Notes: generated by a model from the sequence alone, not told the origin. A DNA stretch of 64,000 nucleotides from Pseudobacter sp. (GCA_017849455.1 JAFIGX010000003.1:248001-312000); one strand, 5' to 3'; positions 1-64,000 are shown, numbered from the stretch's first letter. Translations and numbers: made by a program.

Positions 1-4
1 TATT

Positions 5-1135
5 ATGCGGAGATTAGATATGCATACGTATATCCATCAGCTTGAAAATTGGCCAAATTTTACCTGGAAACAAGACAAAATCGCTCTCAAATTGGCTAAA
101 GTGCGTCACAATCAAGGGCGATTACTTGCCAGGATGGAAGGCATGGGGTTTCGCTTACAAGCCGAAGCCAACTTGCACACGCTTACGCTGGATGTTTTGA
201 AATCAAGCGAGATCGAGGGCGAAATTTAAAATCCTGACCAGGTACGGTCATCTATCGCAAGAAGGCTCGGTATGGATATAGCTGGCCTTATTCCGGCAGA
301 CCGGCATGTTGAAGGCATTGTAGAAATGATGCTAGACGCGACACAGAACTATAATGATCCCCTAACACATGGCAGATTGTATGGCTGGCATGCGGCTATG
401 TTTCCGACTGGCCGAAGCGGCATGTATAAGATTGTCGTCGGCCATTATCGCAACAATACTCCTGATAACCCGATGCAAGTTGTATCGGGGCCGATGAGAA
501 AGGAGAAGGTGCATTTTCAAGTTCCGGATCCCGATATTCTTCAGGATGAAATGACCCGACTGCTCGGCTGGTTTAATACCGATCATACGCTAGATCCGAT
601 TTTTAAAACCGCTCTTGCGCATTTGTGGTTTGTGACTATTCACCCCTTTGATGACGGCAATGGCCGTATCGCGCGAGCCATTACTGATATGCAATTGTCA
701 AAAGCGGATCAAAGTCAGCAACGTTTTTACAGTATGTCATCGCAAATTAGAGTCGAACGAAAAGCATACTATAAAGTACTCGAAAAAACACAAAAAGGGG
801 CACTCGATGTAACAGTGTGGCTTGACTGGTTTTTAAGCTGCCTTGATCGTGCGTTGGCAAATACAAAAGAAACATTGGGCGGCGTTTTGCAAAAAGCCCG
901 CTTCTGGGAAAAGCATTCCGTAACTGTATTAAACGATCGCCAAAGAGTCATGTTAAATAAATTGCTGGATGGGTTTGAAGGAAAATTGACTTCTTCCAAA
1001 TGGGCGAAAATCACGAAAACCTCGCAGGACACGGCGGGTCGGGATATTAATGATCTTCTCAATAAAGAAATTCTAATAAAGGAACCTGGCGGCGGAAGAA
1101 GTACAAGCTATATCCTCAAAGATATAGCAGACTAA
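5..1135 (+). pseudogene. Fic/DOC family protein, interrupted by an in-frame TAA
   Basis: The gene reads as one frame except for TAA at 227-229. The 74-codon 5' part (5-229) is a DUF4172/Fic N-terminal segment ending in SSEIEGEI, which fits the (S/T)xxxE(G/N) inhibitory helix of Fic proteins. After the stop the same frame continues with NPDQVRSSIARRLG and the Fic core. The catalytic motif HPFDDGNGR is intact (residues 124-132 counting from the ATG at 272), followed by a C-terminal winged-helix-like segment. Active Fic enzymes AMPylate target proteins. The stop separates the inhibitory helix from the catalytic core; the core could restart at ATG 272, preceded by AAGAAGG at 259-265. A single T-to-A change in a TTA Leu codon would explain it. 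Sequencing error is possible. Confidence 0.85.
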
Positions 1136-1215
1136 TTGCAAGCTGCGGCTTCCTTTCCTCCCAATTTATGCCGAAATATCAGTCCGGTAAATCAGTAAAA
1201 GCGATCAAATCTTCA

Positions 1216-1291
1216 GCTAATTGGTTCAAGAACTGTCTAACAGGAGGAGCGAGCATGACAAAATGAAAAAGATCGCCAATGGCGGCCTTTT
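1216..1291 (+). repeat. Diverged direct repeat, copy A (tRNA-3'-end-like scar)
   Basis: It starts with GCTAATTGGTTCAA (1216-1229), continues with GTCTAACAGGAGG-like sequence and ends in a terminator. The same order and near-identical spacing (68 versus 66 nt from GCTAA to GGCCTTTT) recur at 9243-9316. The GGTTCAA followed by an acceptor-like AGGAGG and a terminator resembles the 3' end of a tRNA, the usual integration target of genomic islands. The T-stem does not pair, so it is a scar at best. Confidence 0.45.
1267..1291 (+). terminator. Rho-independent terminator
   Basis: Arms AAAAGATCGCC (1267-1277) and GGCGGCCTTTT (1281-1291) pair with two mismatches around an AAT loop, and the right arm runs into a T-rich stretch. 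Confidence 0.6.
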
Positions 1292-1578
1292 GTGTTTTCA
1301 AACAATTTGAAAAAGGAGGAGACTATCTTTGGATTAGTTTTAGGTTGAACTGCACCATCTTCAATTTCAAACTTCCCTTAAAACCCACTTATCAAACTCT
1401 GCAAATTTGCAATTCATGAATTGTGAATTCAGAGCATCCCCTTCAGTGCTTTTGTTTGTATTTTAAGTCTGTTTACGTTTAGTAAACAAATTACTTTTTG
1501 CAATCAAAAGTTTGTCGGGGTTATTCTGATAGGCTGTTTGTTTATGCTTCGAGTATTTTACAGAAATACATCAGCATG

Positions 1579-2403
1579 TCACTGTAATATACCTGCTTTT
1601 ACACTTATAAGCCAACTCTTCATATCCTCTACATTCCTGCCCGTCTCTCCAACCATTTGTCTAATAAACGCGCTAGCTTGGTCAAGTTCAATTTGCGCTG
1701 TTAGAATGTTTACCAATCGATCCTTTAAGGCTTGGTTTCCTATGCACATCTTTTTTATTTCACGCCCAATGACGATCGCGGCAATATCTTCTAACTCTCG
1801 TCCAAGCTCCCCGTCAGCGAAAAGATCATGGTGGTTTTCATAAATTAAGTCTGAATGCAGTTCAAAATAGTATTGGAGAATACCTGCAATATCCCTGGCA
1901 TCTTTTTGTCTTTTTTCAGGCCGGTCGTCAAAGGCGATTAATTTAAGTAATACAATTGCAGGAAGGGTAGCTGCCTTGAAGGTGTGTCCAGTATCAAAGG
2001 ATGCATCAGCGGTACCCCCTTGGTAGACTTCAGCAAAACCGTTCACACGGATACTGGTCATACCTTCTCCTGTAAGTTTCACTCCATCATCGATAGCGAT
2101 GGCACCAAATGGCAGCAAATCAACCTGAATACCCTGAGGGCTGATCATGACGAACACATTTTCACACGTGTCTATAAAGCGATGGTCTCTGAGACGATCA
2201 CGTACTTTATCATAGATTTCTTGACTGGCAACAAGTATGGCAAAGTCCACATCCTGGGTTTGACGCGCACGTTTCTTTCCCCGGCTGTACCAATATTCTC
2301 TAGCTATAGCACCTACCATGTAGAAATCTATGTCGAGTTCAGTAAACACTTGCTCCAGCACATCAAGTACCTCTTTTAACTCTTCAAGTCTAATCTGTTT
2401 CAA
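1579..2403 (-). CDS. AbiEii-type nucleotidyltransferase toxin
   Basis: This 274-aa protein looks like the toxin half of a type IV AbiE system. The nucleotidyltransferase fold is suggested by VGAIARE (residues 30-36, the usual GGxA/GS position) and TQDVDFAI (49-56), which supplies the two metal-binding aspartates D51 and D53. A further acidic position comes in QVDLLPFG around residue 115. AbiEii toxins transfer nucleotides, in characterised relatives to tRNA acceptor ends. The start overlaps the upstream antitoxin gene by 14 nt, so the two are translationally coupled. The glycine pair of the canonical motif reads VGA, a mild deviation. Family assignment is likely; the substrate is unknown. Confidence 0.8.
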   Translation of the reverse strand: MKQIRLEELKEVLDVLEQVFTELDIDFYMVGAIAREYWYSRGKKRARQTQDVDFAILVASQEIYDKVRDRLRDHRFIDTCENVFVMISPQGIQVDLLPFGAIAIDDGVKLTGEGMTSIRVNGFAEVYQGGTADASFDTGHTFKAATLPAIVLLKLIAFDDRPEKRQKDARDIAGILQYYFELHSDLIYENHHDLFADGELGRELEDIAAIVIGREIKKMCIGNQALKDRLVNILTAQIELDQASAFIRQMVGETGRNVEDMKSWLISVKAGILQ

Positions 2404-3397
2404 TTTGATTTTTTATGTGTTTATCATAGATGAGATTGGCTGTATCAATACATCTTGGATCGTCTGTTATGAGCAGGTCAGCATAGACCAGCAGTGGTGG
2501 GGTGGTTGCCTGTACTTCGCCATGCTCGTACCAAAATTTATTGAATATGAGAACGTCTCCTTTTTTATCTGGCACTAACCCGATTGTATTAGCTTGTTTA
2601 CCAGTGAAGCCTGGAGTGTATAGCGTCAATACTCTTGCCTGTAAATAATTGGTCATTATTTCTCCAGCAGCTTCGCCACCCCACTCCATATTTATTTCTT
2701 TCACATTAATATCCTGCCAATTGTCCCGCTTTTCGTCTACCCAAATTTGGAAAGCACCTTTGAATAGGTCAGGCTTCAAGGTTTCCCTGTAACCTGCAAT
2801 CCAGCGTTCCAGCAACTCTCTTTTGTTTTTAAGTGCAACTTTTCGCTTGTTGAGTGGAAGTATATATCCTGCTTCAGCTAATCCATCTATTATATATTTG
2901 ATATTCCCTAACGCGATACCTGTTTCTTCCGCTAATTGCCGATATGTTCTTGTAATCGCATCAGGATTGTTCAGCAGATGAAAAACTGCTTTTAATCCTG
3001 TTTTAGTAAAAGCCCTGTTTGTCACAGGTTTTGCTTCCTTAATTGGTTTATTACCATCTAAGAAGATTGTAGCTTGGTTATTGTTGATGAAGATGTTCCC
3101 ATTTGCCTCCAGGTATGCAATTCCCTTCAAACGCAATTGCTCTCTGGCAGGAGCTGCTATTTGTTCCGCCACCACTAAAAGTGGAAATCGAATATCTTGT
3201 GCTTTCGCAACTTGATCTACCTGATAGGCTGTCAGGTGTTTTTTATACTCAACAATGAATTGCATTATCCGGTCTTGAAATACGATTCCATATACCATAT
3301 CCTCAGCCTTCCCATAAGGCTGCCAGGTAATTTTCATACCGGTGCTGTCTTTTAGTACTTTGGCTGCTTGCTCTATTATTTCTGCTTCCTTGTTCAT
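2390..3397 (-). CDS. AbiEi-family type IV antitoxin / transcriptional repressor
   Basis: This 335-aa protein is encoded directly upstream of, and overlapping, the AbiEii toxin. Residues ~1-120 look like the N-terminal domain of the larger AbiEi-type antitoxins, with a pattern resembling a PD-(D/E)xK-like fold (IVEYKKH, LLVVAEQ). Residues ~133-190 form a winged helix (TYRQLAEETGIALGNIKYI). The C-terminal half is the family's effector part. AbiEi antitoxins neutralise the toxin and repress their own operon by binding inverted repeats. The upstream DNA (3407-3520) carries exactly such an array, starting 10 bp from the ATG at 3397. Confidence 0.8.
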   Translation of the reverse strand: MNKEAEIIEQAAKVLKDSTGMKITWQPYGKAEDMVYGIVFQDRIMQFIVEYKKHLTAYQVDQVAKAQDIRFPLLVVAEQIAAPAREQLRLKGIAYLEANGNIFINNNQATIFLDGNKPIKEAKPVTNRAFTKTGLKAVFHLLNNPDAITRTYRQLAEETGIALGNIKYIIDGLAEAGYILPLNKRKVALKNKRELLERWIAGYRETLKPDLFKGAFQIWVDEKRDNWQDINVKEINMEWGGEAAGEIMTNYLQARVLTLYTPGFTGKQANTIGLVPDKKGDVLIFNKFWYEHGEVQATTPPLLVYADLLITDDPRCIDTANLIYDKHIKNQIETD

Positions 3398-3406
3398 AAA
3401 TTATTT

Positions 3407-3520
3407 TTGTTCACTTAGAGTGAACAATCAAAAATAGTGAACAAAATGGATAAAATTCTGCTTCTTGTTCACTAAAATAATTTAGTTCACTAAAAATGAA
3501 CAAGCCTAAATAGTGAACAA
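3407..3520 (-). promoter_or_regulatory. Operator array upstream of the AbiE operon
   Basis: Seven copies of the 9-mer TTGTTCACT or its complement lie in 114 bp. A perfect inverted repeat is at 3407-3415/3419-3427 (3-nt spacer). Single half-sites are at 3436-3444 (AGTGAACAA), 3465-3473 (TTGTTCACT) and 3512-3520. A second, imperfect repeat with the same 3-nt spacer is at 3483-3491/3495-3503. Position and symmetry fit autoregulation by the AbiEi winged helix. Confidence 0.75.
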
Positions 3521-3579
3521 AAATATTAATAAATTAATTATCAACATATTAGATGCCTATCAAAAATAATCGAGTTTCA

Positions 3580-3717
3580 TCAAAGTGCTTTGAACGTGAG
3601 CAACGAGTTCGCATACTCTTTCTTCATATCCTCCACAAAGCAATCTAAGTAATTTTCGGTCGTTCTAATATTGGTATGGACAAGCGCCTCCTGAATAAAC
3701 TCCGTACTGATAACCAT
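3580..3717 (-). pseudogene. C-terminal remnant of a tyrosine recombinase (integrase)
   Basis: Only the last 45 codons remain. They contain STEFIQEALVHTNIRTTENY, which matches the LGHxxxxTTxxY end of the phage-integrase family, with the catalytic tyrosine in TTENYL and H14 at the conserved position. The typical Bacteroidota tail of ~20 residues (VEDMKKEYANSLLTFKAL) follows. The N-terminal ~90% is missing; the reading frame is cut where the tRNA-like sequence begins at ~3718-3720. It is a dead fragment of the element that probably brought in this island. Confidence 0.75.
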
Positions 3718-3719
3718 TA

Positions 3720-3764
3720 CTGTTAATCAGAGGGTCTCGTTGGCTCAAGTCCAACAGGGGACCA
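3720..3764 (+). other. tRNA-Asn-like 3' half (attachment-site scar)
   Basis: The sequence reads like the 3' half of a tRNA. It has an anticodon loop CTGTTAA (anticodon GTT), stem TCAGA, variable region, T-stem GTTGG/CCAAC around CTCAAGT, and an acceptor-like AGGGGACCA. The variable loop is two bases too long and no 5' half exists, so it is not a tRNA gene. It touches the integrase remnant, as expected for an att site. The following 139 bases (3765-3903) contain nothing I recognise. Confidence 0.5.
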
Positions 3765-4032
3765 AAATTGAAAGGCAGCCGATTACGTCCTTTGGTATTT
3801 TTAGGCAATTTTTCACCCCAACGTATTCAACCTGGCCTCATTGTTATTTGTAAGGTCTCCGAAAATCGTCTCTAAAAAATCATTTCTTTGAACCCGTATA
3901 CATTTGAAAATTAGCTTATTACAAATTTTAGAGTCTCTATATTTTATACTTGGGTCTCTAACTTTCCGTTCCGCTTTCATCAATACCAGATATTCGCATA
4001 AAGAAAATCAAGACCAGGTAATTCTATTAACA

Positions 4033-4242
4033 ATGGAGCAAATCCAAAATCCGATGGAGGTCCTTAGGAGTGTTTTTAGCGAAATAAAATTGGGTGAATT
4101 CCGGGACGAAATATCAAAAGCGGTTGAAGTTTGTCTTACCACAACGAATCATCCTTTTTCTAAAGCAACTAGCAGGTATGAACTTTTATCGACATTCAGA
4201 AAAATCCAACTTCTTATAGAGGCAGCTTCATTATTACATTAA
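4033..4242 (+). CDS. Small hypothetical protein
   Basis: I do not recognise this 69-aa product. The open frame extends back to 3904, but the 5' part is low-complexity AT-rich sequence, so I prefer ATG 4033 (MEQIQNPME). The protein looks wholly helical and ends in a leucine/alanine-rich segment (IQLLIEAASLL). The next gene begins 5 bp after its stop, suggesting a two-gene unit within the island. Confidence 0.45.
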   Translation: MEQIQNPMEVLRSVFSEIKLGEFRDEISKAVEVCLTTTNHPFSKATSRYELLSTFRKIQLLIEAASLLH

Positions 4243-4247
4243 GCCAT

Positions 4248-4976
4248 ATGATGACCCTAAAAATAAAAATTGCATGGGTTTGGTTTGGTTTTGCCTATCA
4301 ATGGAATTCAACTTTCCCCAATCATTTACGGTTTCGCTGGTATCATTATAAGTTCTGCAAAGGGAGAGCACTAATATTCTCTAGCCAGGATTATCTTATC
4401 GAATGGGAAAATAGCATTCGGGAAAGACTCAGAAAATATCCGGGACAAATAATTCCTTCTCATGGTCTTAGGGCCATCCTTTATAAAATGGAAACCCAGC
4501 AGATTCAGGAAGTAGTCGCCTTTTTAGAGAGCGAGGATGTGGATCGGGGAATTGAGATATTTATACAAGATTTGAAATCCAATGAAAATAATACCCTGAC
4601 AAATATTGAAAGTCAGAAAACAGAAGATTCATCAAACCAAAAGGGCACTTCAGAGATAATACATACACGAACATATGTTATCGCATTGAGAATTTATTAT
4701 CAGCAGCATAACAGTGAACGTGAGTATAACAAGTTAATTGACTCTCCTGCAAAATATGAAGAAGCCCTCAGTTTCCATTTTCAAGTAAAAAAAATTTCAA
4801 CCAGTCTATATAAGCATATAGATTTTGACAACAAGAAAGAACTGATCAATCCAAAAAACAAAGGTCGGATTCATTTAAAAAAACAATTTGAACAAATCAT
4901 TAATGCCCCAGAAGTTTTTAACAAGGAAATAATTAATAGGGTGAAGGAAATATATGAGAAGCATTTTAAAGGATAG
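4248..4976 (+). CDS. Hypothetical protein (242 aa)
   Basis: I recognise no family. The first ~45 residues are aromatic- and arginine-rich (WVWFGFAYQWN), and the true start may lie later. Residues ~55-110 look helical, the middle is polar and probably disordered (NENNTLTNIESQKTEDSSNQ), and the last ~110 residues are charged and helical. It follows the 69-aa gene with a 5-bp gap. Its last 106 bp overlap an opposing small frame. With both neighbours it forms uncharacterised island cargo between the integrase/tRNA scar and the IS remnant. Confidence 0.5.
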   Translation: MMTLKIKIAWVWFGFAYQWNSTFPNHLRFRWYHYKFCKGRALIFSSQDYLIEWENSIRERLRKYPGQIIPSHGLRAILYKMETQQIQEVVAFLESEDVDRGIEIFIQDLKSNENNTLTNIESQKTEDSSNQKGTSEIIHTRTYVIALRIYYQQHNSEREYNKLIDSPAKYEEALSFHFQVKKISTSLYKHIDFDNKKELINPKNKGRIHLKKQFEQIINAPEVFNKEIINRVKEIYEKHFKG

Positions 4977-5182
4977 AATCTCATTTCAAAAAACTGAATA
5001 TATTTCTTTTTCCCGTTTGCCAGTTCAATGGTTTTATGAACATCTATTACTCTACTCCTTTCCTTAAACAATATTGTGTAATGATGCCCTCGCTCCCCGG
5101 TTCCTATAGTAATTTTTTCTCTACCCGACTGATCATTTATCCACATAAAGTAATTATCTATACTTATTTTAGAAAAGGCCAT
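4871..5182 (-). CDS. Possible small hypothetical protein, convergent with the 242-aa gene
   Basis: This is a 103-codon frame. Its first ~65 residues (MAFSKISIDNYFMWINDQSG onwards) have coding-like composition and lie outside the opposing gene; the last third is antisense to that gene and looks like read-through. No family is recognised. It starts 41 bp from the left end of the IS3 remnant, so it may be a truncated or shifted gene. Confidence 0.3.
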   Translation of the reverse strand: MAFSKISIDNYFMWINDQSGREKITIGTGERGHHYTILFKERSRVIDVHKTIELANGKKKYIQFFEMRFYPLKCFSYISFTLLIISLLKTSGALMICSNCFFK

Positions 5183-5276
5183 AAGTTACAAGTTCTTTTA
5201 TATTTAAATTAGTAAACAAAGCCTGGTAAGTCCCTCATAAATCAGACAGTAGTTTGATGTAGATTTTCTTTTTTGA

Positions 5277-5504
5277 TCAGTTCATTTTCAGCTGATTTGG
5301 TGTTAGATTATTCAAGGATTCATGCGGTCTTGGATGGTTGTTTGAATACCTGCTCCTGCAAAGCTGCAATGATATTACTGTCGTCTTTTTTGCTACTTAG
5401 CTAAAACTGTGATCGGGGCAATGATAAAATCCTGCGGGCCCTACTTACCGATACTTCCTAGCCTTCTACTGTCTCCTGGCTCAATCGCCCTCTGATGGCA
5501 GGGC
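5277..5504 (-). pseudogene. IS3-family orfB transposase, ends only
   Basis: The start of orfB is visible as RARRILSLPRSQF followed, after a stop, by SSKKDDSNIIAALQEQVF, the typical pre-integrase-core region. It then jumps to the extreme C-terminus, HPRPHESLNNLTPNQLKMN (5277-5342), the classic IS3 tail. Roughly 200 codons carrying the DDE catalytic triad are absent. Confidence 0.7.
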
Positions 5505-5759
5505 TCAGCCTTTTTTTGTGAACAGATCATTGAGGATCTGGCTGTCTAAAGCCAGGTCAGCATACACCTTCTTTAACTTCCCATTCTCTTCCCCCAAATC
5601 TTTCAATCGCTTCGCATCGGAGACTTCTATCCCTCCTTATTTGTTAAATGTCCCTTCTGTAATGCCGTGTTCCCGGCAGATCTCTCTGATCGGAATCCCA
5701 CTCTCTTATTGCTTCAGGATGCAGACAATCTGTGACTCCGTAAATTTTGTCTTCTTCAT
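5505..5759 (-). pseudogene. IS3-family orfA, decayed
   Basis: Translation from ATG 5759 gives MKKTKFTESQIVCILKQ, then a stop, then ESGIPIREICREHGITEGTF, a small deletion with another stop, and the coiled-coil part EVSDAKRLKDLGEENGKLKK ending in FTKKG. This is the helix-turn-helix and leucine-zipper protein of IS3 elements. The A7G run at its end is the usual -1 frameshift site for OrfAB production. Confidence 0.75.
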
Positions 5760-5807
5760 CTTGCGCAGTTAAAAATTGATCATTCCCTAATATTAAACTG
5801 TCTGTTT

Positions 5808-7154
5808 TTAAGGAACACTTACACTACCCCAGGCTTCGACAATTGCAACTTCAAAATCCTTGGCTGCGATCCTCCTTTTCGCGAGAAGGAATAGCTTACG
5901 GATTTTATCCAGAACGGAAATCTTATAGCTTCTGATATGGTTGGTCGGAATTCCAAGCAATATTAGCCATAATGTCAAGTAACCCATGCTGAACCTGATC
6001 CCCTTTGTTTGGAGAATTGAATCTAATCGTCTATTGGCAACTGATTGAAAATTATCTCCGCTTTGAGTAGAGATCAGAATTCTTATTTTTTCGAGAAAGT
6101 CAGTCTCAAAACTTATCAACGATTTTAAAAGTCCCTCTTTAAAACAATGGTTCTCGAGAATATGCGTAATATATTTCTTGTTTTTAATGCGAAGAATTAT
6201 CCCGGAACGGCTTGGGTAAATAGCGAGGATTTCCTTTAACTTCTCCAGATCGGGAATAAGGCCAGGCAACACAACCATATAATGGAGGTAGTTTAAACAA
6301 GTAACAAGTTCTTCATTAAGCATATGAACATCGGTTTTTCTTAAATAAAGCCAACTGTTCCTTCTGCAAATTGTTTTAATCAGGCCTGTAATCTCAGAGT
6401 CTACGTTTGAATTCCAATACTCAAATGAGTGCTCTTTTATTGGGCACGGTTTGTGATTGAGTCGCTTAAACAATGCTTCAGGTTTGAAGTTTTTGTTATT
6501 TTCCTCTTTTATCTCAATGAAGTTTATCGTATAATTATATAAATGTTTTTTGAGGTCATCAGGGAGCTGATCGAATTTCATTTTATCGTACTGCGGCAAT
6601 AAGCTTTGTTGGAGGCTTAATGAAAATTTATTCTTTTTGGAAAACTCAATTAGGCCATCTTCATTTCTAAATTCATGTCCCAGAAATGCTATGATTGCCA
6701 AGAGCCTTTGCTGGCCATCAATAACTTCTGTTATACCATTTTTCCTGATAAAGACATAGATTGGGTGAAGCTTAATTCCCAGTAATATGCTTTCTATCAA
6801 AGAAGATGCCTTGTATTTGCTCATGACTTCCTTTCTTTGATACGCTGGTCTTAAATTAAACTTCCCTCTTTTAATCATGTCAAGGATATCTGTTACTGTA
6901 TATGATGTGGGAAGGGTTTTTGAAAAATATTCTTGTTCCAATCCAGGTTTGAATCGTTCACTTAGATAGCCTCTCATCAATGCTATATGAGAATCCAGGA
7001 ACTCTTTATTACTGTGTAAATAATCTGAAAAAGAAATTTTTAACTGTGAATGAAAAAAATCCGCAATTAGACCATATCTATCCTTTATCCTGTTTACCTG
7101 GTGGTTTCGTTCAAGAAAATATTTGTCTACATGTTTTTCTATGTGATTGATCAA
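5808..7154 (-). CDS. DUF262 (ParB-like nuclease fold) protein, 3' end overrun by IS
   Basis: This 448-aa protein has the DUF262 signature: RPAYQRKEV (residues 102-110) and DGQQRLLAI (146-154). The DGQQR motif is shared with GmrSD-, SspE- and BrxU-type defence enzymes, where the domain binds or hydrolyses nucleotides. No DUF1524/HNH nuclease domain is visible. An ~80-residue N-terminal extension precedes the domain. The last four codons (VSVP) and the stop are supplied by the right end of the IS3 remnant, so the natural C-terminus is probably lost. It is the third gene of an operon, 27 bp after the shorter DUF262 gene. Confidence 0.8.
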   Translation of the reverse strand: MINHIEKHVDKYFLERNHQVNRIKDRYGLIADFFHSQLKISFSDYLHSNKEFLDSHIALMRGYLSERFKPGLEQEYFSKTLPTSYTVTDILDMIKRGKFNLRPAYQRKEVMSKYKASSLIESILLGIKLHPIYVFIRKNGITEVIDGQQRLLAIIAFLGHEFRNEDGLIEFSKKNKFSLSLQQSLLPQYDKMKFDQLPDDLKKHLYNYTINFIEIKEENNKNFKPEALFKRLNHKPCPIKEHSFEYWNSNVDSEITGLIKTICRRNSWLYLRKTDVHMLNEELVTCLNYLHYMVVLPGLIPDLEKLKEILAIYPSRSGIILRIKNKKYITHILENHCFKEGLLKSLISFETDFLEKIRILISTQSGDNFQSVANRRLDSILQTKGIRFSMGYLTLWLILLGIPTNHIRSYKISVLDKIRKLFLLAKRRIAAKDFEVAIVEAWGSVSVP

Positions 7155-7181
7155 CCTTGTCTTAAAAACGGGATTTGTAAT

Positions 7182-8123
7182 TTAGTCAATTGAAACGTTC
7201 TCTTTTTCGCAGACTGATATTGCCCAGAAAATGCACTCATAAACAAGCCCAGAGGTGGTGATTGATCGTTTGTCGAGATCTGATTTCAAGTCGGCCAGAA
7301 AATCAACTTTCCTCATGAAAGCCCTGAAGATATTATCTATACTTTCTTTATTATCATTCTTGGCAGCAGCGTAGGAAAGATAATCATAGTATCGATTCAC
7401 AATATCTTCCTTTTCGGATGCGAATCTATTAATCGGAATGTTTTGCAAGACCAGCAACTGTCGAATGTGCTGCATCATCTTTTCAATGTTCTTTTTCCTA
7501 TGGTCGAAAATACTTGAAACCTGATCATATATCTTCGCATCCTTTTTGAACTTCATTTTAAAATAAATATCTATTTCATCCTGAAAATATTGAGCTTTTT
7601 GAATATCCTCCTTCTTTAATGGAGTCATTCCCAGATTATGCCTTTTGAAAATTTCTCTCTTTACCAACTCCTCTGAATACCCATCCATATCAGTTTTTGG
7701 TTTAATTACAATAAAACGCAGAATGGTATTTTGAATACGCTCTTGTAAACTCCCATCTAAGTCTGAGAATTTCTTTCCAACAAGATTCCAAAGCTCTTCT
7801 AATCCCTGTGCTTTCAATGCAAACTGGCCATTTAGGAACCTTACGATTGTTTCAGCTCGTTGCTTACCATCAATAACTTCCCAGGTTCCGTCTTTTTCAT
7901 ATATCACAAATGGAGGAATTTCGCCGTGAAGTAATATAGATTCAATAAAGTATGTCGCTTTAACAACGGACCATACATAATTCCGCTGATAAGGAGGGTT
8001 GTAGTTTAAGGTATATGAGCTTTTATTGATTAATTGAAAGACTGAGCGGAGAGATTTCAAGATGTCAGTAATGGTAATGTTATTGAACTTATCTCTGATT
8101 TCTGATTTTTTGTTCATTGACAA
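7182..8123 (-). CDS. DUF262 (ParB-like nuclease fold) protein
   Basis: This 313-aa protein carries PPYQRNYVW (43-51) and DGKQR (85-89), the two hallmark motifs of DUF262. A central helical region follows (KREIFKRHNLGMTPLKKEDI is the usual 'N-x-x-x-x-P-L' segment). There is no HNH nuclease. It sits between a sigma-70-like gene (21 bp upstream) and a second, larger DUF262 gene (27 bp downstream), so the three are probably one transcript. DUF262 proteins commonly occur in anti-phage and DNA-modification islands. The role here is inferred only. Confidence 0.8.
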   Translation of the reverse strand: MSMNKKSEIRDKFNNITITDILKSLRSVFQLINKSSYTLNYNPPYQRNYVWSVVKATYFIESILLHGEIPPFVIYEKDGTWEVIDGKQRAETIVRFLNGQFALKAQGLEELWNLVGKKFSDLDGSLQERIQNTILRFIVIKPKTDMDGYSEELVKREIFKRHNLGMTPLKKEDIQKAQYFQDEIDIYFKMKFKKDAKIYDQVSSIFDHRKKNIEKMMQHIRQLLVLQNIPINRFASEKEDIVNRYYDYLSYAAAKNDNKESIDNIFRAFMRKVDFLADLKSDLDKRSITTSGLVYECIFWAISVCEKENVSID

Positions 8124-8144
8124 TAGTTGATGAGTTGTTAAAGG

Positions 8145-8978
8145 TTATTTCTTTCTTATTCTGTTGAGTATGTTCATAGCTGAATAGTGCAACTTTAAAA
8201 GCTCAAAGGGGGCGAGACCAAGTTCCTCAGAAATGAGTCCGAAAGAAAGCTTGTTCTTGTAGTAAAGTGTGCAAAACTGGGCCTGCTGCTTATTCAGGTA
8301 GGCTTCATAATTAGCTACAGGTATCGATGCTGTCCTTTGACTCGCTTGATGGGCCTTATGAAGGGTTGGCAAGATAAGTTTCAAAAGTCTATTACTCTTC
8401 CTCATTTCCCAAGTAACTTTTTGGCAGGATACTCCAAGATGTTTGGAAATTTTTTGATGGCTTAGCCCTTTATGGTGTAATTCCAGAAAGTTTTTTCGGG
8501 TTGCAGGTAAATAGGGCATTGCATTTTCAAGAAGTTTTAATAACTCTTTTGTGGAACCCTTATCAACCCGATCAGCAAACTCAGTTTCCGGATCATGACC
8601 GTATCTTGAGATGTGTTCGGTATAGTAAAAATCCATAAGTAATGAATTCTTACGCCAATTGTTTACCCGATATCGGGAGCACCGCCGTTTAATGAATAAT
8701 TTGATGCTTGAACAGAAATGATTCAAGTTTTCTATCCTTTCCCGTCTTTCCCAGGCAAAAAGAAACGCATCCTGAACTATGCAATCAATTTCAAAATTAT
8801 CTTTAAGCAGGTGAGAAGCAAAGGAAAAAGTGGATCTATACAGTAGTCTATGTAGATAGGCAAGACCCTTTTCGTTGCCTGAAATGAATAACTGGAAATG
8901 AACAAAGTCTTCAGACGACGGGATCTGAAACCGGTGGATCATGGGGTTTTCAAAACGCTGAATTGACATACGTTTCAC
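8145..8978 (-). CDS. Sigma-70-like (ECF) protein with extra C-terminal HTH
   Basis: In this 277-aa protein, residues ~36-105 resemble sigma region 2 (VQDAFLFAWERRERIENL is the core-binding/-10 helix). Residues ~155-200 resemble region 4 (LPATRKNFLELHHKGLSHQK, then ISKHLGVSCQKV). Ordinary ECF factors end there at ~190 aa. This one has ~75 more residues with a second helix-turn-helix-like segment (SFGLISEELGLAPFELLKLH, 245-264). No anti-sigma gene is adjacent; instead it heads an operon with two DUF262 genes. It may direct transcription of that operon or act as a DNA-binding subunit. The sigma-like identity is likely, the function unknown. Confidence 0.65.
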   Translation of the reverse strand: MKRMSIQRFENPMIHRFQIPSSEDFVHFQLFISGNEKGLAYLHRLLYRSTFSFASHLLKDNFEIDCIVQDAFLFAWERRERIENLNHFCSSIKLFIKRRCSRYRVNNWRKNSLLMDFYYTEHISRYGHDPETEFADRVDKGSTKELLKLLENAMPYLPATRKNFLELHHKGLSHQKISKHLGVSCQKVTWEMRKSNRLLKLILPTLHKAHQASQRTASIPVANYEAYLNKQQAQFCTLYYKNKLSFGLISEELGLAPFELLKLHYSAMNILNRIRKK

Positions 8979-9242
8979 TTAACAAGATAGCTGAGGATCG
9001 TTATGGGATGATGAAATCCAAGAGAACCATTGAATTTCTTGCGCAAAAGCAAGTATTAGATAATCAATCTATTAGCACCATTAGAGTGGCGTATTGCAGA
9101 CACATTGTTGAATTTCTTTTTTGCTCTTGAATATTTCATACTTAATTATACCACAAAGCCTGTAGAAAGATACTCCAGGGATTTCAGGAGGCTGACAGCA
9201 CATTGTCATACACACAAACCGACGAAGAACTCTAATTCCTGG

Positions 9243-9316
9243 GCTAATTGGTTCAAAATAGTCTAGCGAGGAGGTTGGGTGTCTATTGTTTAGAAGACCA
9301 GTAATGCTGGCCTTTT
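9243..9316 (+). repeat. Diverged direct repeat, copy B (tRNA-3'-end-like scar)
   Basis: GCTAATTGGTTCAA (9243-9256) is identical to copy A at 1216-1229. GTCTAGCGAGGAGG follows, then a terminator at the same spacing. The two copies lie 8.0 kb apart and bracket the AT-rich island genes. In frame, both read (S/W)ANWFK, the peptide that T-arms of tRNAs typically spell. This is an attachment-site scar by inference. Confidence 0.45.
9292..9316 (+). terminator. Rho-independent terminator
   Basis: AGAAGACCAG (9292-9301) pairs with CTGGCCTTTT (9307-9316), with two mismatches, around TAATG. It is followed by GATTTTTTTT. Confidence 0.65.
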
Positions 9317-9446
9317 GATTTTTTTTCCAGAAAATTTTCTGCAAGGAAGCAAAGAGCAGGAACTGCGCTATTAGAGAAGGGACCGATCCTTCTGCCTCAC
9401 TTATAAGTCCAATCTATAAACAGCCCCTTTTCCCTAATTTTATACC

Positions 9447-10337
9447 ATGAGTACTCCCTCGCGCGAACGGTCTTTGCCAATTTACCCACCCGACAACGAA
9501 CCCTGGGATTGGGAAGTCACCAACCGCACCAGTTGGCGTACCTGGTCGTTCAAAGCATTGTGGGCCTACCGTCATCTTCTGTTCAGGTTTGTAAAGCGCG
9601 ATTTTTTGGTGAACTATCAGCAAACCCTGCTCGGGCCTTTGTGGGTGGTGTTGCAGCCCGTGCTCACACTGGTCGTATACGTGCTGGTATTCGGCAAATG
9701 GATGGGCATCAAAACAGGTGATGCACCGCCCGTGCTCTTCTTTCTCTGCGGTATCCTGCTGTGGGGATTGTTCAGCGATCTTTTTACCGGCACTGCCTTC
9801 CTCTTCACTTATTACGGTTCACTCTATAATAAAGTATACTTTCCCCGGCTCGTGATCCCCTTTTCCGTTGCAGGCACACAATTGCTGCGCTTCTTTATCC
9901 AACTGGTATTGCTGGTGTTCGTATTGGGGTATTATTCCTGGTACAGATCTTTTGCCTTCACCCCGGGGTTATGGCTGTTGTCATTGCCTGTTGTTATCTT
10001 GTTAACGGCCCTTTTTGCGCTGGCGCTTGGCCTCATCTTTTGTATCTTGACGGCACGTTACCGTGATCTTTCCAATATCGTTCACCTGGGTATACGGCTG
10101 TTCATGTTCGTAACCCCGGTGATCTACCCTTTATCCGTAGTGCCTGCCAGCGTTCGCTGGCTGGCCAATATCAATCCATTGTCTCCTTTGTTCGAAGTAT
10201 TCCGGTATGCGCTGATCGGGCAGGGCCTGTTCACTACCGGGCAGTTGATCTATAGTACTTTATTCATAACCATGCTTTTCCTGCTTGCACTGGTATGGTT
10301 CAACAAACAGGCCGCAAGGCTTATCGATGTGGCATAA
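9447..10337 (+). CDS. ABC-2 type polysaccharide export permease (Wzm-like)
   Basis: This 296-aa integral membrane protein has about six hydrophobic segments spread over residues ~65-290, typical of Wzm/TagG permeases. The cytoplasmic N-terminus includes the family stretch FVKRDFLVNYQQTLLGPLW (residues ~50-68). The C-terminal part has NINPLSPLFEVFRYALIG, the canonical Wzm signature. With the ATPase starting 3 bp after its stop, it would export lipid-linked polysaccharide or O-antigen across the inner membrane. It is the first gene of a four-gene plus-strand operon, and the ATG at 9447 leaves a normal N-terminus. Confidence 0.92.
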   Translation: MSTPSRERSLPIYPPDNEPWDWEVTNRTSWRTWSFKALWAYRHLLFRFVKRDFLVNYQQTLLGPLWVVLQPVLTLVVYVLVFGKWMGIKTGDAPPVLFFLCGILLWGLFSDLFTGTAFLFTYYGSLYNKVYFPRLVIPFSVAGTQLLRFFIQLVLLVFVLGYYSWYRSFAFTPGLWLLSLPVVILLTALFALALGLIFCILTARYRDLSNIVHLGIRLFMFVTPVIYPLSVVPASVRWLANINPLSPLFEVFRYALIGQGLFTTGQLIYSTLFITMLFLLALVWFNKQAARLIDVA

Positions 10338-10340
10338 GCT

Positions 10341-11624
10341 ATGAGCAGAATTGTAATAGAAGCAACGAATATATCCAAACAATATACGCTGGGTGCTACG
10401 GGCACAGGCTCGTTCCGTCAGGATATAAAGCGCTGGCTTGGTAAAAAGACCGGCCGGCCCAACGATCCTTTTTTTTACGGCAGCAATTCCGCGGCCGATA
10501 CTTTACTTGCTTTACAAAATATCAGTTTCCAGGTACAACAGGGCGACTGCTGGGGCATTGTAGGCGCCAACGGCGCCGGCAAGTCCACGTTATTGAAGAT
10601 CATTTCCCGCATCATACAACCAACTACCGGAACTGTAAAGGGGCGCGGTACGATCGGCAGCCTGCTGGAGATTGGCACCGGCTTTCATCCTGAACTTTCG
10701 GGCAGGGAAAATATCTTCATCAGCGGTTACCTGCTGGGTATGAAGAAGGCGGAGATCAAACAGCAGTTCGATGAAATCGTAGCATTTTCAGGCCTGGAAA
10801 AATTCATCGATACACCGGTGAAACGCTATTCTTCGGGCATGTATGTGCGACTGGCCTTTTCAGTGGCCGCCCACCTGCAGGCCGATATTCTCATCATGGA
10901 TGAAGTGCTGGCCGTGGGCGATATCGAGTTCCAGAAGAAATGCCTCGACAAGATGCAGCAGGTGGTCAACGACCATCTCCGCACCATCCTGTTCGTAAGC
11001 CATAATATGCAGGCCGTGACACACCTCTGCCGGCAGGCCATCTGGCTGCAACAGGGTAAGCTGGTGGCTATGGGGGATACTTCACAGGTTGTAGATCAAT
11101 ACGTAGGCAGCTTACAACAAAACCGGCTGCGGCTGCAATGGCAGCATGAAGCAGAGGCCCCTGGCAATGAATATGTGCGCATCCTTTCCATGGAGCTGGT
11201 GCCGGAACTACACTCACCGGAGAGTGTGATCGATGTACGTACCCCCCTGCATGTAAAATTCACTATCCGGAACCTATCGGAAAATATCTTGTTAAACGCC
11301 GGTCTCCATTTATTCAATTACGCCGGCGAATGTATATTTGATGTAGCTTCTAAACCAGTTTGGTGCCGGGCAGGTATTGTAGAAGGGGTATGTGATATAC
11401 CCGGCCATTTCCTGAACGATGGCGCTTATTATCTATCACTGATCATTGTACGCGATACCTCTATTCCTTTATACTATTTCGAGGCAGGTATTCACTTTGA
11501 AGTGGCTGATTATCGTGAGGACACAACCTGGTTTGGCAAATGGAAAGGAGTAGTGCGTCCCCAATTCCCTTTCCGGTTTGAACCTTATCCTGCATTACGG
11601 GACACTCAATCAATTGATCATTGA
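10341..11624 (+). CDS. ABC transporter ATPase with Wzt-type C-terminal domain
   Basis: This 427-aa protein has Walker A GANGAGKST (75-83), signature YSSGMYVRLAFS and Walker B ILIMDEVLAVGD, followed by the switch histidine in FVSHNM. Residues ~265-427 form the extra beta-sandwich seen in Wzt proteins. That domain reads a terminal modification on the O-polysaccharide and couples chain completion to export. The insertion after residue 18, before the first ABC strand's partner, is also Wzt-like. Its stop overlaps the following glycosyltransferase start (TTGA, 11621-11624). Confidence 0.93.
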   Translation: MSRIVIEATNISKQYTLGATGTGSFRQDIKRWLGKKTGRPNDPFFYGSNSAADTLLALQNISFQVQQGDCWGIVGANGAGKSTLLKIISRIIQPTTGTVKGRGTIGSLLEIGTGFHPELSGRENIFISGYLLGMKKAEIKQQFDEIVAFSGLEKFIDTPVKRYSSGMYVRLAFSVAAHLQADILIMDEVLAVGDIEFQKKCLDKMQQVVNDHLRTILFVSHNMQAVTHLCRQAIWLQQGKLVAMGDTSQVVDQYVGSLQQNRLRLQWQHEAEAPGNEYVRILSMELVPELHSPESVIDVRTPLHVKFTIRNLSENILLNAGLHLFNYAGECIFDVASKPVWCRAGIVEGVCDIPGHFLNDGAYYLSLIIVRDTSIPLYYFEAGIHFEVADYREDTTWFGKWKGVVRPQFPFRFEPYPALRDTQSIDH

Positions 11625-12628
11625 ATAGGATTCCTTTATCGCCCCCTGCTATTAAGCCCCTTGCACAAGATATACACCGGCCCCGATGGTCGGTGATGAT
11701 CCCTGTGTATAATTGTGCCGGTTTCCTCGCCGAAACGCTGGAGGCTGTATTGGCGCAAGCCCTTCCTATGCAACAGATGCAGATAGAGGTGGTGGACGAT
11801 TGCAGCACAGATGCCGATGTAGCCGGACTGGTGAAACAGATCGGACATGGACGGGTAGGTTATTACCGGCAACCGGAAAATATAGGCAGCCTGCGCAATT
11901 TTGAAACCTGCATCAACCGGGCAACAGGCGAACTGATACACCTGCTCCATGGTGATGACCTGGTAAAACCCGGTTATTATGCGCAGATGCAGCAGTTGTT
12001 CGATACCTATCCATCCATCGGAGCCGCCTTTTGCCGGTACGCTTATATAGGCCAAAGCGGTAAGACCTTGTACCTGCGCGATGCCGAGATGAAGCAACCC
12101 GGTATCCTGGAGCATGCCCTCCTGAAATTGGCTGAAAGACAGCGGGTGCAATTCTGTACCATCACTGTAAAACGGGCAGTCTATGAAAAGCTGGGGGCTT
12201 TTTATGGCGTCAACTATGGAGAGGATTGGGAAATGTGGGTACGTATTGCGAGCCATTATCCTATTGCGTATGATCCTGCTATTCTGGCCGCCTACCGGCT
12301 GCATTTCTCTTCCATCTCAGGGCAGTCTTACTCAACAGCCAAAAACCTGAAAGACCTGCAGTGGGTGATGCAGGCCATTCAACAATATTTACCGGAAACG
12401 GAGAAGCAAAGGATATACAACCGGTCGATGAAATTTTACGCACATTATGGTATCAAAATAGCCAATGATCTCTGGTATGGGCTGAAGAACAAGCAGGGTG
12501 CCAGAACGCAGGTGCAGGAGGCTTTGCGTATGCACCGCGATGGGCTGATGTACTGGAAGATCGCAAAGCTGTATACGAAGATGGCCTTGAATATAACGGC
12601 CTTTATTCCACGACGTACCAGGAATTAA
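11621..12628 (+). CDS. Family 2 glycosyltransferase
   Basis: This 335-aa GT-A fold enzyme has the N-terminal nucleotide-binding strand WSVMIPVYNCAGFLAETLEA, DDCSTDA in the second strand and LLHGDDLV as the metal-binding DXD equivalent. EDWEMWVRIA is the conserved ED of the acceptor side. The start appears to be TTG at 11621, overlapping the stop of the transporter ATPase by 4 nt; the next ATG falls inside the first beta strand and is too late. It probably adds a sugar to the polysaccharide exported by the adjacent transporter. Donor and linkage cannot be read from sequence. Confidence 0.9.
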   Translation: MNRIPLSPPAIKPLAQDIHRPRWSVMIPVYNCAGFLAETLEAVLAQALPMQQMQIEVVDDCSTDADVAGLVKQIGHGRVGYYRQPENIGSLRNFETCINRATGELIHLLHGDDLVKPGYYAQMQQLFDTYPSIGAAFCRYAYIGQSGKTLYLRDAEMKQPGILEHALLKLAERQRVQFCTITVKRAVYEKLGAFYGVNYGEDWEMWVRIASHYPIAYDPAILAAYRLHFSSISGQSYSTAKNLKDLQWVMQAIQQYLPETEKQRIYNRSMKFYAHYGIKIANDLWYGLKNKQGARTQVQEALRMHRDGLMYWKIAKLYTKMALNITAFIPRRTRN

Positions 12629-12636
12629 ATACATCC

Positions 12637-13641
12637 ATGAAAAAAGGGATAACCATTCTAATCTGTACATACAACGGAGCGCAAAAGCTACCGGTAACCC
12701 TGCGTCATATTGCGCAGCAGGTAACAACGGGCATTGAATGCGAGCTGCTGGTAATAGACAATGCCTCTACCGATGATACCCTGGAAACAGTACAACGGGA
12801 GTGGCAGCAATACCAAACAGCGGTGCAGCTCCGTATCCTTACTGAAGACCAGGTTGGCCTTACCTTCGCCCGCCACAAAGGCATTACAAGCGCCCGCTAT
12901 GATCATGTGGTGCTGTGCGATGACGACAACTGGCTGGCGCCCGATTATGCATACAAGGCGCTCGCCCTGATGGAGCAACACAACAATATCGGCATATTGG
13001 GCGGTCATGGGCATTTTGTATATGAAACACCTGCGCCGGACTGGCTCCTTGCCTGCAACCTTTACGCCGGCGGGCCACAGGCTGTCGACAGCGGCCTTGT
13101 AAAAGATCACCTGGTATATGGTGCAGGTGCGGTGCTACGAAAGGCCGCTTATAAAGAAGTGTGTAAAAAAGGATTTACTTCTGCTCTCACAGACCGCCAG
13201 GGACACCTGTTAACCTCAGGCGGCGACTACGAATTGTGTTATGTGCTGGCCCTGGCAGGTTATGTAACATGGTATGAAGAAACACTTCACTTCGATCATT
13301 TCATTACTGCCAACCGGCTTACCCTTGATTATTATCTTACCTATATTGAAGAAAGTTCGTATTGCTTTTCCGTACTGGAACCTTATAAGATATTATTGAA
13401 GACCCAACAAACTTCCGGCTTTCTTTTCCTCTGGGAGCTGTTGAAGAGCTGGTGGTATCACGTAAAAAAGATCATCGCCGTTTTTTTCAAAAGCCTGTTC
13501 ACTTCCCGCGCTGCCAGTGACCGCATTCTTTACAGATTACAATATACCATACTGAAGCAGCGCCTCCAATCTTATCGTCATTATGCGCTGATGAAAAATA
13601 ACTTCACGGCAATAGTAGCACTGCAAAGGAAATTGAGGTAG
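12637..13641 (+). CDS. Family 2 glycosyltransferase
   Basis: This 334-aa GT2 enzyme starts with MKKGITILICTYNGAQKLP and has VIDNASTDDT in the UDP-binding region, LCDDDNWLAPDY as the DXD motif and SGGDYELCY as the later catalytic region. Residues ~260-300 are more hydrophobic, suggesting a membrane-associated helix. It begins 8 bp after the preceding transferase and ends the plus-strand operon, with the next gene convergent 16 bp away. It is probably a second glycosyl-adding enzyme of the same surface glycan. Confidence 0.9.
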   Translation: MKKGITILICTYNGAQKLPVTLRHIAQQVTTGIECELLVIDNASTDDTLETVQREWQQYQTAVQLRILTEDQVGLTFARHKGITSARYDHVVLCDDDNWLAPDYAYKALALMEQHNNIGILGGHGHFVYETPAPDWLLACNLYAGGPQAVDSGLVKDHLVYGAGAVLRKAAYKEVCKKGFTSALTDRQGHLLTSGGDYELCYVLALAGYVTWYEETLHFDHFITANRLTLDYYLTYIEESSYCFSVLEPYKILLKTQQTSGFLFLWELLKSWWYHVKKIIAVFFKSLFTSRAASDRILYRLQYTILKQRLQSYRHYALMKNNFTAIVALQRKLR

Positions 13642-13657
13642 GAACTGTTCCAGCCTT

Positions 13658-14461
13658 TCAATACGTAGCCCTGCCCCCGGACAGATCAAACGTAAATCCC
13701 GTAATAAAACTATTCTGCTTCGATACAATATAGGCCACCAGATCAGCAGCTTCTTCCAATGTGCCGCAGCGTTTCATGGGGATTTTATCCGTCATGTATT
13801 TTATTTGTTGCTCCGGCAAAGCATCCACCAGTGGTGTCCTGATCACGGCAGGCGCCAGCGCATTTACAGTGATGCCTGTTTCCGCATATTCTTTTCCCTG
13901 CACTTTGGTCATGCCGATGACAGCAGCTTTGGATGAAGAATAGGCCAGCATCCCAACATTTCCCTCTTTTCCTGCAATGGAGGCAATATGCAGTATCCGT
14001 CCGTAATTCCTTTTGAGCATGTGAGGGATCACCGCCTTTGCGATGGTAAAGCTGCTCATGAAGTTTACTTCGAATACTTTATGAATATCCCTGATGTCTA
14101 CTTCATGACTTACCACATTTGTTTCGCCGGAGATGCCGGCGCTGTTCACCAGTATGTCGATCTTTCCAAAATCTTCTGCTATTGCCGCGATCGTTTCATT
14201 GACCAATGATTCCTGTGTGATATCGATCGGGTATACCTTGCTTTTCGGCCTGTATTGCTGAAACCCTTTGTCGAGCCCGTCTTGATTGATGTCTAACAAC
14301 GCTACCATCGCCCCTTCGCTCAGTAGTTTGTTTGCAATGGCAAACCCCAAACCAGATGCGGCCCCTGTAACGATGGCGACCTGGCCTTTGAATTCATCCC
14401 TGCCCTCCTTTTTCATAGTCGCGTTGAAGACAGCTTCATCATTCTGGTCCTTTGATTTCAT
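13658..14461 (-). CDS. Short-chain dehydrogenase/reductase (SDR)
   Basis: This 267-aa classical SDR has the cofactor motif TGAASGLG (~residues 32-39), NSAG near residue 108, the catalytic Ser in IASIAG and YSSSK as the active-site Tyr-Lys. It ends in FDLSGGRATY, typical of sugar-acid dehydrogenases. DINQDG after strand 2 points to NAD+ preference (acidic residue). It is the last gene of a seven-gene catabolic operon and probably oxidises a hydroxy-acid intermediate such as a 2-keto-3-deoxy-sugar acid. A FabG-like role is less likely in this context. The true start could be the second Met, 15 codons in. Confidence 0.85.
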   Translation of the reverse strand: MKSKDQNDEAVFNATMKKEGRDEFKGQVAIVTGAASGLGFAIANKLLSEGAMVALLDINQDGLDKGFQQYRPKSKVYPIDITQESLVNETIAAIAEDFGKIDILVNSAGISGETNVVSHEVDIRDIHKVFEVNFMSSFTIAKAVIPHMLKRNYGRILHIASIAGKEGNVGMLAYSSSKAAVIGMTKVQGKEYAETGITVNALAPAVIRTPLVDALPEQQIKYMTDKIPMKRCGTLEEAADLVAYIVSKQNSFITGFTFDLSGGRATY

Positions 14462-14488
14462 AAGTCAAGTGTTTAAAAAGTGATGGTA

Positions 14489-15403
14489 TTATTGTCCTTT
14501 TACAAGCTCTACGATCCGCGCATTCAATTCCTTTACATAAGCTCTGGTCGATGCATCCGGTTGATAGCCCGCCTTGCGAACTACACTGTTCCTGAGCACC
14601 CCTCTTTCAATTAGCAGTTCCTTCTCCGCATAGTGAAACAACTCCATATTTTGCAGGGAGAAGAATATCTGCGGCATTACTTTCTCAAAAAGATCGAACG
14701 CTTCGTTATTATCACCATTCTTTCTCAACCAGAAGATTTTTTGCAGAAGGTCAGATACTCCCAGTCCCGGCATTACGCCTGCAATCCCCACCGGCACCAA
14801 CTCCAGCATATAGAGCCCGCCCCATCCTTCCATCAGACCTATTTTTCCGCCGGTGGCTTTTATGATCCTTTCAAATTTGGGTGCGCACAAAGGCTCTTCC
14901 AATTTCAGGTATTTGAAGTTGGAATGTTCTTCCATCAATTCCCTGATGAATTCTACACTGATGGATGCGCCACCGGGATTGAAGTCCTGTATCAACACCG
15001 GCGTTTCAGGAATGGCCTGTAAAAAACCAGACAGGTATTCTTTCAATGATTGTTCCGGTAAGCCAAAGATGCGGGGCACTGCCAGGGATATGACATCAGC
15101 CCCTGCTTCCACATTTGCCTGCGCCAACCTGATCGCTACCTTCAAAGAAGGGTGGTTGGATTGAGCTACGATCTGCATCCTGCCTGCCGATTGCTCCACC
15201 GCGATCTTCACTACCTGCAATTTTTCATCATCCGTCAGCTTATAGAATTCGCTGGCATAAGCAGGTAAGCAGGCTGCCATTATTCCATTGGATATGGCAA
15301 ATTCCACCAGTTTTCTCAGGGCAGCTTCATCTATTTCCTCCTTTTCTGTAAACGGTGTTGGAATGATCGGCACCACGCCTGTCAGTTCTACCTTGTTTTT
15401 CAT
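14489..15403 (-). CDS. DapA-family (dihydrodipicolinate synthase-like) aldolase
   Basis: This 304-aa class I aldolase barrel starts GVVPIIPTPF. The Schiff-base lysine sits in FKYLKLEEP (residues ~167-175). The position of the usual catalytic tyrosine (YNVP/YNxP) reads DFNPGG, so that Tyr is replaced by Phe. True DapA enzymes need this Tyr, so this is not lysine biosynthesis; lyases or dehydratases on sugar acids are likelier. It lies 7 bp after the EamA transporter gene and 27 bp before the SDR gene in the operon. Confidence 0.82.
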   Translation of the reverse strand: MKNKVELTGVVPIIPTPFTEKEEIDEAALRKLVEFAISNGIMAACLPAYASEFYKLTDDEKLQVVKIAVEQSAGRMQIVAQSNHPSLKVAIRLAQANVEAGADVISLAVPRIFGLPEQSLKEYLSGFLQAIPETPVLIQDFNPGGASISVEFIRELMEEHSNFKYLKLEEPLCAPKFERIIKATGGKIGLMEGWGGLYMLELVPVGIAGVMPGLGVSDLLQKIFWLRKNGDNNEAFDLFEKVMPQIFFSLQNMELFHYAEKELLIERGVLRNSVVRKAGYQPDASTRAYVKELNARIVELVKGQ

Positions 15404-15410
15404 TGTTCGT

Positions 15411-16337
15411 TTATTGAGTAATTGTTTTCGGTGATGATTGATTCATTTTATAGTCAACGATCGTTATGATCAATGTGCCCACCAGCACCAGGATGCCGCC
15501 AACGATTGCCTGGCTGCCCAAAGCTTCTCCCAGCCAGATGGCCGCAACCGGAAGCCCCATGAACGTGATGAGATAATTCGATAAAGCCACCTGCATGGCA
15601 TCGAGTATTTTCAACGCCCTGAAGAAAAGGATCATGGAAAGAAAGTTGTGGAAGAGGGTCAACAGGGTCAGTCCGGTCCATGTTTGTGGGGTGAAGGAGG
15701 ATAGACGGGCAAAAGTTCCCGGCTCATAATATATTACCAGTGGAGTAAGCAGGAGGATCATGGCCACGTACGTGTAAAATACAAGTTCCATTTCCGTGTA
15801 CCGCTCTGCAATTTTTTTTATGCCTACATTATAATAGGCATTGCCTACGATGGCCAGGAAGATGAGCAGGTTGCCTATCGCATATTTCGATCCGAAGTCC
15901 ATTTGTTGTATGTCGCCCGTTGAGCAGAGAATAACACCTGCAATGGCGATCAGGAAACTCAGCCAGCGTACCCTGTTCATTTTTTCTTTGAGGACCAGGA
16001 AGGCAAAGAAGGCAGTGATCACCGGCAAACTCAAAGTGATGATCGCTGCATTGCTGGCCAGTGAATACTGTGTGCCCCATGTCATCAATACCTGCGCGGG
16101 AAAGGCGCCGAGCAATGCGAGTTGTATAAATACCAGGATATCCTTTAACCGCTTTCCACTCCTTTTGAAATCCCTCCATGCGAAAGGGGCGAGTAATACA
16201 GTGGCCAGCAGCATAGGGCCCCATACCGTAAAGTAAGGCCCCACCTGGTCCTGTGTGAGCTTGATACAGGTAAACTGCAGCGCCCACATCATATTGCAGA
16301 TGATCAGTAATGCCCAGGATATGATCGTTCTTCTCAT
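15411..16337 (-). CDS. EamA/DMT-family transporter
   Basis: This 308-aa protein has ten hydrophobic helices in two EamA repeats. The first opens MRRTIISWALLIICNMMWAL with the characteristic (A/M)W; the second repeat begins near residue 155. DMT transporters move small metabolites across the inner membrane. It overlaps the upstream enolase-superfamily gene by 4 bp (ATGA), so it is translated with the catabolic enzymes and probably carries the pathway's substrate or exports a by-product. Confidence 0.88.
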   Translation of the reverse strand: MRRTIISWALLIICNMMWALQFTCIKLTQDQVGPYFTVWGPMLLATVLLAPFAWRDFKRSGKRLKDILVFIQLALLGAFPAQVLMTWGTQYSLASNAAIITLSLPVITAFFAFLVLKEKMNRVRWLSFLIAIAGVILCSTGDIQQMDFGSKYAIGNLLIFLAIVGNAYYNVGIKKIAERYTEMELVFYTYVAMILLLTPLVIYYEPGTFARLSSFTPQTWTGLTLLTLFHNFLSMILFFRALKILDAMQVALSNYLITFMGLPVAAIWLGEALGSQAIVGGILVLVGTLIITIVDYKMNQSSPKTITQ

Positions 16338-17479
16338 GCGATTATCTCCAGGTGCTTTCCCGTTCCGTATTTTTCAAGCGCATGCCGGTCCAGCACCACA
16401 CCCAATCCGTCACCCTGCGGCACATAGGCGAAACCATTTTCAAACGGGATGGGTTGCTCGAGCAGGTCGTCTTCGCGCACCAGTTCACCGAAAAGGTCCG
16501 AAGGAATGGTACAATTGATGCTGGCCGCTGCTATATGCAACGCCATGGCCTCCAGGATCCCGAGGTCCACTTCCGAGCCACGCCAGCATTGCTTTCCTTC
16601 AAGGTGTGCTATTTCGGCCAGCAGCACCGAGTTATAGGCCGAACCGTTGAAGTTGTACCCATCCGATGCGTCCGCTTTTACGAAAGCGATGATATCCCTG
16701 ATATCCTGGGTATAGGGCAATGAAATATGCCGGTAGAGAGGTATGCCCAGGTGCTGTTTCAAATATTGAAATCCTTTTATATCGCTATGCAGGACCGGGT
16801 CTTCGAGCCCAAGCATGATCTCTTTCTCAACGCCTTCCATCAGGCGAAGCGTTGTTTCCACATCAGTCCATCGCTGATTGGGATCCAGGATTATTTTGAT
16901 CCCATCACCACATTTCTTTTTTATTTCTTCCGTCCATAGCCGCACAGGGTCCTCATCAGAGCATTTGAACTTGAAAGCCTTGTGGCCTTTCTGCATGGCT
17001 TCATACGCTTTCTGCGCGGCATCTTCCGGAGTTCTTCTGCCGGTCCAGCCCAGGCATTCGATCCTATTGCGGTATGCTCCACCCAAAAGCTGATAGACGG
17101 GCGCCTGCAGCAGCTTTCCGACCAGGTCGAGTATTGCCGTTTCAAAAGCTTCGTATATCCGCTGATCGTTCAACGGCAACCTTCTCCAGTTCTGCTTCAG
17201 TATATCTTTTCCTGCAAAAGTTTTTACAGATCCTTCGATCAACGATGCAGAAGCACTGCGATAAGTTTCACCGATCCCTGTTAATCCGTTCCGTAATTTT
17301 ATCTCGATGATCCATTTGGATTGATTGGCAAATTCAGTCCAACTGGCGCCTGTCAGGAATTTTTTGGCAAATGCAGTATCCTTGTCGAATACCGATCCGG
17401 AGTTGAGGCTGTCCGGTTTTGCAGGCACGATCACTTCAGTGGCCCTGATAAATTGGATCTCCGTTTCTTTTTTGCTCAT
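16334..17479 (-). CDS. Enolase-superfamily (mandelate racemase/muconate-lactonizing-like) protein with altered active site
   Basis: In this 381-aa protein the N-terminal capping domain is followed by a barrel with KxK (KFK) at strand 2, ligand D in LDPNQRW and ligand E in LEDPV. The third metal ligand, normally the acidic residue in IPIAxDES, aligns with IPLYRHIS, giving His. The downstream Lys of the AxDxxNxK motif aligns with Asn (DGYNFN). It would act on an alpha-carboxylate proton of a sugar acid if active. The gene overlaps neighbours by 4 bp on both sides. Dehydratase or epimerase cannot be decided. Confidence 0.82.
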   Translation of the reverse strand: MSKKETEIQFIRATEVIVPAKPDSLNSGSVFDKDTAFAKKFLTGASWTEFANQSKWIIEIKLRNGLTGIGETYRSASASLIEGSVKTFAGKDILKQNWRRLPLNDQRIYEAFETAILDLVGKLLQAPVYQLLGGAYRNRIECLGWTGRRTPEDAAQKAYEAMQKGHKAFKFKCSDEDPVRLWTEEIKKKCGDGIKIILDPNQRWTDVETTLRLMEGVEKEIMLGLEDPVLHSDIKGFQYLKQHLGIPLYRHISLPYTQDIRDIIAFVKADASDGYNFNGSAYNSVLLAEIAHLEGKQCWRGSEVDLGILEAMALHIAAASINCTIPSDLFGELVREDDLLEQPIPFENGFAYVPQGDGLGVVLDRHALEKYGTGKHLEIIA

Positions 17480-18432
17480 AGATCGCCTATGTTTTGAGGG
17501 TACTTTTCAGATAGATTTCTGATCTCATAAGTAAATTCAACGAATAGTTTTTCCCATTTCTCCGCCGTTGCTTCGGTATATGGATAAAAGCCCTGCGCAT
17601 TGCTTACTCCTTTGGCGCCGGAGGCCACCAACTGCTCCATGAAGGCAGGTGCTTTGGTCGAGTTGTCGAGCTCCGGGAATAATCCCTCCATTACATGCAG
17701 GTAGGCGGGTATCCCGGTAAGGTCCATGAACCTGAAAGGCCCTGCGAAGGTGATCCAGTAGCCAAAATCATTTCTGCAGGCCCTGTCGATATCCGCATAG
17801 CTGGCATATCCATTTTCCACGAGGTTGAATGCTTCCCGCATCATGGCATACATAAGGCGGTTGCTGATGAACCCGCGGATATCTTTTTTCACCAGTGAAG
17901 GCTCTTTGCCCCATCCTTCGGCCAATGTCATTACCTTTTCGGCATTCCTGATATCCGATCCTTTCCCGCAGATCACTTCCAGGAAACGGAGCACATGGGC
18001 CGGCTCGCCCCAGTGCACACCCAGGATGCGTTCCGGGTGTTGTAGCCCATCCTGCAACATGGATACGGGAATGGCCGATGTATTGCTTCCGATGATGGCA
18101 TCGGGCAATAAGACCGTTTCGAGTTCCCTGAAGAGCTGTTTCTTGATGCCGATGTGCTCGACGATCGATTCGATGACCAGTTCATGGCCTGCCAGTGTGG
18201 AGATATTATCAGTGATGGTTAACCGAAGTATAATTTTTTCAGGCGGCTCTTTCAACCGCCCTTCTTCCTTCAATTGCTGCAGGAATTTCAAAATGCGTTC
18301 TCTTGCCGCATCTGCTTTTTCCATCTGCTTCACCAAAGAAGTGACCTCATGCCCGGCCGATAAAAGACAGGTGGCAATACTGCTGCCCATCAATCCAAGC
18401 CCAACTGTCCCGATCCGTATTTTCCCACTCAT
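17476..18432 (-). CDS. 3-hydroxyacyl-CoA dehydrogenase-family oxidoreductase
   Basis: In this 318-aa protein the NAD-binding motif GLGLMGSS (residues ~11-18) opens a Rossmann domain. IGSNTSAIPVS is the conserved serine/asparagine stretch, and GVHWGEP takes the place of the catalytic GxHFFNP, keeping the His but changing the rest. ISNRLMYAMMREAFNLVE starts the C-terminal helical domain. In a sugar-acid operon a 3-dehydrogenase on an aldonate (gulonate 3-dehydrogenase-like) is more plausible than beta-oxidation. It is coupled by a 4-bp overlap to the enolase-family gene. Confidence 0.85.
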   Translation of the reverse strand: MSGKIRIGTVGLGLMGSSIATCLLSAGHEVTSLVKQMEKADAARERILKFLQQLKEEGRLKEPPEKIILRLTITDNISTLAGHELVIESIVEHIGIKKQLFRELETVLLPDAIIGSNTSAIPVSMLQDGLQHPERILGVHWGEPAHVLRFLEVICGKGSDIRNAEKVMTLAEGWGKEPSLVKKDIRGFISNRLMYAMMREAFNLVENGYASYADIDRACRNDFGYWITFAGPFRFMDLTGIPAYLHVMEGLFPELDNSTKAPAFMEQLVASGAKGVSNAQGFYPYTEATAEKWEKLFVEFTYEIRNLSEKYPQNIGDL

Positions 18433-18460
18433 ATTTTGATTGCTTTTAGCTTACCCGCTT

Positions 18461-18847
18461 TTACTTTTCCTTTATTCTTGCGATGGCATCGATCTCTACT
18501 TTTATTCCATCGCAGAGAACTGATTGAACGGTCGTTCTGGCCGGCAGTACGCCACTGAAAAAGGAGGCGTATATTTTATTATACCTGTCGAATTTATTGA
18601 TGTCGGCGAGATGCACGGTACATTTCACGATATCGTTCATGGTCCCGCCGGCTGCTTCCACGATCTTTCGGATATGTGTGAGCGTATGAATGGTTTCCTC
18701 TTCGATAGTTCCGTGGACCACTTCGCCGGTGGCCATGTCTACCGGCCCCTGCCCGCTGATGAATAACCACCCGTCTATCAATACACCGGCAGAATAAGCT
18801 CCGGTCACGACGGTTTTATCTGGATGTTTTATTTCTATTTTATTCAT
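18461..18847 (-). CDS. RidA/YjgF-family enamine/imine deaminase
   Basis: This 128-aa protein has the normal family length. LFISGQGPVD and the active-site arginine in PARTTVQ (near residue 103) are present, as is the C-terminal KVEIDAIA. RidA proteins hydrolyse reactive enamine/imine intermediates to keto acids and ammonia. Its place directly after the creatininase-family gene (2-bp gap) and before a dehydrogenase suggests that the pathway releases an amine or imine. Confidence 0.92.
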   Translation of the reverse strand: MNKIEIKHPDKTVVTGAYSAGVLIDGWLFISGQGPVDMATGEVVHGTIEEETIHTLTHIRKIVEAAGGTMNDIVKCTVHLADINKFDRYNKIYASFFSGVLPARTTVQSVLCDGIKVEIDAIARIKEK

Positions 18848-18849
18848 AG

Positions 18850-19647
18850 TTATTTCGATAGTTTTTCGAGGAAAGGCCAGGTCCTGAATGAACGAATGAA
18901 ATTCACCAGCGCGTCCACGGCGTGTCCGAAAAGGTGCTGTCCTTTTTCTGCCGTTCCCAGTCGGGGTTCGCCGCTGCTTCCATTGCTGGAAATATAACCG
19001 GTCTGTTTCACGATGGTCACTCCTTTGTATGGCTCATCATCTTCCCACGGTATGAAACCATTGCTGGCTGGTCTTTTTGCACGTTCGATCTTCCCGGAAA
19101 ATACTTTCTCCGGATACAGGTGCAGCATCAGGCTGGTTTCATACTCGCAGGCATGGCTGAGGGCAGGAGTTTCCATGGGGGGAGCGCCGGAGAAGGATCT
19201 TCCAGCCAACTCCCAATAGGTTGTCAGAACGATATTCGGGTTCAGTGTTGGATCGTATTTGGCGCTAAGCAATGCCAAAGCCTGCCGCACAGGTGTAATG
19301 TTCCCGCCATGTCCATTCAGCAGAACGATCCGGCGAAACCCGTTTTGCAGAAATGATTCTGCCAATTCAATGACCACCTGTGTATAGGTGTCGGCCGAAA
19401 GGCTTATGGTGCCTGCAAATGAGAGATGATGATGGCTCGACCCGAATGAGAGGGTAGGACATAACAACACTTCATCACCCAGCAGCTCTTCTGCCTTTGA
19501 AGCCACCTGAGAAACGAGATCAGTATCCACAGAAACAGACAGGTGAGGGCCATGCTGCTCGATGGCGCCTAAAGGTAGCAGCACGACTTTGTCCCGCGAT
19601 AACTGATCAACCATCGATGTGCTCAACTTTACCAATTTCATGCACAA
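18850..19647 (-). CDS. Creatininase-family amidohydrolase
   Basis: This 265-aa member of the creatininase/MftE/ArfB family has LPLGAIEQHGPHL (metal ligands E and H), SVDTDLV (D), VLLNGHGGN (H) and HACEYETSLML (E). The zinc/manganese site therefore looks complete. The family cleaves cyclic amides, formamides or small peptides. It is the first gene of the minus-strand operon that runs to 13,658, and its start lies 287 bp from the divergent AraC gene. The real substrate is unknown; true creatinine degradation lacks its usual partner creatinase here. Confidence 0.88.
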   Translation of the reverse strand: MCMKLVKLSTSMVDQLSRDKVVLLPLGAIEQHGPHLSVSVDTDLVSQVASKAEELLGDEVLLCPTLSFGSSHHHLSFAGTISLSADTYTQVVIELAESFLQNGFRRIVLLNGHGGNITPVRQALALLSAKYDPTLNPNIVLTTYWELAGRSFSGAPPMETPALSHACEYETSLMLHLYPEKVFSGKIERAKRPASNGFIPWEDDEPYKGVTIVKQTGYISSNGSSGEPRLGTAEKGQHLFGHAVDALVNFIRSFRTWPFLEKLSK

Positions 19648-19934
19648 GGAGATTATAAGATGATAAAATTATAATTCGCCGGTGTTGAATTATTCCGTTT
19701 ATTAATTGAATATGTATACTTTATTAACACTGTATTATTTTTTTGGCAATACCCGGCCCGTACCGGGCAACATCTTGCCTCAGTAAGGACCAGACAACGC
19801 TGCATTGGTACACAATTGGCCCATTTTCATAGCCTGATCAGGAGAGGTAAATATATACCTAAGTGAAAACTTCTGACCATGTACTTTAAAAACAAATAAA
19901 TATTTAACTTAACCCTGCATTGTTAATTTAGTAT

Positions 19935-20807
19935 ATGAAACCCCAGTTACATAAACTTCCCGTATCGTCCGATGCTTCTTTCCTGTATAAAATGCTTGAC
20001 CTCGAATACTTCCCCAATCCCTGGCATTTTCATAAAGAGTTCGAACTGGTGTTGATAGATAGAAGCAGCGGCACCAGGTTCATCGGTGACAATGTTTGCC
20101 GCTTCGAGGATGGCGACCTTTGCATGATCGGTTCGAATATCCCGCATTTGTACAGGAACAGTGAAGAGTATTATGCCGGTAACAATGAGCTAAGAGCTAA
20201 GTCCGTCTTCATTCATTTCACCAAAGATTTTCTCGGGCATCATTTCTTCGACCTCCCTGAAATGAAGCTGGTGAACAGGCTGCTGGAAAGGTCTTCCCTG
20301 GCATTGGACATCTATGGAAAGACAAAAAAACTCATCATTGACAAGCTGCATGGCATGCAGGAGGAGGAGCCACCCCAAAGATTGATAAGCCTGCTGGAGA
20401 TCCTGATCGTACTATCACAAAGCAAAGAACTGACCCCGCTTCTGTCTACCGGTTTCTCCGCCAATACCAGCGGCGATTCGGACAAGATCAACCATGTTTT
20501 CCAGTTCATCATGAAGAACTATAAAGAAGAGATCTATGTTCAGGAGATCGCTTCCAAGCTCAATATGAGCGTTGCTGCATTTTCAAGGTATTTCAAGCAT
20601 CATACCCGCAAAACATTTTCAGATTATGTTACTGAGATCAGGATCGGACATGCCTGCAGGTTGTTGATGGAGAACAACCACAGTATCTCCGAGATCAGCT
20701 ACCAGAGCGGGTTCGATAATCTTTCGAATTTTTACCGGCATTTCAAGAGAATTGTAGGCATCATACCGAAAGATTACAGGAGCCGGTTTTTGAAGACCAG
20801 CCTGTAA
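19935..20807 (+). CDS. AraC-family transcriptional regulator
   Basis: This 290-aa protein has an N-terminal cupin-like sensing half (WHFHKEFELVLI, residues ~28-39) and a C-terminal double HTH of ~100 residues. The HTH includes VQEIASKLNMSVAAFSRYFK and ISEISYQSGFDNLSNFYRHF, the AraC signature. It is divergent from the creatininase-led operon and is the obvious candidate regulator of it. The shared 287-bp intergenic DNA contains a small inverted repeat (GCCCG-TAC-CGGGC near 19,758-19,770). Confidence 0.92.
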   Translation: MKPQLHKLPVSSDASFLYKMLDLEYFPNPWHFHKEFELVLIDRSSGTRFIGDNVCRFEDGDLCMIGSNIPHLYRNSEEYYAGNNELRAKSVFIHFTKDFLGHHFFDLPEMKLVNRLLERSSLALDIYGKTKKLIIDKLHGMQEEEPPQRLISLLEILIVLSQSKELTPLLSTGFSANTSGDSDKINHVFQFIMKNYKEEIYVQEIASKLNMSVAAFSRYFKHHTRKTFSDYVTEIRIGHACRLLMENNHSISEISYQSGFDNLSNFYRHFKRIVGIIPKDYRSRFLKTSL

Positions 20808-20831
20808 TCTTTTACCGGTCCCAATGCAATA

Positions 20832-22061
20832 TCAGTTACCCTGTACTGCCCTGAACGAACGCACGATCTCCCCGTGTGTCCTCGATGCATTCGAAGGCAG
20901 GGGGAATTCATTATTGAATACGTGTTGATCTTTGTTCGGCAGAATGGTGATACGGCTTTCATCGATATTCCCATCTTTCCCGGTGATGGCTTTGAGGTTA
21001 AGGCCCAGTGCTTTTGCCAGGAACTTATAGACCGGCGCCCTCTTCGTGATACCGTAATCATGTTTGTCGTTTGGCAGGTAAACACTTTCTACATTCTCCC
21101 GTTTCCCATAAAAGCCATATACTTTTTGCAAATAAGGAAAGTCGGCGCCAGGCACCGATCTCGTCCAATCATCCCCGTCGGAGACCAGCATCAGTGGGCG
21201 GGGCGCTATCATGGCGGCTATTTCAGCATTATTCGTTTTATGTCCGTTACAGGTTTCATGGATAGGCAATCCACTCTCACAGGGGCAGCCTCCATCAAAA
21301 GAGGAAGACACCATCACTACCGGTACGCTCACGGCAACCCTGTCGTCCAATGCCGCCAGCAGGATCGTTTGAGTACCGCCTCCCGATGCGCCTGTTACAC
21401 CCACTCTTGATTTGTTGGCTCCCGGCAATGATAGCAGGAAATCCAGTGCCCTGATACTGTTCCATGTCTGAATCGATGCAGCAAATCCTGTTTCATGAAA
21501 TGCAGGGCTGCCGGTTTGCAGAATGGATTCACCCCACGCATACATATCGTAGTTCAACACGATGGCGCCCATCCTGGCAAGGCCCGCACAACGGTATTGC
21601 ATATCTGCCCTGTAACGGCCGCTGTCTTTCGAAATGGAAGGATCTTCTTCATTGAAGAAATGACCATGCGGGTTCAATATTACCGGGAAAGGGCCTTTCC
21701 CTTTGGCCGGTCTGTACAAGGTGCCGGTAACATAATAGCCGGGTATACTTTCGAAAGCTACATTCTCCACGGTGTACCCATCCATTGTTTTCTTTGGCCT
21801 GAAAATGGGATTCAATGGTGTTCTTCCCGCTGTGCCTGAGATCCCCAGTGCGTGTGCAATGCAACTACGCAATTCATTCTTCCTTTTGTTGAACGCACCG
21901 GCATCAGGATAGGCAGCGAGCAATTCATCTAAATGTTTTTTCCCTTCTCCTTCTGTGCGCCGGTAGTGTTCATTTTGTACATCCATCGGCGATTGCGCCC
22001 AGCCCATAAAGGGTATGATCATGAGCGCTATGAATATGGCCGCCAGAAATATCTTTTGCAT
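20832..22061 (-). CDS. Secreted alpha/beta-hydrolase (acetyl xylan esterase/DLH-like)
   Basis: In this 409-aa protein a signal peptide (residues 1-22, ending GWAQS) precedes an alpha/beta-hydrolase. Seen are NPHGHFF (oxyanion region), the nucleophile elbow GVTGASGGG, APRPLMLVSDGDDW (acid strand) and LPNDKHDYG (catalytic His). It is probably a periplasmic carbohydrate esterase working with the DUF4091 glycosidase upstream. A short pseudogene stub separates the two. It converges on the AraC gene 24 bp away. Confidence 0.85.
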   Translation of the reverse strand: MQKIFLAAIFIALMIIPFMGWAQSPMDVQNEHYRRTEGEGKKHLDELLAAYPDAGAFNKRKNELRSCIAHALGISGTAGRTPLNPIFRPKKTMDGYTVENVAFESIPGYYVTGTLYRPAKGKGPFPVILNPHGHFFNEEDPSISKDSGRYRADMQYRCAGLARMGAIVLNYDMYAWGESILQTGSPAFHETGFAASIQTWNSIRALDFLLSLPGANKSRVGVTGASGGGTQTILLAALDDRVAVSVPVVMVSSSFDGGCPCESGLPIHETCNGHKTNNAEIAAMIAPRPLMLVSDGDDWTRSVPGADFPYLQKVYGFYGKRENVESVYLPNDKHDYGITKRAPVYKFLAKALGLNLKAITGKDGNIDESRITILPNKDQHVFNNEFPLPSNASRTHGEIVRSFRAVQGN

Positions 22062-22112
22062 GGTATGGAGATTTAATTATTTTTCGGAGCACTGAGCACG
22101 AACACCTGGCTT

Positions 22113-22220
22113 TCATGCGGCTTCGCCACCGCCTATGGTCCATAATATATCGAATCTCTGCAGCGCGTCTACGCTTGCCAGTCGTCTGGAGCCGGCTCCT
22201 GCATTGAGATCCCCGTTCAT
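22113..22220 (-). pseudogene. N-terminal stub of a DUF5009/HgsNAT-like acyltransferase
   Basis: A 35-codon frame reads SRRLASVDALQRFDILWTIG then GGE and stops. This matches the opening of heparan-alpha-glucosaminide N-acetyltransferase-like membrane proteins (RLxSLDxLRGFDMFWIIGG). The remaining ~350 residues are absent and the esterase follows. It looks like a gene lost by deletion between the glycosidase and the esterase. The rest of the 257-bp gap is featureless. Confidence 0.65.
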
Positions 22221-22318
22221 TTTGTCTTAAAATATTAATTTGAAAGAAGATCGATATAATCACTATCCACCGCATTTTCATGATGCCGGCATTTTCATTT
22301 TAAATAGGATCGATGCTG

Positions 22319-24085
22319 TTAGTTCTCTGCACTCAACCGGTTCAATAATTCCCTGCCTTTCCTGATCATTTCCGCGGCAGGAATGGTCTTTAACCTTTCC
22401 AGTTGGAATTCCGACAGCAGCGTATCCAGTTCCCCGATGCTGGCTGCTTTTCCTTTACCGGCGAGCTTCTCCCGTAGTATCCTGATCTTCTCGAAGTCCT
22501 GCACCCCTTCTACCAGTTTTTCAAAGCGCATAGAGGTGCGCGGGCCCGGATAGAACTGGAACAGCTCACCTGCCGGGTATCGCCTCCAGCGGGTATCATG
22601 CAATGGATCGGCGACCCAGGTATTATAGGCCCAGAACAAATAACCGGTCAGGCCCCTGGCGGCCGCATACCAGGCCAGCCAGGCATTTTCAGCCGGGGGC
22701 GACATCGTGTAGCTATTAGGGTATTCTTCCACACAGGCAGTATAAAATGTCGTTGGCTTTCCCGCTGCCTTACGCTGTTTCAATATTGCTTCGTCGAAGT
22801 TCAGATAGGAGGCTAGACAATAATCATAAATATCATTGGCTATTTCAGGATGGTAACTATCTCCTGCCAGCGCTATCTTCCAGCCGGGATCTATCCTCTT
22901 CAATAATGCGATCACCTCCTGCATGCTTTCAACAGGCCGCTCATCCATGGCGATGGCCGTTTTATGGAACCAGCCTTTATTTTTCAGGAACTGAGTGAAC
23001 GCTTTCAACATCGGCTCCCAGAATGCAGTGTATTCGGCAGACCCCGGCTTCAGGGTATCTGTTTTATTCCGGCCGGTGGCTTCATCATAATAGATAAAGC
23101 CCAGATCCCAGGTGATCATGGTGTAACAATTGATCCGCTGCGTAATGCCGCAACTCATCACGAACGACACATATTTCTCGAACAAGCTGAAATCATACGT
23201 CCATCCGCCATCTTTTTTCCTTGTCCATTTCACCAGGGAAGGGTCATCGAAATGTACATGGTCTAACCCCCAGGGTTGCTCGATGATATTGGCGGAGATC
23301 ACTTTCTGTCCGGCCCCGGCCAGGTAAGTATAGTATTCTTTCATCAGTCTGAAATGCTCTTCACTCCACAAGGGCACGTTGTGGACCCGTGCTATGGGGG
23401 CCGGGTATTGCCAGAGATCGAGGTCATATTTCCATTCAGCAGCCGGAGGCAATACCTGTTCCAGCACGTTCAGGGAGATTTTCAGTGCGAATCTTTTATC
23501 CGCATTGACAGTAACGACACCAGTGTATTTCCCGGCCTGAATATCCCCGGGCACTTCAATGCTCAGCCAAACCGGCTGAACGGTATTGGCCGCAACAGGG
23601 ACCTTATCGATGATATCTATCGGGTCAGCCACCAGTGAAGAATCATATCTCGATGTGGAGACCTGCGAGCAACCATCCTTAAATGGATCAGCCATTACAT
23701 ACCGGACAAATCCTGCCTTACAATTTTTTGCGGCAATGCGTTTACCATTGGCGGCAATAAGGTCAGATACCTGCAGACTGACGGCAGGAAGCGATCTTTT
23801 GCTCCATACCAATATCTGTGTATGGACCTTTTCCCCTTTCCAGGCAGTTGCTTCCCATGTTGTTTGTACAGAGATGGCCGGAGGTTTTTCTTTGGAATAT
23901 TTTTCATTGTCGCTGGCGAAGCTGACATCGACATTATTCCGGAGTTTCGCCCACGCTGCCCGGTCTGTTTTCGCCGGGTTGGGCAACTCCCTGTAATACT
24001 GCGCCCCGGGCCTGCTATAGCTAAGGTCCTGCGCGATCGAAGGGATGGCCATCAGGCACGCCAAAAGAACAACAACATATTTCAT
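22319..24085 (-). CDS. Secreted DUF4091 (GH123-like) glycoside hydrolase
   Basis: This 588-aa protein has a signal peptide (residues 1-18, ending SIAQ), an N-terminal beta-sandwich (~80-210) and a barrel. The barrel has TAIAMDERPVESM, whose adjacent D-E pair matches the catalytic Asp-Glu of GH123 beta-N-acetylgalactosaminidases. The late aromatic motif GYLFWAYNTW is typical of DUF4091. Its place in a SusC/SusD locus supports glycan breakdown in the periplasm or at the surface. The true sugar specificity is open. Confidence 0.85.
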   Translation of the reverse strand: MKYVVVLLACLMAIPSIAQDLSYSRPGAQYYRELPNPAKTDRAAWAKLRNNVDVSFASDNEKYSKEKPPAISVQTTWEATAWKGEKVHTQILVWSKRSLPAVSLQVSDLIAANGKRIAAKNCKAGFVRYVMADPFKDGCSQVSTSRYDSSLVADPIDIIDKVPVAANTVQPVWLSIEVPGDIQAGKYTGVVTVNADKRFALKISLNVLEQVLPPAAEWKYDLDLWQYPAPIARVHNVPLWSEEHFRLMKEYYTYLAGAGQKVISANIIEQPWGLDHVHFDDPSLVKWTRKKDGGWTYDFSLFEKYVSFVMSCGITQRINCYTMITWDLGFIYYDEATGRNKTDTLKPGSAEYTAFWEPMLKAFTQFLKNKGWFHKTAIAMDERPVESMQEVIALLKRIDPGWKIALAGDSYHPEIANDIYDYCLASYLNFDEAILKQRKAAGKPTTFYTACVEEYPNSYTMSPPAENAWLAWYAAARGLTGYLFWAYNTWVADPLHDTRWRRYPAGELFQFYPGPRTSMRFEKLVEGVQDFEKIRILREKLAGKGKAASIGELDTLLSEFQLERLKTIPAAEMIRKGRELLNRLSAEN

Positions 24086-24168
24086 ACATGGAGGGATTTA
24101 ATGCAATCGTTCAGCAGACTGAATTTCCTTTCATTAAAAATAGGATTTGCTGCAAGCCAGAGTTCTGC

Positions 24169-25998
24169 TTATCGATTGACTTTATATACTTTTTTATCCG
24201 TAAGCGACTGCAAAAACTCAACGATGTTCAGGATCTCACTCTCATCGAGCCGCAACCGGGCAGGTGAGAGCGTTTGATGCGCTACGTCCAGGCCAAGGCC
24301 CTGGCCTCCTCCCTGGTTATAAAATTCAACCACGGATTGCAGGTCCGGAAAAGCGCCATTGTGCATATAAGGAGCGGTTGCGGCAACATTGCGGAGGCCG
24401 GGCGTCTTGAATGCCCGCAGATAATATTCGATCGGGAAGGTGCTGTACCGGCCACTGTCCGTATCCAGCTTAGGTTCCATAAAATCTATATTATTGGTAG
24501 TGCCGATCACTTCCATCGCAGTGCGGTCGTACCAGGGTGGCGTAAGTCCATTGAATAAAGGAGCAACATGGCAGGTGCCGCACATGGCTTTTCCCATGAA
24601 TAAATTGAACCCTTTGATCTGTGCGGTATTCAGTGCTTTCCGATCGCCCTGGATATAACGATCGAAGGGGGAATCGAATGGTGTGAGCGTTTCCAGGAAG
24701 GTGGCTATGGATAAAGAAATATGGTCCATGCTGATGAAGCTATCGCTGCTCTTTTCCCGAAAGACCTTTCCAAATCTTTCCACATAATAATTATCTTTTT
24801 TCAGCCGATCGACAATACTGTCAGGATCACCATTCATTTCTTCGGGGTTCTTCAACACTTCTTTGATCTGCTCTTCCAGGCTTTTGGCCCTTCCATCCCA
24901 AAACTGTGAATATTGAAATACGGAATATAATAAGCTGGGTGAATTTCTCCGGACGGTTGAATGACCGTCGAGCGTGAGGCTTTTAGGCAATCCATCGGTA
25001 AAATATTTTTCCGGCCGGTGGCAGGTAGCGCAACTCCGCGTACTATTACCGGACAAGGCTTTCTCGAAAAAAAGTTTTTGACCCAATGTTGCCAGGGCAG
25101 TATCTATCCGCAACCTGCCATCGATATCGATGGCATCCGGACTGAATAAATGACCGGCAGCATAATTGAGGATACCCGTAGTATTCAATTCCAGTCCTTT
25201 TTCCCGGATGAGCTTATTCAGATGTTGTTGAAGTGGGATTGCTGCATCTGTCAGAAAAGCCAACCGGTTGAAAGTATCGAATTCATTATTCTCTACAGTC
25301 AATTGTATTGCCCTGCCCAGGTAAAAAGCAACACTGTCCGCTTCACTGCTCCTGTTCTTCAGATAAGGTGAAAGCACTGATTGAAAGGCCAGGAGTGTTT
25401 GCCGGGCTTCTTTGATCCCTGTTTTCAATTCCTGTGCATCGAAACCGGCAATGCCAAGGGTCATCAGGTTGATCAGCTCCAGTTGAATACTTTCGAGTAT
25501 CTGCTTATCATTTACCGGTAAATTGTACAACAGCGAATTGATATCCTTCGCAGATTCATGCACCAGCCCGATCTGCCTGAGCATGGCTTCTTTTTCCTTT
25601 ACCGGGTCAGATGAGAACAGCAGCGCTGCTATCACCTGCAAACCGGTGGGCTCCCTGTATTCCATATAGGGTTCTTCCACTTCAATAACTGCCGGCGCAT
25701 TATAAATAAGCGTGAGGCTTCGGAAAAAATAATTGAAGAAAAATTCAATGTTCTTGAATTGCAGCCTGCATTGTTGCAGGGATGATCTCGCGGCAGTGAT
25801 GGATGAAGGATCATCTTCCCTTATATCATTTATCCGCGCCTGCAGATCGTTGCAGCTTTCTGCAAACAGCACGGAATGTTTTTTGAACCAGGACAGTGTT
25901 CCTTCCACACCGATCGACTGATCACGTTGTGGAGACGGCGCCAGGCTCAACAAAAATATACAGACACAGATCCCTAATGCAACAATACACGTCTTCAT
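24169..25998 (-). CDS. Di-heme cytochrome c peroxidase (MauG/CcpA family) with long N-terminal domain
   Basis: This 609-aa protein has a signal peptide followed by ~270 residues of helical sequence with no recognised family, then the di-heme peroxidase. The two heme sites are RSCATCHRP and MCGTCHVAP, with FFEKALSGNSTRSCATCH being the classic entry to heme 1. PYMHNGAFPDL is the conserved C-terminal stretch. Typical CcpA enzymes are ~330-350 aa, so the N-terminal domain is an addition. It reduces peroxide or oxidises a partner protein in the periplasm. It lies 11 bp after the phosphatase gene, which is unusual company. Confidence 0.88.
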   Translation of the reverse strand: MKTCIVALGICVCIFLLSLAPSPQRDQSIGVEGTLSWFKKHSVLFAESCNDLQARINDIREDDPSSITAARSSLQQCRLQFKNIEFFFNYFFRSLTLIYNAPAVIEVEEPYMEYREPTGLQVIAALLFSSDPVKEKEAMLRQIGLVHESAKDINSLLYNLPVNDKQILESIQLELINLMTLGIAGFDAQELKTGIKEARQTLLAFQSVLSPYLKNRSSEADSVAFYLGRAIQLTVENNEFDTFNRLAFLTDAAIPLQQHLNKLIREKGLELNTTGILNYAAGHLFSPDAIDIDGRLRIDTALATLGQKLFFEKALSGNSTRSCATCHRPEKYFTDGLPKSLTLDGHSTVRRNSPSLLYSVFQYSQFWDGRAKSLEEQIKEVLKNPEEMNGDPDSIVDRLKKDNYYVERFGKVFREKSSDSFISMDHISLSIATFLETLTPFDSPFDRYIQGDRKALNTAQIKGFNLFMGKAMCGTCHVAPLFNGLTPPWYDRTAMEVIGTTNNIDFMEPKLDTDSGRYSTFPIEYYLRAFKTPGLRNVAATAPYMHNGAFPDLQSVVEFYNQGGGQGLGLDVAHQTLSPARLRLDESEILNIVEFLQSLTDKKVYKVNR

Positions 25999-26009
25999 TT
26001 TCGACCCAC

Positions 26010-27602
26010 TTATTTTGAAACGATCACTTCAAAAACATCCTGCAGGTAATTGTACCGATCTTGTACCAAATAAACGGTTTTTCCCACAGGTGGCGAAACT
26101 TCTATGCTTTTCTCTGTCCGGTCGCTCACATTCCATTTATACAGATCACTGACAAATGAAGCAGTGAGCCTGACCGCCTGTCCTTTGACAGCACGGACCA
26201 CAGATCGTTTGTTCACGTTTTTCATCATGGTGAACTGATCGCGGACCTGTCCATCTGCACAGATCCATTTGAAATCGAGCCGGTTCCCACGAACTTCCAG
26301 GAGCGCTGCGCCAGCCACCGAATCATTGGAATAATACATGGCTTTATGCGGAAAATCATAATAAGACTTCCCTACATAAGAGGAGGAACCTGATACCACA
26401 TACACGGTCCCTTTGTTGGTGACCGGGTCTTTGATATAAGGTGCTGCATTTGCCATTCCATTATAAAGGCCCGAAGAATTGCCCAGGTTGTGCCTGGCAG
26501 GATCGAAAGTGGATGAATGACCATAATGCCCTGCCATCAACCCCGAACGCTCATACACATGACTATGCCCGCAGAGGATGAGGTCTGCCTGGTATCTTTC
26601 CAGGATGCCGATCAGGTTCTGCCTGATGCCCGACATGATATCGTCCGTATCCGAATCGTGTGTGCCTTTCGAATAAGGAGGATAATGCCAGTAGGCGATC
26701 ACCCATCCTTTATTCCTGTTTGCCGCCAGGTCTTTTTTAAGCCATTGCACCTGCGGGCCAAGGGTATCGTATAAAAAATATTTGTTCTCTTCGATTCCAT
26801 AAGAATCGAGGGAGATAAAATGGACATTGCCCAGGTCGAAGGAATAGAAAGCCGGATTGTGTGATGGCACTCCGCCGGCCTCTCCGTTCACCGGCATTGA
26901 AAAATTCTGGTAATAGGGTGTATTATGGGTTGTTTGCGCATACTCAGCCCCAAAATCAGCATCATGGTAATCATGATTGCCGGGAGAAGGGAACACCGGG
27001 TATTTCTTTAAAAGGTTGTCTTTATACGGATTGAAGAATTTGGCCTGGTATTCCATATCATTCCCATCGTTGTAGGCATTATCGCCCAACAGTATCCAGG
27101 CATTCAGGTCATTACTGCCAAGGTATTTCAGGAACTGGTCTCTTACGTTCGCCTGGTTTACCGACAAGGAGCCGCAATCGCCAAAAACACCGATGCGATA
27201 AAACCCTTCCGATCCGGGAACAGGCAACGTTGAAAAATAATTGTCGGGCCCATATTGCAAAGTATCTTTCAACGAACCGACCAGGTAATAGTACCTGGTA
27301 GATGGCGTAAGACCTGTGAGTTTTATTTCGTGTTCGGTAACCTGCGATAGATCATCCACGATCTTATCCAGTTTACCGGGGGAAACGCCGTACCTTACCC
27401 GGCTTCTCGTCGACGCATCCGTTCTCCATCTTACTACGATGCTTGTATCAGTGGCCACCTGCAGATAAGGGCCTCTCACCAGCGTAGGTCTATTAATGAA
27501 CCGTTCTGCACCTTTGGCAAGTGGAGGGCTGTAATTCTGCGAATAACTTTCAAGCGGGAACAACAATATGATCAGGTATGATAATGCGGCAACTCTTTTC
27601 AT
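26010..27602 (-). CDS. Purple acid phosphatase-like metallophosphoesterase (paralog 2)
   Basis: The mature architecture is a signal peptide from Met at 27602 (MKRVAALSYLIILLF), a fibronectin-type N-terminal domain (RGPYLQVATDTSIVVRWRTD) and a metallophosphoesterase domain. The metal-binding motifs are GVFGDCG, LLGDNAYNDG, PGNHDYHD, AYWHYPPY and CGHSHVYERS. A small C-terminal domain may be for sorting. The open frame extends 16 codons upstream, but that part overlaps the neighbour's end, so I use 27602. It is tandem with a clearly homologous copy upstream. The substrate is probably an organophosphate. Confidence 0.88.
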   Translation of the reverse strand: MKRVAALSYLIILLFPLESYSQNYSPPLAKGAERFINRPTLVRGPYLQVATDTSIVVRWRTDASTRSRVRYGVSPGKLDKIVDDLSQVTEHEIKLTGLTPSTRYYYLVGSLKDTLQYGPDNYFSTLPVPGSEGFYRIGVFGDCGSLSVNQANVRDQFLKYLGSNDLNAWILLGDNAYNDGNDMEYQAKFFNPYKDNLLKKYPVFPSPGNHDYHDADFGAEYAQTTHNTPYYQNFSMPVNGEAGGVPSHNPAFYSFDLGNVHFISLDSYGIEENKYFLYDTLGPQVQWLKKDLAANRNKGWVIAYWHYPPYSKGTHDSDTDDIMSGIRQNLIGILERYQADLILCGHSHVYERSGLMAGHYGHSSTFDPARHNLGNSSGLYNGMANAAPYIKDPVTNKGTVYVVSGSSSYVGKSYYDFPHKAMYYSNDSVAGAALLEVRGNRLDFKWICADGQVRDQFTMMKNVNKRSVVRAVKGQAVRLTASFVSDLYKWNVSDRTEKSIEVSPPVGKTVYLVQDRYNYLQDVFEVIVSK

Positions 27603-27613
27603 AACTGTCAATT

Positions 27614-29188
27614 TTATTGCACATGAACTTCGAAAACGTCTTTCAGGCAACTGTAAGGATCACTGACTGTGTAGGTGGTGATACCTTTGGGCGGAGTGAC
27701 CTTCACCGTACGATCTTTCGAGCTTAACCCTTGCCAGTTGTATGTTCCCATATAGGATGCTGTGAGGATAACCGACTGTCCTTTCCTGATATTCATGACC
27801 GATCTTTTATTGACATCTTTCATCATGGTGAAATGGTCCCTGATCTTCCCGTCTTCGCAGATCCATTTCAGATCGAGCCGGTTGCCTTCCACTTCGAGAA
27901 TGGTGGCGCCTACATTGTTCACATTGGCAAAAGGCAATGCATCATGCGGGAAAGTGGCTTGTTTGTGGTCTACCCTGCTCGATGAGCCGCATACCACGTA
28001 TACAGTTCCTTTACCCGGTGCATCTTTTACATAAGGACAGGAATTTTCCGAACCATCGTAATAGCCTGATGAATTACTGAGCAGGTGGGTGGCTGCGGAA
28101 AAACTGGCTTCCTTGCCATAATGTCCCTGCATCAGCTTTGACCGCTCATAGGAATGACTATGACCACAGAGAACGAGATCCACGCCATATCGTTCGAGGA
28201 TCGGGATAAAATTCTCTCTTATTTTCACCATCTGGCTCTCCGTATCGGAATTGTGAGAGCCCATCGAATAAGGGGGATGATGCCAGTATGCAACGATCCA
28301 TCCTTTGTTCTTATTGGCTTCCAGGTCTTGCTTTACCCAGAGCACCTGGCTGCTGGTAGTATCGAACAGTCGTTTGCCATTTTCCTGCGATCCATGCGAA
28401 TCCAGTGAGAGAAAATGTACGTTCCCGATATCGAATGAATAAAAAGCTGAAGTATGGGATGGCCATCCGCCGGATTCTCCTTTGGTGGGCATGGAGAAAT
28501 TCTGATAATAAGCGATCTCTCCTGACCGTTGCGCTACTTCGGCGGCATAGGGTTCGTCCTGGTAATCATGATTACCGGGAGCAGGGAACAGGGGCGATCT
28601 TTTGAGAAGGTTGTCTTTGTAAATATTGAAGAAATGGCCCTGGTATTCTATGTCTTTCCCGAACGAGTAGGCATTATCGCCCAGGAGTATCCAGGCATTC
28701 AACGGATCGCTGCCCAGGTATTTTTCGAACTGGTCCCTTGCATCCCGCTGGTTGGTAGAAATGCTTCCGCAGTCACCATACACACCGATCCTGTATTTAT
28801 CTTCTTTGCCTGGCAGTGGCAGGGTAGTGAAATAATTGTTCTTGTCGCCCTGCAATGTATCTCTGAATCCTTCCAGCAGGTAATAATATTTTGTTTGCGG
28901 CTGAAGGCCGTTCAGCGTAACGATATGCTCACTGGTGCGATAATCATTCCCGGCCAGCTTGTCTAATTTTCCCGGTTCTGTTCCATACCTCACGAAGCTC
29001 ACGTCCAGCATATCGGTGCGCCAGCGGATGATGATGCTATTGGAAGTGGCTACCTGTAAATAAGGCCCGCGCACCAGCACCGGCCGGATGCCGTATCTGT
29101 CGGCCGACCGTGATGCAGTTGTGGTCTGTGATGTTGCTATCACAGGAAGGGAACACATAAGGGCTGCAAAGAAGAAATTATTTCGCAT
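27614..29188 (-). CDS. Purple acid phosphatase-like metallophosphoesterase (paralog 1)
   Basis: This 524-aa protein has a signal peptide (ending VIATSQ), an Fn3-like domain (RGPYLQVATSNSIIIRWRTD) and a metallophosphoesterase core with GVYGDCG, LLGDNAYSFG, PGNHDYQD, AYWHHPPY and CGHSHSYERS. Every ligand motif is intact. It is the same length and domain order as the next gene, so the pair is a tandem duplication that has diverged substantially. It follows SusD by 106 bp in the SusC-SusD-phosphatase locus. Confidence 0.9.
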   Translation of the reverse strand: MRNNFFFAALMCSLPVIATSQTTTASRSADRYGIRPVLVRGPYLQVATSNSIIIRWRTDMLDVSFVRYGTEPGKLDKLAGNDYRTSEHIVTLNGLQPQTKYYYLLEGFRDTLQGDKNNYFTTLPLPGKEDKYRIGVYGDCGSISTNQRDARDQFEKYLGSDPLNAWILLGDNAYSFGKDIEYQGHFFNIYKDNLLKRSPLFPAPGNHDYQDEPYAAEVAQRSGEIAYYQNFSMPTKGESGGWPSHTSAFYSFDIGNVHFLSLDSHGSQENGKRLFDTTSSQVLWVKQDLEANKNKGWIVAYWHHPPYSMGSHNSDTESQMVKIRENFIPILERYGVDLVLCGHSHSYERSKLMQGHYGKEASFSAATHLLSNSSGYYDGSENSCPYVKDAPGKGTVYVVCGSSSRVDHKQATFPHDALPFANVNNVGATILEVEGNRLDLKWICEDGKIRDHFTMMKDVNKRSVMNIRKGQSVILTASYMGTYNWQGLSSKDRTVKVTPPKGITTYTVSDPYSCLKDVFEVHVQ

Positions 29189-29294
29189 AAGGCATAAAAT
29201 TATAGATCGTAGTTCTCTTAATGATTAACATTCTGAAAAAAGTAAACAGTCAATACAACGGAAAGCTGTATTGACTGTTTTCAAAAAGACAGGT

Positions 29295-30848
29295 CTAGGG
29301 TTTATCCCACCATACGCGGGTGCTGGTCACATCAGGGCCCTGGCGTTTAAAAACTTCCTGGATATTGGGGTTGGATGCTACTTCTGCGGCAAAATAGGTA
29401 AGCCTTCTCGGCAGCGTAGCGCCCTGGTTGGCGGGGTGCGCCGTCGGCGGCAATAAATTCTCATATAATTTTGGATACCCGCTCCTTCTCATATTGGCAA
29501 ATGTTTCATACCAGTTGAAGAAGGTCTCGATCCAGTATTGCGTATTGATCTGCTCCAATGCTGCTTCCGGTGTTGCAGGGTTATATGGGTTCAGCACAAG
29601 GTAATCATCCACTTTACCGGTGGGGATAACGCCTTCGCTGCCGTAATTCTTCAACTGGTCCATCGCGGCACGCACACCGTTCTCGTAGTATGTTTTTGCA
29701 TTGCCCGAAGAAATGATCCCTCTCACAACGCATTCCGCCAACTGGAACTGTGTTTGCGCATAGCTGAGATGAATATATGGAGCGTCATATCTGCCGAAGG
29801 TGGCATTATTGGCCGTAGAATATTTAAGACGGTCGGCCGATGGGATACTGGGATATGGCGGCGTTTCAGACCTGTCGCCGAACGGAGGCCATCCCTGTTG
29901 CACGGCGGTGTCCTTACTTCCTGCGCCGTAGCTTGTACGGGAGGCCGGCAACATGGCGAATACCGGTAATCTTGGGTCTTTCGTGCCTTTCAGCCTGCTG
30001 ATAAAAGGAGAGGTAAGCCTGTAGTTATCCGGATACCTGATAAAAATATGCGGTTGTCCATTGGAGGTAGGATTGGTGGTGCCGCCCGAGGATGAATTGG
30101 GCAGGTATTTCACCATGAAATTATCGGCATTGTTCTGGAGCAATCCTCCTGCAATGGCCTTATCGATCATGGCCTTGCCTTTCACGGCATCTGCTTTCAT
30201 GATACGGAGGCCCAGGCGCAGCATCAGGCTATAGGCCAATCTTTTCCATTTCCCGAGATCGCCGTTATATATGATATCGGAGGTTGTCAGTTTCATTTTA
30301 TTGTTATCGAATGCGAGCGCTGCTTCTTCCAGCTCCTTGAACATATCATTGTAAATATCCTGCTGGCGGTCGTACCTGGGGGTGAAGATCTGGTCTGTGT
30401 AACCTTTGCCCGCTTCAAAATAGGGGATATCGCCATAGGTGTCGGTAAGCTGATGCGCAACGTACGCTTTCATGATCCGGCCGATACATTTATAATTGAT
30501 CCTTTCCGGGTCTTTCCCGCTACGATCGATGAAATCGATCACGTTCCGGAAGGGGTTGGGATAGGCCCATTCGAAATGGTAGCCCTGGTATCCACCGGGA
30601 ATGGTGATCGCTTCGAAGGTTTTCCGGTTGGTAACATGCATTACATAGGCGGCCACAAAATCACCCATACAATAATAGGTGTTATCGAGAATGGTAAGCT
30701 CGATATCGGGCAGCATGAAATCGAGATTGGGGGTAGAAACGAAGTCAACACTTCTGTTGATATCCCCGAAATTTTTGTCGCAGGAACTAAATACTCCTGA
30801 CACACCGATTACCAGGAAGAGGTAATATTTGAAGAGTTTCTTTTTCAT
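29295..30848 (-). CDS. SusD/RagB-family outer-membrane lipoprotein (locus 1)
   Basis: The lipoprotein signal runs from Met at 30848 (MKKKLFKYYLFLVIGVSGVF) to the lipobox SSC, followed by DKNFGD. The body is the TPR-rich SusD fold. The open frame begins 15 codons earlier, but that part is not a plausible signal. SusD proteins cap the SusC pore and bind the glycan or peptide before uptake. It is directly downstream of its SusC partner. Confidence 0.92.
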   Translation of the reverse strand: MKKKLFKYYLFLVIGVSGVFSSCDKNFGDINRSVDFVSTPNLDFMLPDIELTILDNTYYCMGDFVAAYVMHVTNRKTFEAITIPGGYQGYHFEWAYPNPFRNVIDFIDRSGKDPERINYKCIGRIMKAYVAHQLTDTYGDIPYFEAGKGYTDQIFTPRYDRQQDIYNDMFKELEEAALAFDNNKMKLTTSDIIYNGDLGKWKRLAYSLMLRLGLRIMKADAVKGKAMIDKAIAGGLLQNNADNFMVKYLPNSSSGGTTNPTSNGQPHIFIRYPDNYRLTSPFISRLKGTKDPRLPVFAMLPASRTSYGAGSKDTAVQQGWPPFGDRSETPPYPSIPSADRLKYSTANNATFGRYDAPYIHLSYAQTQFQLAECVVRGIISSGNAKTYYENGVRAAMDQLKNYGSEGVIPTGKVDDYLVLNPYNPATPEAALEQINTQYWIETFFNWYETFANMRRSGYPKLYENLLPPTAHPANQGATLPRRLTYFAAEVASNPNIQEVFKRQGPDVTSTRVWWDKP

Positions 30849-30899
30849 ATCATGTATGTATAAAGCTGGATATAATGATTGAACTTTTTTCAAGGGTTA

Positions 30900-33800
30900 T
30901 TACAGTCCTAATTTGATGGTAAGACCATAGCTCCTGGTGATCGGGTATACCAATCTTTCGATGCCCTGGGCATTCCCGGCCGATACGCTGCTTTCAGGAT
31001 CTATGTTCTCCGTTTTTTTGTAAAGGGTTGCCAGGTTCCTTGCCACGAGCGAAACGGTGCCGCTGTTCAATCCTATCTTGCTCAGGATCGATCTGGGTAT
31101 CCTGTAGCCGATCGACAATTCGCGGAGCTTCACAAAGCTGGCATCGTACATGAATTCTTCAGCTACGTGCGAGATCTGCTGATAATATCCTGAAATGCTG
31201 CCACTGCCGGGAGGGGGATTGGGGGTTTTGCTACCAGGCACCAGCACTGTATTATCGCCTCCGCTTTGATTGGCGCCGCTTCCGGTGAGCCCTTCTTCCC
31301 TGCCTGCGAGTGTTGCTTTATGCCTTCCATTGCTGTAGGCAATGGCATTCGTTTCCGAATAGAGGGAGGCCCCGAATTTCGCGTCAAGCAAGGTATAGAA
31401 TGAAAAATCCTTGTAGGTAAATGTATTGCTGAACCCGAAGATCTGGTTGTACACACCATTGCCCAGGTATTCATTCTTGCTGGAATAGGTGGGATATCCC
31501 TTGCTGTCGTATACGATGCGGCCTTTATCATCCCGCACATATTTATAACCATAGATGCCTCCATATCGCATCCCTTCTTCCAATTGAATGATCGCTTCTC
31601 CGCTCTTGGCGCTCGCCAGTAAAATAGGAGGGCCTTCCACGCCATCGCCCAATGCGATCACCGTGTTGTCGTTCTTCGAGAATGCAAGGGTTGTATTCCA
31701 GGCAAAGTTTTTCGTTTTTACCGGGGTTGCCCTCAGCAACAATTCTATACCGCGGTTCCGCATCCGGCCCACATTGAGGATAGCCGTTCTGTATCCGGTA
31801 CTGTAGGACACAGCCGTCTTTACGATATCATCTTTCGTTTCGCGGTTGTAAAAGCTGAGATCGAATCCGACGCGGCGATTGAAGAAATCCATTTCCAGGC
31901 CGAAATCATAATCGGTCGACAATAAGGGTTTCAGGTTTTTATTAGGGATATTGGTAGTCCCAACATATTGTAAAGGAAGGTTCCCATAAGTGATCTGCGT
32001 CAGGGAATAGCTAAGGTCGAGTTGGTAGGGGTCGGTATCACCACTCACCTGTGCAGTAGATGCCCTGAATTTACCATAGGAGATCAATGCGGGTAATTTG
32101 AACGCATCGGAGAACACGAATGATAAGGACGCTGCCGGGTAGAAGAGGTTATTGTTTTCGAGTGGCAGTGTCGAGAACCAGTCTTTTCTTCCAGTCAGTG
32201 TCAGGAACAGGTATTTGTTATAGGAGAGTTCCACACTTCCGAATACCGAGTTGGTCCTTTGCAGGCTCTTGCTGGTGGTAGGCAGTTTGGTAGAGAGGTT
32301 ATTGAAAGTGTATACGCCCGGCACTATGAAGCTGTTGCCGGAAGTACTCACTTCATCCCTGCTCCTGTCGAGCCTGTTCAGCCCTGCAAAAGCGTTGACG
32401 CCGAACCTGCCTGCATTGATCGTATTGAGGCCGAGGATGAACTCATAATTCTCTACATTGCTTTGCAGGGTCCTTTCATCGAACTGGCCCATTGGGTACG
32501 CGGTGAACTGGTTTCCTTCGGGCACGTACCGTTGCCTGTATGAATTATAATAATCGCGGGTGATCCTTCCACGGGCATAGAGCCAGTCGGTAAGATCATA
32601 TTGCAGGGTGATGGACCCGGTTGTGCGATGCTTGGAATCGAATTGCTTTACCTTGTTCACCGCATAATATGGATTGGAAATACTGTTGGCATAGCTGAAC
32701 TCCGATCCGTCGGGATTGTATCCCGGTTTCAGGGTCTCTACATCGATACTGCCGGGCATGTATACCAAAGAATAGAAGAGGTTGGAAACGTTACCCCCGA
32801 TATACGGGCGGTTATTTGCTTTTTCGTAAGTGTAGTTCAATACGATATCGACATTCAGTTTGCCGAATTTCGAGCTGGTCTTGGTATTGAGGATCGTTCG
32901 GTTGTATTTTGCGTTGGGCACTACATCTGCATTGCGCAGGTCCGATAGAGATACCCGGTAATTATGCTTTTCGGTGCTGCCGGATAAGGAGACGGTATTG
33001 GTGATGGTGCTCCCTGTATTGAAGAATTTTTCGTAGTTGTTCTTTACGGGGCTGAAGGGCCTCACCACTCCATCGAATTGCATCGAGGAGCTTCCGTCGA
33101 ACTTTGCTCCCCAGCTCGATGAGCTATATGCTTCCGCAGGAGTGGACGGTGGCTGATCACCGGTACCGCTCTGGCCATATACATACTGGAAGTCGGTCGG
33201 ATTGATGAGCTTATCGAGCAGCAGGGAAGAGCTGATATCGATATTCATTTTTCCCTTCGTGCCTTTCCCGCTTTTGGTAGTGATGAGGATAACGCCATTG
33301 GAAGCCAGTGAACCATATAATGCAGCGGCTGCATTACCTTTCAAAACACTAATACTTTCAATATCATCAGGATTCACTATACCAAGCCCATCGCCATAAT
33401 CAACGCCGCCTTCCGCAGGGTTGGAGGCCATGCCACCCAATGTTGAAGAGTTGATGGGCACACCATCGATGACCCATAAAGGCTGGTTGTTACCTGTGAG
33501 GGAAGCAGCGCCCCTGATGATGACACGTTTTGTGCCCGCAACACCATTCGCAATATTGCTGACATCGACACCGGCTACTTTTCCCGATAATGCACTGATG
33601 ATGCTCGGCGATTGTACATTATTGACCTGGCTGCCATCGATCGTTGAAAGAGAATAGCCGAGACTTTTTGCATTCCGTTTGATATTCAGCGCCGTCACTA
33701 CAACGCCTTCGAGGTCTCTGGCGCCGGGCTGGAGCTTTACATCGATCGTGGTACGGCTGCCGACATGGAGCTCCTGGCTGGACATGCCTATGTAGGAGAA

Positions 33801-34034
33801 GACCAGGACCGATCTTTTGTTGTCGACCTTTACGGAATACCTGCCAGAAGCATCTGTCTGGACATTGACATTGGAGCCTTTGACGTTTACAGTAGCACCT
33901 GATAAGGGTGTTCCCTGTTCATCGGTAACAGTCCCGTTAATAGTGATTGGTGAATTTTGTGCATAGTTTTTGCCTGGAAAAAATGTTTGCAGAAGAAGAA
34001 AGCACAAGACTAGAATAATTGGCCCAGTTCTCAT
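30900..34034 (-). CDS. SusC/RagA-family TonB-dependent transporter (locus 1)
   Basis: This 1,044-aa protein has a signal peptide (~1-26), a carboxypeptidase-D-like repeat (GTVTDEQGTPLSGATVNVKG, residues ~36-55), the plug with the SusC signature NPDDIESISVLKGNAAAALY, and a beta-barrel ending in YGLTIKLGL (terminal Leu). No STN domain is present, so no sigma/FecR signalling is expected. It is the first gene of a long minus-strand locus of glycan- and phosphate-processing genes. The upstream 199 bp (34035-34233) should hold the promoter. Confidence 0.95.
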   Translation of the reverse strand: MRTGPIILVLCFLLLQTFFPGKNYAQNSPITINGTVTDEQGTPLSGATVNVKGSNVNVQTDASGRYSVKVDNKRSVLVFSYIGMSSQELHVGSRTTIDVKLQPGARDLEGVVVTALNIKRNAKSLGYSLSTIDGSQVNNVQSPSIISALSGKVAGVDVSNIANGVAGTKRVIIRGAASLTGNNQPLWVIDGVPINSSTLGGMASNPAEGGVDYGDGLGIVNPDDIESISVLKGNAAAALYGSLASNGVILITTKSGKGTKGKMNIDISSSLLLDKLINPTDFQYVYGQSGTGDQPPSTPAEAYSSSSWGAKFDGSSSMQFDGVVRPFSPVKNNYEKFFNTGSTITNTVSLSGSTEKHNYRVSLSDLRNADVVPNAKYNRTILNTKTSSKFGKLNVDIVLNYTYEKANNRPYIGGNVSNLFYSLVYMPGSIDVETLKPGYNPDGSEFSYANSISNPYYAVNKVKQFDSKHRTTGSITLQYDLTDWLYARGRITRDYYNSYRQRYVPEGNQFTAYPMGQFDERTLQSNVENYEFILGLNTINAGRFGVNAFAGLNRLDRSRDEVSTSGNSFIVPGVYTFNNLSTKLPTTSKSLQRTNSVFGSVELSYNKYLFLTLTGRKDWFSTLPLENNNLFYPAASLSFVFSDAFKLPALISYGKFRASTAQVSGDTDPYQLDLSYSLTQITYGNLPLQYVGTTNIPNKNLKPLLSTDYDFGLEMDFFNRRVGFDLSFYNRETKDDIVKTAVSYSTGYRTAILNVGRMRNRGIELLLRATPVKTKNFAWNTTLAFSKNDNTVIALGDGVEGPPILLASAKSGEAIIQLEEGMRYGGIYGYKYVRDDKGRIVYDSKGYPTYSSKNEYLGNGVYNQIFGFSNTFTYKDFSFYTLLDAKFGASLYSETNAIAYSNGRHKATLAGREEGLTGSGANQSGGDNTVLVPGSKTPNPPPGSGSISGYYQQISHVAEEFMYDASFVKLRELSIGYRIPRSILSKIGLNSGTVSLVARNLATLYKKTENIDPESSVSAGNAQGIERLVYPITRSYGLTIKLGL

Positions 34035-34233
34035 TTGTTGGTGTTTTGAGTGCTAAATGTAGAAACTGTTCCAACTTGAATGTTCTGTTTATTGATCCTT
34101 TTTGTGTACTTTTTTTACAAGCCAGTGGCGGATTTGCGAGCAATACACAAAAAAAATTATAACATTATTACCTCTACGTTAAGTGATCATTACCAATTAT
34201 TACAATGAAGAACTGTTCCGGAAAAAATAAGTG

Positions 34234-35274
34234 TTATAACCCTCCTTCTTTTTCAACAACGAGCGAACAATACCTGAACCCGTCGCTGTCCTCACCCCTG
34301 CTTTTTGCAAACCTTTCTGCCGCCAGTTGCATCGGTATAATATTTACCAACGGCTCCAACCCCTGCGGCATCACTGGTACTTCGATCGTCTGCAGGGAAG
34401 TATTGTGTTCTGTGTTATTTCCTATTACCGTTACCTGCACACCTGCCTGCTGCAGGTCTGCCGCCAGTCGCCAATCATATTCCTGTGTCGGGCCTGGATC
34501 GATCCAAAGTATAATATCGATATGGTCGCCGATGATCTCCTGCGGGCCATGACGAAATGTTCCTGTAGACATCGCAGTAGCCGGGTATTTTGCCGCCTCT
34601 TCCCATAACAAGGCGCTTTCGAACGCGGATGCCTGACTGTTCCCCCTTGCCAGGAAATAATAGAATGATGAAGCAGACCATTCCATTCCGCCAACCACCT
34701 GCTTACAGGCAGGGATCCATTCATGTATTGCCGACAACGCATTCTCCATACCATGTATTAACGGTGAATGAAAAAATGCATCATCTCCGCATTGCGCCAG
34801 CAAATGACCTGTCAATATGATAGATGAGTACGTATTGACCGAGATCGCATGATCGAATTCAACGCTGGTATGTAAACAGTAGTCGGCCCCTTTTCCCAGT
34901 GGACTGCCGGGATCATTGGTAATAGCGATAATGGTGGCGCCGGCCTCTCTGCATTTAGTGATCGAGTTCACGATCTCCACACTTTTACCGCTGCGCGAGA
35001 GGAACAGCACGACACTCTGTTTCGGTAACACGATATGATGATAGAACTCGGCCGCATCACATAGCTGGCTCGATATGCCCACTCTGTTCAATGAATACTG
35101 AACGGCCAGTCCCGCATTCCAGCTTGCCCCGATCCCCACGATAAAAACATGGCGTGAATAAGAGAGCACCCTGAATGCCTCTTTCATCACCACCTTTCCT
35201 TCCCCTGTATGATACCGCAGGCTGGAAATAAGCTGTGCGGGTTGTTTGAGAACATCTTCATAATACCTGCTCAT
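34234..35274 (-). CDS. SIS-domain sugar isomerase / fructosamine deglycase-like
   Basis: This 346-aa protein has two SIS domains, as in GlmS isomerase, AgaS and FrlB. The first has FIVGIGASWNAGLAVQ (phosphosugar-binding loop) and LFLSRSGKSVEIVN. The second has GNSQASAFESALLWEEAAKY and MSTGTFRHGPQEII, the GlmS-type 'xxxFRHGP' motif. It acts on phosphorylated sugars. The neighbouring PfkB kinase, 18 bp upstream, would supply the phosphate, which recalls the Frl kinase/deglycase pair for Amadori compounds. No glutaminase domain is present. Confidence 0.87.
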   Translation of the reverse strand: MSRYYEDVLKQPAQLISSLRYHTGEGKVVMKEAFRVLSYSRHVFIVGIGASWNAGLAVQYSLNRVGISSQLCDAAEFYHHIVLPKQSVVLFLSRSGKSVEIVNSITKCREAGATIIAITNDPGSPLGKGADYCLHTSVEFDHAISVNTYSSIILTGHLLAQCGDDAFFHSPLIHGMENALSAIHEWIPACKQVVGGMEWSASSFYYFLARGNSQASAFESALLWEEAAKYPATAMSTGTFRHGPQEIIGDHIDIILWIDPGPTQEYDWRLAADLQQAGVQVTVIGNNTEHNTSLQTIEVPVMPQGLEPLVNIIPMQLAAERFAKSRGEDSDGFRYCSLVVEKEGGL

Positions 35275-35292
35275 AATGAATTCGATTATTGC

Positions 35293-36228
35293 TTATGCTT
35301 TATTTTTGATCTGCCCGGCCACACCACCCAATGATCGCAGGCTCGACACGGCACAACGACTGGCCTCCCTTACGCAGATCGCTATATCCGATCCCTGCAA
35401 CCAGTGATAAATGAATCCCGCATCGAAGTTATCGCCTGCACCGGTTGTATCGGCAATTTTCAAACCATCTGCAATTTCGGGGTCTACCGGGTACATCGCG
35501 TGTTGCCCGTTAAAAAAAATGGCGGCCCCATCTTCGCCGCATTTCACCACCACCAGTTTACAGATCCCGACCAATATGGTGCCGGCTTCCTGCAATGTTC
35601 GCTTCCCGGTGATGGCCAAAGCTTCCGCCAGATTGGGAAGAAAAACATCGACCTGAGGCAACAACTGCAACACATTCTCCCAGTTGCCCTCCGGGTCCCA
35701 GTTGGTATCCAGTGAAATGGTCACGCCCCGGCTTTTCAGTTTTTGCAGCCAGCCAGGCCAGGCAGGGATCAATCGCCTGAGCAGGAAATAACTTCCGATA
35801 TGCCAGTGGCGGGCCAACCCTGTCCATTCATCACGCAACATGTCAGGCCCGATCAGTTCCATAGTTCCGAGATAGGCCAGCATGGCCCTATCGTGCCCCA
35901 CGGCAATATTAAGCCCCATGGCAGTTTTTTCGCCGGGTATTTTTTCAATATAACGTCCATCAATACCTGCTTCGGTCAATCTTGAATGCACGATGGCGCC
36001 GGCGGTGTCATCACCTGTTTTACCCATCAAAGCGATCTTCCCGCCCAGTTTGGCATATTGGGTAGCAAAGATGCCTACCGATCCACCGAGGTCGAGATGA
36101 TAATGATCGGCGAGCAGTTCCACCTGGCCGAATTCCGGTCTCGATGAGCTCGCCACAATGATGTCCATACACAGGTCGGCAATGGATGCTACTTCGTAAG
36201 GTTGTTGATTAATTGTATGCTTTGTCAT
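35293..36228 (-). CDS. PfkB-family carbohydrate kinase
   Basis: The start is ATG 36228, which overlaps the upstream reductase stop as ATGA; the longer open frame to 36354 reads through that gene. The 311-aa protein has SIADLCMDIIV (N-terminal strand), LGGSVGIFATQYAKLG (substrate lid region), LMGKTGDDTAG and the C-terminal DTTGAGDNFDAGF, with the catalytic base Asp in GAGD. It phosphorylates a sugar or sugar-amine. Next to a SIS-domain protein this suits a FrlD-like step, though ribokinase-type substrates are equally possible. Confidence 0.88.
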   Translation of the reverse strand: MTKHTINQQPYEVASIADLCMDIIVASSSRPEFGQVELLADHYHLDLGGSVGIFATQYAKLGGKIALMGKTGDDTAGAIVHSRLTEAGIDGRYIEKIPGEKTAMGLNIAVGHDRAMLAYLGTMELIGPDMLRDEWTGLARHWHIGSYFLLRRLIPAWPGWLQKLKSRGVTISLDTNWDPEGNWENVLQLLPQVDVFLPNLAEALAITGKRTLQEAGTILVGICKLVVVKCGEDGAAIFFNGQHAMYPVDPEIADGLKIADTTGAGDNFDAGFIYHWLQGSDIAICVREASRCAVSSLRSLGGVAGQIKNKA

Positions 36229-37703
36229 ATCGATGGGTCCTTTACCCCGCTGGTATCTGCACCAGCCTGCGCAGTCTGTGTATAATAAGTGATCATTTCC
36301 TCGATCAGTGCCTGGCAGGTTTCGCAACCCGTACCGGCCCTGGTAGCCTGGCATACCTGGTCGAGCCTTTGCAATTTACGTTCGATGATGGCATTGGCGA
36401 TCGTTCCCTTATTTACCGATTCGCAAAGGCAGACCATCATCCCATCAGGTAAGGAGGCAATCCGGCTTTCATGGCCCGCTGTTCCATCGATCAGCGTGAC
36501 AGGATCGGCTGGAACCCGCGACCGGGTCCTTACCAGTTGCAGCAAGGAGGCATAGTCCGATATATCTCCCAGCAGGATGGCGCCGGTTATCCTTTTTCCA
36601 TCAGCCGACAGATCGATCCGTTTATAGATCCCCGCTTCCTGCTTTTCATTGATGATGCATTCGCCATCTCCTTTACTGTCATCGATAGCTATAATATGGG
36701 CCAGCCGGGTATCCAGTACTTTTAATTGTGTGAACAACAGATCACCCCTGAACACTTTATAGATCCCCGACAGCCTTGCTGCCAGCACTTCAGCCATTTC
36801 ATAACAGGGTGCGGCCAGTCCCCATATCCGGTCATGCACCAATGCACATTCTCCAATTGCATAGATAGAAGGATCACTGGTCAACATGAAATTATTTACG
36901 ACAATGCCCCCTTTCGGGCCCGTGGCCAATCCCGCTGCTACCGCCAATTCATCGCGGGGCACAATGCCGGCCGAGAGCAGCACCATGTCCGTTTCAACCC
37001 GATGGCCATCGGAACATTCTATGCGGAGCCTGTTCTCTTCCTGGAAAATACCGGTGATCTCCTTGCCCAACAACACCTTCAACCCCATTGCTTCTACCTG
37101 ACCCATCAATATTTTTCCGGCAACAGCATCGAGCTGTCGTGGCATCAACTGGCCCGCACGCTCGATGATCACCGTTCCCATCTTTGCATCCAGCATGGCT
37201 TTGGCCGCTTCCAGTCCCAGGATGCCACCTCCGATCACCGTTACTTTTTTTCTGCCGGCCATAAATCCCTTTATAGCCTGCAGATCATTTAGGGTACGAT
37301 AAACAAACACCCCCGGCAAATCGATACCATCTACCGGTGGTATATATACGCCGGAACCCGTAGCGATCACCAACAGATCATATCGCCCGATGGTCCCGGC
37401 TTCTGTTTTCACCAATTTCTTTTCGCGGTCGATGCTCAACACTTTTTCCCCGGTCCGCAACCGGATACCCTGCTGAGCATACCAGGATGCAGGGGCCAGT
37501 ATTCGTTCTTCGCCATGTGTGAGGAACCGGGTGAGGTTTACCCTGTCATAGGCCGGTTGCGGCTCTTCTCCGAATACGGTCAGCTCAAATTTTTTGTGAA
37601 GCCTGTACCGCACGAATTTTTCACAGAACTTGAACCCGGCCATTCCATTCCCGATCATTACCAGCTTTTGCCTGGCCATCACCGGTACTGCTGTTCTTTT
37701 CAT
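36225..37703 (-). CDS. FAD-dependent pyridine nucleotide oxidoreductase with C-terminal BFD [2Fe-2S] domain
   Basis: This 492-aa protein is like the N-terminal half of NirB. The FAD motif is MIGNGMAGFKF, the NAD(P) motif is VTVIGGGILGLEAAKAM and the second FAD contact is STSDPSIYAIGE-like (LTSDPSIYAIGECA). Residues ~425-470 form a BFD-like [2Fe-2S] domain with CLCESVN and TGCETCQ. The sulfite/nitrite reductase domains are missing. It lies 21 bp after the Rieske oxygenase gene, so it is most simply the electron-transfer partner of that oxygenase. Annotation as nitrite reductase would mislead. Confidence 0.86.
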   Translation of the reverse strand: MKRTAVPVMARQKLVMIGNGMAGFKFCEKFVRYRLHKKFELTVFGEEPQPAYDRVNLTRFLTHGEERILAPASWYAQQGIRLRTGEKVLSIDREKKLVKTEAGTIGRYDLLVIATGSGVYIPPVDGIDLPGVFVYRTLNDLQAIKGFMAGRKKVTVIGGGILGLEAAKAMLDAKMGTVIIERAGQLMPRQLDAVAGKILMGQVEAMGLKVLLGKEITGIFQEENRLRIECSDGHRVETDMVLLSAGIVPRDELAVAAGLATGPKGGIVVNNFMLTSDPSIYAIGECALVHDRIWGLAAPCYEMAEVLAARLSGIYKVFRGDLLFTQLKVLDTRLAHIIAIDDSKGDGECIINEKQEAGIYKRIDLSADGKRITGAILLGDISDYASLLQLVRTRSRVPADPVTLIDGTAGHESRIASLPDGMMVCLCESVNKGTIANAIIERKLQRLDQVCQATRAGTGCETCQALIEEMITYYTQTAQAGADTSGVKDPSI

Positions 37704-37724
37704 ATTGCTGGTCCCGATTATTGA

Positions 37725-38903
37725 TCATTTGCTGCCCAGGGCAGACAGATACCATTCATGAAAATGCACCACATCCGTTTCCGTATCGGACAGTGGGCCC
37801 GGACTGTATTTCTCGGACAAGATCCCTTTTTGATTGTTCTCGCATAAATGCCAGTCCTGTTCGCCGGTGATCTTCCAGAATTCCGTGAGCCGTTCCACTT
37901 CATAGTCCCTGCCTTCCTCTGCTTTGCCATTCACAAGCCAGATAAGGTCTACCACACTGCGCGATGGTTCCAGCGGGGTGATGCGCATCACCCAGATATA
38001 ATCGGCCACTGCGTCCATCCAGAAATTGGGGTAGTTGATAAGGCCCACCACACCGGTGTCATAATCCTTATGCTTTCCCATCAGCGGCGCTACCGGTTTT
38101 CCATCGAGACTATAGCTCGCAAAACCCGGCCGCAGCGGGTATCTTATACCAAAATGCCCGGCGCCCATTACCTGGTTGATCGTATTCTCCGGGAATCCAT
38201 TCGACCTCCATAGTTCTTTTTGCTCAGCCCACAACTGATCACGCTCTTCAAAAAGATCAGCGCCTATCACTGCCTGGCAATACTCAATATGTGCCGGACC
38301 GCAGTGATAACATTCCCGGAAATTCTCACCGATCAGTTTCCAGTTGGCATCCAGCTCATACCGGTCGCGGTAAGCCACTTTTGCATGATGCAGGTCGTAT
38401 GGGTCGAGGTAAGGAGCGAGGTCGGATCTTACTTTGGAAAAATCCGGGGCATCATCGGCGAAACAAATAAAGATGGCGCCCGACAATATGTTTACATGAA
38501 TAGGATGTAGACCGAATTCCGCTTTGTTGAAATCCTTGTCCATCATCCGCGCACTGCGGAGGTTACCATTCTTTTCGTAGATCCAGTGATGGTACGGGCA
38601 TTTCAGGTCGGGCTCATTGCCTCTTTCTTCGAGGCAGATCACTGAGCCTCTGTGCCGGCAGGTATTGTGATGCGCATATATCTCACCGTTATCATCCCGG
38701 ATGATAATGGCCGACTGGTTGAATACATTATAGGTAAAATAATCCCCCGGCATAGGGATCTCGCAGGTGAATCCTGCAAATAACCAGCCACGTTTCCAGA
38801 TCTTTTCCGCTTCTGCTGCCAGCGTTTCCTGGCTGGTATAAAAGCCTTGTTCGAGGCTCCATTGCTTTTTATACCTGGACAACAGGTTCGACAGTTTATC
38901 CAT
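37725..38903 (-). CDS. Rieske non-heme iron oxygenase, alpha subunit
   Basis: This 392-aa protein has a Rieske cluster in HNTCRHRGSV and CPYHHWIYE (CxH and CxxH) and the mononuclear iron site in ENFRECYHCGPAHIEYC (two His; the Asp comes later). It resembles glycine-betaine/stachydrine-type monooxygenases (GbcA family) rather than aromatic-ring dioxygenases. No beta subunit is nearby, also as in that group. It takes electrons from a reductase, likely the next gene. In this operon it could demethylate or hydroxylate the amine part of an imported conjugate; this is inference. Confidence 0.88.
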   Translation of the reverse strand: MDKLSNLLSRYKKQWSLEQGFYTSQETLAAEAEKIWKRGWLFAGFTCEIPMPGDYFTYNVFNQSAIIIRDDNGEIYAHHNTCRHRGSVICLEERGNEPDLKCPYHHWIYEKNGNLRSARMMDKDFNKAEFGLHPIHVNILSGAIFICFADDAPDFSKVRSDLAPYLDPYDLHHAKVAYRDRYELDANWKLIGENFRECYHCGPAHIEYCQAVIGADLFEERDQLWAEQKELWRSNGFPENTINQVMGAGHFGIRYPLRPGFASYSLDGKPVAPLMGKHKDYDTGVVGLINYPNFWMDAVADYIWVMRITPLEPSRSVVDLIWLVNGKAEEGRDYEVERLTEFWKITGEQDWHLCENNQKGILSEKYSPGPLSDTETDVVHFHEWYLSALGSK

Positions 38904-38921
38904 AACAATATTTTTTAAGAA

Positions 38922-40112
38922 TCAGGTATTCGATTTATGGTAGGAATGTCTTCCCAAATGACGACGCTGCATCAAAGTGAAGATGCCGATCGCCAGTACG
39001 CCGGCCACTGCCGCCAGCGCACTGTTGATACCAAATACGTTCCTCATCGGCATCACTTCATACAAACGGCCACTCAGGATATTTCCTGCAATAGCCCCGG
39101 CGCCGAAATAAGCCGCCCAGAGCAACGACTGCCCGGTGGTCCGCCACCTGGCGGGCACACGCTTATCTACATAGTCGACCGATGCTATCCACAGCAAGGT
39201 CCAGGTGATCCCATTCATCGTTTCAATGCCGATCACCCAGGCTGCCCGTTCATTCAGTGAATACATCAGCAACCGAAGCACCGTACCGAAAACAGCGATC
39301 AATACCACATTTCCGGCTGATGTTCTTTTGAGCAGCCAGGCCGCCAGAAAATAAAAAGGCAGCTCACTGAGCGCCTGCACGCCAAGCGCTGTTCCTGTAA
39401 TGGCAGGCGTGGAGCCGATCTCACGGAGATATACCGTGAGAAAAAAACTGCTGGAGGACTGGGCCACTGAAACGATCAGGATCACAACCATAAAAATCAT
39501 TAGCAGCTTATCCTTCAGCAGATTTTCAATGCCTTTGGTACTGAACTCTCCTGCCGATGATGGATGTGTGGTTTCCATCCCTGCCAGCATCAGCCATGTC
39601 AGGAGCAGGAAGAGGGCCGATAAATAAAAGATCAGATCGATATTCCAGACCGCGATCAGCCAGGAAGCCAGTAAGGCCCCTGCTGCGAATCCCGGCGCAC
39701 CCCAGAAACGGTAGGTGCTGTATGAGCGGACCCTGCCATTGGCCACCAGGTCTAAGGTGATGCTGTCGAGCAACGGCAGTACAGGTGTATTGAACAGCGC
39801 AAACGCAACCGTCATGCCGATGATCATTCCTGCATTCATCTCCACTGCCGGCATCGATGCAAAGACCAATGCAGCGATAAGGGCCGTGACCATGAAGCAT
39901 TTTTTCTTGCCCACACGATCTGCCAGCACTCCCCATGCAGGTTGGATGACGAGCATCACCAGCCAGGGAATGGCCGACACATCACCGATATGGCTTTTCG
40001 ACAATCCATGGTCTTCGAGCCATACCGTGAGCATCGGCATCCAGGAGGCCAATGATGCAAATCCAAAAAAGAAAGCGGCACGTAACCTGTTTGCCGTCGA
40101 CAGCCATTTCAT
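38922..40112 (-). CDS. MFS transporter (sugar/nucleoside:H+ symporter-like)
   Basis: This protein of ~396 aa has 12 hydrophobic segments and opens RAAFFFGFASLASWMPMLTV. The loop 2-3 region includes GVLADRVGKKKC, the MFS motif A. The start at 40112 forms a TGATG overlap with the dehydrogenase stop; an ATG five codons earlier (40127) is the alternative. It probably carries the substrate, delivered by SusC/SusD, across the inner membrane for the Rieske/kinase/SIS enzymes. Confidence 0.87.
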   Translation of the reverse strand: MKWLSTANRLRAAFFFGFASLASWMPMLTVWLEDHGLSKSHIGDVSAIPWLVMLVIQPAWGVLADRVGKKKCFMVTALIAALVFASMPAVEMNAGMIIGMTVAFALFNTPVLPLLDSITLDLVANGRVRSYSTYRFWGAPGFAAGALLASWLIAVWNIDLIFYLSALFLLLTWLMLAGMETTHPSSAGEFSTKGIENLLKDKLLMIFMVVILIVSVAQSSSSFFLTVYLREIGSTPAITGTALGVQALSELPFYFLAAWLLKRTSAGNVVLIAVFGTVLRLLMYSLNERAAWVIGIETMNGITWTLLWIASVDYVDKRVPARWRTTGQSLLWAAYFGAGAIAGNILSGRLYEVMPMRNVFGINSALAAVAGVLAIGIFTLMQRRHLGRHSYHKSNT

Positions 40113-41287
40113 CACAGCATCGGCCATTTGAAGGTTGACTTTAACGGAATTCTTTTACCGCTCTCCTGTGATTTCCAGGAAGCTTCTATGATTTCCAATA
40201 CATGCAATGAATGTTCCACGTTGATGATCGGTTCCTTGCCGGTTGCCATACATTCACAGATCACCGAAGCGCCTTCCTGCCATACATAGCTGCCTGCATC
40301 CACCTGGAAACGTTCAGTTTTTGGATTGTCGACCGTAGCCATATCGACACCCAGCGGATGCCAGTCGTACCCCACCAGTTGCATATTCCCTTTCGATCCA
40401 TAGATGGAGATCGTTGGTCTCTCCTGGCCTGTACCGCCATGTCCGTAGGGATCGAAATAATTGAACCCGCACTGGATGTGCGACAGCACACCGCTCTTGT
40501 GCTCGAATAAGACCTGTGCATTGTCTTCCGCTTCCACTTTGATCGGTCCTTTATTGCCTGTATTGCGGGTAGGGGTAATGATATTGGTCATGGACACTAC
40601 CGAAACAGCAGGCCCGAGCAATCCGGTGAGTGTTGCGATATTGTACACGCCGAGATCAGGTAAGCTGCCGCCACCTTTCTCATAAAAGAAAGCCGACCAA
40701 TCGGGCCCTGTATGACCGTAATGCCCATGCGCAGCCGCGATGCTGCCCAGCTTTCCTTCCTTGATCTGTTTAGCCATAAAAGCGAACTGCGGACTATTCA
40801 CCACAGCCGGAGCGCCCCATATACGCAGTCCTTTTTGTTTGGCCAGCGCCAGCAATTCCGCACCGGCGGCATAACTGCTCGCCAGCGGCTTTTCACACCA
40901 GATATTCTTACCGGCCATCAGCGCTATCTTATTCAGCCGGCCATGTTCCTGCATATCGGTGGTGTTCACCAACAGATCGAAAGGAACGCCTTTCAGCATC
41001 TGGTCGATATGCGGATACCAGTTGTCTATCTTGTATTGTGCGGCGGTCTTCTGCGCTCTTTCCGACCTGATATCGCAAAGGCTCACCACTTCTGCATACG
41101 GTGATTTGAAAAGATGGGGAAGGTATTGAGTAGACACGCTGCCACAACCGATCAATCCGACCCTGATCTTTTTGGCTGTTGAAATCACTTTCGCTGTCTT
41201 GCCTGATGTACCGGCCAATAATGATGGCGAGATCACTGCGGCCGCACCCAGCAGACCTGCATTGCTCAGGAATTTTTTTCTGTCCAT
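40112..41287 (-). CDS. Gfo/Idh/MocA-family oxidoreductase with export signal
   Basis: In this 391-aa protein an N-terminal MDRKKFLSNAGLLGAAAV looks like a Tat-type signal (RKKF rather than RRxF). The Rossmann motif VGLIGCGSVS, DIRSERAQ and WCEKPLASSY (EKP, the conserved lysine) follow. These enzymes oxidise or reduce sugars with NAD(P). If the signal works, this member acts in the periplasm with pre-bound cofactor. It sits between SusD of locus 2 and the MFS gene and closes with a TGATG overlap. Confidence 0.88.
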   Translation of the reverse strand: MDRKKFLSNAGLLGAAAVISPSLLAGTSGKTAKVISTAKKIRVGLIGCGSVSTQYLPHLFKSPYAEVVSLCDIRSERAQKTAAQYKIDNWYPHIDQMLKGVPFDLLVNTTDMQEHGRLNKIALMAGKNIWCEKPLASSYAAGAELLALAKQKGLRIWGAPAVVNSPQFAFMAKQIKEGKLGSIAAAHGHYGHTGPDWSAFFYEKGGGSLPDLGVYNIATLTGLLGPAVSVVSMTNIITPTRNTGNKGPIKVEAEDNAQVLFEHKSGVLSHIQCGFNYFDPYGHGGTGQERPTISIYGSKGNMQLVGYDWHPLGVDMATVDNPKTERFQVDAGSYVWQEGASVICECMATGKEPIINVEHSLHVLEIIEASWKSQESGKRIPLKSTFKWPML

Positions 41288-41346
41288 TGTTTGAATAATT
41301 AATTTTCTTCCGGTGTTCCGGGTCCGTTAATAATAAAGTTGAATGA

Positions 41347-42885
41347 TCAATAACCGGGATTCTGCGCCAGTTTAGGGTTCGCGTCCCTTGCCGCCTGCGG
41401 AATAGGAAAGAGCAGGTACTTCCCGTCGCTGATATAAGGTTTGAATGGGGGCCTTGCATCGAGGAACTTGCCGAAGCGGATCATATCCTGCCTGGTGAAT
41501 CCTTCCCATGCCAGCTCAAACCTTCTCTCCTTGTATACATCCTCCAGCGTAACTGTGGTATAGAGTTTATTGGGTAATCCACGTACGCGGATCGCGTTCA
41601 CGAGGGGCAGCACATCTCCGGAGGAGTGGCCATCGCGCAGCAGGGCTTCTGCTTTCATGAGGTACACATCGGCGAGCCGGAAAATATGGAAATCATTTTC
41701 CATTGTGCTGCTCAATCCCGGTTCATAATCCCATTTATTGATCCTTGCGCCTTCTTCCTGGTTGATCCAGCCCCATCCGTCGGGGCCGAGGTCGTGCATG
41801 GTCATATCCACGGTATGGATCAATGGCCTGCCGTGTGCCGTCATGATGATCTGGCCGGTGGCAGGATCACGCATGGGGCCGATGAGGAATGAGCCACGGT
41901 ACCTGGCATCGGTGGTATCGAAGCTCTTTATGTAATCGGGGTTGGCCGCAATACCATTCCAGGGCACCAATGTGAGGCCAAGCGCGATCGGATCGAAGTA
42001 GTGAAGGGTATTGAACGCTATCATGTTCTGCCTGCCGCTTCCACCTGCCTTGAATGCTGCCGATAAAATAGCTTCCCTTGAAATATTGTTATTGGGGACA
42101 AAATTCGTTTTCCAGGCTTCCAGTTGATAAGGCATATTGATCACCGAATCACAGGCTGCTGCTGCTTCTTTCCATTTTGCACCGCCCGAAGGGTTCCATA
42201 CCATCGCGTTCAGATACATTTTTGCCAGCAGCGTAAATGCGGAGCCCCTGGTAAATTTTCCATAGCTGGCCGGTGTGGCGACATCCTTTCGCAACTGGTC
42301 TTTTATTTCATTCAGTTCTTTCACGATGAAATTGAAAACTTCCGCACGGCTTTTGGTAGCGGGCTGCGATTGGTCGAGAAAATCCGTTACGATGGGCACA
42401 TTACCATAGAGATCGATCAGGATATAATACCAGAATGCGCGTACTCCCCTGATCTCCGCGAGGATCCTTTCTTTGAGGGCAGGGTTCATGCCTTGGCTCA
42501 CGCTGATCTGGTAATAGATCTGGTTGCAGAGGGCAATATTTCCAGAGGGCTGGAAATAAGATCCGTCGAAGCCGCTGCTGCTGGCAGTCCACGTATGCCG
42601 CATGGTCTCCTTGTACATCGGTTCGCTCCAGTCGCCGCCTTTATAACCGGGAATAGCGATCATGTCCGATGCCAGTCCGCTCATGGTGATATAGGTGTCC
42701 CAGTCGATCCCATTCAGCTTGAGCGTGGCGTAGATGGAGCCTACCAGTGAATTGATCTGTTCTTCGTCCTTGCCGAAATCATCCACGGGCACCTGCGTAA
42801 ACAATTCTTCATCCAATTTCGTGCAGGAATTCAGTGCTGTGACCAGGAGAAGAATATAGATGTATGAATATTTGAGAAGTTTCAT
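41347..42885 (-). CDS. SusD/RagB-family outer-membrane lipoprotein (locus 2)
   Basis: The start is Met at 42885 (MKLLKYSYIYILLLVTAL) with lipobox NSC and mature TKLDEELFTQ, which is typical of SusD. The open frame extends 30 codons upstream without a signal. The ~512-aa SusD fold has MYLNAMVWNPSGG and VYKERRFELAWEGFTRQDMI near the end, the conserved SusD C-terminal helix. It is paired with the STN-type SusC upstream. Confidence 0.92.
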   Translation of the reverse strand: MKLLKYSYIYILLLVTALNSCTKLDEELFTQVPVDDFGKDEEQINSLVGSIYATLKLNGIDWDTYITMSGLASDMIAIPGYKGGDWSEPMYKETMRHTWTASSSGFDGSYFQPSGNIALCNQIYYQISVSQGMNPALKERILAEIRGVRAFWYYILIDLYGNVPIVTDFLDQSQPATKSRAEVFNFIVKELNEIKDQLRKDVATPASYGKFTRGSAFTLLAKMYLNAMVWNPSGGAKWKEAAAACDSVINMPYQLEAWKTNFVPNNNISREAILSAAFKAGGSGRQNMIAFNTLHYFDPIALGLTLVPWNGIAANPDYIKSFDTTDARYRGSFLIGPMRDPATGQIIMTAHGRPLIHTVDMTMHDLGPDGWGWINQEEGARINKWDYEPGLSSTMENDFHIFRLADVYLMKAEALLRDGHSSGDVLPLVNAIRVRGLPNKLYTTVTLEDVYKERRFELAWEGFTRQDMIRFGKFLDARPPFKPYISDGKYLLFPIPQAARDANPKLAQNPGY

Positions 42886-42992
42886 CCGACTATTTTTTAT
42901 TTTTTTGATCAGGTCGGATGGAACTCCGCATATACATTCCTTTATGTGAGAAAGATTTATGCTGCTTCGTTTCATAATTCAAGTGTTAACCG

Positions 42993-45900
42993 TTAGAGAT
43001 TGATGTCGAGCCCCAGTGCAAAAGTCCGGGCCTTGGGTACAAAAAAGGTTTCCAGTACGCCGGGCGCCAATCCGCTCATATTCACTTCAGGGTCGAGGCC
43101 CTTGAACCGGGTGATCACGAAAAGGTTCTGCGCCGTGACATACACCCTGGCGCTCCGGATGCCCCAGAGATTTTTGGTGTTGATATCATAAGCCAGGCTT
43201 GCATTATCGAGCCGCAGGAAAGAACCTTTTTCCAGGTAATAACTGGAATACTTCGGATCGGAGCGGATGCCGTTGTCGAGCGCTTCGCGCAGCACATTGG
43301 AACCGGGCAGCCATCTTACATTGGCATATTGCATGCGCGGGTTGTTCAGCACATCATTCCCGTAAACACCCCTGAGAAAGAATGAAAGGCTGAAACTCTT
43401 ATACGAGAAGGAATTATAGATGCCATAAGTGAACCGGGGCATGGCCCTGCCGATCTTCGTATAGTCGAGACTGTTGATCTCGCCATCCTTGTTCTGGTCT
43501 TTGAAGATATACGCTCCATTGGCATCGAGCCCCAGGCATTCCCATCCATAAAAAGTGCCCACTTCTTCTCCTTCCTGCACGATATGACTGGTGAGATTAC
43601 CGGAACCTCTCAGGCTGATACCTCCTGTCTTGATGCTTTCCGTTTTATAAATATCATTCGATAACCGGGTGATGACATTCTTATTCTGTGCGAAGTTCAG
43701 CGAGCTGGACCAGCGGAAATCATTTGTCCGGACCGCTTCGATATTCACCGCGATCTCGATACCCTTGTTCGACATATCTCCCACATTCGCCAGTGTAGTA
43801 GGGTAGAGATTGGGCGGCACAGGAACATTGTACACGTACAACAGGTCCTTCGTTTTCTTGATATAATAATCGATGCTTCCCGAGATCCTTCCATCGAGTA
43901 AACTGAAATCGGTACCGAAATTGAGCGTGGAAGTTTCTTCCCATTTCAGATCGGGATTGGGGTTCTGGATGTAGCGATAGGTATTCCTCCATCGGCCGTT
44001 ATCGAAATATTCATCACCCCTTCCATACAATGCGATCGATTTGTAGGGGTCGATGCCATCCTGGTTGCCCACCACTCCATAACCTACGCGGACCTTGAGA
44101 TCTTTGACGAAGGAGAGTTTGCTCATGAAAGATTCATCGGAGATGGTCCATGCTGCAGATACGGCCGGGAATGTGCCCCATTTATGGTTCTTACCGAACT
44201 TGGACGATCCATCCCGGCGAATGGAGGCAGTCAGGGAATATTTACCGTTGAAACTATAGTTCATTCTTCCGAAGAATGAAATGAGCTTGCTCAATTCCTT
44301 GCTGGAGCTCACATCGGTAGGCAACAGGTTCTCACCTGCGGCCAGGTTGTTATAGGTGAAGATGTCGGAGAGAAAATTCCGGTTGGTGGCCGACACGTAC
44401 TGGTTATAATTTTCTTCATAAGAATAGCCGCCGAGCAATTTGAATCGGTGGTCTTTCCACTCTTTTTCAAGCTCGCCCGTCAATTCCATCAGGTTTTTAT
44501 CCTGCACCCTGTTCTCCCTCGATGCGTATCCGTGGTCGGTGCGACCTGCCTGGGTGGTAATGCCATTGTACCGGCTGCCATCCTGTGTGGAGCGTTGTTT
44601 GAGGAGGTTCACGCCAAGCGTGAGCGGTTCGATGACCTTCAGGCGAACGATACCATTGCCATAATATAAAGAGGCTTTATTGATGGTGCTGTTCTCTGCG
44701 ATATTGTGAACCGGGTTGCCCTGTTCATAATCGAATTTCTCGAACCAGCTTCCATCGGGATTTTTGACCGTATATACCGGCAGCATGGTATAGGCGAGCG
44801 TGGTATTGAAGTTATTGGTGGGAGAGAAATCGGTTTGTACGCCTCCTGCAGTGAGCGAGAGACTGAGCCGTCCGTCGAGCGCTTTTTGATTCACGGTAAA
44901 GAGGCCGTTCAATCTTCTCAGGCTGTTGTCTCGCATGATCCCTTCCCTGTTCAGGTAATTGAAAGAAGCGCGGTAATTGCTTTTATCTGTTCCGCCCGAC
45001 ACGGAGATGCTGTGGTTGTTGGACACTCCTGTGCGCATGATCTCCTTGAACCAGTCGGTATTGCCGCCCAGGTCGAGGCCGGTAACATCCAGCCCGTTGT
45101 CCTTCGTATACTTTCTCCACTCATCGGCCGTGAGCAGCTTGGGTTTGTTGGATACTTTATCGATAGCTACATAATTGCTCACCTGTACCTGGGCCTGGCC
45201 CGATCTTCCTTTCTTGGTAGTGATCAGGATCACACCGCTGGCGGAACGGGAACCATAGATGGCTGAAGCGGCAGCATCTTTCAATACACTGATACTTTCG
45301 ATGTCTTGCGGAGCCACTGCGTTCAGGTCCATTCCCGGAACGCCATCGATCACCACAAAGGGAGTGCTCGAACCGGTAAGGGAGGAAGTGCCTCTCAAAC
45401 GGATGGTGGGCCTCGCCGTAACATCGCCTGTTTCGGTGGTCACCACCAATCCGGCCACCTTTCCCTGCAACAGATCGGCGGCAGTTTGGGTAACGCCTTT
45501 ATTGAAATCCTTCTCACCGATCACGGTAACGGAGCCGGAAATATCTTTCCTGCGTTGGGTGCCATAACCTACCACTACCACCTGTTTCATATCTACCTGG
45601 TTGATGACCATCACCACATTGATCTGCGTACGGTTATTCACATGTACTTCCTGTGATGCATAACCGATAAAACTGAACACCAGGGTCGAATTTCCCTGGC
45701 TTTGGATCACGAACTTCCCTTCCGCATCGCTGGTGACGCCGGCGGTGGAGCCCTTCACCATAATATTCACGCCCTGCATCGGGTTGCCGGCCTGGTCTTT
45801 GACAGTGCCGCGTACTTCGATCCGGGGCGGGTCTTCGGGTTGAGCATTCTGCAGTGGTGGAGGGTTCTTCCGGATGATGATCATCCCTTCATCGAGACTG

Positions 45901-46214
45901 AAAGAAAAAGGCTGCCCTTGCAGGCATTGCTTCATCGCTTCAGTAACGGAAACATTTTTCACCTTGATGGAAACAGGGGGCAGTTCGCGGACCTGCAATT
46001 CATTGTACAGGATGGAAATGCCGGTTTGCCTGGAGATCTGCTTGAAAACTTTCTGAAGCGGAACGTTGTTCGCTGAAATGGTAACGGTTTGCGCTGAAGT
46101 GTTGGCAGTAACCTGCAGGCAGGCAATCGTGAGGAGAAATGCGGTTAATCTCATAATCCGCAATGTTTTGGCCAATACCGGTTTGCACACGGTATCAGAA
46201 ATGATTAAAATCAT
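42993..46214 (-). CDS. SusC/RagA-family TonB-dependent transducer with STN domain (locus 2)
   Basis: This 1,073-aa protein has a signal peptide, an STN (secretin/TonB short N-terminal) domain at ~45-115 (VPLQKVFKQISRQTGISILY), a carboxypeptidase-D-like domain (GTVKDQAGNPMQGVNIMVKG), a plug with APQDIESISVLKDAAASAIYGS and a barrel ending LGLDINL. The STN domain talks to FecR, so uptake and transcription are coupled. The N-terminal stretch before MRLTAF is kept because the third SusC has a similar leader. It lies downstream of fecR. Confidence 0.95.
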   Translation of the reverse strand: MILIISDTVCKPVLAKTLRIMRLTAFLLTIACLQVTANTSAQTVTISANNVPLQKVFKQISRQTGISILYNELQVRELPPVSIKVKNVSVTEAMKQCLQGQPFSFSLDEGMIIIRKNPPPLQNAQPEDPPRIEVRGTVKDQAGNPMQGVNIMVKGSTAGVTSDAEGKFVIQSQGNSTLVFSFIGYASQEVHVNNRTQINVVMVINQVDMKQVVVVGYGTQRRKDISGSVTVIGEKDFNKGVTQTAADLLQGKVAGLVVTTETGDVTARPTIRLRGTSSLTGSSTPFVVIDGVPGMDLNAVAPQDIESISVLKDAAASAIYGSRSASGVILITTKKGRSGQAQVQVSNYVAIDKVSNKPKLLTADEWRKYTKDNGLDVTGLDLGGNTDWFKEIMRTGVSNNHSISVSGGTDKSNYRASFNYLNREGIMRDNSLRRLNGLFTVNQKALDGRLSLSLTAGGVQTDFSPTNNFNTTLAYTMLPVYTVKNPDGSWFEKFDYEQGNPVHNIAENSTINKASLYYGNGIVRLKVIEPLTLGVNLLKQRSTQDGSRYNGITTQAGRTDHGYASRENRVQDKNLMELTGELEKEWKDHRFKLLGGYSYEENYNQYVSATNRNFLSDIFTYNNLAAGENLLPTDVSSSKELSKLISFFGRMNYSFNGKYSLTASIRRDGSSKFGKNHKWGTFPAVSAAWTISDESFMSKLSFVKDLKVRVGYGVVGNQDGIDPYKSIALYGRGDEYFDNGRWRNTYRYIQNPNPDLKWEETSTLNFGTDFSLLDGRISGSIDYYIKKTKDLLYVYNVPVPPNLYPTTLANVGDMSNKGIEIAVNIEAVRTNDFRWSSSLNFAQNKNVITRLSNDIYKTESIKTGGISLRGSGNLTSHIVQEGEEVGTFYGWECLGLDANGAYIFKDQNKDGEINSLDYTKIGRAMPRFTYGIYNSFSYKSFSLSFFLRGVYGNDVLNNPRMQYANVRWLPGSNVLREALDNGIRSDPKYSSYYLEKGSFLRLDNASLAYDINTKNLWGIRSARVYVTAQNLFVITRFKGLDPEVNMSGLAPGVLETFFVPKARTFALGLDINL

Positions 46215-46338
46215 ACCTTTACGTGTTGGTTTTGAAATTCAGGTCGAATTGTTTTTCAGGAACCAATGTTCTGCCGGGAGCGTTGCTGCGCTTCCGGTTT
46301 TTTGTTCCTGGTTATTTAATGGATATGGAGAGACAAGG

Positions 46339-47514
46339 TTATCGGGTACTTATGATCACTTGCTTCTTTGTATCGTTCAACTGTGCATGAACACCATAGG
46401 CTTCCAGCATGTTCAGCACTTTTGAAAGCGGAAGGTTTTTACTGATGCGCCCGCCAAAGGCAATGGGATGGTCGGGCATTTCTTTATACAGGATATCTAC
46501 ATCATACCAGCGGCTTACCTCCTGCATCACGGCATTCAGCGACAGGTCATCGAAATCGAGGAAACCGGTTTTCCAGGCTATTACCTGCTCGATATTGGCT
46601 TCTTTTACGCTGAATCCTTTCCGGGTGAGAGCAGATTGCTGTCCTGGTTTCAGGGTCACATTGAACCCTGCCTCCGATACATTCACAGCGCCTTCCAGTA
46701 AGGTCACCGTTGCCGGGCCATTCTCTTTATAGGCATTGATATTGAAATGAGTGCCCAATACTTTTACTTCTTCTTTACCATCGATCGACACGATGAATGG
46801 TTTCGATGCATCTTTGGCCACTTCGAAATAGGCTTCACCCGATACTTCCACCCTTCTTTCAGGCCCGGAGAACACCACCGGGTAACGGAGAGCAGCAGCC
46901 GCATTCAGCCAAACCATGCTACCATCGGGCAGTGATAGCCTGTATTGCCCACCCCGCGGGGTTTTGATAGTATGATATACCGTTTCCGTTCTTTCATTGG
47001 AGTGAAGGTATTTTATTGTACTGTCGTCTATTTTCACCGCTTTCACACCGCCGCGTTCAACGAGGAGCCCATCGTGGCTTTCATCGAGGTTGATGGAAGA
47101 GCCATCTTCCAGGATCAGGGTGGCGCGGTTCGTTCCGGGCTCTTTGTCTTTTTCCGGAACTTCTTTCATGTTGGAAGCGATCCTTCCGGCCTGTGCAGCG
47201 TTTTGTTGTTTCGAGTGGCTGCTATGGACCAGGTAATACGTTCCCCCGGCCAGAAGGCCCGCCAGTACTGCGGCCGCAGCCACTGCCCGCATCCCGGTCC
47301 TTTTGCGGACCATCTGGGTGTTGGCAGGATAAGGGAATCGCTTACGGAACTCATTCAGCATTTCGCGCTTCAATTCTTCCTCCTCTTCTCTTCCTGTTGT
47401 AGAATAGGGCTGCTGCACTGAATGGAACCATTCCTCCAGTTCTTGCTGTTCGCTATAGTCTAAGGTGTTGTTGTTATACCTGCTAAGAAGCTCTGAAAGT
47501 CGTTTTTTGTCCAT
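46339..47514 (-). CDS. FecR-family anti-sigma/signal transducer (locus 2)
   Basis: This ~391-aa protein starts at Met 47514 (MDKKRLSELLSRYNNNTLDY). It has a cytoplasmic sigma-binding segment, one transmembrane helix (AAVLAGLLAGGTYYL), the FecR domain (PRGGQYRLSLPDGSMVWLNA) and the C-terminal DUF4974 domain that contacts the STN domain of SusC. Unusually, its sigma gene is divergent, not upstream in the same operon. It lies 124 bp upstream of the STN-type SusC. Confidence 0.92.
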   Translation of the reverse strand: MDKKRLSELLSRYNNNTLDYSEQQELEEWFHSVQQPYSTTGREEEEELKREMLNEFRKRFPYPANTQMVRKRTGMRAVAAAAVLAGLLAGGTYYLVHSSHSKQQNAAQAGRIASNMKEVPEKDKEPGTNRATLILEDGSSINLDESHDGLLVERGGVKAVKIDDSTIKYLHSNERTETVYHTIKTPRGGQYRLSLPDGSMVWLNAAAALRYPVVFSGPERRVEVSGEAYFEVAKDASKPFIVSIDGKEEVKVLGTHFNINAYKENGPATVTLLEGAVNVSEAGFNVTLKPGQQSALTRKGFSVKEANIEQVIAWKTGFLDFDDLSLNAVMQEVSRWYDVDILYKEMPDHPIAFGGRISKNLPLSKVLNMLEAYGVHAQLNDTKKQVIISTR

Positions 47515-47709
47515 AAATTCAGTCTGGTTGTATCTCGTCAACACGGCTGCATTATAATAAGTACCCCTGGCAAGCTGTTCCCGTTATTCATCCCGGAAAA
47601 AAATTTTTTTTATGCCCTGAAAAAAACGGCGGTAATAAATAATAATTAAATTTGGTAGGTAAACGATTGCCATATTAAAAACCCCTTTGTTACATCTGAT
47701 CATCATTTG

Positions 47710-48246
47710 ATGGGCCGCTGGCTGCGTGGAGATGAGGAAGCATTCGATATCCTTTATCGCAGGCATGTAATGACAGTACTGCGGCTGATCGCTCAGAAAA
47801 CAGGCTGCACCCAAACAGCCAGGGAGCTTACCCAGGATGTTTTCATGGAGCTTTATTTGCAGAAGGAAACTTTGGAAGGGGTCGCCAATTTGAAAGCCTA
47901 CCTTTTTTCCATGGCTAAGCACAAAGTGCTCAATTACTACCGGCGACAGCTCGTTCAGGAAAAATACAGGCAGTCGGTCCTCAGCCAGGGTGGTCAGGAC
48001 ACAACGGCTTCCGTAGTGGAAGTACTGGAAGAAAAAGAATTATTGCGCATCGTAACCGATAAAATAGCTTCACTGCCTCCCAAATGCCGGGAGGTCTTTC
48101 TGCTCAGCCGCGAAGAAAAGCTCACTTACAGCGCTATTGCCAGGAGAATGTCGATCTCCGAAAATACGGTAGACCAGCATATCCGGAAGGCGCTCCGTAG
48201 TATACGATCGGCGTTGAGTGATTATAATGCAAGTTTTTCGGAGTAA
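47710..48246 (+). CDS. ECF RNA polymerase sigma factor (locus 2)
   Basis: This ~178-aa protein has region 2 DEEAFDILYRRHVMTVLRLI with ELTQDVFMELYLQ. Region 4 has LPPKCREVFLLSREEKLTYS and ARRMSISENTVDQHIRKAL. I choose ATG 47710; the preceding TTG (47707) would add one residue. Region 2.1 is short compared with most family members (it begins at GRWLRGDEEAF). The gene faces away from fecR-susC-susD, which it presumably controls. The shared 195-bp gap is AT-rich, and TAAATTTG at 47647-47654 fits the Bacteroidota -7 consensus, though no -33 TTG is at the right distance. Confidence 0.88.
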   Translation: MGRWLRGDEEAFDILYRRHVMTVLRLIAQKTGCTQTARELTQDVFMELYLQKETLEGVANLKAYLFSMAKHKVLNYYRRQLVQEKYRQSVLSQGGQDTTASVVEVLEEKELLRIVTDKIASLPPKCREVFLLSREEKLTYSAIARRMSISENTVDQHIRKALRSIRSALSDYNASFSE

Positions 48247-48337
48247 TTATTTCATTCCGGTTAGCTATCTTCCTATCTCCCACTTCCTTGGGAAATTTTC
48301 CGTAATTTTTCCCCTCCAAACTATCAAACTCTAACAC

Positions 48338-51300
48338 ATGCGAAAACTGCTCTTATCCTTCATCATTGCTGTCCCTGCATTGTATGCAACAGCCCAGGAA
48401 GCCCGTCTGCTGCGATTTCCAGCCGTTCATGGCAACCAGGTGGTATTTTCATATGCAGGTGACCTGTACACTGTTCAGCGCAGCGGCGGCACTGCCCGCA
48501 AGCTCACCAGCCATCCCGGTTATGAAGTGTTTCCCCGTTTCAGCCACGATGGGAAACAGATCGCTTTTACCGCACAATACGATGGCAGCACTGAAGTGTT
48601 CGTGATGCCCGCCGAAGGCGGCGTTCCGAAGCGGATCACCTATACGGCCAATATCAACCGCAATGATATTGCCGACCGCATGGGCCCCAACAACATCGTA
48701 ATGGGATGGACCCAGGATGATAAACAGATCATCTATCGCGGACGTTCTTCCTCATTCAATCCATTCAAAGGCAAACTATACAAAGCCCCGCTCAGTGGGG
48801 ACCTGAGCGAAGAGCTTCCCTTTGCCGTAGCAAGCTGGTGCAGCTTCAGCGAAGATGGAAGCAAACTGGCCATGAACCGTGTGTTCAGGGAATTCAGGAC
48901 CTGGAAGTATTATAAAGGTGGAATGGCCGATGATGTGTGGATCTATGATGTAAAAACAGGACAATCGGAGAATATCACCAACAATCCCGCCCAGGATATC
49001 TTTCCGATGTACTACAGGAACAAGGTCTATTTCTTCAGCGACCGCGACCGCACCATGAACCTCTTTGAATACGATACGCAATCCAAGCAAACCCGTAAGG
49101 TCACCAATTTCACGGAATATGATTGTAAATTCCCATCCCTCGGCAATGACGCCATCGCTTTTGAAAATGCAGGCTATATCTATCTCTACGATCTGAATAC
49201 CGGTAAAGCGGATAAGCTCACCATCAGTTTTTCTGAAGACCTTTTCTCGGGAAGATCAAAACAGATCGATGCCTCCAAATTCATGGAGAATTCTTCTATT
49301 TCTCCGGATGGCAAACGTGCCGTTATCAGTGCACGCGGAGATATTTTTACCGTGCCTGAGAAAAATGGTATTACACGTAACCTGACACAGAGCAGCAATG
49401 CCCACGACAGGAATGTTTCCTGGAGCCCGGATGGCCGCTGGATCAGCTTTATCAGTGACCGTTCAGGAGAAGATGAATTGTATATCCAGAAGCAAGATGG
49501 CACAGAGCCTGCCAAACAACTCACAAAAGGCGATGGCAGTTATAAATTCTTCCCCGTATGGAGCCCCGATAGCAAATGGCTGCTCCTGGGCGATCGCGCA
49601 CAGGACCTCTATTATATAAATGCTGAAAGCGGCGCCAAAACCATGGTGGCCCATTCCAATAGTACCGAGATCTATGATTATTCCTGGGGCCCCGATAGCA
49701 AATGGATCGCTTATACCCAGCCCGGGGAAGCCCGTGGCTTCAATACCATCCGGATCTTCAATATCGATTCGAAAAAAAATATCACTGTTACGGACAACTG
49801 GTACCAAAGCGGCCAGCCCACTTTCAGTCCTGATGGCAAATGGTTGTATTTCGTTTCCGAACGTGATTTCAATCCCATCTACAGTCGCACGGAATGGAAC
49901 CATGCTTATATCGATATGAGTAAACCTTATATGGTGCGTTTGTCAGGCACTTCCAAATCGGTCTTTCAGAATGAGAATGATGAGGTGGCTGTCAGGATGG
50001 AGAACCCTCCTGCGGCTCCCACAACAACGAAACCTGCCACGAACCAGGCGGCAAAAGAACCTGCTCCCGCCGCCCGCAGTGTTACTGTCACCGTCGATGA
50101 AGAAGGCCTGGCCGACAGGATAGAAAGCCTGCCGTTAACCCCCGGCAATTATGGCGACCTGGTTGCCACTTATGACGGGCTTTACTACTTTTCATCCTCT
50201 TCCGGTTCACCCCGCAGTCTGAAATATTTTGAGCTTAAAGAGAAAAAAGAATCTGATCTGGGCAGCTTCTCATCGTATGATATCAGCGACAACAGGAAAA
50301 AGATCATGGTGAGAAAAGGGGGCGATCTCTTCATAGAAAATATCAGCACCGTAAAGATCGATCCGAAAAATAAGCTGAACCTGGAAGGACTGAAAATAAA
50401 TGCCGACCTGCACGCAGAATGGAAACAGATCTTCGATGAAAGCTGGCGGCAGATGCGCGATTATTTCTATGATCCCAATATGCATGGCGTGAACTGGAAA
50501 GCGATGCACGATAAATATGCCGTTCTGCTTCCCTATGTCAACCACCGCAATGACCTTACTTATATTATAGGAGAGATGATCGCCGAATTGAATGTTGGTC
50601 ATGCTTATGTGAACAGCGGCGACAGGCCCGATGTTGAAAGGATAAAGCTGGGTATGCTTGGCGCAGGATTCTCCCGCGACAAGAGCGGTTACTACCGCAT
50701 CGATTCCATACTCTCCGGCGAGAGCTGGGACAAGACACTGGTTTCTCCCCTCCGCCAACCAGGCGTTCAGGTGAAAAAAGGAGATTATATCATTGCCATC
50801 AATGGCACTGAAGTGCGCACAGTGTCTAATTTATACGAACTGCTTGTTGGCAAGGCAGATCAACTGATCGAGATCTCTTTCAATACGATCCCTTCAGCGA
50901 ATGGCACAAAAAAATATCTGGTGAAACCTATTGCCGATGAATCTTCGCTCTATTATCATGAATGGGTGAACCAGAATATCGAGAAGGTCAGCAAGGCATC
51001 GAACGGTAAGATCGGTTATCTGCATATCCCTGATATGGGCCCTGATGGTCTTAACCAATTCGCCCGTTATTTCTATCCGCAACTGGATAAGGAAGCGCTG
51101 ATCATCGATGACCGTGGCAATGGTGGCGGCAATGTATCACCCATGATCATCGAGCGGTTACGCCGTGAGCCCAGCCTGGGCACCATGATGCGCAACAGCA
51201 AGATATCCCGCGTAAGGCCTGATCTGCAAATAGGGCCGAAGATCTGCCTCATCGATCAATATTCTGCATCGGATGGTGATCTTTTCCCCTACCAGTTCCA

Positions 51301-51619
51301 GTTCCATAAGATCGGGCCACTGCTCGGTCAGCGTACATGGGGTGGGGTAGTCGGTATCCGCGGTTCGCTTCCTTTTATCGATGGAGGAGATATGAGGAAA
51401 CCTGAATTTGCGCATTTTGCCGCCGATGGTTCAAAGTTCGTGATCGAAGGGGTGGGCGTTTCACCTGATATAGAAGTGGTCAACGACCCGCACCAGGAAT
51501 GGCTGGGCAATGATCAGCAATTGACAAGAGCGATCGAAGAGATGAAAAAACAATTGCAGCAACCCGGGCCAAAAGGTGTGCCGCCAATTCCGAAATTCCC
51601 CGATAAGTCGAAGAATTAG
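48338..51619 (+). CDS. Tricorn-type S41 protease homolog (secreted)
   Basis: This 1,093-aa protein has a signal peptide (ending LYATAQ) and then a beta-propeller half with repeated PD40 motifs (SHDGKQIAFTA, SPDGKRAVIS, SPDGRWISFISDRSGEDELY, SPDGKWLYFVS). An Ala/Pro/Thr-rich linker lies near residues 555-585, with a C1-like helical region, a PDZ domain (VKKGDYIIAINGTEVRTV) and the S41 core after it. The catalytic Ser-Asp pair is in YSASDGD and the Glu in VIEGVGV. The Ser-His pair reads VGHAY, keeping His but with Gly in place of Ser, as in many Bacteroidota homologs. It probably degrades peptides in the periplasm. Confidence 0.92.
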   Translation: MRKLLLSFIIAVPALYATAQEARLLRFPAVHGNQVVFSYAGDLYTVQRSGGTARKLTSHPGYEVFPRFSHDGKQIAFTAQYDGSTEVFVMPAEGGVPKRITYTANINRNDIADRMGPNNIVMGWTQDDKQIIYRGRSSSFNPFKGKLYKAPLSGDLSEELPFAVASWCSFSEDGSKLAMNRVFREFRTWKYYKGGMADDVWIYDVKTGQSENITNNPAQDIFPMYYRNKVYFFSDRDRTMNLFEYDTQSKQTRKVTNFTEYDCKFPSLGNDAIAFENAGYIYLYDLNTGKADKLTISFSEDLFSGRSKQIDASKFMENSSISPDGKRAVISARGDIFTVPEKNGITRNLTQSSNAHDRNVSWSPDGRWISFISDRSGEDELYIQKQDGTEPAKQLTKGDGSYKFFPVWSPDSKWLLLGDRAQDLYYINAESGAKTMVAHSNSTEIYDYSWGPDSKWIAYTQPGEARGFNTIRIFNIDSKKNITVTDNWYQSGQPTFSPDGKWLYFVSERDFNPIYSRTEWNHAYIDMSKPYMVRLSGTSKSVFQNENDEVAVRMENPPAAPTTTKPATNQAAKEPAPAARSVTVTVDEEGLADRIESLPLTPGNYGDLVATYDGLYYFSSSSGSPRSLKYFELKEKKESDLGSFSSYDISDNRKKIMVRKGGDLFIENISTVKIDPKNKLNLEGLKINADLHAEWKQIFDESWRQMRDYFYDPNMHGVNWKAMHDKYAVLLPYVNHRNDLTYIIGEMIAELNVGHAYVNSGDRPDVERIKLGMLGAGFSRDKSGYYRIDSILSGESWDKTLVSPLRQPGVQVKKGDYIIAINGTEVRTVSNLYELLVGKADQLIEISFNTIPSANGTKKYLVKPIADESSLYYHEWVNQNIEKVSKASNGKIGYLHIPDMGPDGLNQFARYFYPQLDKEALIIDDRGNGGGNVSPMIIERLRREPSLGTMMRNSKISRVRPDLQIGPKICLIDQYSASDGDLFPYQFQFHKIGPLLGQRTWGGVVGIRGSLPFIDGGDMRKPEFAHFAADGSKFVIEGVGVSPDIEVVNDPHQEWLGNDQQLTRAIEEMKKQLQQPGPKGVPPIPKFPDKSKN

Positions 51620-51710
51620 GTTGAAAGGTTAATATGTTTAAAAGTTGACAAGGGGATCTCCGAGCTACGGAGATCCCCTTGTCAACTTTTAAACCTGTTA
51701 ACTTATCAAC
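51620..51710. terminator. Very long perfect hairpin between convergent genes
   Basis: A 27-bp perfect inverted repeat (51636-51662 and 51668-51694) surrounds the loop AGCTA. A further 16 bp on each side (51620-51635 and 51695-51710) pair at 12 of 16 positions, giving arms of up to 43 bp. It starts right after the protease stop codon (51617-51619) and lies 21 bp from the stop of the convergent thioredoxin gene. It probably acts as a bidirectional terminator, though its size is far beyond what termination needs. Confidence 0.75.
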
Positions 51711-51730
51711 ACATTTATTTCCTGACAAGC

Positions 51731-52888
51731 TCAGAACCCAAAGATCTCCTTCAGCGTCTTATCGATCTCCTCTCCATCCCCCACATTCCGCGCAATGATC
51801 TTTCCTTCCTTATCCAGTAATATTTTTGTAGGAAAAGCAGATACGCCATAGCTTTTCACTACATCGAATGTATCGATGTCCTCATTGTTCAGCACCTGTA
51901 TCCAGTTGATCCCATCTTCTTCGATAGCTTTCTTCCAGACCTTTTTAGTCTCTTCCAGGGAGGCGCGCGATTCTGTGGCGATCCCTACGATCTCGAATCC
52001 TTTTTCCTTATATTTTGCATACAACGATTTAAGGTGGGGATGGCTTCGACGGCAGGGCATACACCAGCTACCCCAAAAATCCAGCAGCACATATTTTCCT
52101 TTGAGCGCATCGAGATTTACAATATTTCCATTCATGTCCTTCTTATGAAGGTTGATGGCCGCCTTCCCGATCGCCGTCTTTTTCATGGTCTCGATTTTCT
52201 CTGCGATCTGTTTTGCCGGAGTAGTGCTTTTATACGCCAACTCCAGCCGGTTGTATTCATTTTCCAGTTCAGCAGGAGTGAGTTTGTTGAACATGCCTGA
52301 AAGAAATTGCACACTCACGAATGAGTTGGGATGATCTTTTATGAATTTCAACTGAAGTGCGTCTATTTCTTTGGATGTTCTGGAACGAACTTGCGAAGAA
52401 ACTTTGAAAACTGCCGAATCCTTGCTCTTTTCAAATTGCGCATGAGCGTTTACGAGGGCTTTCCACCCTTCATCGGTAAGTTTAGCCTCCCGTGATCTGA
52501 TACTGTTCCATTCATTGTTGCTTTTCCCACCTTTCACCGTAGCCATATAGCCCTCATTGGCATCGGCATCGATATCGACCACATCATTGTCGAGCACAAA
52601 GCTCAACCCCGGCGAAGGAATGAATCCCCTCTCCATTTTTATATTCAGGGAGGGTTTTCTGACAACCAGCTTGGCCAGCGTCGGCTCTTCCACTTTGCCT
52701 TTGAAGGTGTACACACCATTTTTCAGCACAGCATTGGTATCGAATACATAGTTCCCTGCTTTTGGATAAGCGAGAAAAATTTTTGCGCCTTCCAGGTTCC
52801 TGATCTTTACGCGCACAGTATATCCCTTCTGCGCCATCGCCGTCATAAAAGCGCCCAGTAAGAGTAAAAACAATATTGTTCTTTTCAT
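51731..52888 (-). CDS. DUF4369-TlpA thioredoxin-like lipoprotein/secreted protein
   Basis: This 385-aa protein has a signal peptide (MKRTILFLLLLGAFMTAMAQ), an N-terminal DUF4369 beta-domain (VRVKIRNLEGAKIFLAY) and a C-terminal TlpA/AhpC-type thioredoxin fold with WGSWCMPCRR (CxxC = CMPC) and a cis-Pro in GVSAFPTKILLD. It is a periplasmic disulfide reductase or reductant carrier. It is the last gene of a SusC-SusD-TlpA-TlpA series; the next copy is 40 bp upstream. Confidence 0.9.
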   Translation of the reverse strand: MKRTILFLLLLGAFMTAMAQKGYTVRVKIRNLEGAKIFLAYPKAGNYVFDTNAVLKNGVYTFKGKVEEPTLAKLVVRKPSLNIKMERGFIPSPGLSFVLDNDVVDIDADANEGYMATVKGGKSNNEWNSIRSREAKLTDEGWKALVNAHAQFEKSKDSAVFKVSSQVRSRTSKEIDALQLKFIKDHPNSFVSVQFLSGMFNKLTPAELENEYNRLELAYKSTTPAKQIAEKIETMKKTAIGKAAINLHKKDMNGNIVNLDALKGKYVLLDFWGSWCMPCRRSHPHLKSLYAKYKEKGFEIVGIATESRASLEETKKVWKKAIEEDGINWIQVLNNEDIDTFDVVKSYGVSAFPTKILLDKEGKIIARNVGDGEEIDKTLKEIFGF

Positions 52889-52928
52889 ACAAAATATTCT
52901 TTGATGGATAATTCAATGGGCACACAAC

Positions 52929-54059
52929 TTATTTCAGGAATTTTTCCAGCTCTCTGTCCAATGCTTCACCACGCAGGTTTTTGGCAATGATCGTCCCATT
53001 CGGGTCGATCAAAAGATTCTGCGGAATGGCCAGGATACCGAACTGAACGGCCACGTCATTCTTCCAACCTTTCAGATCGCTCACCTGTATCCAGGGCATG
53101 CCATCCTTTTCAACGGCTTCGGCCCATTTTTCCTTATTATCATCGAGTGAAACGGCCAGAACTTCAAAGTTCCTGTCTTTGAATTTTTGATACGCTTTAA
53201 GCACATTGGGGTTTTCAGCCCGGCAAGGGCCGCACCAGCTTGCCCAGAAATCGACCAGCACGTATTTGCCTTTCAAGGAAGATAAAGTTACAGGGGCGCC
53301 ACCCATATTATTCTGGGTGAAATCCATCACTTTATTTCCTATCGCTGATTTTTTCGTGATGGCTATTCTTTCTGCAATTTTTTTACCTTCTTCACTGTCG
53401 CGGAATTTTTGGTCTACACTATTGAACAGCGGCTCGTAAGTAACAGGCTCGATGATGACGCCCCTGCCTTTCACCATATCCCAGGTTACCCAGGAGGCAG
53501 GATGCGTTTTCATGAACTGCGCTTCCACATTGTCCATCTCTTTCCTGATCGGACGCATTTTTTCAGATATTGGCTTGATCCCCTCCTCATCCTTTGTCTT
53601 GAGGAGCTTTCTGATCTCCAGGGTGTACGGTTTCAATTGTTCCTGGTAAGGATTCAACTGGGCCTGTAAAGAATTGAAGTCTGCCTGTGTTTTACCACCT
53701 TCGACCTTTGAAGTGGCCGCAGTAGCTCCGTTGATACTGATCTTGCCCCCTTCGATGTAGAATTCACGGGTATCCCGGTTGAAATATTTGTCCATGTCGA
53801 ATACACCGTCGTCATCCAATGACTTTACTGTGATACTTGCTTTTACAGGGTCCGTGACAGTCCCTTTGAAACTGAACTTCCCGTTCTTTATGACAACGGA
53901 ATCGTTCTTGCGTTCCTTACCAGACCCGTATTGCAGCATGATCTTAGCATCTTTCACATCGGTGAGTTTGCCGGAAATGGTGAATGGCTGCTGTGCGTGC
54001 AGGGTGCTGCAGGCAATGATGAATAAGGCTCCTGCCCATGCTCTCTTCATGGCTTTCAT
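52929..54059 (-). CDS. DUF4369-TlpA thioredoxin-like protein (second copy)
   Basis: The start is Met at 54059 (MKAMKRAWAGALFIIACSTL, signal ending HAQ); the longer frame to 54131 would overlap SusD. An N-terminal DUF4369 domain (SGKLTDVKDAKIMLQYGSG) precedes a TlpA fold with WASWCGPCRAEN (CGPC, the classical thioredoxin pair) and a cis-Pro in GILAIPQNLLID. It is a paralog of the next gene, with a different CxxC dipeptide, so the two may have different redox potentials. It probably supports the folding or reduction of cargo taken up by the SusC/SusD pair. Confidence 0.9.
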   Translation of the reverse strand: MKAMKRAWAGALFIIACSTLHAQQPFTISGKLTDVKDAKIMLQYGSGKERKNDSVVIKNGKFSFKGTVTDPVKASITVKSLDDDGVFDMDKYFNRDTREFYIEGGKISINGATAATSKVEGGKTQADFNSLQAQLNPYQEQLKPYTLEIRKLLKTKDEEGIKPISEKMRPIRKEMDNVEAQFMKTHPASWVTWDMVKGRGVIIEPVTYEPLFNSVDQKFRDSEEGKKIAERIAITKKSAIGNKVMDFTQNNMGGAPVTLSSLKGKYVLVDFWASWCGPCRAENPNVLKAYQKFKDRNFEVLAVSLDDNKEKWAEAVEKDGMPWIQVSDLKGWKNDVAVQFGILAIPQNLLIDPNGTIIAKNLRGEALDRELEKFLK

Positions 54060-54090
54060 TTTTTGAGTATTAAATGATGATTGATTGATT

Positions 54091-55491
54091 TTAATAAGTT
54101 TCATTTTGCGATAGTCCTTTCTCCGTAACATCGAGGCTGGGGATCGGCGCTATTGCTTTCGGATTTTTAAATGGCAATGTTTTGGCATCGGGATTGGACG
54201 CGTCTGTACGGACCACATCCTTGCCTCTTCGCATGAGATCGAAAAATCGTTGCCCTTCGAAAGAAAGCTCTTTCCTCCTTTCTTTCAGGACCAGATCTGT
54301 GAGCGCAGTACCCGTAGCGGTAGTGGGCAGGGCGCTGGCATCTGCCCGCATGCGGATCTCATCGAGGTAATAGATGGCGCTGTCTGCCCGGTTCAGCTCG
54401 ACAAAGCATTCGGCCGCGGTAAGATACATTTCCGATGAGCGGACCAGCGTTTGATAATGGGCGCCGAAAGGATCGGAGATACCGGCCACTACTCCTTTCG
54501 GATATTTGGAAACCCTCCATACGCCCACATCTGTAAAGAGCCAGTCTTTCCTCACATCGGTTGCGCTTTCCTGTAATAAGGTCACAATATCTGTTGTAGG
54601 CAGGAAATTAGGATATGCCCCCCTGTAATACGAACCGGTAAAATTATTGTAGGTGGGAGTGGTAGGAGGTGCAAACTGGAACAAGGCTTCAGTTTCCTTA
54701 TCGGTGAAAAGATTTTGCGGATAGCCGGTTTTCATGATGGGAACGGCTTTGGCCACTTCCACTGCATAGTTTTTCGCCGACTGGTAATCGCCTTTATAGA
54801 GATAAACGCGGGCCAGCAAAGCTTTGGCCGTATTGCCGCCGATATATCTTTTGGTGGAGGCATTGGCAGGCAGAAGGGCGATGCCATCCTGCATGTCTTT
54901 GATGATCTTATCATACACCTCTTTCACTGAGATCCTTTTAAGCGGCGCACTGTAATCGGTGAAGGTGATATATGGTATGCCCGGATGCGATGCGTCCGAA
55001 CTGAATTTATACGGCTGCGCAAAACGGTTCACCAGGTCGAAATGCATCCATGCACGCAGAACGAGCGCCTGCCCTTTGATGTTATCGGCCTTGGTTGGGT
55101 TTTCATTGCGGAACCTGTCGATATTTTCCGTTACGAAGGCAACATTGCGGATGGTCTTATAATAACCGTTCCAATATTCATTGAGGTTATCGCCGGTAGA
55201 CGTTGTAGCGGCAATTTGCTTCCAGTTGTATTGCACATTGAAATAAGTGCCTCCCGGGACCGGTTTTACATTATCTGCTATCAATTCAGGATAGATGAGG
55301 TTCAGGCCCCAGTAAAATCCGTCGAGCGCAGTGCGGTAAGCGCCATTGAGCAATTGCTCGCAGGACGCCAGGTTAGTGATGAATGTGGATTGCTCCGCAC
55401 TGGTAGTGGGCGGTGTTTCAAAGAAATTCTTTCCGCAGCCCGCTACCGAAAACAGGGTAAAAAATGCTATTGTCCGTATGATCGATTTCAT
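54091..55491 (-). CDS. SusD/RagB-family outer-membrane lipoprotein (locus 3)
   Basis: This 466-aa lipoprotein has signal MKSIIRTIAFFTLFSVAG with the lipobox cysteine and mature GKNFFETPPTTSAEQSTF. The SusD fold has ARVYLYKGDYQSAKNYAVEV (TPR) and VLKERRKELSFEGQRFFDLM, the conserved C-terminal motif. It is shorter than the other two SusD proteins here, typical of the RagB/SusD group that goes with peptide or small-ligand uptake. It follows SusC by 18 bp. Confidence 0.93.
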   Translation of the reverse strand: MKSIIRTIAFFTLFSVAGCGKNFFETPPTTSAEQSTFITNLASCEQLLNGAYRTALDGFYWGLNLIYPELIADNVKPVPGGTYFNVQYNWKQIAATTSTGDNLNEYWNGYYKTIRNVAFVTENIDRFRNENPTKADNIKGQALVLRAWMHFDLVNRFAQPYKFSSDASHPGIPYITFTDYSAPLKRISVKEVYDKIIKDMQDGIALLPANASTKRYIGGNTAKALLARVYLYKGDYQSAKNYAVEVAKAVPIMKTGYPQNLFTDKETEALFQFAPPTTPTYNNFTGSYYRGAYPNFLPTTDIVTLLQESATDVRKDWLFTDVGVWRVSKYPKGVVAGISDPFGAHYQTLVRSSEMYLTAAECFVELNRADSAIYYLDEIRMRADASALPTTATGTALTDLVLKERRKELSFEGQRFFDLMRRGKDVVRTDASNPDAKTLPFKNPKAIAPIPSLDVTEKGLSQNETY

Positions 55492-55509
55492 ATTAGCTCG
55501 TTTAAAGAA

Positions 55510-58500
55510 TTAGAAAGTAACATCTATGCCCAGGGAAAAGCTCTTCACCTGTGGATAAGGAAATGCAGTGCTGCCTTCGGCAGTTACATTTTCCGGATCG
55601 ATGCCTTTGTATTTGGTCCAGAGCGCCAGGTTATTGCCTTGCGCATACACCCTGATATTATTGAAGCGTATTTTTTTGAGCACTGCTGAAGGGAAATTAT
55701 AAGAGAGCACCAGGTTTTTCAGCCGGATGAAATCTCCATCTTCCAGGTAGCGGGTAGAGATCTGGTTGCCTCCATCGGGATTACTGAGCACACGGCGGGG
55801 ATTGGGCGCCTGATCGCCCGGTTTCTGCCATCTGTTCAATGCATCTCTCGATTGATTGTAATAAGGATAGGCGCCATCATTCATGAGGTAAGAAGTGGCA
55901 TCATTGTATAACTTGTTTCCGTACTGGTAATAAAAGAAAGCAGAGAGCTGCCAGCGGTCGAAACGGAAATTGTTCGTAATGCTGCCGAATCCTTTCGGTT
56001 GCATCTGTCCTACTATGACCCTGTCATTCGGGGAATAGGTTTCGGTGATATTTCCATTGATATCATACCATTGGGGTTTCCCATTGGCGGGATTCACACC
56101 GGCCCAACGCACCAAAAATAAGGAGTTGAAGGGCTCACCCACTTTTTGTACCAGGTTCAGCAAAGTGCGGGAATCCTGGTAGGCTTTTGTGAGCTTATTC
56201 TTGTTGGTGCTCCAGTTGATATTTGCGCTCCAACTGAATTTTTTAGCCCGCAGGATCTCTCCGTTAAGCGATAGCTCGATACCCTGGTTGGTCATATTCC
56301 CGATATTATCGAAGCCGAAAGAATAACCTGTGCTGCCAGGCAGGTTAACCGTGTAGATCAGGTCGGAGGTGAGCCGGTGATAAACATCTATTGTAGCGCC
56401 CAACCTGTTCCTGAATAATTTGAATTCGAGGCCCAGGTCTTTACTGAATTGTTTTTCCCATTTGATGTTCGGGTTGCCGGGCGAGCTGGACAGCCTGGCC
56501 GCTACAGCGCCGTCATAGTTGCTACCCAACGATAACAGGTAATACCTGGCTGTTGCACTCAGTGAGCCGGCATTGCCTGCTGTTCCGATACTTCCACGAA
56601 GTTTGAGATAGTTGAGCCAGCCTGAGGTATGCTTCATAAATGCCTCATCACTGATGACCCAACCTGCGCCGAAAGACCAGTAATTACCGAACCGGTTGTT
56701 GGCGCCGAATCTCGACGATCCATCCCTTCGTACGCTGGCCGTTGCGAAATACCTGTTATTATAACTGTAAGTGGCCTGTGAGAAAAACGATGACTGGGTT
56801 TCCCTGCTGCTGCTGCCACCCGTGCCGAAGACGCCGAATACACCTGTGCTTCCGGCAGATACTTCTTCAAAATAGGGGGCACTGAACCCGCGACTTGTTG
56901 CCGTGGTGGAATTGGAATACATTCTTTGCGCTTCCTGGCCCAGGGTCACTTCGAGGCCATGTTTCAGGTTGAAGAGATTATTATAACGGAGGAGGTTGGT
57001 AGTGATCAGTCTCGTACGTACATTGTCATACGCAGTTACTTCACCGATACCCTGCAGCGTACTGCTGGGCAACCGCATATCAGTCTTGCTCTTGTTCTGC
57101 GAGAGCATGAAATCACCGCCCACATCTGCCCTGAATGAAAAATGTTTCAACAATTTAACTTCCATGTAGAGATCGCCCAATGCCCTGTAGAACGTGCCCC
57201 TGTTCAGGTTCCATTGCAATGCGGCAGCAACGTTCCCAAGATTGTAGTAAGGAGTGCCGGAGGCCGGAAGGTAATAGGAACCATCTTGTAAATAGATAGG
57301 GTAAACAGAAGGCGCCACAAATTGGATACCGAACGGGCCTGCAGCCGATTCTCCGGTGCTGGGAGCGTCCTGCCTGCTGTAAGTGAAGGTGGAATTCATT
57401 CCTACCGTAAGCCAGGGGAGTGGATTGTTGGAAAAGTTATACCGGATGGCCGCTCTTTTGTATCCGCTCGATCTGATGATCCCCTGCTGGTCGAGATAAC
57501 TGAGGCCCAGGTAAAAAACACCACGGTCAGTTCCGCCCGACCAGGAGAGATCGGTGGAGCTGGTGATAGCGGTTTTATTGTTCGTGACGCCTGCCCAGTC
57601 GGCCGGATCATAGAATGCCGTATCGCCGGGAGCTTTTACATAGCGGGGAAATTTTTTTGCGAGGTCTGCATCGATGGCCGCGTCCGTCCATAAGGCCGGA
57701 TTGGCATTTTTGTAGGATTCGCGCAGCAGTCCCAGGTATTCCTGTTTTGTCAGTAGATCAGGCTGACGGTCTTTAATGATGGAAGAAAAATCAACCTGCT
57801 GGTGAAGTGTCAATGTGCTTTTGCCTGCGCGGCCTTTTTTGGTGGTGAGCAGGATCACGCCATTGCTCGCCTTCGATCCATAGAGGGCAATGGCTGATGC
57901 GTCTTTCAATACCGTGAAGGCTTCGAAATCATTCATGTTGAGCTGGGCCAACGGATTCGTAACGGCTGTGCTGCCCAGGGGGATACTGCTCTGCGTCATG
58001 TCCTGTGTTATAGGCACACCATCTATCACGAAGAGCGGAAGGCGTGCGCTTCCACCAATGGCGGTGCCGATACCACGCAGCAGTACATTGCTGGCGCCAC
58101 CACCAGGCTGGCCGTTGCCATTGGTGACAAGCAGGCCGGGAACATAACCCTGCAAACTTCTTTCGAAAGACCGGTTCGGCAGGTTAACGACATCTTCCCC
58201 TTTCACCACAGTCGAAGCGCTCACTTTCTTTTTCTGTGTGGTGGTGCTATAGGCCACCACGATCGTTTCATTGAGATCATCCTGCCTTCTGGCCAACCTG
58301 ATCTCGCCCAGGTCGCCGTTCTTCAGCGAGTGCTCCGTGATCCGCAGGTCACGCGATTCATATCCCACAAAGGAGATCGTGATGATATTGCCTGCAATAA
58401 GGTTGATCGAGAACTGACCCCGTGTATCTGTCATCACGGAATTATTCGAATTTTTGACGATCACGGAAGCGCCGAAGAGCGGCGCTCCGTTCGCGTCGGT

Positions 58501-58956
58501 GACACGCCCACTAACGGGCTGGAATAGATCGAGGCTATCGGTCTCCTCCGTGGGCGTGGCGCCGGGCCTTATGATCGTCAGCGTTCTCGGTTTGAGAATA
58601 ATGATCGAGCCCACCATAGAAAAGGTGAATGGCTGATCTTTGAAACAGGCTTCCAGCGCATCTTTCAGGGGAACATTGCTCAGCTCTACAGTTACATTGC
58701 GGGCTTTGTCGAGCAGTTCCGTCCTTGCAATGAACGTTACAGCAGCCTGTTTCTTCAGGGCGTTGAGCACTGATCCGAAGGATGCATTCTTCGTGTTCAA
58801 CGTAATATTCTGTGCTTCCGTTTTGGCGGAAGCATGCATCAAAAGTGCAAGCAGAAAAACAGCCGTCAATTTCATAACTCGCAGGATTTGGGCGCGTACC
58901 CTGCCAGGGAAGCCGGGCCGGTTGGCCGGTGGCAGGGCCATAGTCAATAATTCCAT
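55510..58956 (-). CDS. SusC/RagA-family TonB-dependent transducer with STN domain (locus 3)
   Basis: This 1,148-aa protein has a leader ending in MKLTAVFLLALLMHASAK (the stretch ILRVMKLTAVFLL parallels TLRIMRLTAFLL in locus 2, so I keep the long start). It has an STN domain (ASFGSVLNALKKQAAVTFIA), a carboxypeptidase-D-like repeat (GRVTDANGAPLFGASVIVKN), a plug with LNMNDFEAFTVLKDASAIAL (a variant of the SusC signature) and a barrel ending LGIDVTF. FecR and the ECF sigma factor lie upstream, so transport and expression are linked. The 218-bp gap to fecR (58957-59174) is featureless. Confidence 0.95.
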   Translation of the reverse strand: MELLTMALPPANRPGFPGRVRAQILRVMKLTAVFLLALLMHASAKTEAQNITLNTKNASFGSVLNALKKQAAVTFIARTELLDKARNVTVELSNVPLKDALEACFKDQPFTFSMVGSIIILKPRTLTIIRPGATPTEETDSLDLFQPVSGRVTDANGAPLFGASVIVKNSNNSVMTDTRGQFSINLIAGNIITISFVGYESRDLRITEHSLKNGDLGEIRLARRQDDLNETIVVAYSTTTQKKKVSASTVVKGEDVVNLPNRSFERSLQGYVPGLLVTNGNGQPGGGASNVLLRGIGTAIGGSARLPLFVIDGVPITQDMTQSSIPLGSTAVTNPLAQLNMNDFEAFTVLKDASAIALYGSKASNGVILLTTKKGRAGKSTLTLHQQVDFSSIIKDRQPDLLTKQEYLGLLRESYKNANPALWTDAAIDADLAKKFPRYVKAPGDTAFYDPADWAGVTNNKTAITSSTDLSWSGGTDRGVFYLGLSYLDQQGIIRSSGYKRAAIRYNFSNNPLPWLTVGMNSTFTYSRQDAPSTGESAAGPFGIQFVAPSVYPIYLQDGSYYLPASGTPYYNLGNVAAALQWNLNRGTFYRALGDLYMEVKLLKHFSFRADVGGDFMLSQNKSKTDMRLPSSTLQGIGEVTAYDNVRTRLITTNLLRYNNLFNLKHGLEVTLGQEAQRMYSNSTTATSRGFSAPYFEEVSAGSTGVFGVFGTGGSSSRETQSSFFSQATYSYNNRYFATASVRRDGSSRFGANNRFGNYWSFGAGWVISDEAFMKHTSGWLNYLKLRGSIGTAGNAGSLSATARYYLLSLGSNYDGAVAARLSSSPGNPNIKWEKQFSKDLGLEFKLFRNRLGATIDVYHRLTSDLIYTVNLPGSTGYSFGFDNIGNMTNQGIELSLNGEILRAKKFSWSANINWSTNKNKLTKAYQDSRTLLNLVQKVGEPFNSLFLVRWAGVNPANGKPQWYDINGNITETYSPNDRVIVGQMQPKGFGSITNNFRFDRWQLSAFFYYQYGNKLYNDATSYLMNDGAYPYYNQSRDALNRWQKPGDQAPNPRRVLSNPDGGNQISTRYLEDGDFIRLKNLVLSYNFPSAVLKKIRFNNIRVYAQGNNLALWTKYKGIDPENVTAEGSTAFPYPQVKSFSLGIDVTF

Positions 58957-59174
58957 AACTTCGTGTTGTTTGGGTTTTACCAGTTTTGGTTAACTACAGT
59001 TATTAAAATGGGTTACCCGAACGTTGCCGCTTCGACTCTCACCTCGAGGCGGTTTTGTTTACAGGCACCCTGTTCTCATAGGAAGCTTTTACATTCGAAA
59101 ATGGCATTGTTTTTTTCGGGCGATGTGAATCGTTGGTAGGTTTATTGTTATGGTAGAGGAGACTGGCTTAATGG

Positions 59175-60353
59175 TTATGGCGTTACGATGATCCTTTTCC
59201 CTTCGATCCTGAAATGTACCTGGATCTCTTCGAGCGCTTTCAATATCTGTGATGCAGGCGCATTCATAGGGAGCTCACCGATGAATGTATCGTTAGGCAC
59301 TTTGCCTTCATAAACGACTTCCACATCGTACCAGCGCGCCAGTTGCCGCATCACTGTTCTCAGGTCTGTCCGGTTGAACTGGAAATATCCATTCTTCCAG
59401 GCCATTATTTCATTGATATCGGGATGGTCGATCACCTTCATTTGTCCCTGCCCTTTGCTGGCTTGCTGTCCTGGCCTCAGCATCACCGTTTCATGGCCTG
59501 CCACTACTTTCACGCTTCCTTCCAGCAAGGTCGTTCTGATACTGCCTTCCTCTTCGTAGCTGTTGATATTGAAATGCGTTCCCAATACTTCCACTTCAGA
59601 GCGGCCGTTCACATTCACGCGGAATGGCCTGGCCCTGTCTTTCGACACTTCAAAATAAACTTCACCTGTTATGGATACATTCCGTTCGTTGCCGGTAAAT
59701 GCTGCAGGATAAGTGATGGAAGAAGAAGCGTTGAGCCATACCGATGTTCCATCGGGCAGGGTGAGCCTGTACTGGCCCCCGCGGGGGGTCGACATGGTAT
59801 TCAGTCCGACAGATTTAGCATGTCCGTCGACGTTATATAGGATCTGCCCGTTACCGAGCTTGATGATCTGTGTGTTTCCCTGCCGGGCCAGGTTCCCGTT
59901 TTGAGCGCTGTCGAGCAGAATGGCAGTTCCATCAGCCAGCGTCAATACTGCCTTGTTGCCCCCAGGCATCAGTTCCTGCTGATACCGGGGCCGCTCCTGA
60001 ACGAGTGGCTGTTCAGTTTTTTTAATACTGAACAACTTCATTACAGCCAATCCTGCACAGGCGATCAATATTGCTGCTGCGGCATACCTGTACCACCGCC
60101 TGCCGTTCCTGCGCATTGGCGCTATGGCGCCAGTTGAAACATCCGGCAGCGCCATCTGCTGCTGTACCTGTTGCAGTATCCGTTCTTCCAATGCTTCCCT
60201 GCTTTCAGCGAATGAAGTGGGTATCTGTACAATACTATCATCCTGTTGATCGAGCCATTCGAGATATTCCGATCTTTCTTCAGGCGTAATTGTGCCCTCT
60301 TTCAGCTTTTTAGCCAATTCATCCATCCGCTGATATTCCTGCCGGTTACCCAT
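59175..60353 (-). CDS. FecR-family anti-sigma/signal transducer (locus 3)
   Basis: This 392-aa protein has an N-terminal sigma-interaction helix region, one transmembrane helix (YAAAAILIACAGLAVMKLF), the FecR domain (PRGGQYRLTLPDGTSVWLNA) and a C-terminal DUF4974 domain. It senses occupancy of the STN-type SusC and frees or activates the sigma factor encoded 88 bp upstream. The arrangement sigma-FecR-SusC-SusD is the standard one. Confidence 0.93.
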   Translation of the reverse strand: MGNRQEYQRMDELAKKLKEGTITPEERSEYLEWLDQQDDSIVQIPTSFAESREALEERILQQVQQQMALPDVSTGAIAPMRRNGRRWYRYAAAAILIACAGLAVMKLFSIKKTEQPLVQERPRYQQELMPGGNKAVLTLADGTAILLDSAQNGNLARQGNTQIIKLGNGQILYNVDGHAKSVGLNTMSTPRGGQYRLTLPDGTSVWLNASSSITYPAAFTGNERNVSITGEVYFEVSKDRARPFRVNVNGRSEVEVLGTHFNINSYEEEGSIRTTLLEGSVKVVAGHETVMLRPGQQASKGQGQMKVIDHPDINEIMAWKNGYFQFNRTDLRTVMRQLARWYDVEVVYEGKVPNDTFIGELPMNAPASQILKALEEIQVHFRIEGKRIIVTP

Positions 60354-60441
60354 TGCTTGACAAGCCTTTTATACAAGGTCAATCCAAAAGCGATGAACCC
60401 TGTATGACAGGAAAAAAAATTTTGATACTGTGTGAAGTGAA

Positions 60442-61014
60442 CTACCTGGCAGAAATAAAGAGGAAAATAATGGCGCCCAGGCCAGTGTGCAGGGATTTAA
60501 GGGCACGATCGACATGCATCTCCACGGTTTTTTCGGATATGTCCATCAGCCGGGCGATTTCCCTGTTGGTATACCCCGCTTCGCGGTAGCCGAATGCCAT
60601 CCGGCATCTTTCAGGGAGCCTCGCCACTCTCTGCTGTAAAAGTTCCTGCAGCTCTTCCAGCGCCAGCCATTGTTCGGTGGAATGATCGGCTTCTGAAATA
60701 TTCAATTCCAGGTGGCGTTCGAGCTGATACCGGCGGTAGCGCCTTGCCTGTTCATTGATGATCCTGTATTTGACCGCCACTACGAGATACCCGCCGATAT
60801 TCGATTTGATGATCAGCGATCCCCTTCTCTTCCAGATCTCCAGGAAGATGTCCTGCACAATGCTTTCTGCAGCCGGCAGGTCTTCCAGCTTCTTTGCAGC
60901 GAGATAAAATAACTTATCCCAATAACGTAAATATAGTTCCGTGAACGCCTGTTCATCGCTCTGCTGCAGGAGCTTTACCAGCTCCCCATCCGTATATGTT
61001 TTATAAGATGCCAT
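60442..61014 (-). CDS. ECF RNA polymerase sigma factor (locus 3)
   Basis: This 190-aa protein has region 2 DEQAFTELYLRYWDKLFYLA and ESIVQDIFLEIWKRRGSL. Region 4 has LPERCRMAFGYREAGYTNRE and ARLMDISEKTVEMHVDRAL. The C-terminal hydrophobic tail (GLGAIIFLFISAR) is common in Bacteroidota ECF factors. It heads the fecR-susC-susD-tlpA-tlpA series and is divergent from the LytTR regulator. Confidence 0.93.
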   Translation of the reverse strand: MASYKTYTDGELVKLLQQSDEQAFTELYLRYWDKLFYLAAKKLEDLPAAESIVQDIFLEIWKRRGSLIIKSNIGGYLVVAVKYRIINEQARRYRRYQLERHLELNISEADHSTEQWLALEELQELLQQRVARLPERCRMAFGYREAGYTNREIARLMDISEKTVEMHVDRALKSLHTGLGAIIFLFISAR

Positions 61015-61140
61015 CAGGCAGGAATACTATAATTGTATTGCCGTTACGGGTATTCAGGACCGGTTATTCAGGAAGGCTTATCCAAGAGATAAGATTCGAT
61101 GGCTGAATTAAAGGTAACACAAATTTCATACATTCACTAC

Positions 61141-61836
61141 ATGAATTGCCTCATCATCGACGATAATGCCACTGCGCGTACCACGTTGAAGCAACTTTGC
61201 AGCAGGATAAAAGACCTGCTAGTGACCGATGAATGCAGCAGCGCCATGGATGCCTACGATATCCTGCAGGATAAACCGGTAGACCTGTTATTGCTCGATA
61301 TCGAAATGCCGGGAATGAGCGGACTGGAACTCACCAGGAATCTCGGCGCCAAAAGGCCGCTCATCATTTTTACCACCTCCAAAAAAGAATATGCCGTAGA
61401 AGCATTCGAGCTGAATGTGGCAGATTATATCGTGAAGCCCGTTACGCCTGCCCGTTTCCTGCAAGCCATCGACCGCGCAAGGGAGATCCTCGACAGCAAC
61501 AGGGAACAGGTGAACATGGGGGCCGAAGAATTCATATTCATCCGCGATTCCAATATCGTGAAACGGCTGAAAATAGACGAGATACTTTTCGCTGAAGCCA
61601 TGGGCGATTATGTGAAGCTCCATACCCCCCGGAAATTCTTCGCTATCCATACTACGCTCAAGGCAGTGGAAGAAAGATTGCCTTCTTCCCTGTTCATCCG
61701 CGTTCACCGCTCTTATCTTGTTGCCCTGAATAAGATCGATTCCATCCAGGATGGGGCTCTTATTATCAATGGCAAACCTGTACCCGTGGCCGATGCCTAT
61801 CGTGCAGCCCTCAATAAAAGGATGAATATCCTCTGA
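61141..61836 (+). CDS. LytTR-family response regulator
   Basis: The start is ATG 61141 (MNCLIIDDNATARTTLKQL); the frame's earlier ATG at 61099 adds residues outside the receiver domain. The receiver domain has the phospho-acceptor Asp in LLLLDIEMPG, Thr in IIFTTSKKE and Lys in DYIVKPV. The C-terminal LytTR DNA-binding domain has LFAEAMGDYVKLHT and FIRVHRSYLVALNKID. A hybrid sensor kinase is encoded ~320 bp downstream on the same strand and may be its partner, though classic LytTR partners are HisKA-less kinases. Confidence 0.93.
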   Translation: MNCLIIDDNATARTTLKQLCSRIKDLLVTDECSSAMDAYDILQDKPVDLLLLDIEMPGMSGLELTRNLGAKRPLIIFTTSKKEYAVEAFELNVADYIVKPVTPARFLQAIDRAREILDSNREQVNMGAEEFIFIRDSNIVKRLKIDEILFAEAMGDYVKLHTPRKFFAIHTTLKAVEERLPSSLFIRVHRSYLVALNKIDSIQDGALIINGKPVPVADAYRAALNKRMNIL

Positions 61837-61917
61837 TCCTGTTTCAACGACGCCTCCTGCCCGTTCAGCGATTGACGGCCCGCAACCGCCTGCCGCCCCT
61901 GTAATTTTACTGCTGCA

Positions 61918-62121
61918 ATGAGAGCTTTATTCATCATATTATTCCTGACCGATACCCTCATCATGGTGTTGCTGGCCTTCTTCTTTCTCGCCCGGCTGGA
62001 TGCCGGTATGAACATGAAGACACTGGCATTGCTGCTCACGGCCATCATCATGGCCATCCTCCTGCTTGTGTACCTGTTGTACAGGTTTCTTCACCTGCCC
62101 CCTGATCCGCCGGCAGATTGA
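61918..62121 (+). CDS. Small two-helix membrane protein
   Basis: This 67-aa product has two hydrophobic stretches (FIILFLTDTLIMVLLAFFFL and LALLLTAIIMAILLLVYLLY) separated by ARLDAGMNMK, with a short polar tail HLPPDPPAD. No family is recognised. It lies between the LytTR regulator and the hybrid kinase on the same strand, 31 bp before the latter, so it may be a membrane accessory of that system. It could also be an uncharacterised small ORF. Confidence 0.55.
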   Translation: MRALFIILFLTDTLIMVLLAFFFLARLDAGMNMKTLALLLTAIIMAILLLVYLLYRFLHLPPDPPAD

Positions 62122-62152
62122 TTTCCTTAAATTAGAGTAATTATTGAGAGCA

Positions 62153-64000
62153 ATGGGCGCACAAAAGATCGTGTATGCGATACTGGCCGGTTTCATTGCC
62201 GGTACCCTGCTACTGGTCTTCATCCAGTACAATTCTTCCAAGAATATCAGTACCCTCATCCAGGGCAATGAAAAATTATTGGGAGAGCTCACGGTGAGCA
62301 AAGAGTTGCAGCAACTTGAAAAAGACGTGCTCTCGTTCGAGAGCAGGATCAGGGGCACAGTAGCTACCGGTGATACCACCGATATCATGAATACCGAACT
62401 GCAGATCGCCGGGATCGAAGAAGACCTGGATAAACTGCAAAAGATATCCGACGACGATGCTTCCGTAAAATATATCGACGAGCTCGATTCACTGGTACGC
62501 GAAAAGATCAGGTTCAGCAACAGGGTCCTCGATTCTTTCCATATCTCCGGCAAGAAAGCGGCAGAAAAAGTAATGGCTGCCCAGACCGGCTCCCTGCTCA
62601 CCAACGCCATTGTAACCACTTCCCGCAAGATCGAGAACACACGGGAAAGATTACTGGACCGGGTGATCCGCAACAACGATGAAAGTGGTAAAAAAGCGCA
62701 ACAATTCAGCACCGCACTGATCGCACTCGTATTGATCAGCGCTGCTGCCCTTTTCTGGTATATCATCTATACCATCCGCCGGCAATACCAATTGATCCGG
62801 CAACTGAACAGCTCCGAGAAAAAACTACGGGAAGCATCCCGGATCAAGGAAAACTTCATGGCCAATATGAGCCATGAGATCCGCACACCCCTCAATGCTA
62901 TCCTGGGCTTCACCAACCTGCTGCAGAAAAAGCAGCTCGGCAGTGAAGCCGGCGCCTATGTAGCCACGATCCAGCATTCAGGAGAGGCCCTGCTCGATAT
63001 CGTGAATGATATACTCGACCTTTCAAGGATCGAAGCCGGTATGATGCGGCTTGAATCCTTGCCCTTCAGCATCCGAAGCCTTGCTCATTCCATCCAGACC
63101 ATGTTCCTTTCCAGGGCCGCAGAGAAAGATCTGCAGTTCAGCGTCACTGTCGATGATGCACTGCCCGATACACTGGAAGGAGACCCCACCAGGTTTACCC
63201 AGATTCTCGTCAACCTGATCGGCAATGCCTTCAAGTTCACCAACAAGGGAAGCATCAGGGTCCGCATTTTTAGATCGGGAGGCGATAGCACGGTCGTGCA
63301 AACAGGTATTGAGGTGCGTGATACCGGTATCGGTATTGCAAACGATAAACTCGAATATATTTTCGGACGATTCCAGCAGGCAGAAGATTCCACCACCCGC
63401 AAATACGGTGGAACAGGGCTTGGATTGAGCATCGTCAAAGACCTGGTAGATCTTCAGCAAGGTACCATTACAGTACAAAGCCAGCCAGGGGAAGGCACCA
63501 CTTTTCGGTTGATGGTCCCATTCAGGATCGCCGGGGAGCAACCTGCCCGGATCGCGCCGGAAGTGAATTCCGGCCAACCGGCCCATTTTCCCACCAGCAC
63601 CCGCATACTCGTGGCGGAAGACAACGAGATCAATCAATCCCTGCTCCGTCACATCTTCCATCAATGGCAGCTCAGCTTTGATTTTGCCAATAACGGCCGT
63701 GAAGCACTGGAAAAATTACAGGAAAAAAATTATTCGCTTGTTCTGATGGATATTCAGATGCCTGTGATGGATGGATATACTACTACCCGGCAAATCCGAA
63801 ATACCCTTCACTCCAATATCCCTGTGATCGCCATGACAGCCCACGCATTGGCCGGTGAACGGGAAAAATGCCTCAGCTTCGGCATGAATGAATATATTTC
63901 GAAACCGGTCCGGGAAGAAATATTGTTCCAGCTCATCAACCGTTATACTGCGCCGGCAACGACCGCCGATGCACCTGCCAAAACATCCGCGCTACCTTCA
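62153..64000 (+). CDS. Hybrid sensor histidine kinase (3' end beyond the window)
   Basis: This 616-codon partial frame begins MGAQKIVYAILAGFIAG. TM1 is at ~7-25, then comes an extracytoplasmic helical CHASE3-like region (~30-180) and TM2 (ALIALVLISAAALFWYIIY, ~190-208). HisKA has H241 in MSHEIRTPLN. HATPase has NLIGNAFKFTN, DTGIGIAND and GGTGLGLSIV. A C-terminal receiver domain has VAEDNEINQ, the Asp in LMDIQMPVMDGY and the Lys in YISKPV. The window stops just after this receiver domain, so an Hpt or second receiver may follow. A phosphorelay is likely. Confidence 0.94.
   Translation, partial: MGAQKIVYAILAGFIAGTLLLVFIQYNSSKNISTLIQGNEKLLGELTVSKELQQLEKDVLSFESRIRGTVATGDTTDIMNTELQIAGIEEDLDKLQKISDDDASVKYIDELDSLVREKIRFSNRVLDSFHISGKKAAEKVMAAQTGSLLTNAIVTTSRKIENTRERLLDRVIRNNDESGKKAQQFSTALIALVLISAAALFWYIIYTIRRQYQLIRQLNSSEKKLREASRIKENFMANMSHEIRTPLNAILGFTNLLQKKQLGSEAGAYVATIQHSGEALLDIVNDILDLSRIEAGMMRLESLPFSIRSLAHSIQTMFLSRAAEKDLQFSVTVDDALPDTLEGDPTRFTQILVNLIGNAFKFTNKGSIRVRIFRSGGDSTVVQTGIEVRDTGIGIANDKLEYIFGRFQQAEDSTTRKYGGTGLGLSIVKDLVDLQQGTITVQSQPGEGTTFRLMVPFRIAGEQPARIAPEVNSGQPAHFPTSTRILVAEDNEINQSLLRHIFHQWQLSFDFANNGREALEKLQEKNYSLVLMDIQMPVMDGYTTTRQIRNTLHSNIPVIAMTAHALAGEREKCLSFGMNEYISKPVREEILFQLINRYTAPATTADAPAKTSALPS

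Follow-up and report, generated by a model that had tools for sequence, protein, structure and literature searches.

A sigma factor of the RNA-guided-transcription type is paired with a nuclease-less double-DUF262 protein in three Bacteroidota genomes

Results

A sigma gene and a split double-DUF262 gene form one operon

Three closely spaced minus-strand ORFs, separated by gaps of 21 and 27 bp, lie near the start of the window, by which we mean the whole stretch of 64,000 nucleotides analysed here (Table 1). The one transcribed first encodes a long sigma factor and the other two carry DUF262 domains. The GC content of the operon is 35-38%, compared with about 49% in most of the window, and AbiEi/AbiEii-type genes are located nearby, as expected from the AT-rich island beside an AbiE module described in an earlier note on this DNA. 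Just downstream of the operon we observed an IS3-type transposase orfA-like remnant with stops. At the edge of the window, 7 kb from the DUF262 gene, a Fic-type gene is interrupted by one in-frame TAA in the context EGEI*NPDQVRSS, the same kind of lesion as in the DUF262 gene. Two further ORFs of 112 and 242 aa in an AT-rich stretch gave no significant Pfam match.

Table 1 Features of the window
Feature	Position	Strand	Evidence
Long sigma factor, RpoE homologue of the RNA-guided transcription complex	8145..8978	-	Match to 9n9q_C and membership of the long-sigma clade
Sigma C-terminal extension with second HTH	8148..8366	-	Residues about 205-277; common to dCas12f-linked sigmas
Double-DUF262, first half: GmrSD_N, PPYQR and IDGKQR motifs	7182..8123	-	Pfam GmrSD_N, E 9e-22
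In-frame TAA in linker, splitting the gene	7182..7184	-	Read-through translation and alignment to unsplit homologues
Double-DUF262, second half: GmrSD_N, RPAYQR and IDGQQR motifs; no HNH or other tail	5808..7154	-	Pfam GmrSD_N, E 1e-16
Fic-type gene	5..1135	+	Fic domain, E 1.5e-15
In-frame TAA in Fic-type gene	227..229	+	
AbiEi/AbiEii-type genes	1579..3397		
Two ORFs in AT-rich stretch	3904..4976	+	
IS3-type transposase orfA-like remnant	about 5500..5775	-	

Both DUF262 ORFs matched GmrSD_N above the curated cut-off, with nothing else of note in Pfam. The IDGKQR/IDGQQR and PYQR motifs are kept, and no DUF1524/HNH domain was detected by Pfam in either half or in the homologous proteins of Pseudoflavitalea sp. 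G-6-1-2 (G002) and G729, which bears out the earlier assignment of both ORFs to DUF262 without that nuclease domain. Compared with the fused G002 protein (773 aa), the first half shares 47% identity with the N-terminal half and the second 44% with the C-terminal half; the G729 protein is about 764-786 aa long. Read-through translation revealed that the two window ORFs occupy one continuous frame with one TAA between them, the TTG start of ORF 5808-7154 being nominal, and at the junction NVSID*ITNPVFKTRLINH of the window aligns opposite GIAFGRINNKTFKTRLINH of G729. Since the frame is continuous and the double-DUF262 gene is unsplit in all 11 other full-length homologues (G002, G729 and nine further Bacteroidota), the two ORFs represent one gene with an in-frame stop rather than two ancestral genes. 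Three independent genes, as the earlier note had counted them, are thereby ruled out, although their strand, order and spacing stand.

Apart from this TAA, no other stop or frameshift was found over the 2.3 kb of the gene. Of the residues that do not vary among the other 11 proteins, 42 of 43 in the first half and 50 of 53 in the second are conserved in the window, a share as high as in the intact homologues. The halves may be made separately, or the stop may be a recent mutation or a sequencing error, and the window copy may be weakened by it. A structure model of the DUF262 protein had a mean pLDDT of 48 and was left out of the analysis.

The sigma factor carries a domain shared with dCas12f-linked sigmas

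The sigma gene encodes 277 aa from a GTG at 8978, with an ATG at 8969 as an alternative start. Regions 2 and 4 were recognised by NCBIfam and Pfam models, which place the protein loosely among ECF factors (best model 53.6 bits against a cut-off of 126.4). In a search of all PDB sequences its single match was 9n9q_C, annotated as 'RpoE' (E 2.3e-18, residues 27-262), and the matched region takes in the C-terminal second HTH; ordinary ECFs in the PDB were not reached by phmmer at E 0.1. The structure model of the sigma factor was modest (pLDDT 63) and was used solely for ranking fold matches as supporting evidence. Foldseek indeed ranked 9n9q_C first (E 3e-9, next match 1.6e-3), and the title of this top chain is 'Cryo-EM structure of the RNA-guided transcription complex'.

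The last 73 residues matched the same region of nine dCas12f-linked sigmas (hhalign probability 95%, E 2e-8), and the group-versus-group comparison of the extension gave a probability of 96% and E 2e-9. As a control, the region-4 HTH of the window sigma was compared with the same nine-sigma extension profile and reached a probability of 1.9% and E 0.025, so the extension is a specific shared domain and not just any HTH. The earlier description of regions 2 and 4 followed by a second HTH was thus confirmed. No anti-sigma gene was seen beside the sigma gene among its neighbouring ORFs. On the evidence of its sequence, the window sigma is not an ordinary ECF factor but belongs to a rare type known from RNA-guided transcription.

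Long sigmas form a small clade with two kinds of partner

We searched 396 genomes of the family and then 395 of the phylum with a long-sigma profile, scoring at most six candidates per genome; the two samples overlap and comprise about 700 Bacteroidota in all. In the family sample, nine matches span nearly the whole long-sigma model, and in the remaining matches the uninterrupted part ends before the extension. Five more long sigmas came from the phylum sample, bringing the total found to 14. In the tree these sigmas stand apart from 20 ordinary ECFs with support of 85/90, which, together with the extra C-terminal domain, speaks against the ordinary ECF factor that the earlier note had considered as the outcome fatal to its proposal.

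Reading of the neighbours of all 14 long sigmas revealed dCas12f in 11 cases and a tail-less double-DUF262 gene in three, with no third partner type among the 14. dCas12f directly follows the sigma gene in G040, G020, G802, G542, G529, G197, G421, G469, G189 and G449, and also in G504, where the end of the contig truncates it. In G040, the dCas12f-like protein encoded beside the sigma matched 9n9c, 'Nuclease-deactivated Cas12f', with E 2e-117. One dCas12f-linked sigma (G189, L118 7343-8159) is split into two overlapping frames, one with the region 2/4 part and the other with the extension part, perhaps by a frameshift.

A tail-less double-DUF262 gene follows the sigma gene in the window genome (G000), in G002 and in G729, with the same order and strand in G002, of the same genus, and in G729, of another genus. 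The sigma factor is thus no odd orphan, and the pair is not confined to a single genome. The three DUF262-linked sigmas are only about 24-33% identical to one another, and the recurrence of the arrangement despite this divergence is more than would be expected by chance. What recurs, however, is a system of two components, a sigma factor and one double-DUF262 protein, instead of the three genes proposed earlier. The long-sigma tree does not settle which of the two types, DUF262 or dCas12f, is the older.

A narrow-pattern scan of genome contigs found only Pseudoflavitalea sp. G-6-1-2, and two same-genus searches yielded no further members beyond those known and a remnant in G698. This decayed double-DUF262 remnant (L134 7081-7443) is 62% identical to the protein of G729, a genome of the same genus, and adjoins a flanking gene also present in G729, implying that the system was lost in one lineage. 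A mobile-element origin was considered and rejected: no relative occurred in viral contigs, no sigma relative was found on plasmids, and no phage or plasmid record covered 80% of the DUF262 protein.

Guide RNA and dCas12f accompany one branch and not the other

A guide-RNA scaffold shortly after dCas12f is common to the 10 dCas12f loci whose downstream flank is complete (L043 8260-8329, L044 7614-7690, L102 6644-6714, L115 9644-9711 and six more), with the variable guide coming after the scaffold. The scaffold helices covary, with 19 cells with double changes compared with 6.8 in shuffles, and covariance model R1 recovered 10 of 10 complete dCas12f loci at 63-83 bits. The same model found no match in the window or in the G002 and G729 loci (L042 and L106). 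In whole-genome searches it gave none in G000 and G002, and the best score in G729, 17.7 bits, was at chance level. Likewise, no dCas12f adjoins the sigma gene in the three DUF262-type loci, and a 10-sequence dCas12f profile had no match in G000, G002 or G729. On the strength of these protein-profile and covariance-model searches of the genomes, we rejected a hidden dCas12f or guide RNA acting in trans. We also looked for a conserved non-coding RNA belonging to the DUF262 loci themselves and found no sequence common to the three loci with 900 bp flanks.

Double-DUF262 relatives without the sigma carry a tail or adjoin a PIN_8 gene

The long sigma gene adjoins none of nine double-DUF262 relatives of the HNH, TaqI_C-like or PIN_8 type. 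An HNH tail was identified on the proteins of G363, G129, G371 and G709 by Pfam and on that of G306 by alignment. At its N-terminus, the G129 protein (L068 6435-9746) also has three DUF4379 repeats of the treble-clef zinc-finger type. In G746 the protein ends in about 270 aa with a weak resemblance to TaqI_C (E 0.0017), and the G649 and G576 proteins have corresponding tails; loci with this C-terminal tail of about 270 aa are L122 1501-4578, L123 676-3777 and L124 676-3777. The G291 protein is tail-less, but its end overlaps with a gene for a PIN_8 nuclease.

Sigma-linked and other double-DUF262 proteins have two GmrSD_N domains and a linker in common and are 30-40% identical over their full length. 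Alignment revealed that the sigma-linked proteins stop where the tail of the relatives begins. In the DUF262 tree the three sigma-linked proteins form one clade (100/100), the HNH group forms another (100/99), and the three TaqI_C-like proteins group with G291. The lack of a tail coincides with the presence of the sigma gene, suggesting that the recognition module is constant and the output module varies.

The best PADLOC matches of both DUF262 halves were PD-T4-2_A and NsnA, which we take to be the DUF262 protein of Menshen. NsnA and PD-T4-2_A were also the best matches of the HNH- and TaqI_C-tailed relatives, so that these hits reflect the shared domain. Among the neighbouring ORFs at 1-16 kb we found no OLD/TOPRIM gene of the kind partnering in Menshen/PD-T4-2, and those of the neighbouring ORFs that were searched with PADLOC gave no NsnB, NsnC or PD-T4-2 partner match. 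The window thus differs from Menshen and PD-T4-2 in having a sigma gene in place of their partner genes.

Discussion

Here a sigma factor and a double-DUF262 protein are paired in one operon. The pair is carried by three genomes among about 700 sampled; both families are known, and their pairing appears to be new. To our knowledge, no sigma-DUF262 system has been described, and text searches of the literature, whose coverage excludes most subscription papers and all preprints, found no such description. The closest known counterpart is a system described in 2025, in which dCas12f, a guide RNA and sigmaE reportedly bring RNA polymerase to guide-specified sites, and for which we drew here on PDB titles. 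The sigma factor of this dCas12f-sigmaE system (PDB 9n9c, 9n9m, 9n9o, 9n9q) is of the same clade and has the same extension as that of the window, and both systems are two-gene operons with the sigma gene followed by a partner without an active nuclease. In the window, however, the partner is a double DUF262 and not dCas12f, in a genome without dCas12f and scaffold. Ordinary Bacteroidota ECF sigmas have regions 2 and 4, as does the window sigma, which differs from them in its extra C-terminal domain, its separate clade and a DUF262 neighbour instead of an anti-sigma.

The DUF262 domain has a ParB/Srx fold and contains a DGQQR motif that binds NTP (PMC10952713, PMC4619093). That of SspE detects phosphorothioate marks and switches the nuclease domain through hydrolysis; in Menshen and Dazbog, DUF262 occurs without DUF1524, and the Dazbog one is believed to recognise methylated DNA (PMC10952713, PMC4619093). 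GmrSD, BrxU and SspE have the DGQQR-type motif, as in the window, but combine one DUF262 with a DUF1524 nuclease domain, whereas the window has two DUF262 domains and no DUF1524 (PMC4619093, PMC10952713). That DUF262 is a defence-linked NTPase domain, as the earlier note had stated, agrees with this literature (PMC10952713) and with the PADLOC matches at the level of the domain.

Given that sigmas of this clade are otherwise delivered by a nuclease-dead partner, and given the properties of DUF262, it is simplest to see the nuclease-less DUF262 protein as the DNA-recognising partner. That it has in this way taken the place of dCas12f and its guide RNA, delivering the sigma factor and RNA polymerase, is our best explanation, which we hold to be about as likely as not. 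The operon would then encode a sigma factor together with a partner dedicated to recognising DNA. In the likeliest mechanism, the DUF262 protein would pick its site by NTP-dependent recognition of DNA, perhaps of modified DNA, and would bind the sigma factor, perhaps via the C-terminal extension; once bound, it would deliver RNA polymerase, so that transcription would be directed by site or by DNA modification, with no RNA guide. More tentatively, the double-DUF262 NTPase would recognise a DNA sequence or modification and physically recruit the sigma factor and polymerase, with the extension as a docking module for either partner. The extension may serve as the docking site for the partner; this, like the contact between sigma and DUF262, the recognition of DNA, the recruitment of polymerase and the switching on of genes, is inferred. 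For the candidate defence or DNA-processing role envisaged at the outset, the decisive comparison is that with dCas12f-sigma RNA-guided transcription, and it favours directed transcription over DNA cleavage.

The main rival to guided transcription, which fits the same facts, is that the DUF262 protein acts as a cytoplasmic anti-sigma-like sensor: it would hold the sigma factor inactive, or activate it, when a signal arises, for instance modified phage DNA or nucleotides, and the freed sigma would then act at its own promoters elsewhere. Indeed, in SspE the DUF262 responds to modified DNA and uses NTP hydrolysis to switch its effector (PMC10952713), no other anti-sigma gene adjoins the sigma gene, and lineages of double-DUF262 proteins have swapped effectors. 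However, the other sigmas of this clade have a DNA-targeting partner and not an anti-sigma, and the window sigma has its extension in common with the dCas12f-linked sigmas, so that we consider such a sensor rather unlikely. It is improbable that DUF262 alone restricts phage while the sigma factor does no more than drive or help to regulate the operon that encodes it. In favour of this reading, DUF262 often occurs in defence systems (PMC10952713), the window has AbiE genes nearby, and the G002 copy of the pair has a GmrSD-type gene in its vicinity; nevertheless, the nuclease or specificity tail of the other tailed double-DUF262 proteins is missing from the sigma-linked ones, by loss or from the start, which leaves the sigma factor as the sole evident effector, and such sigmas are otherwise committed to dCas12f.

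A different question is whether the window copy is a decaying, functionless gene pair, whatever the intact systems do. The in-frame TAA, the same kind of lesion in the nearby Fic-type gene, the IS3-type remnant adjoining the operon and the related DUF262 gene remnant in G698 would fit such decay. Yet we give it little credence, because 92 of 96 invariant residues are kept, the 2.3 kb are free of any further stop or frameshift, the sigma gene is undamaged, and the stop sits in the linker, so that each half could be produced on its own and the two could work together.

Guided transcription by the sigma-DUF262 pair would be a protein-guided counterpart of the RNA-guided transcription of dCas12f, and our data suggest such a second, RNA-free way to steer RNA polymerase. 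If this is true, the sigma factor of RNA-guided transcription is not bound to CRISPR-like proteins but is an exchangeable output module for different DNA-recognition devices, and DUF262, a common defence domain so far known for nuclease switching, is tied to transcription. It would also become testable whether bacteria are able to express genes in response to DNA that they recognise as foreign or modified. The DUF262 and dCas12f types offer a natural comparison for locating the part of the sigma factor that contacts the partner.

Among the dCas12f loci, L043 (10934-17802) and the corresponding stretch of L102 contain a cluster of SIR2-like, HerA-like and KAP-NTPase genes that is divergent from the dCas12f-sigma operon. 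The upstream DNA common to these two loci holds a repeat of about 57 bp, with copies 350 bp apart, which might be the target of the guide.
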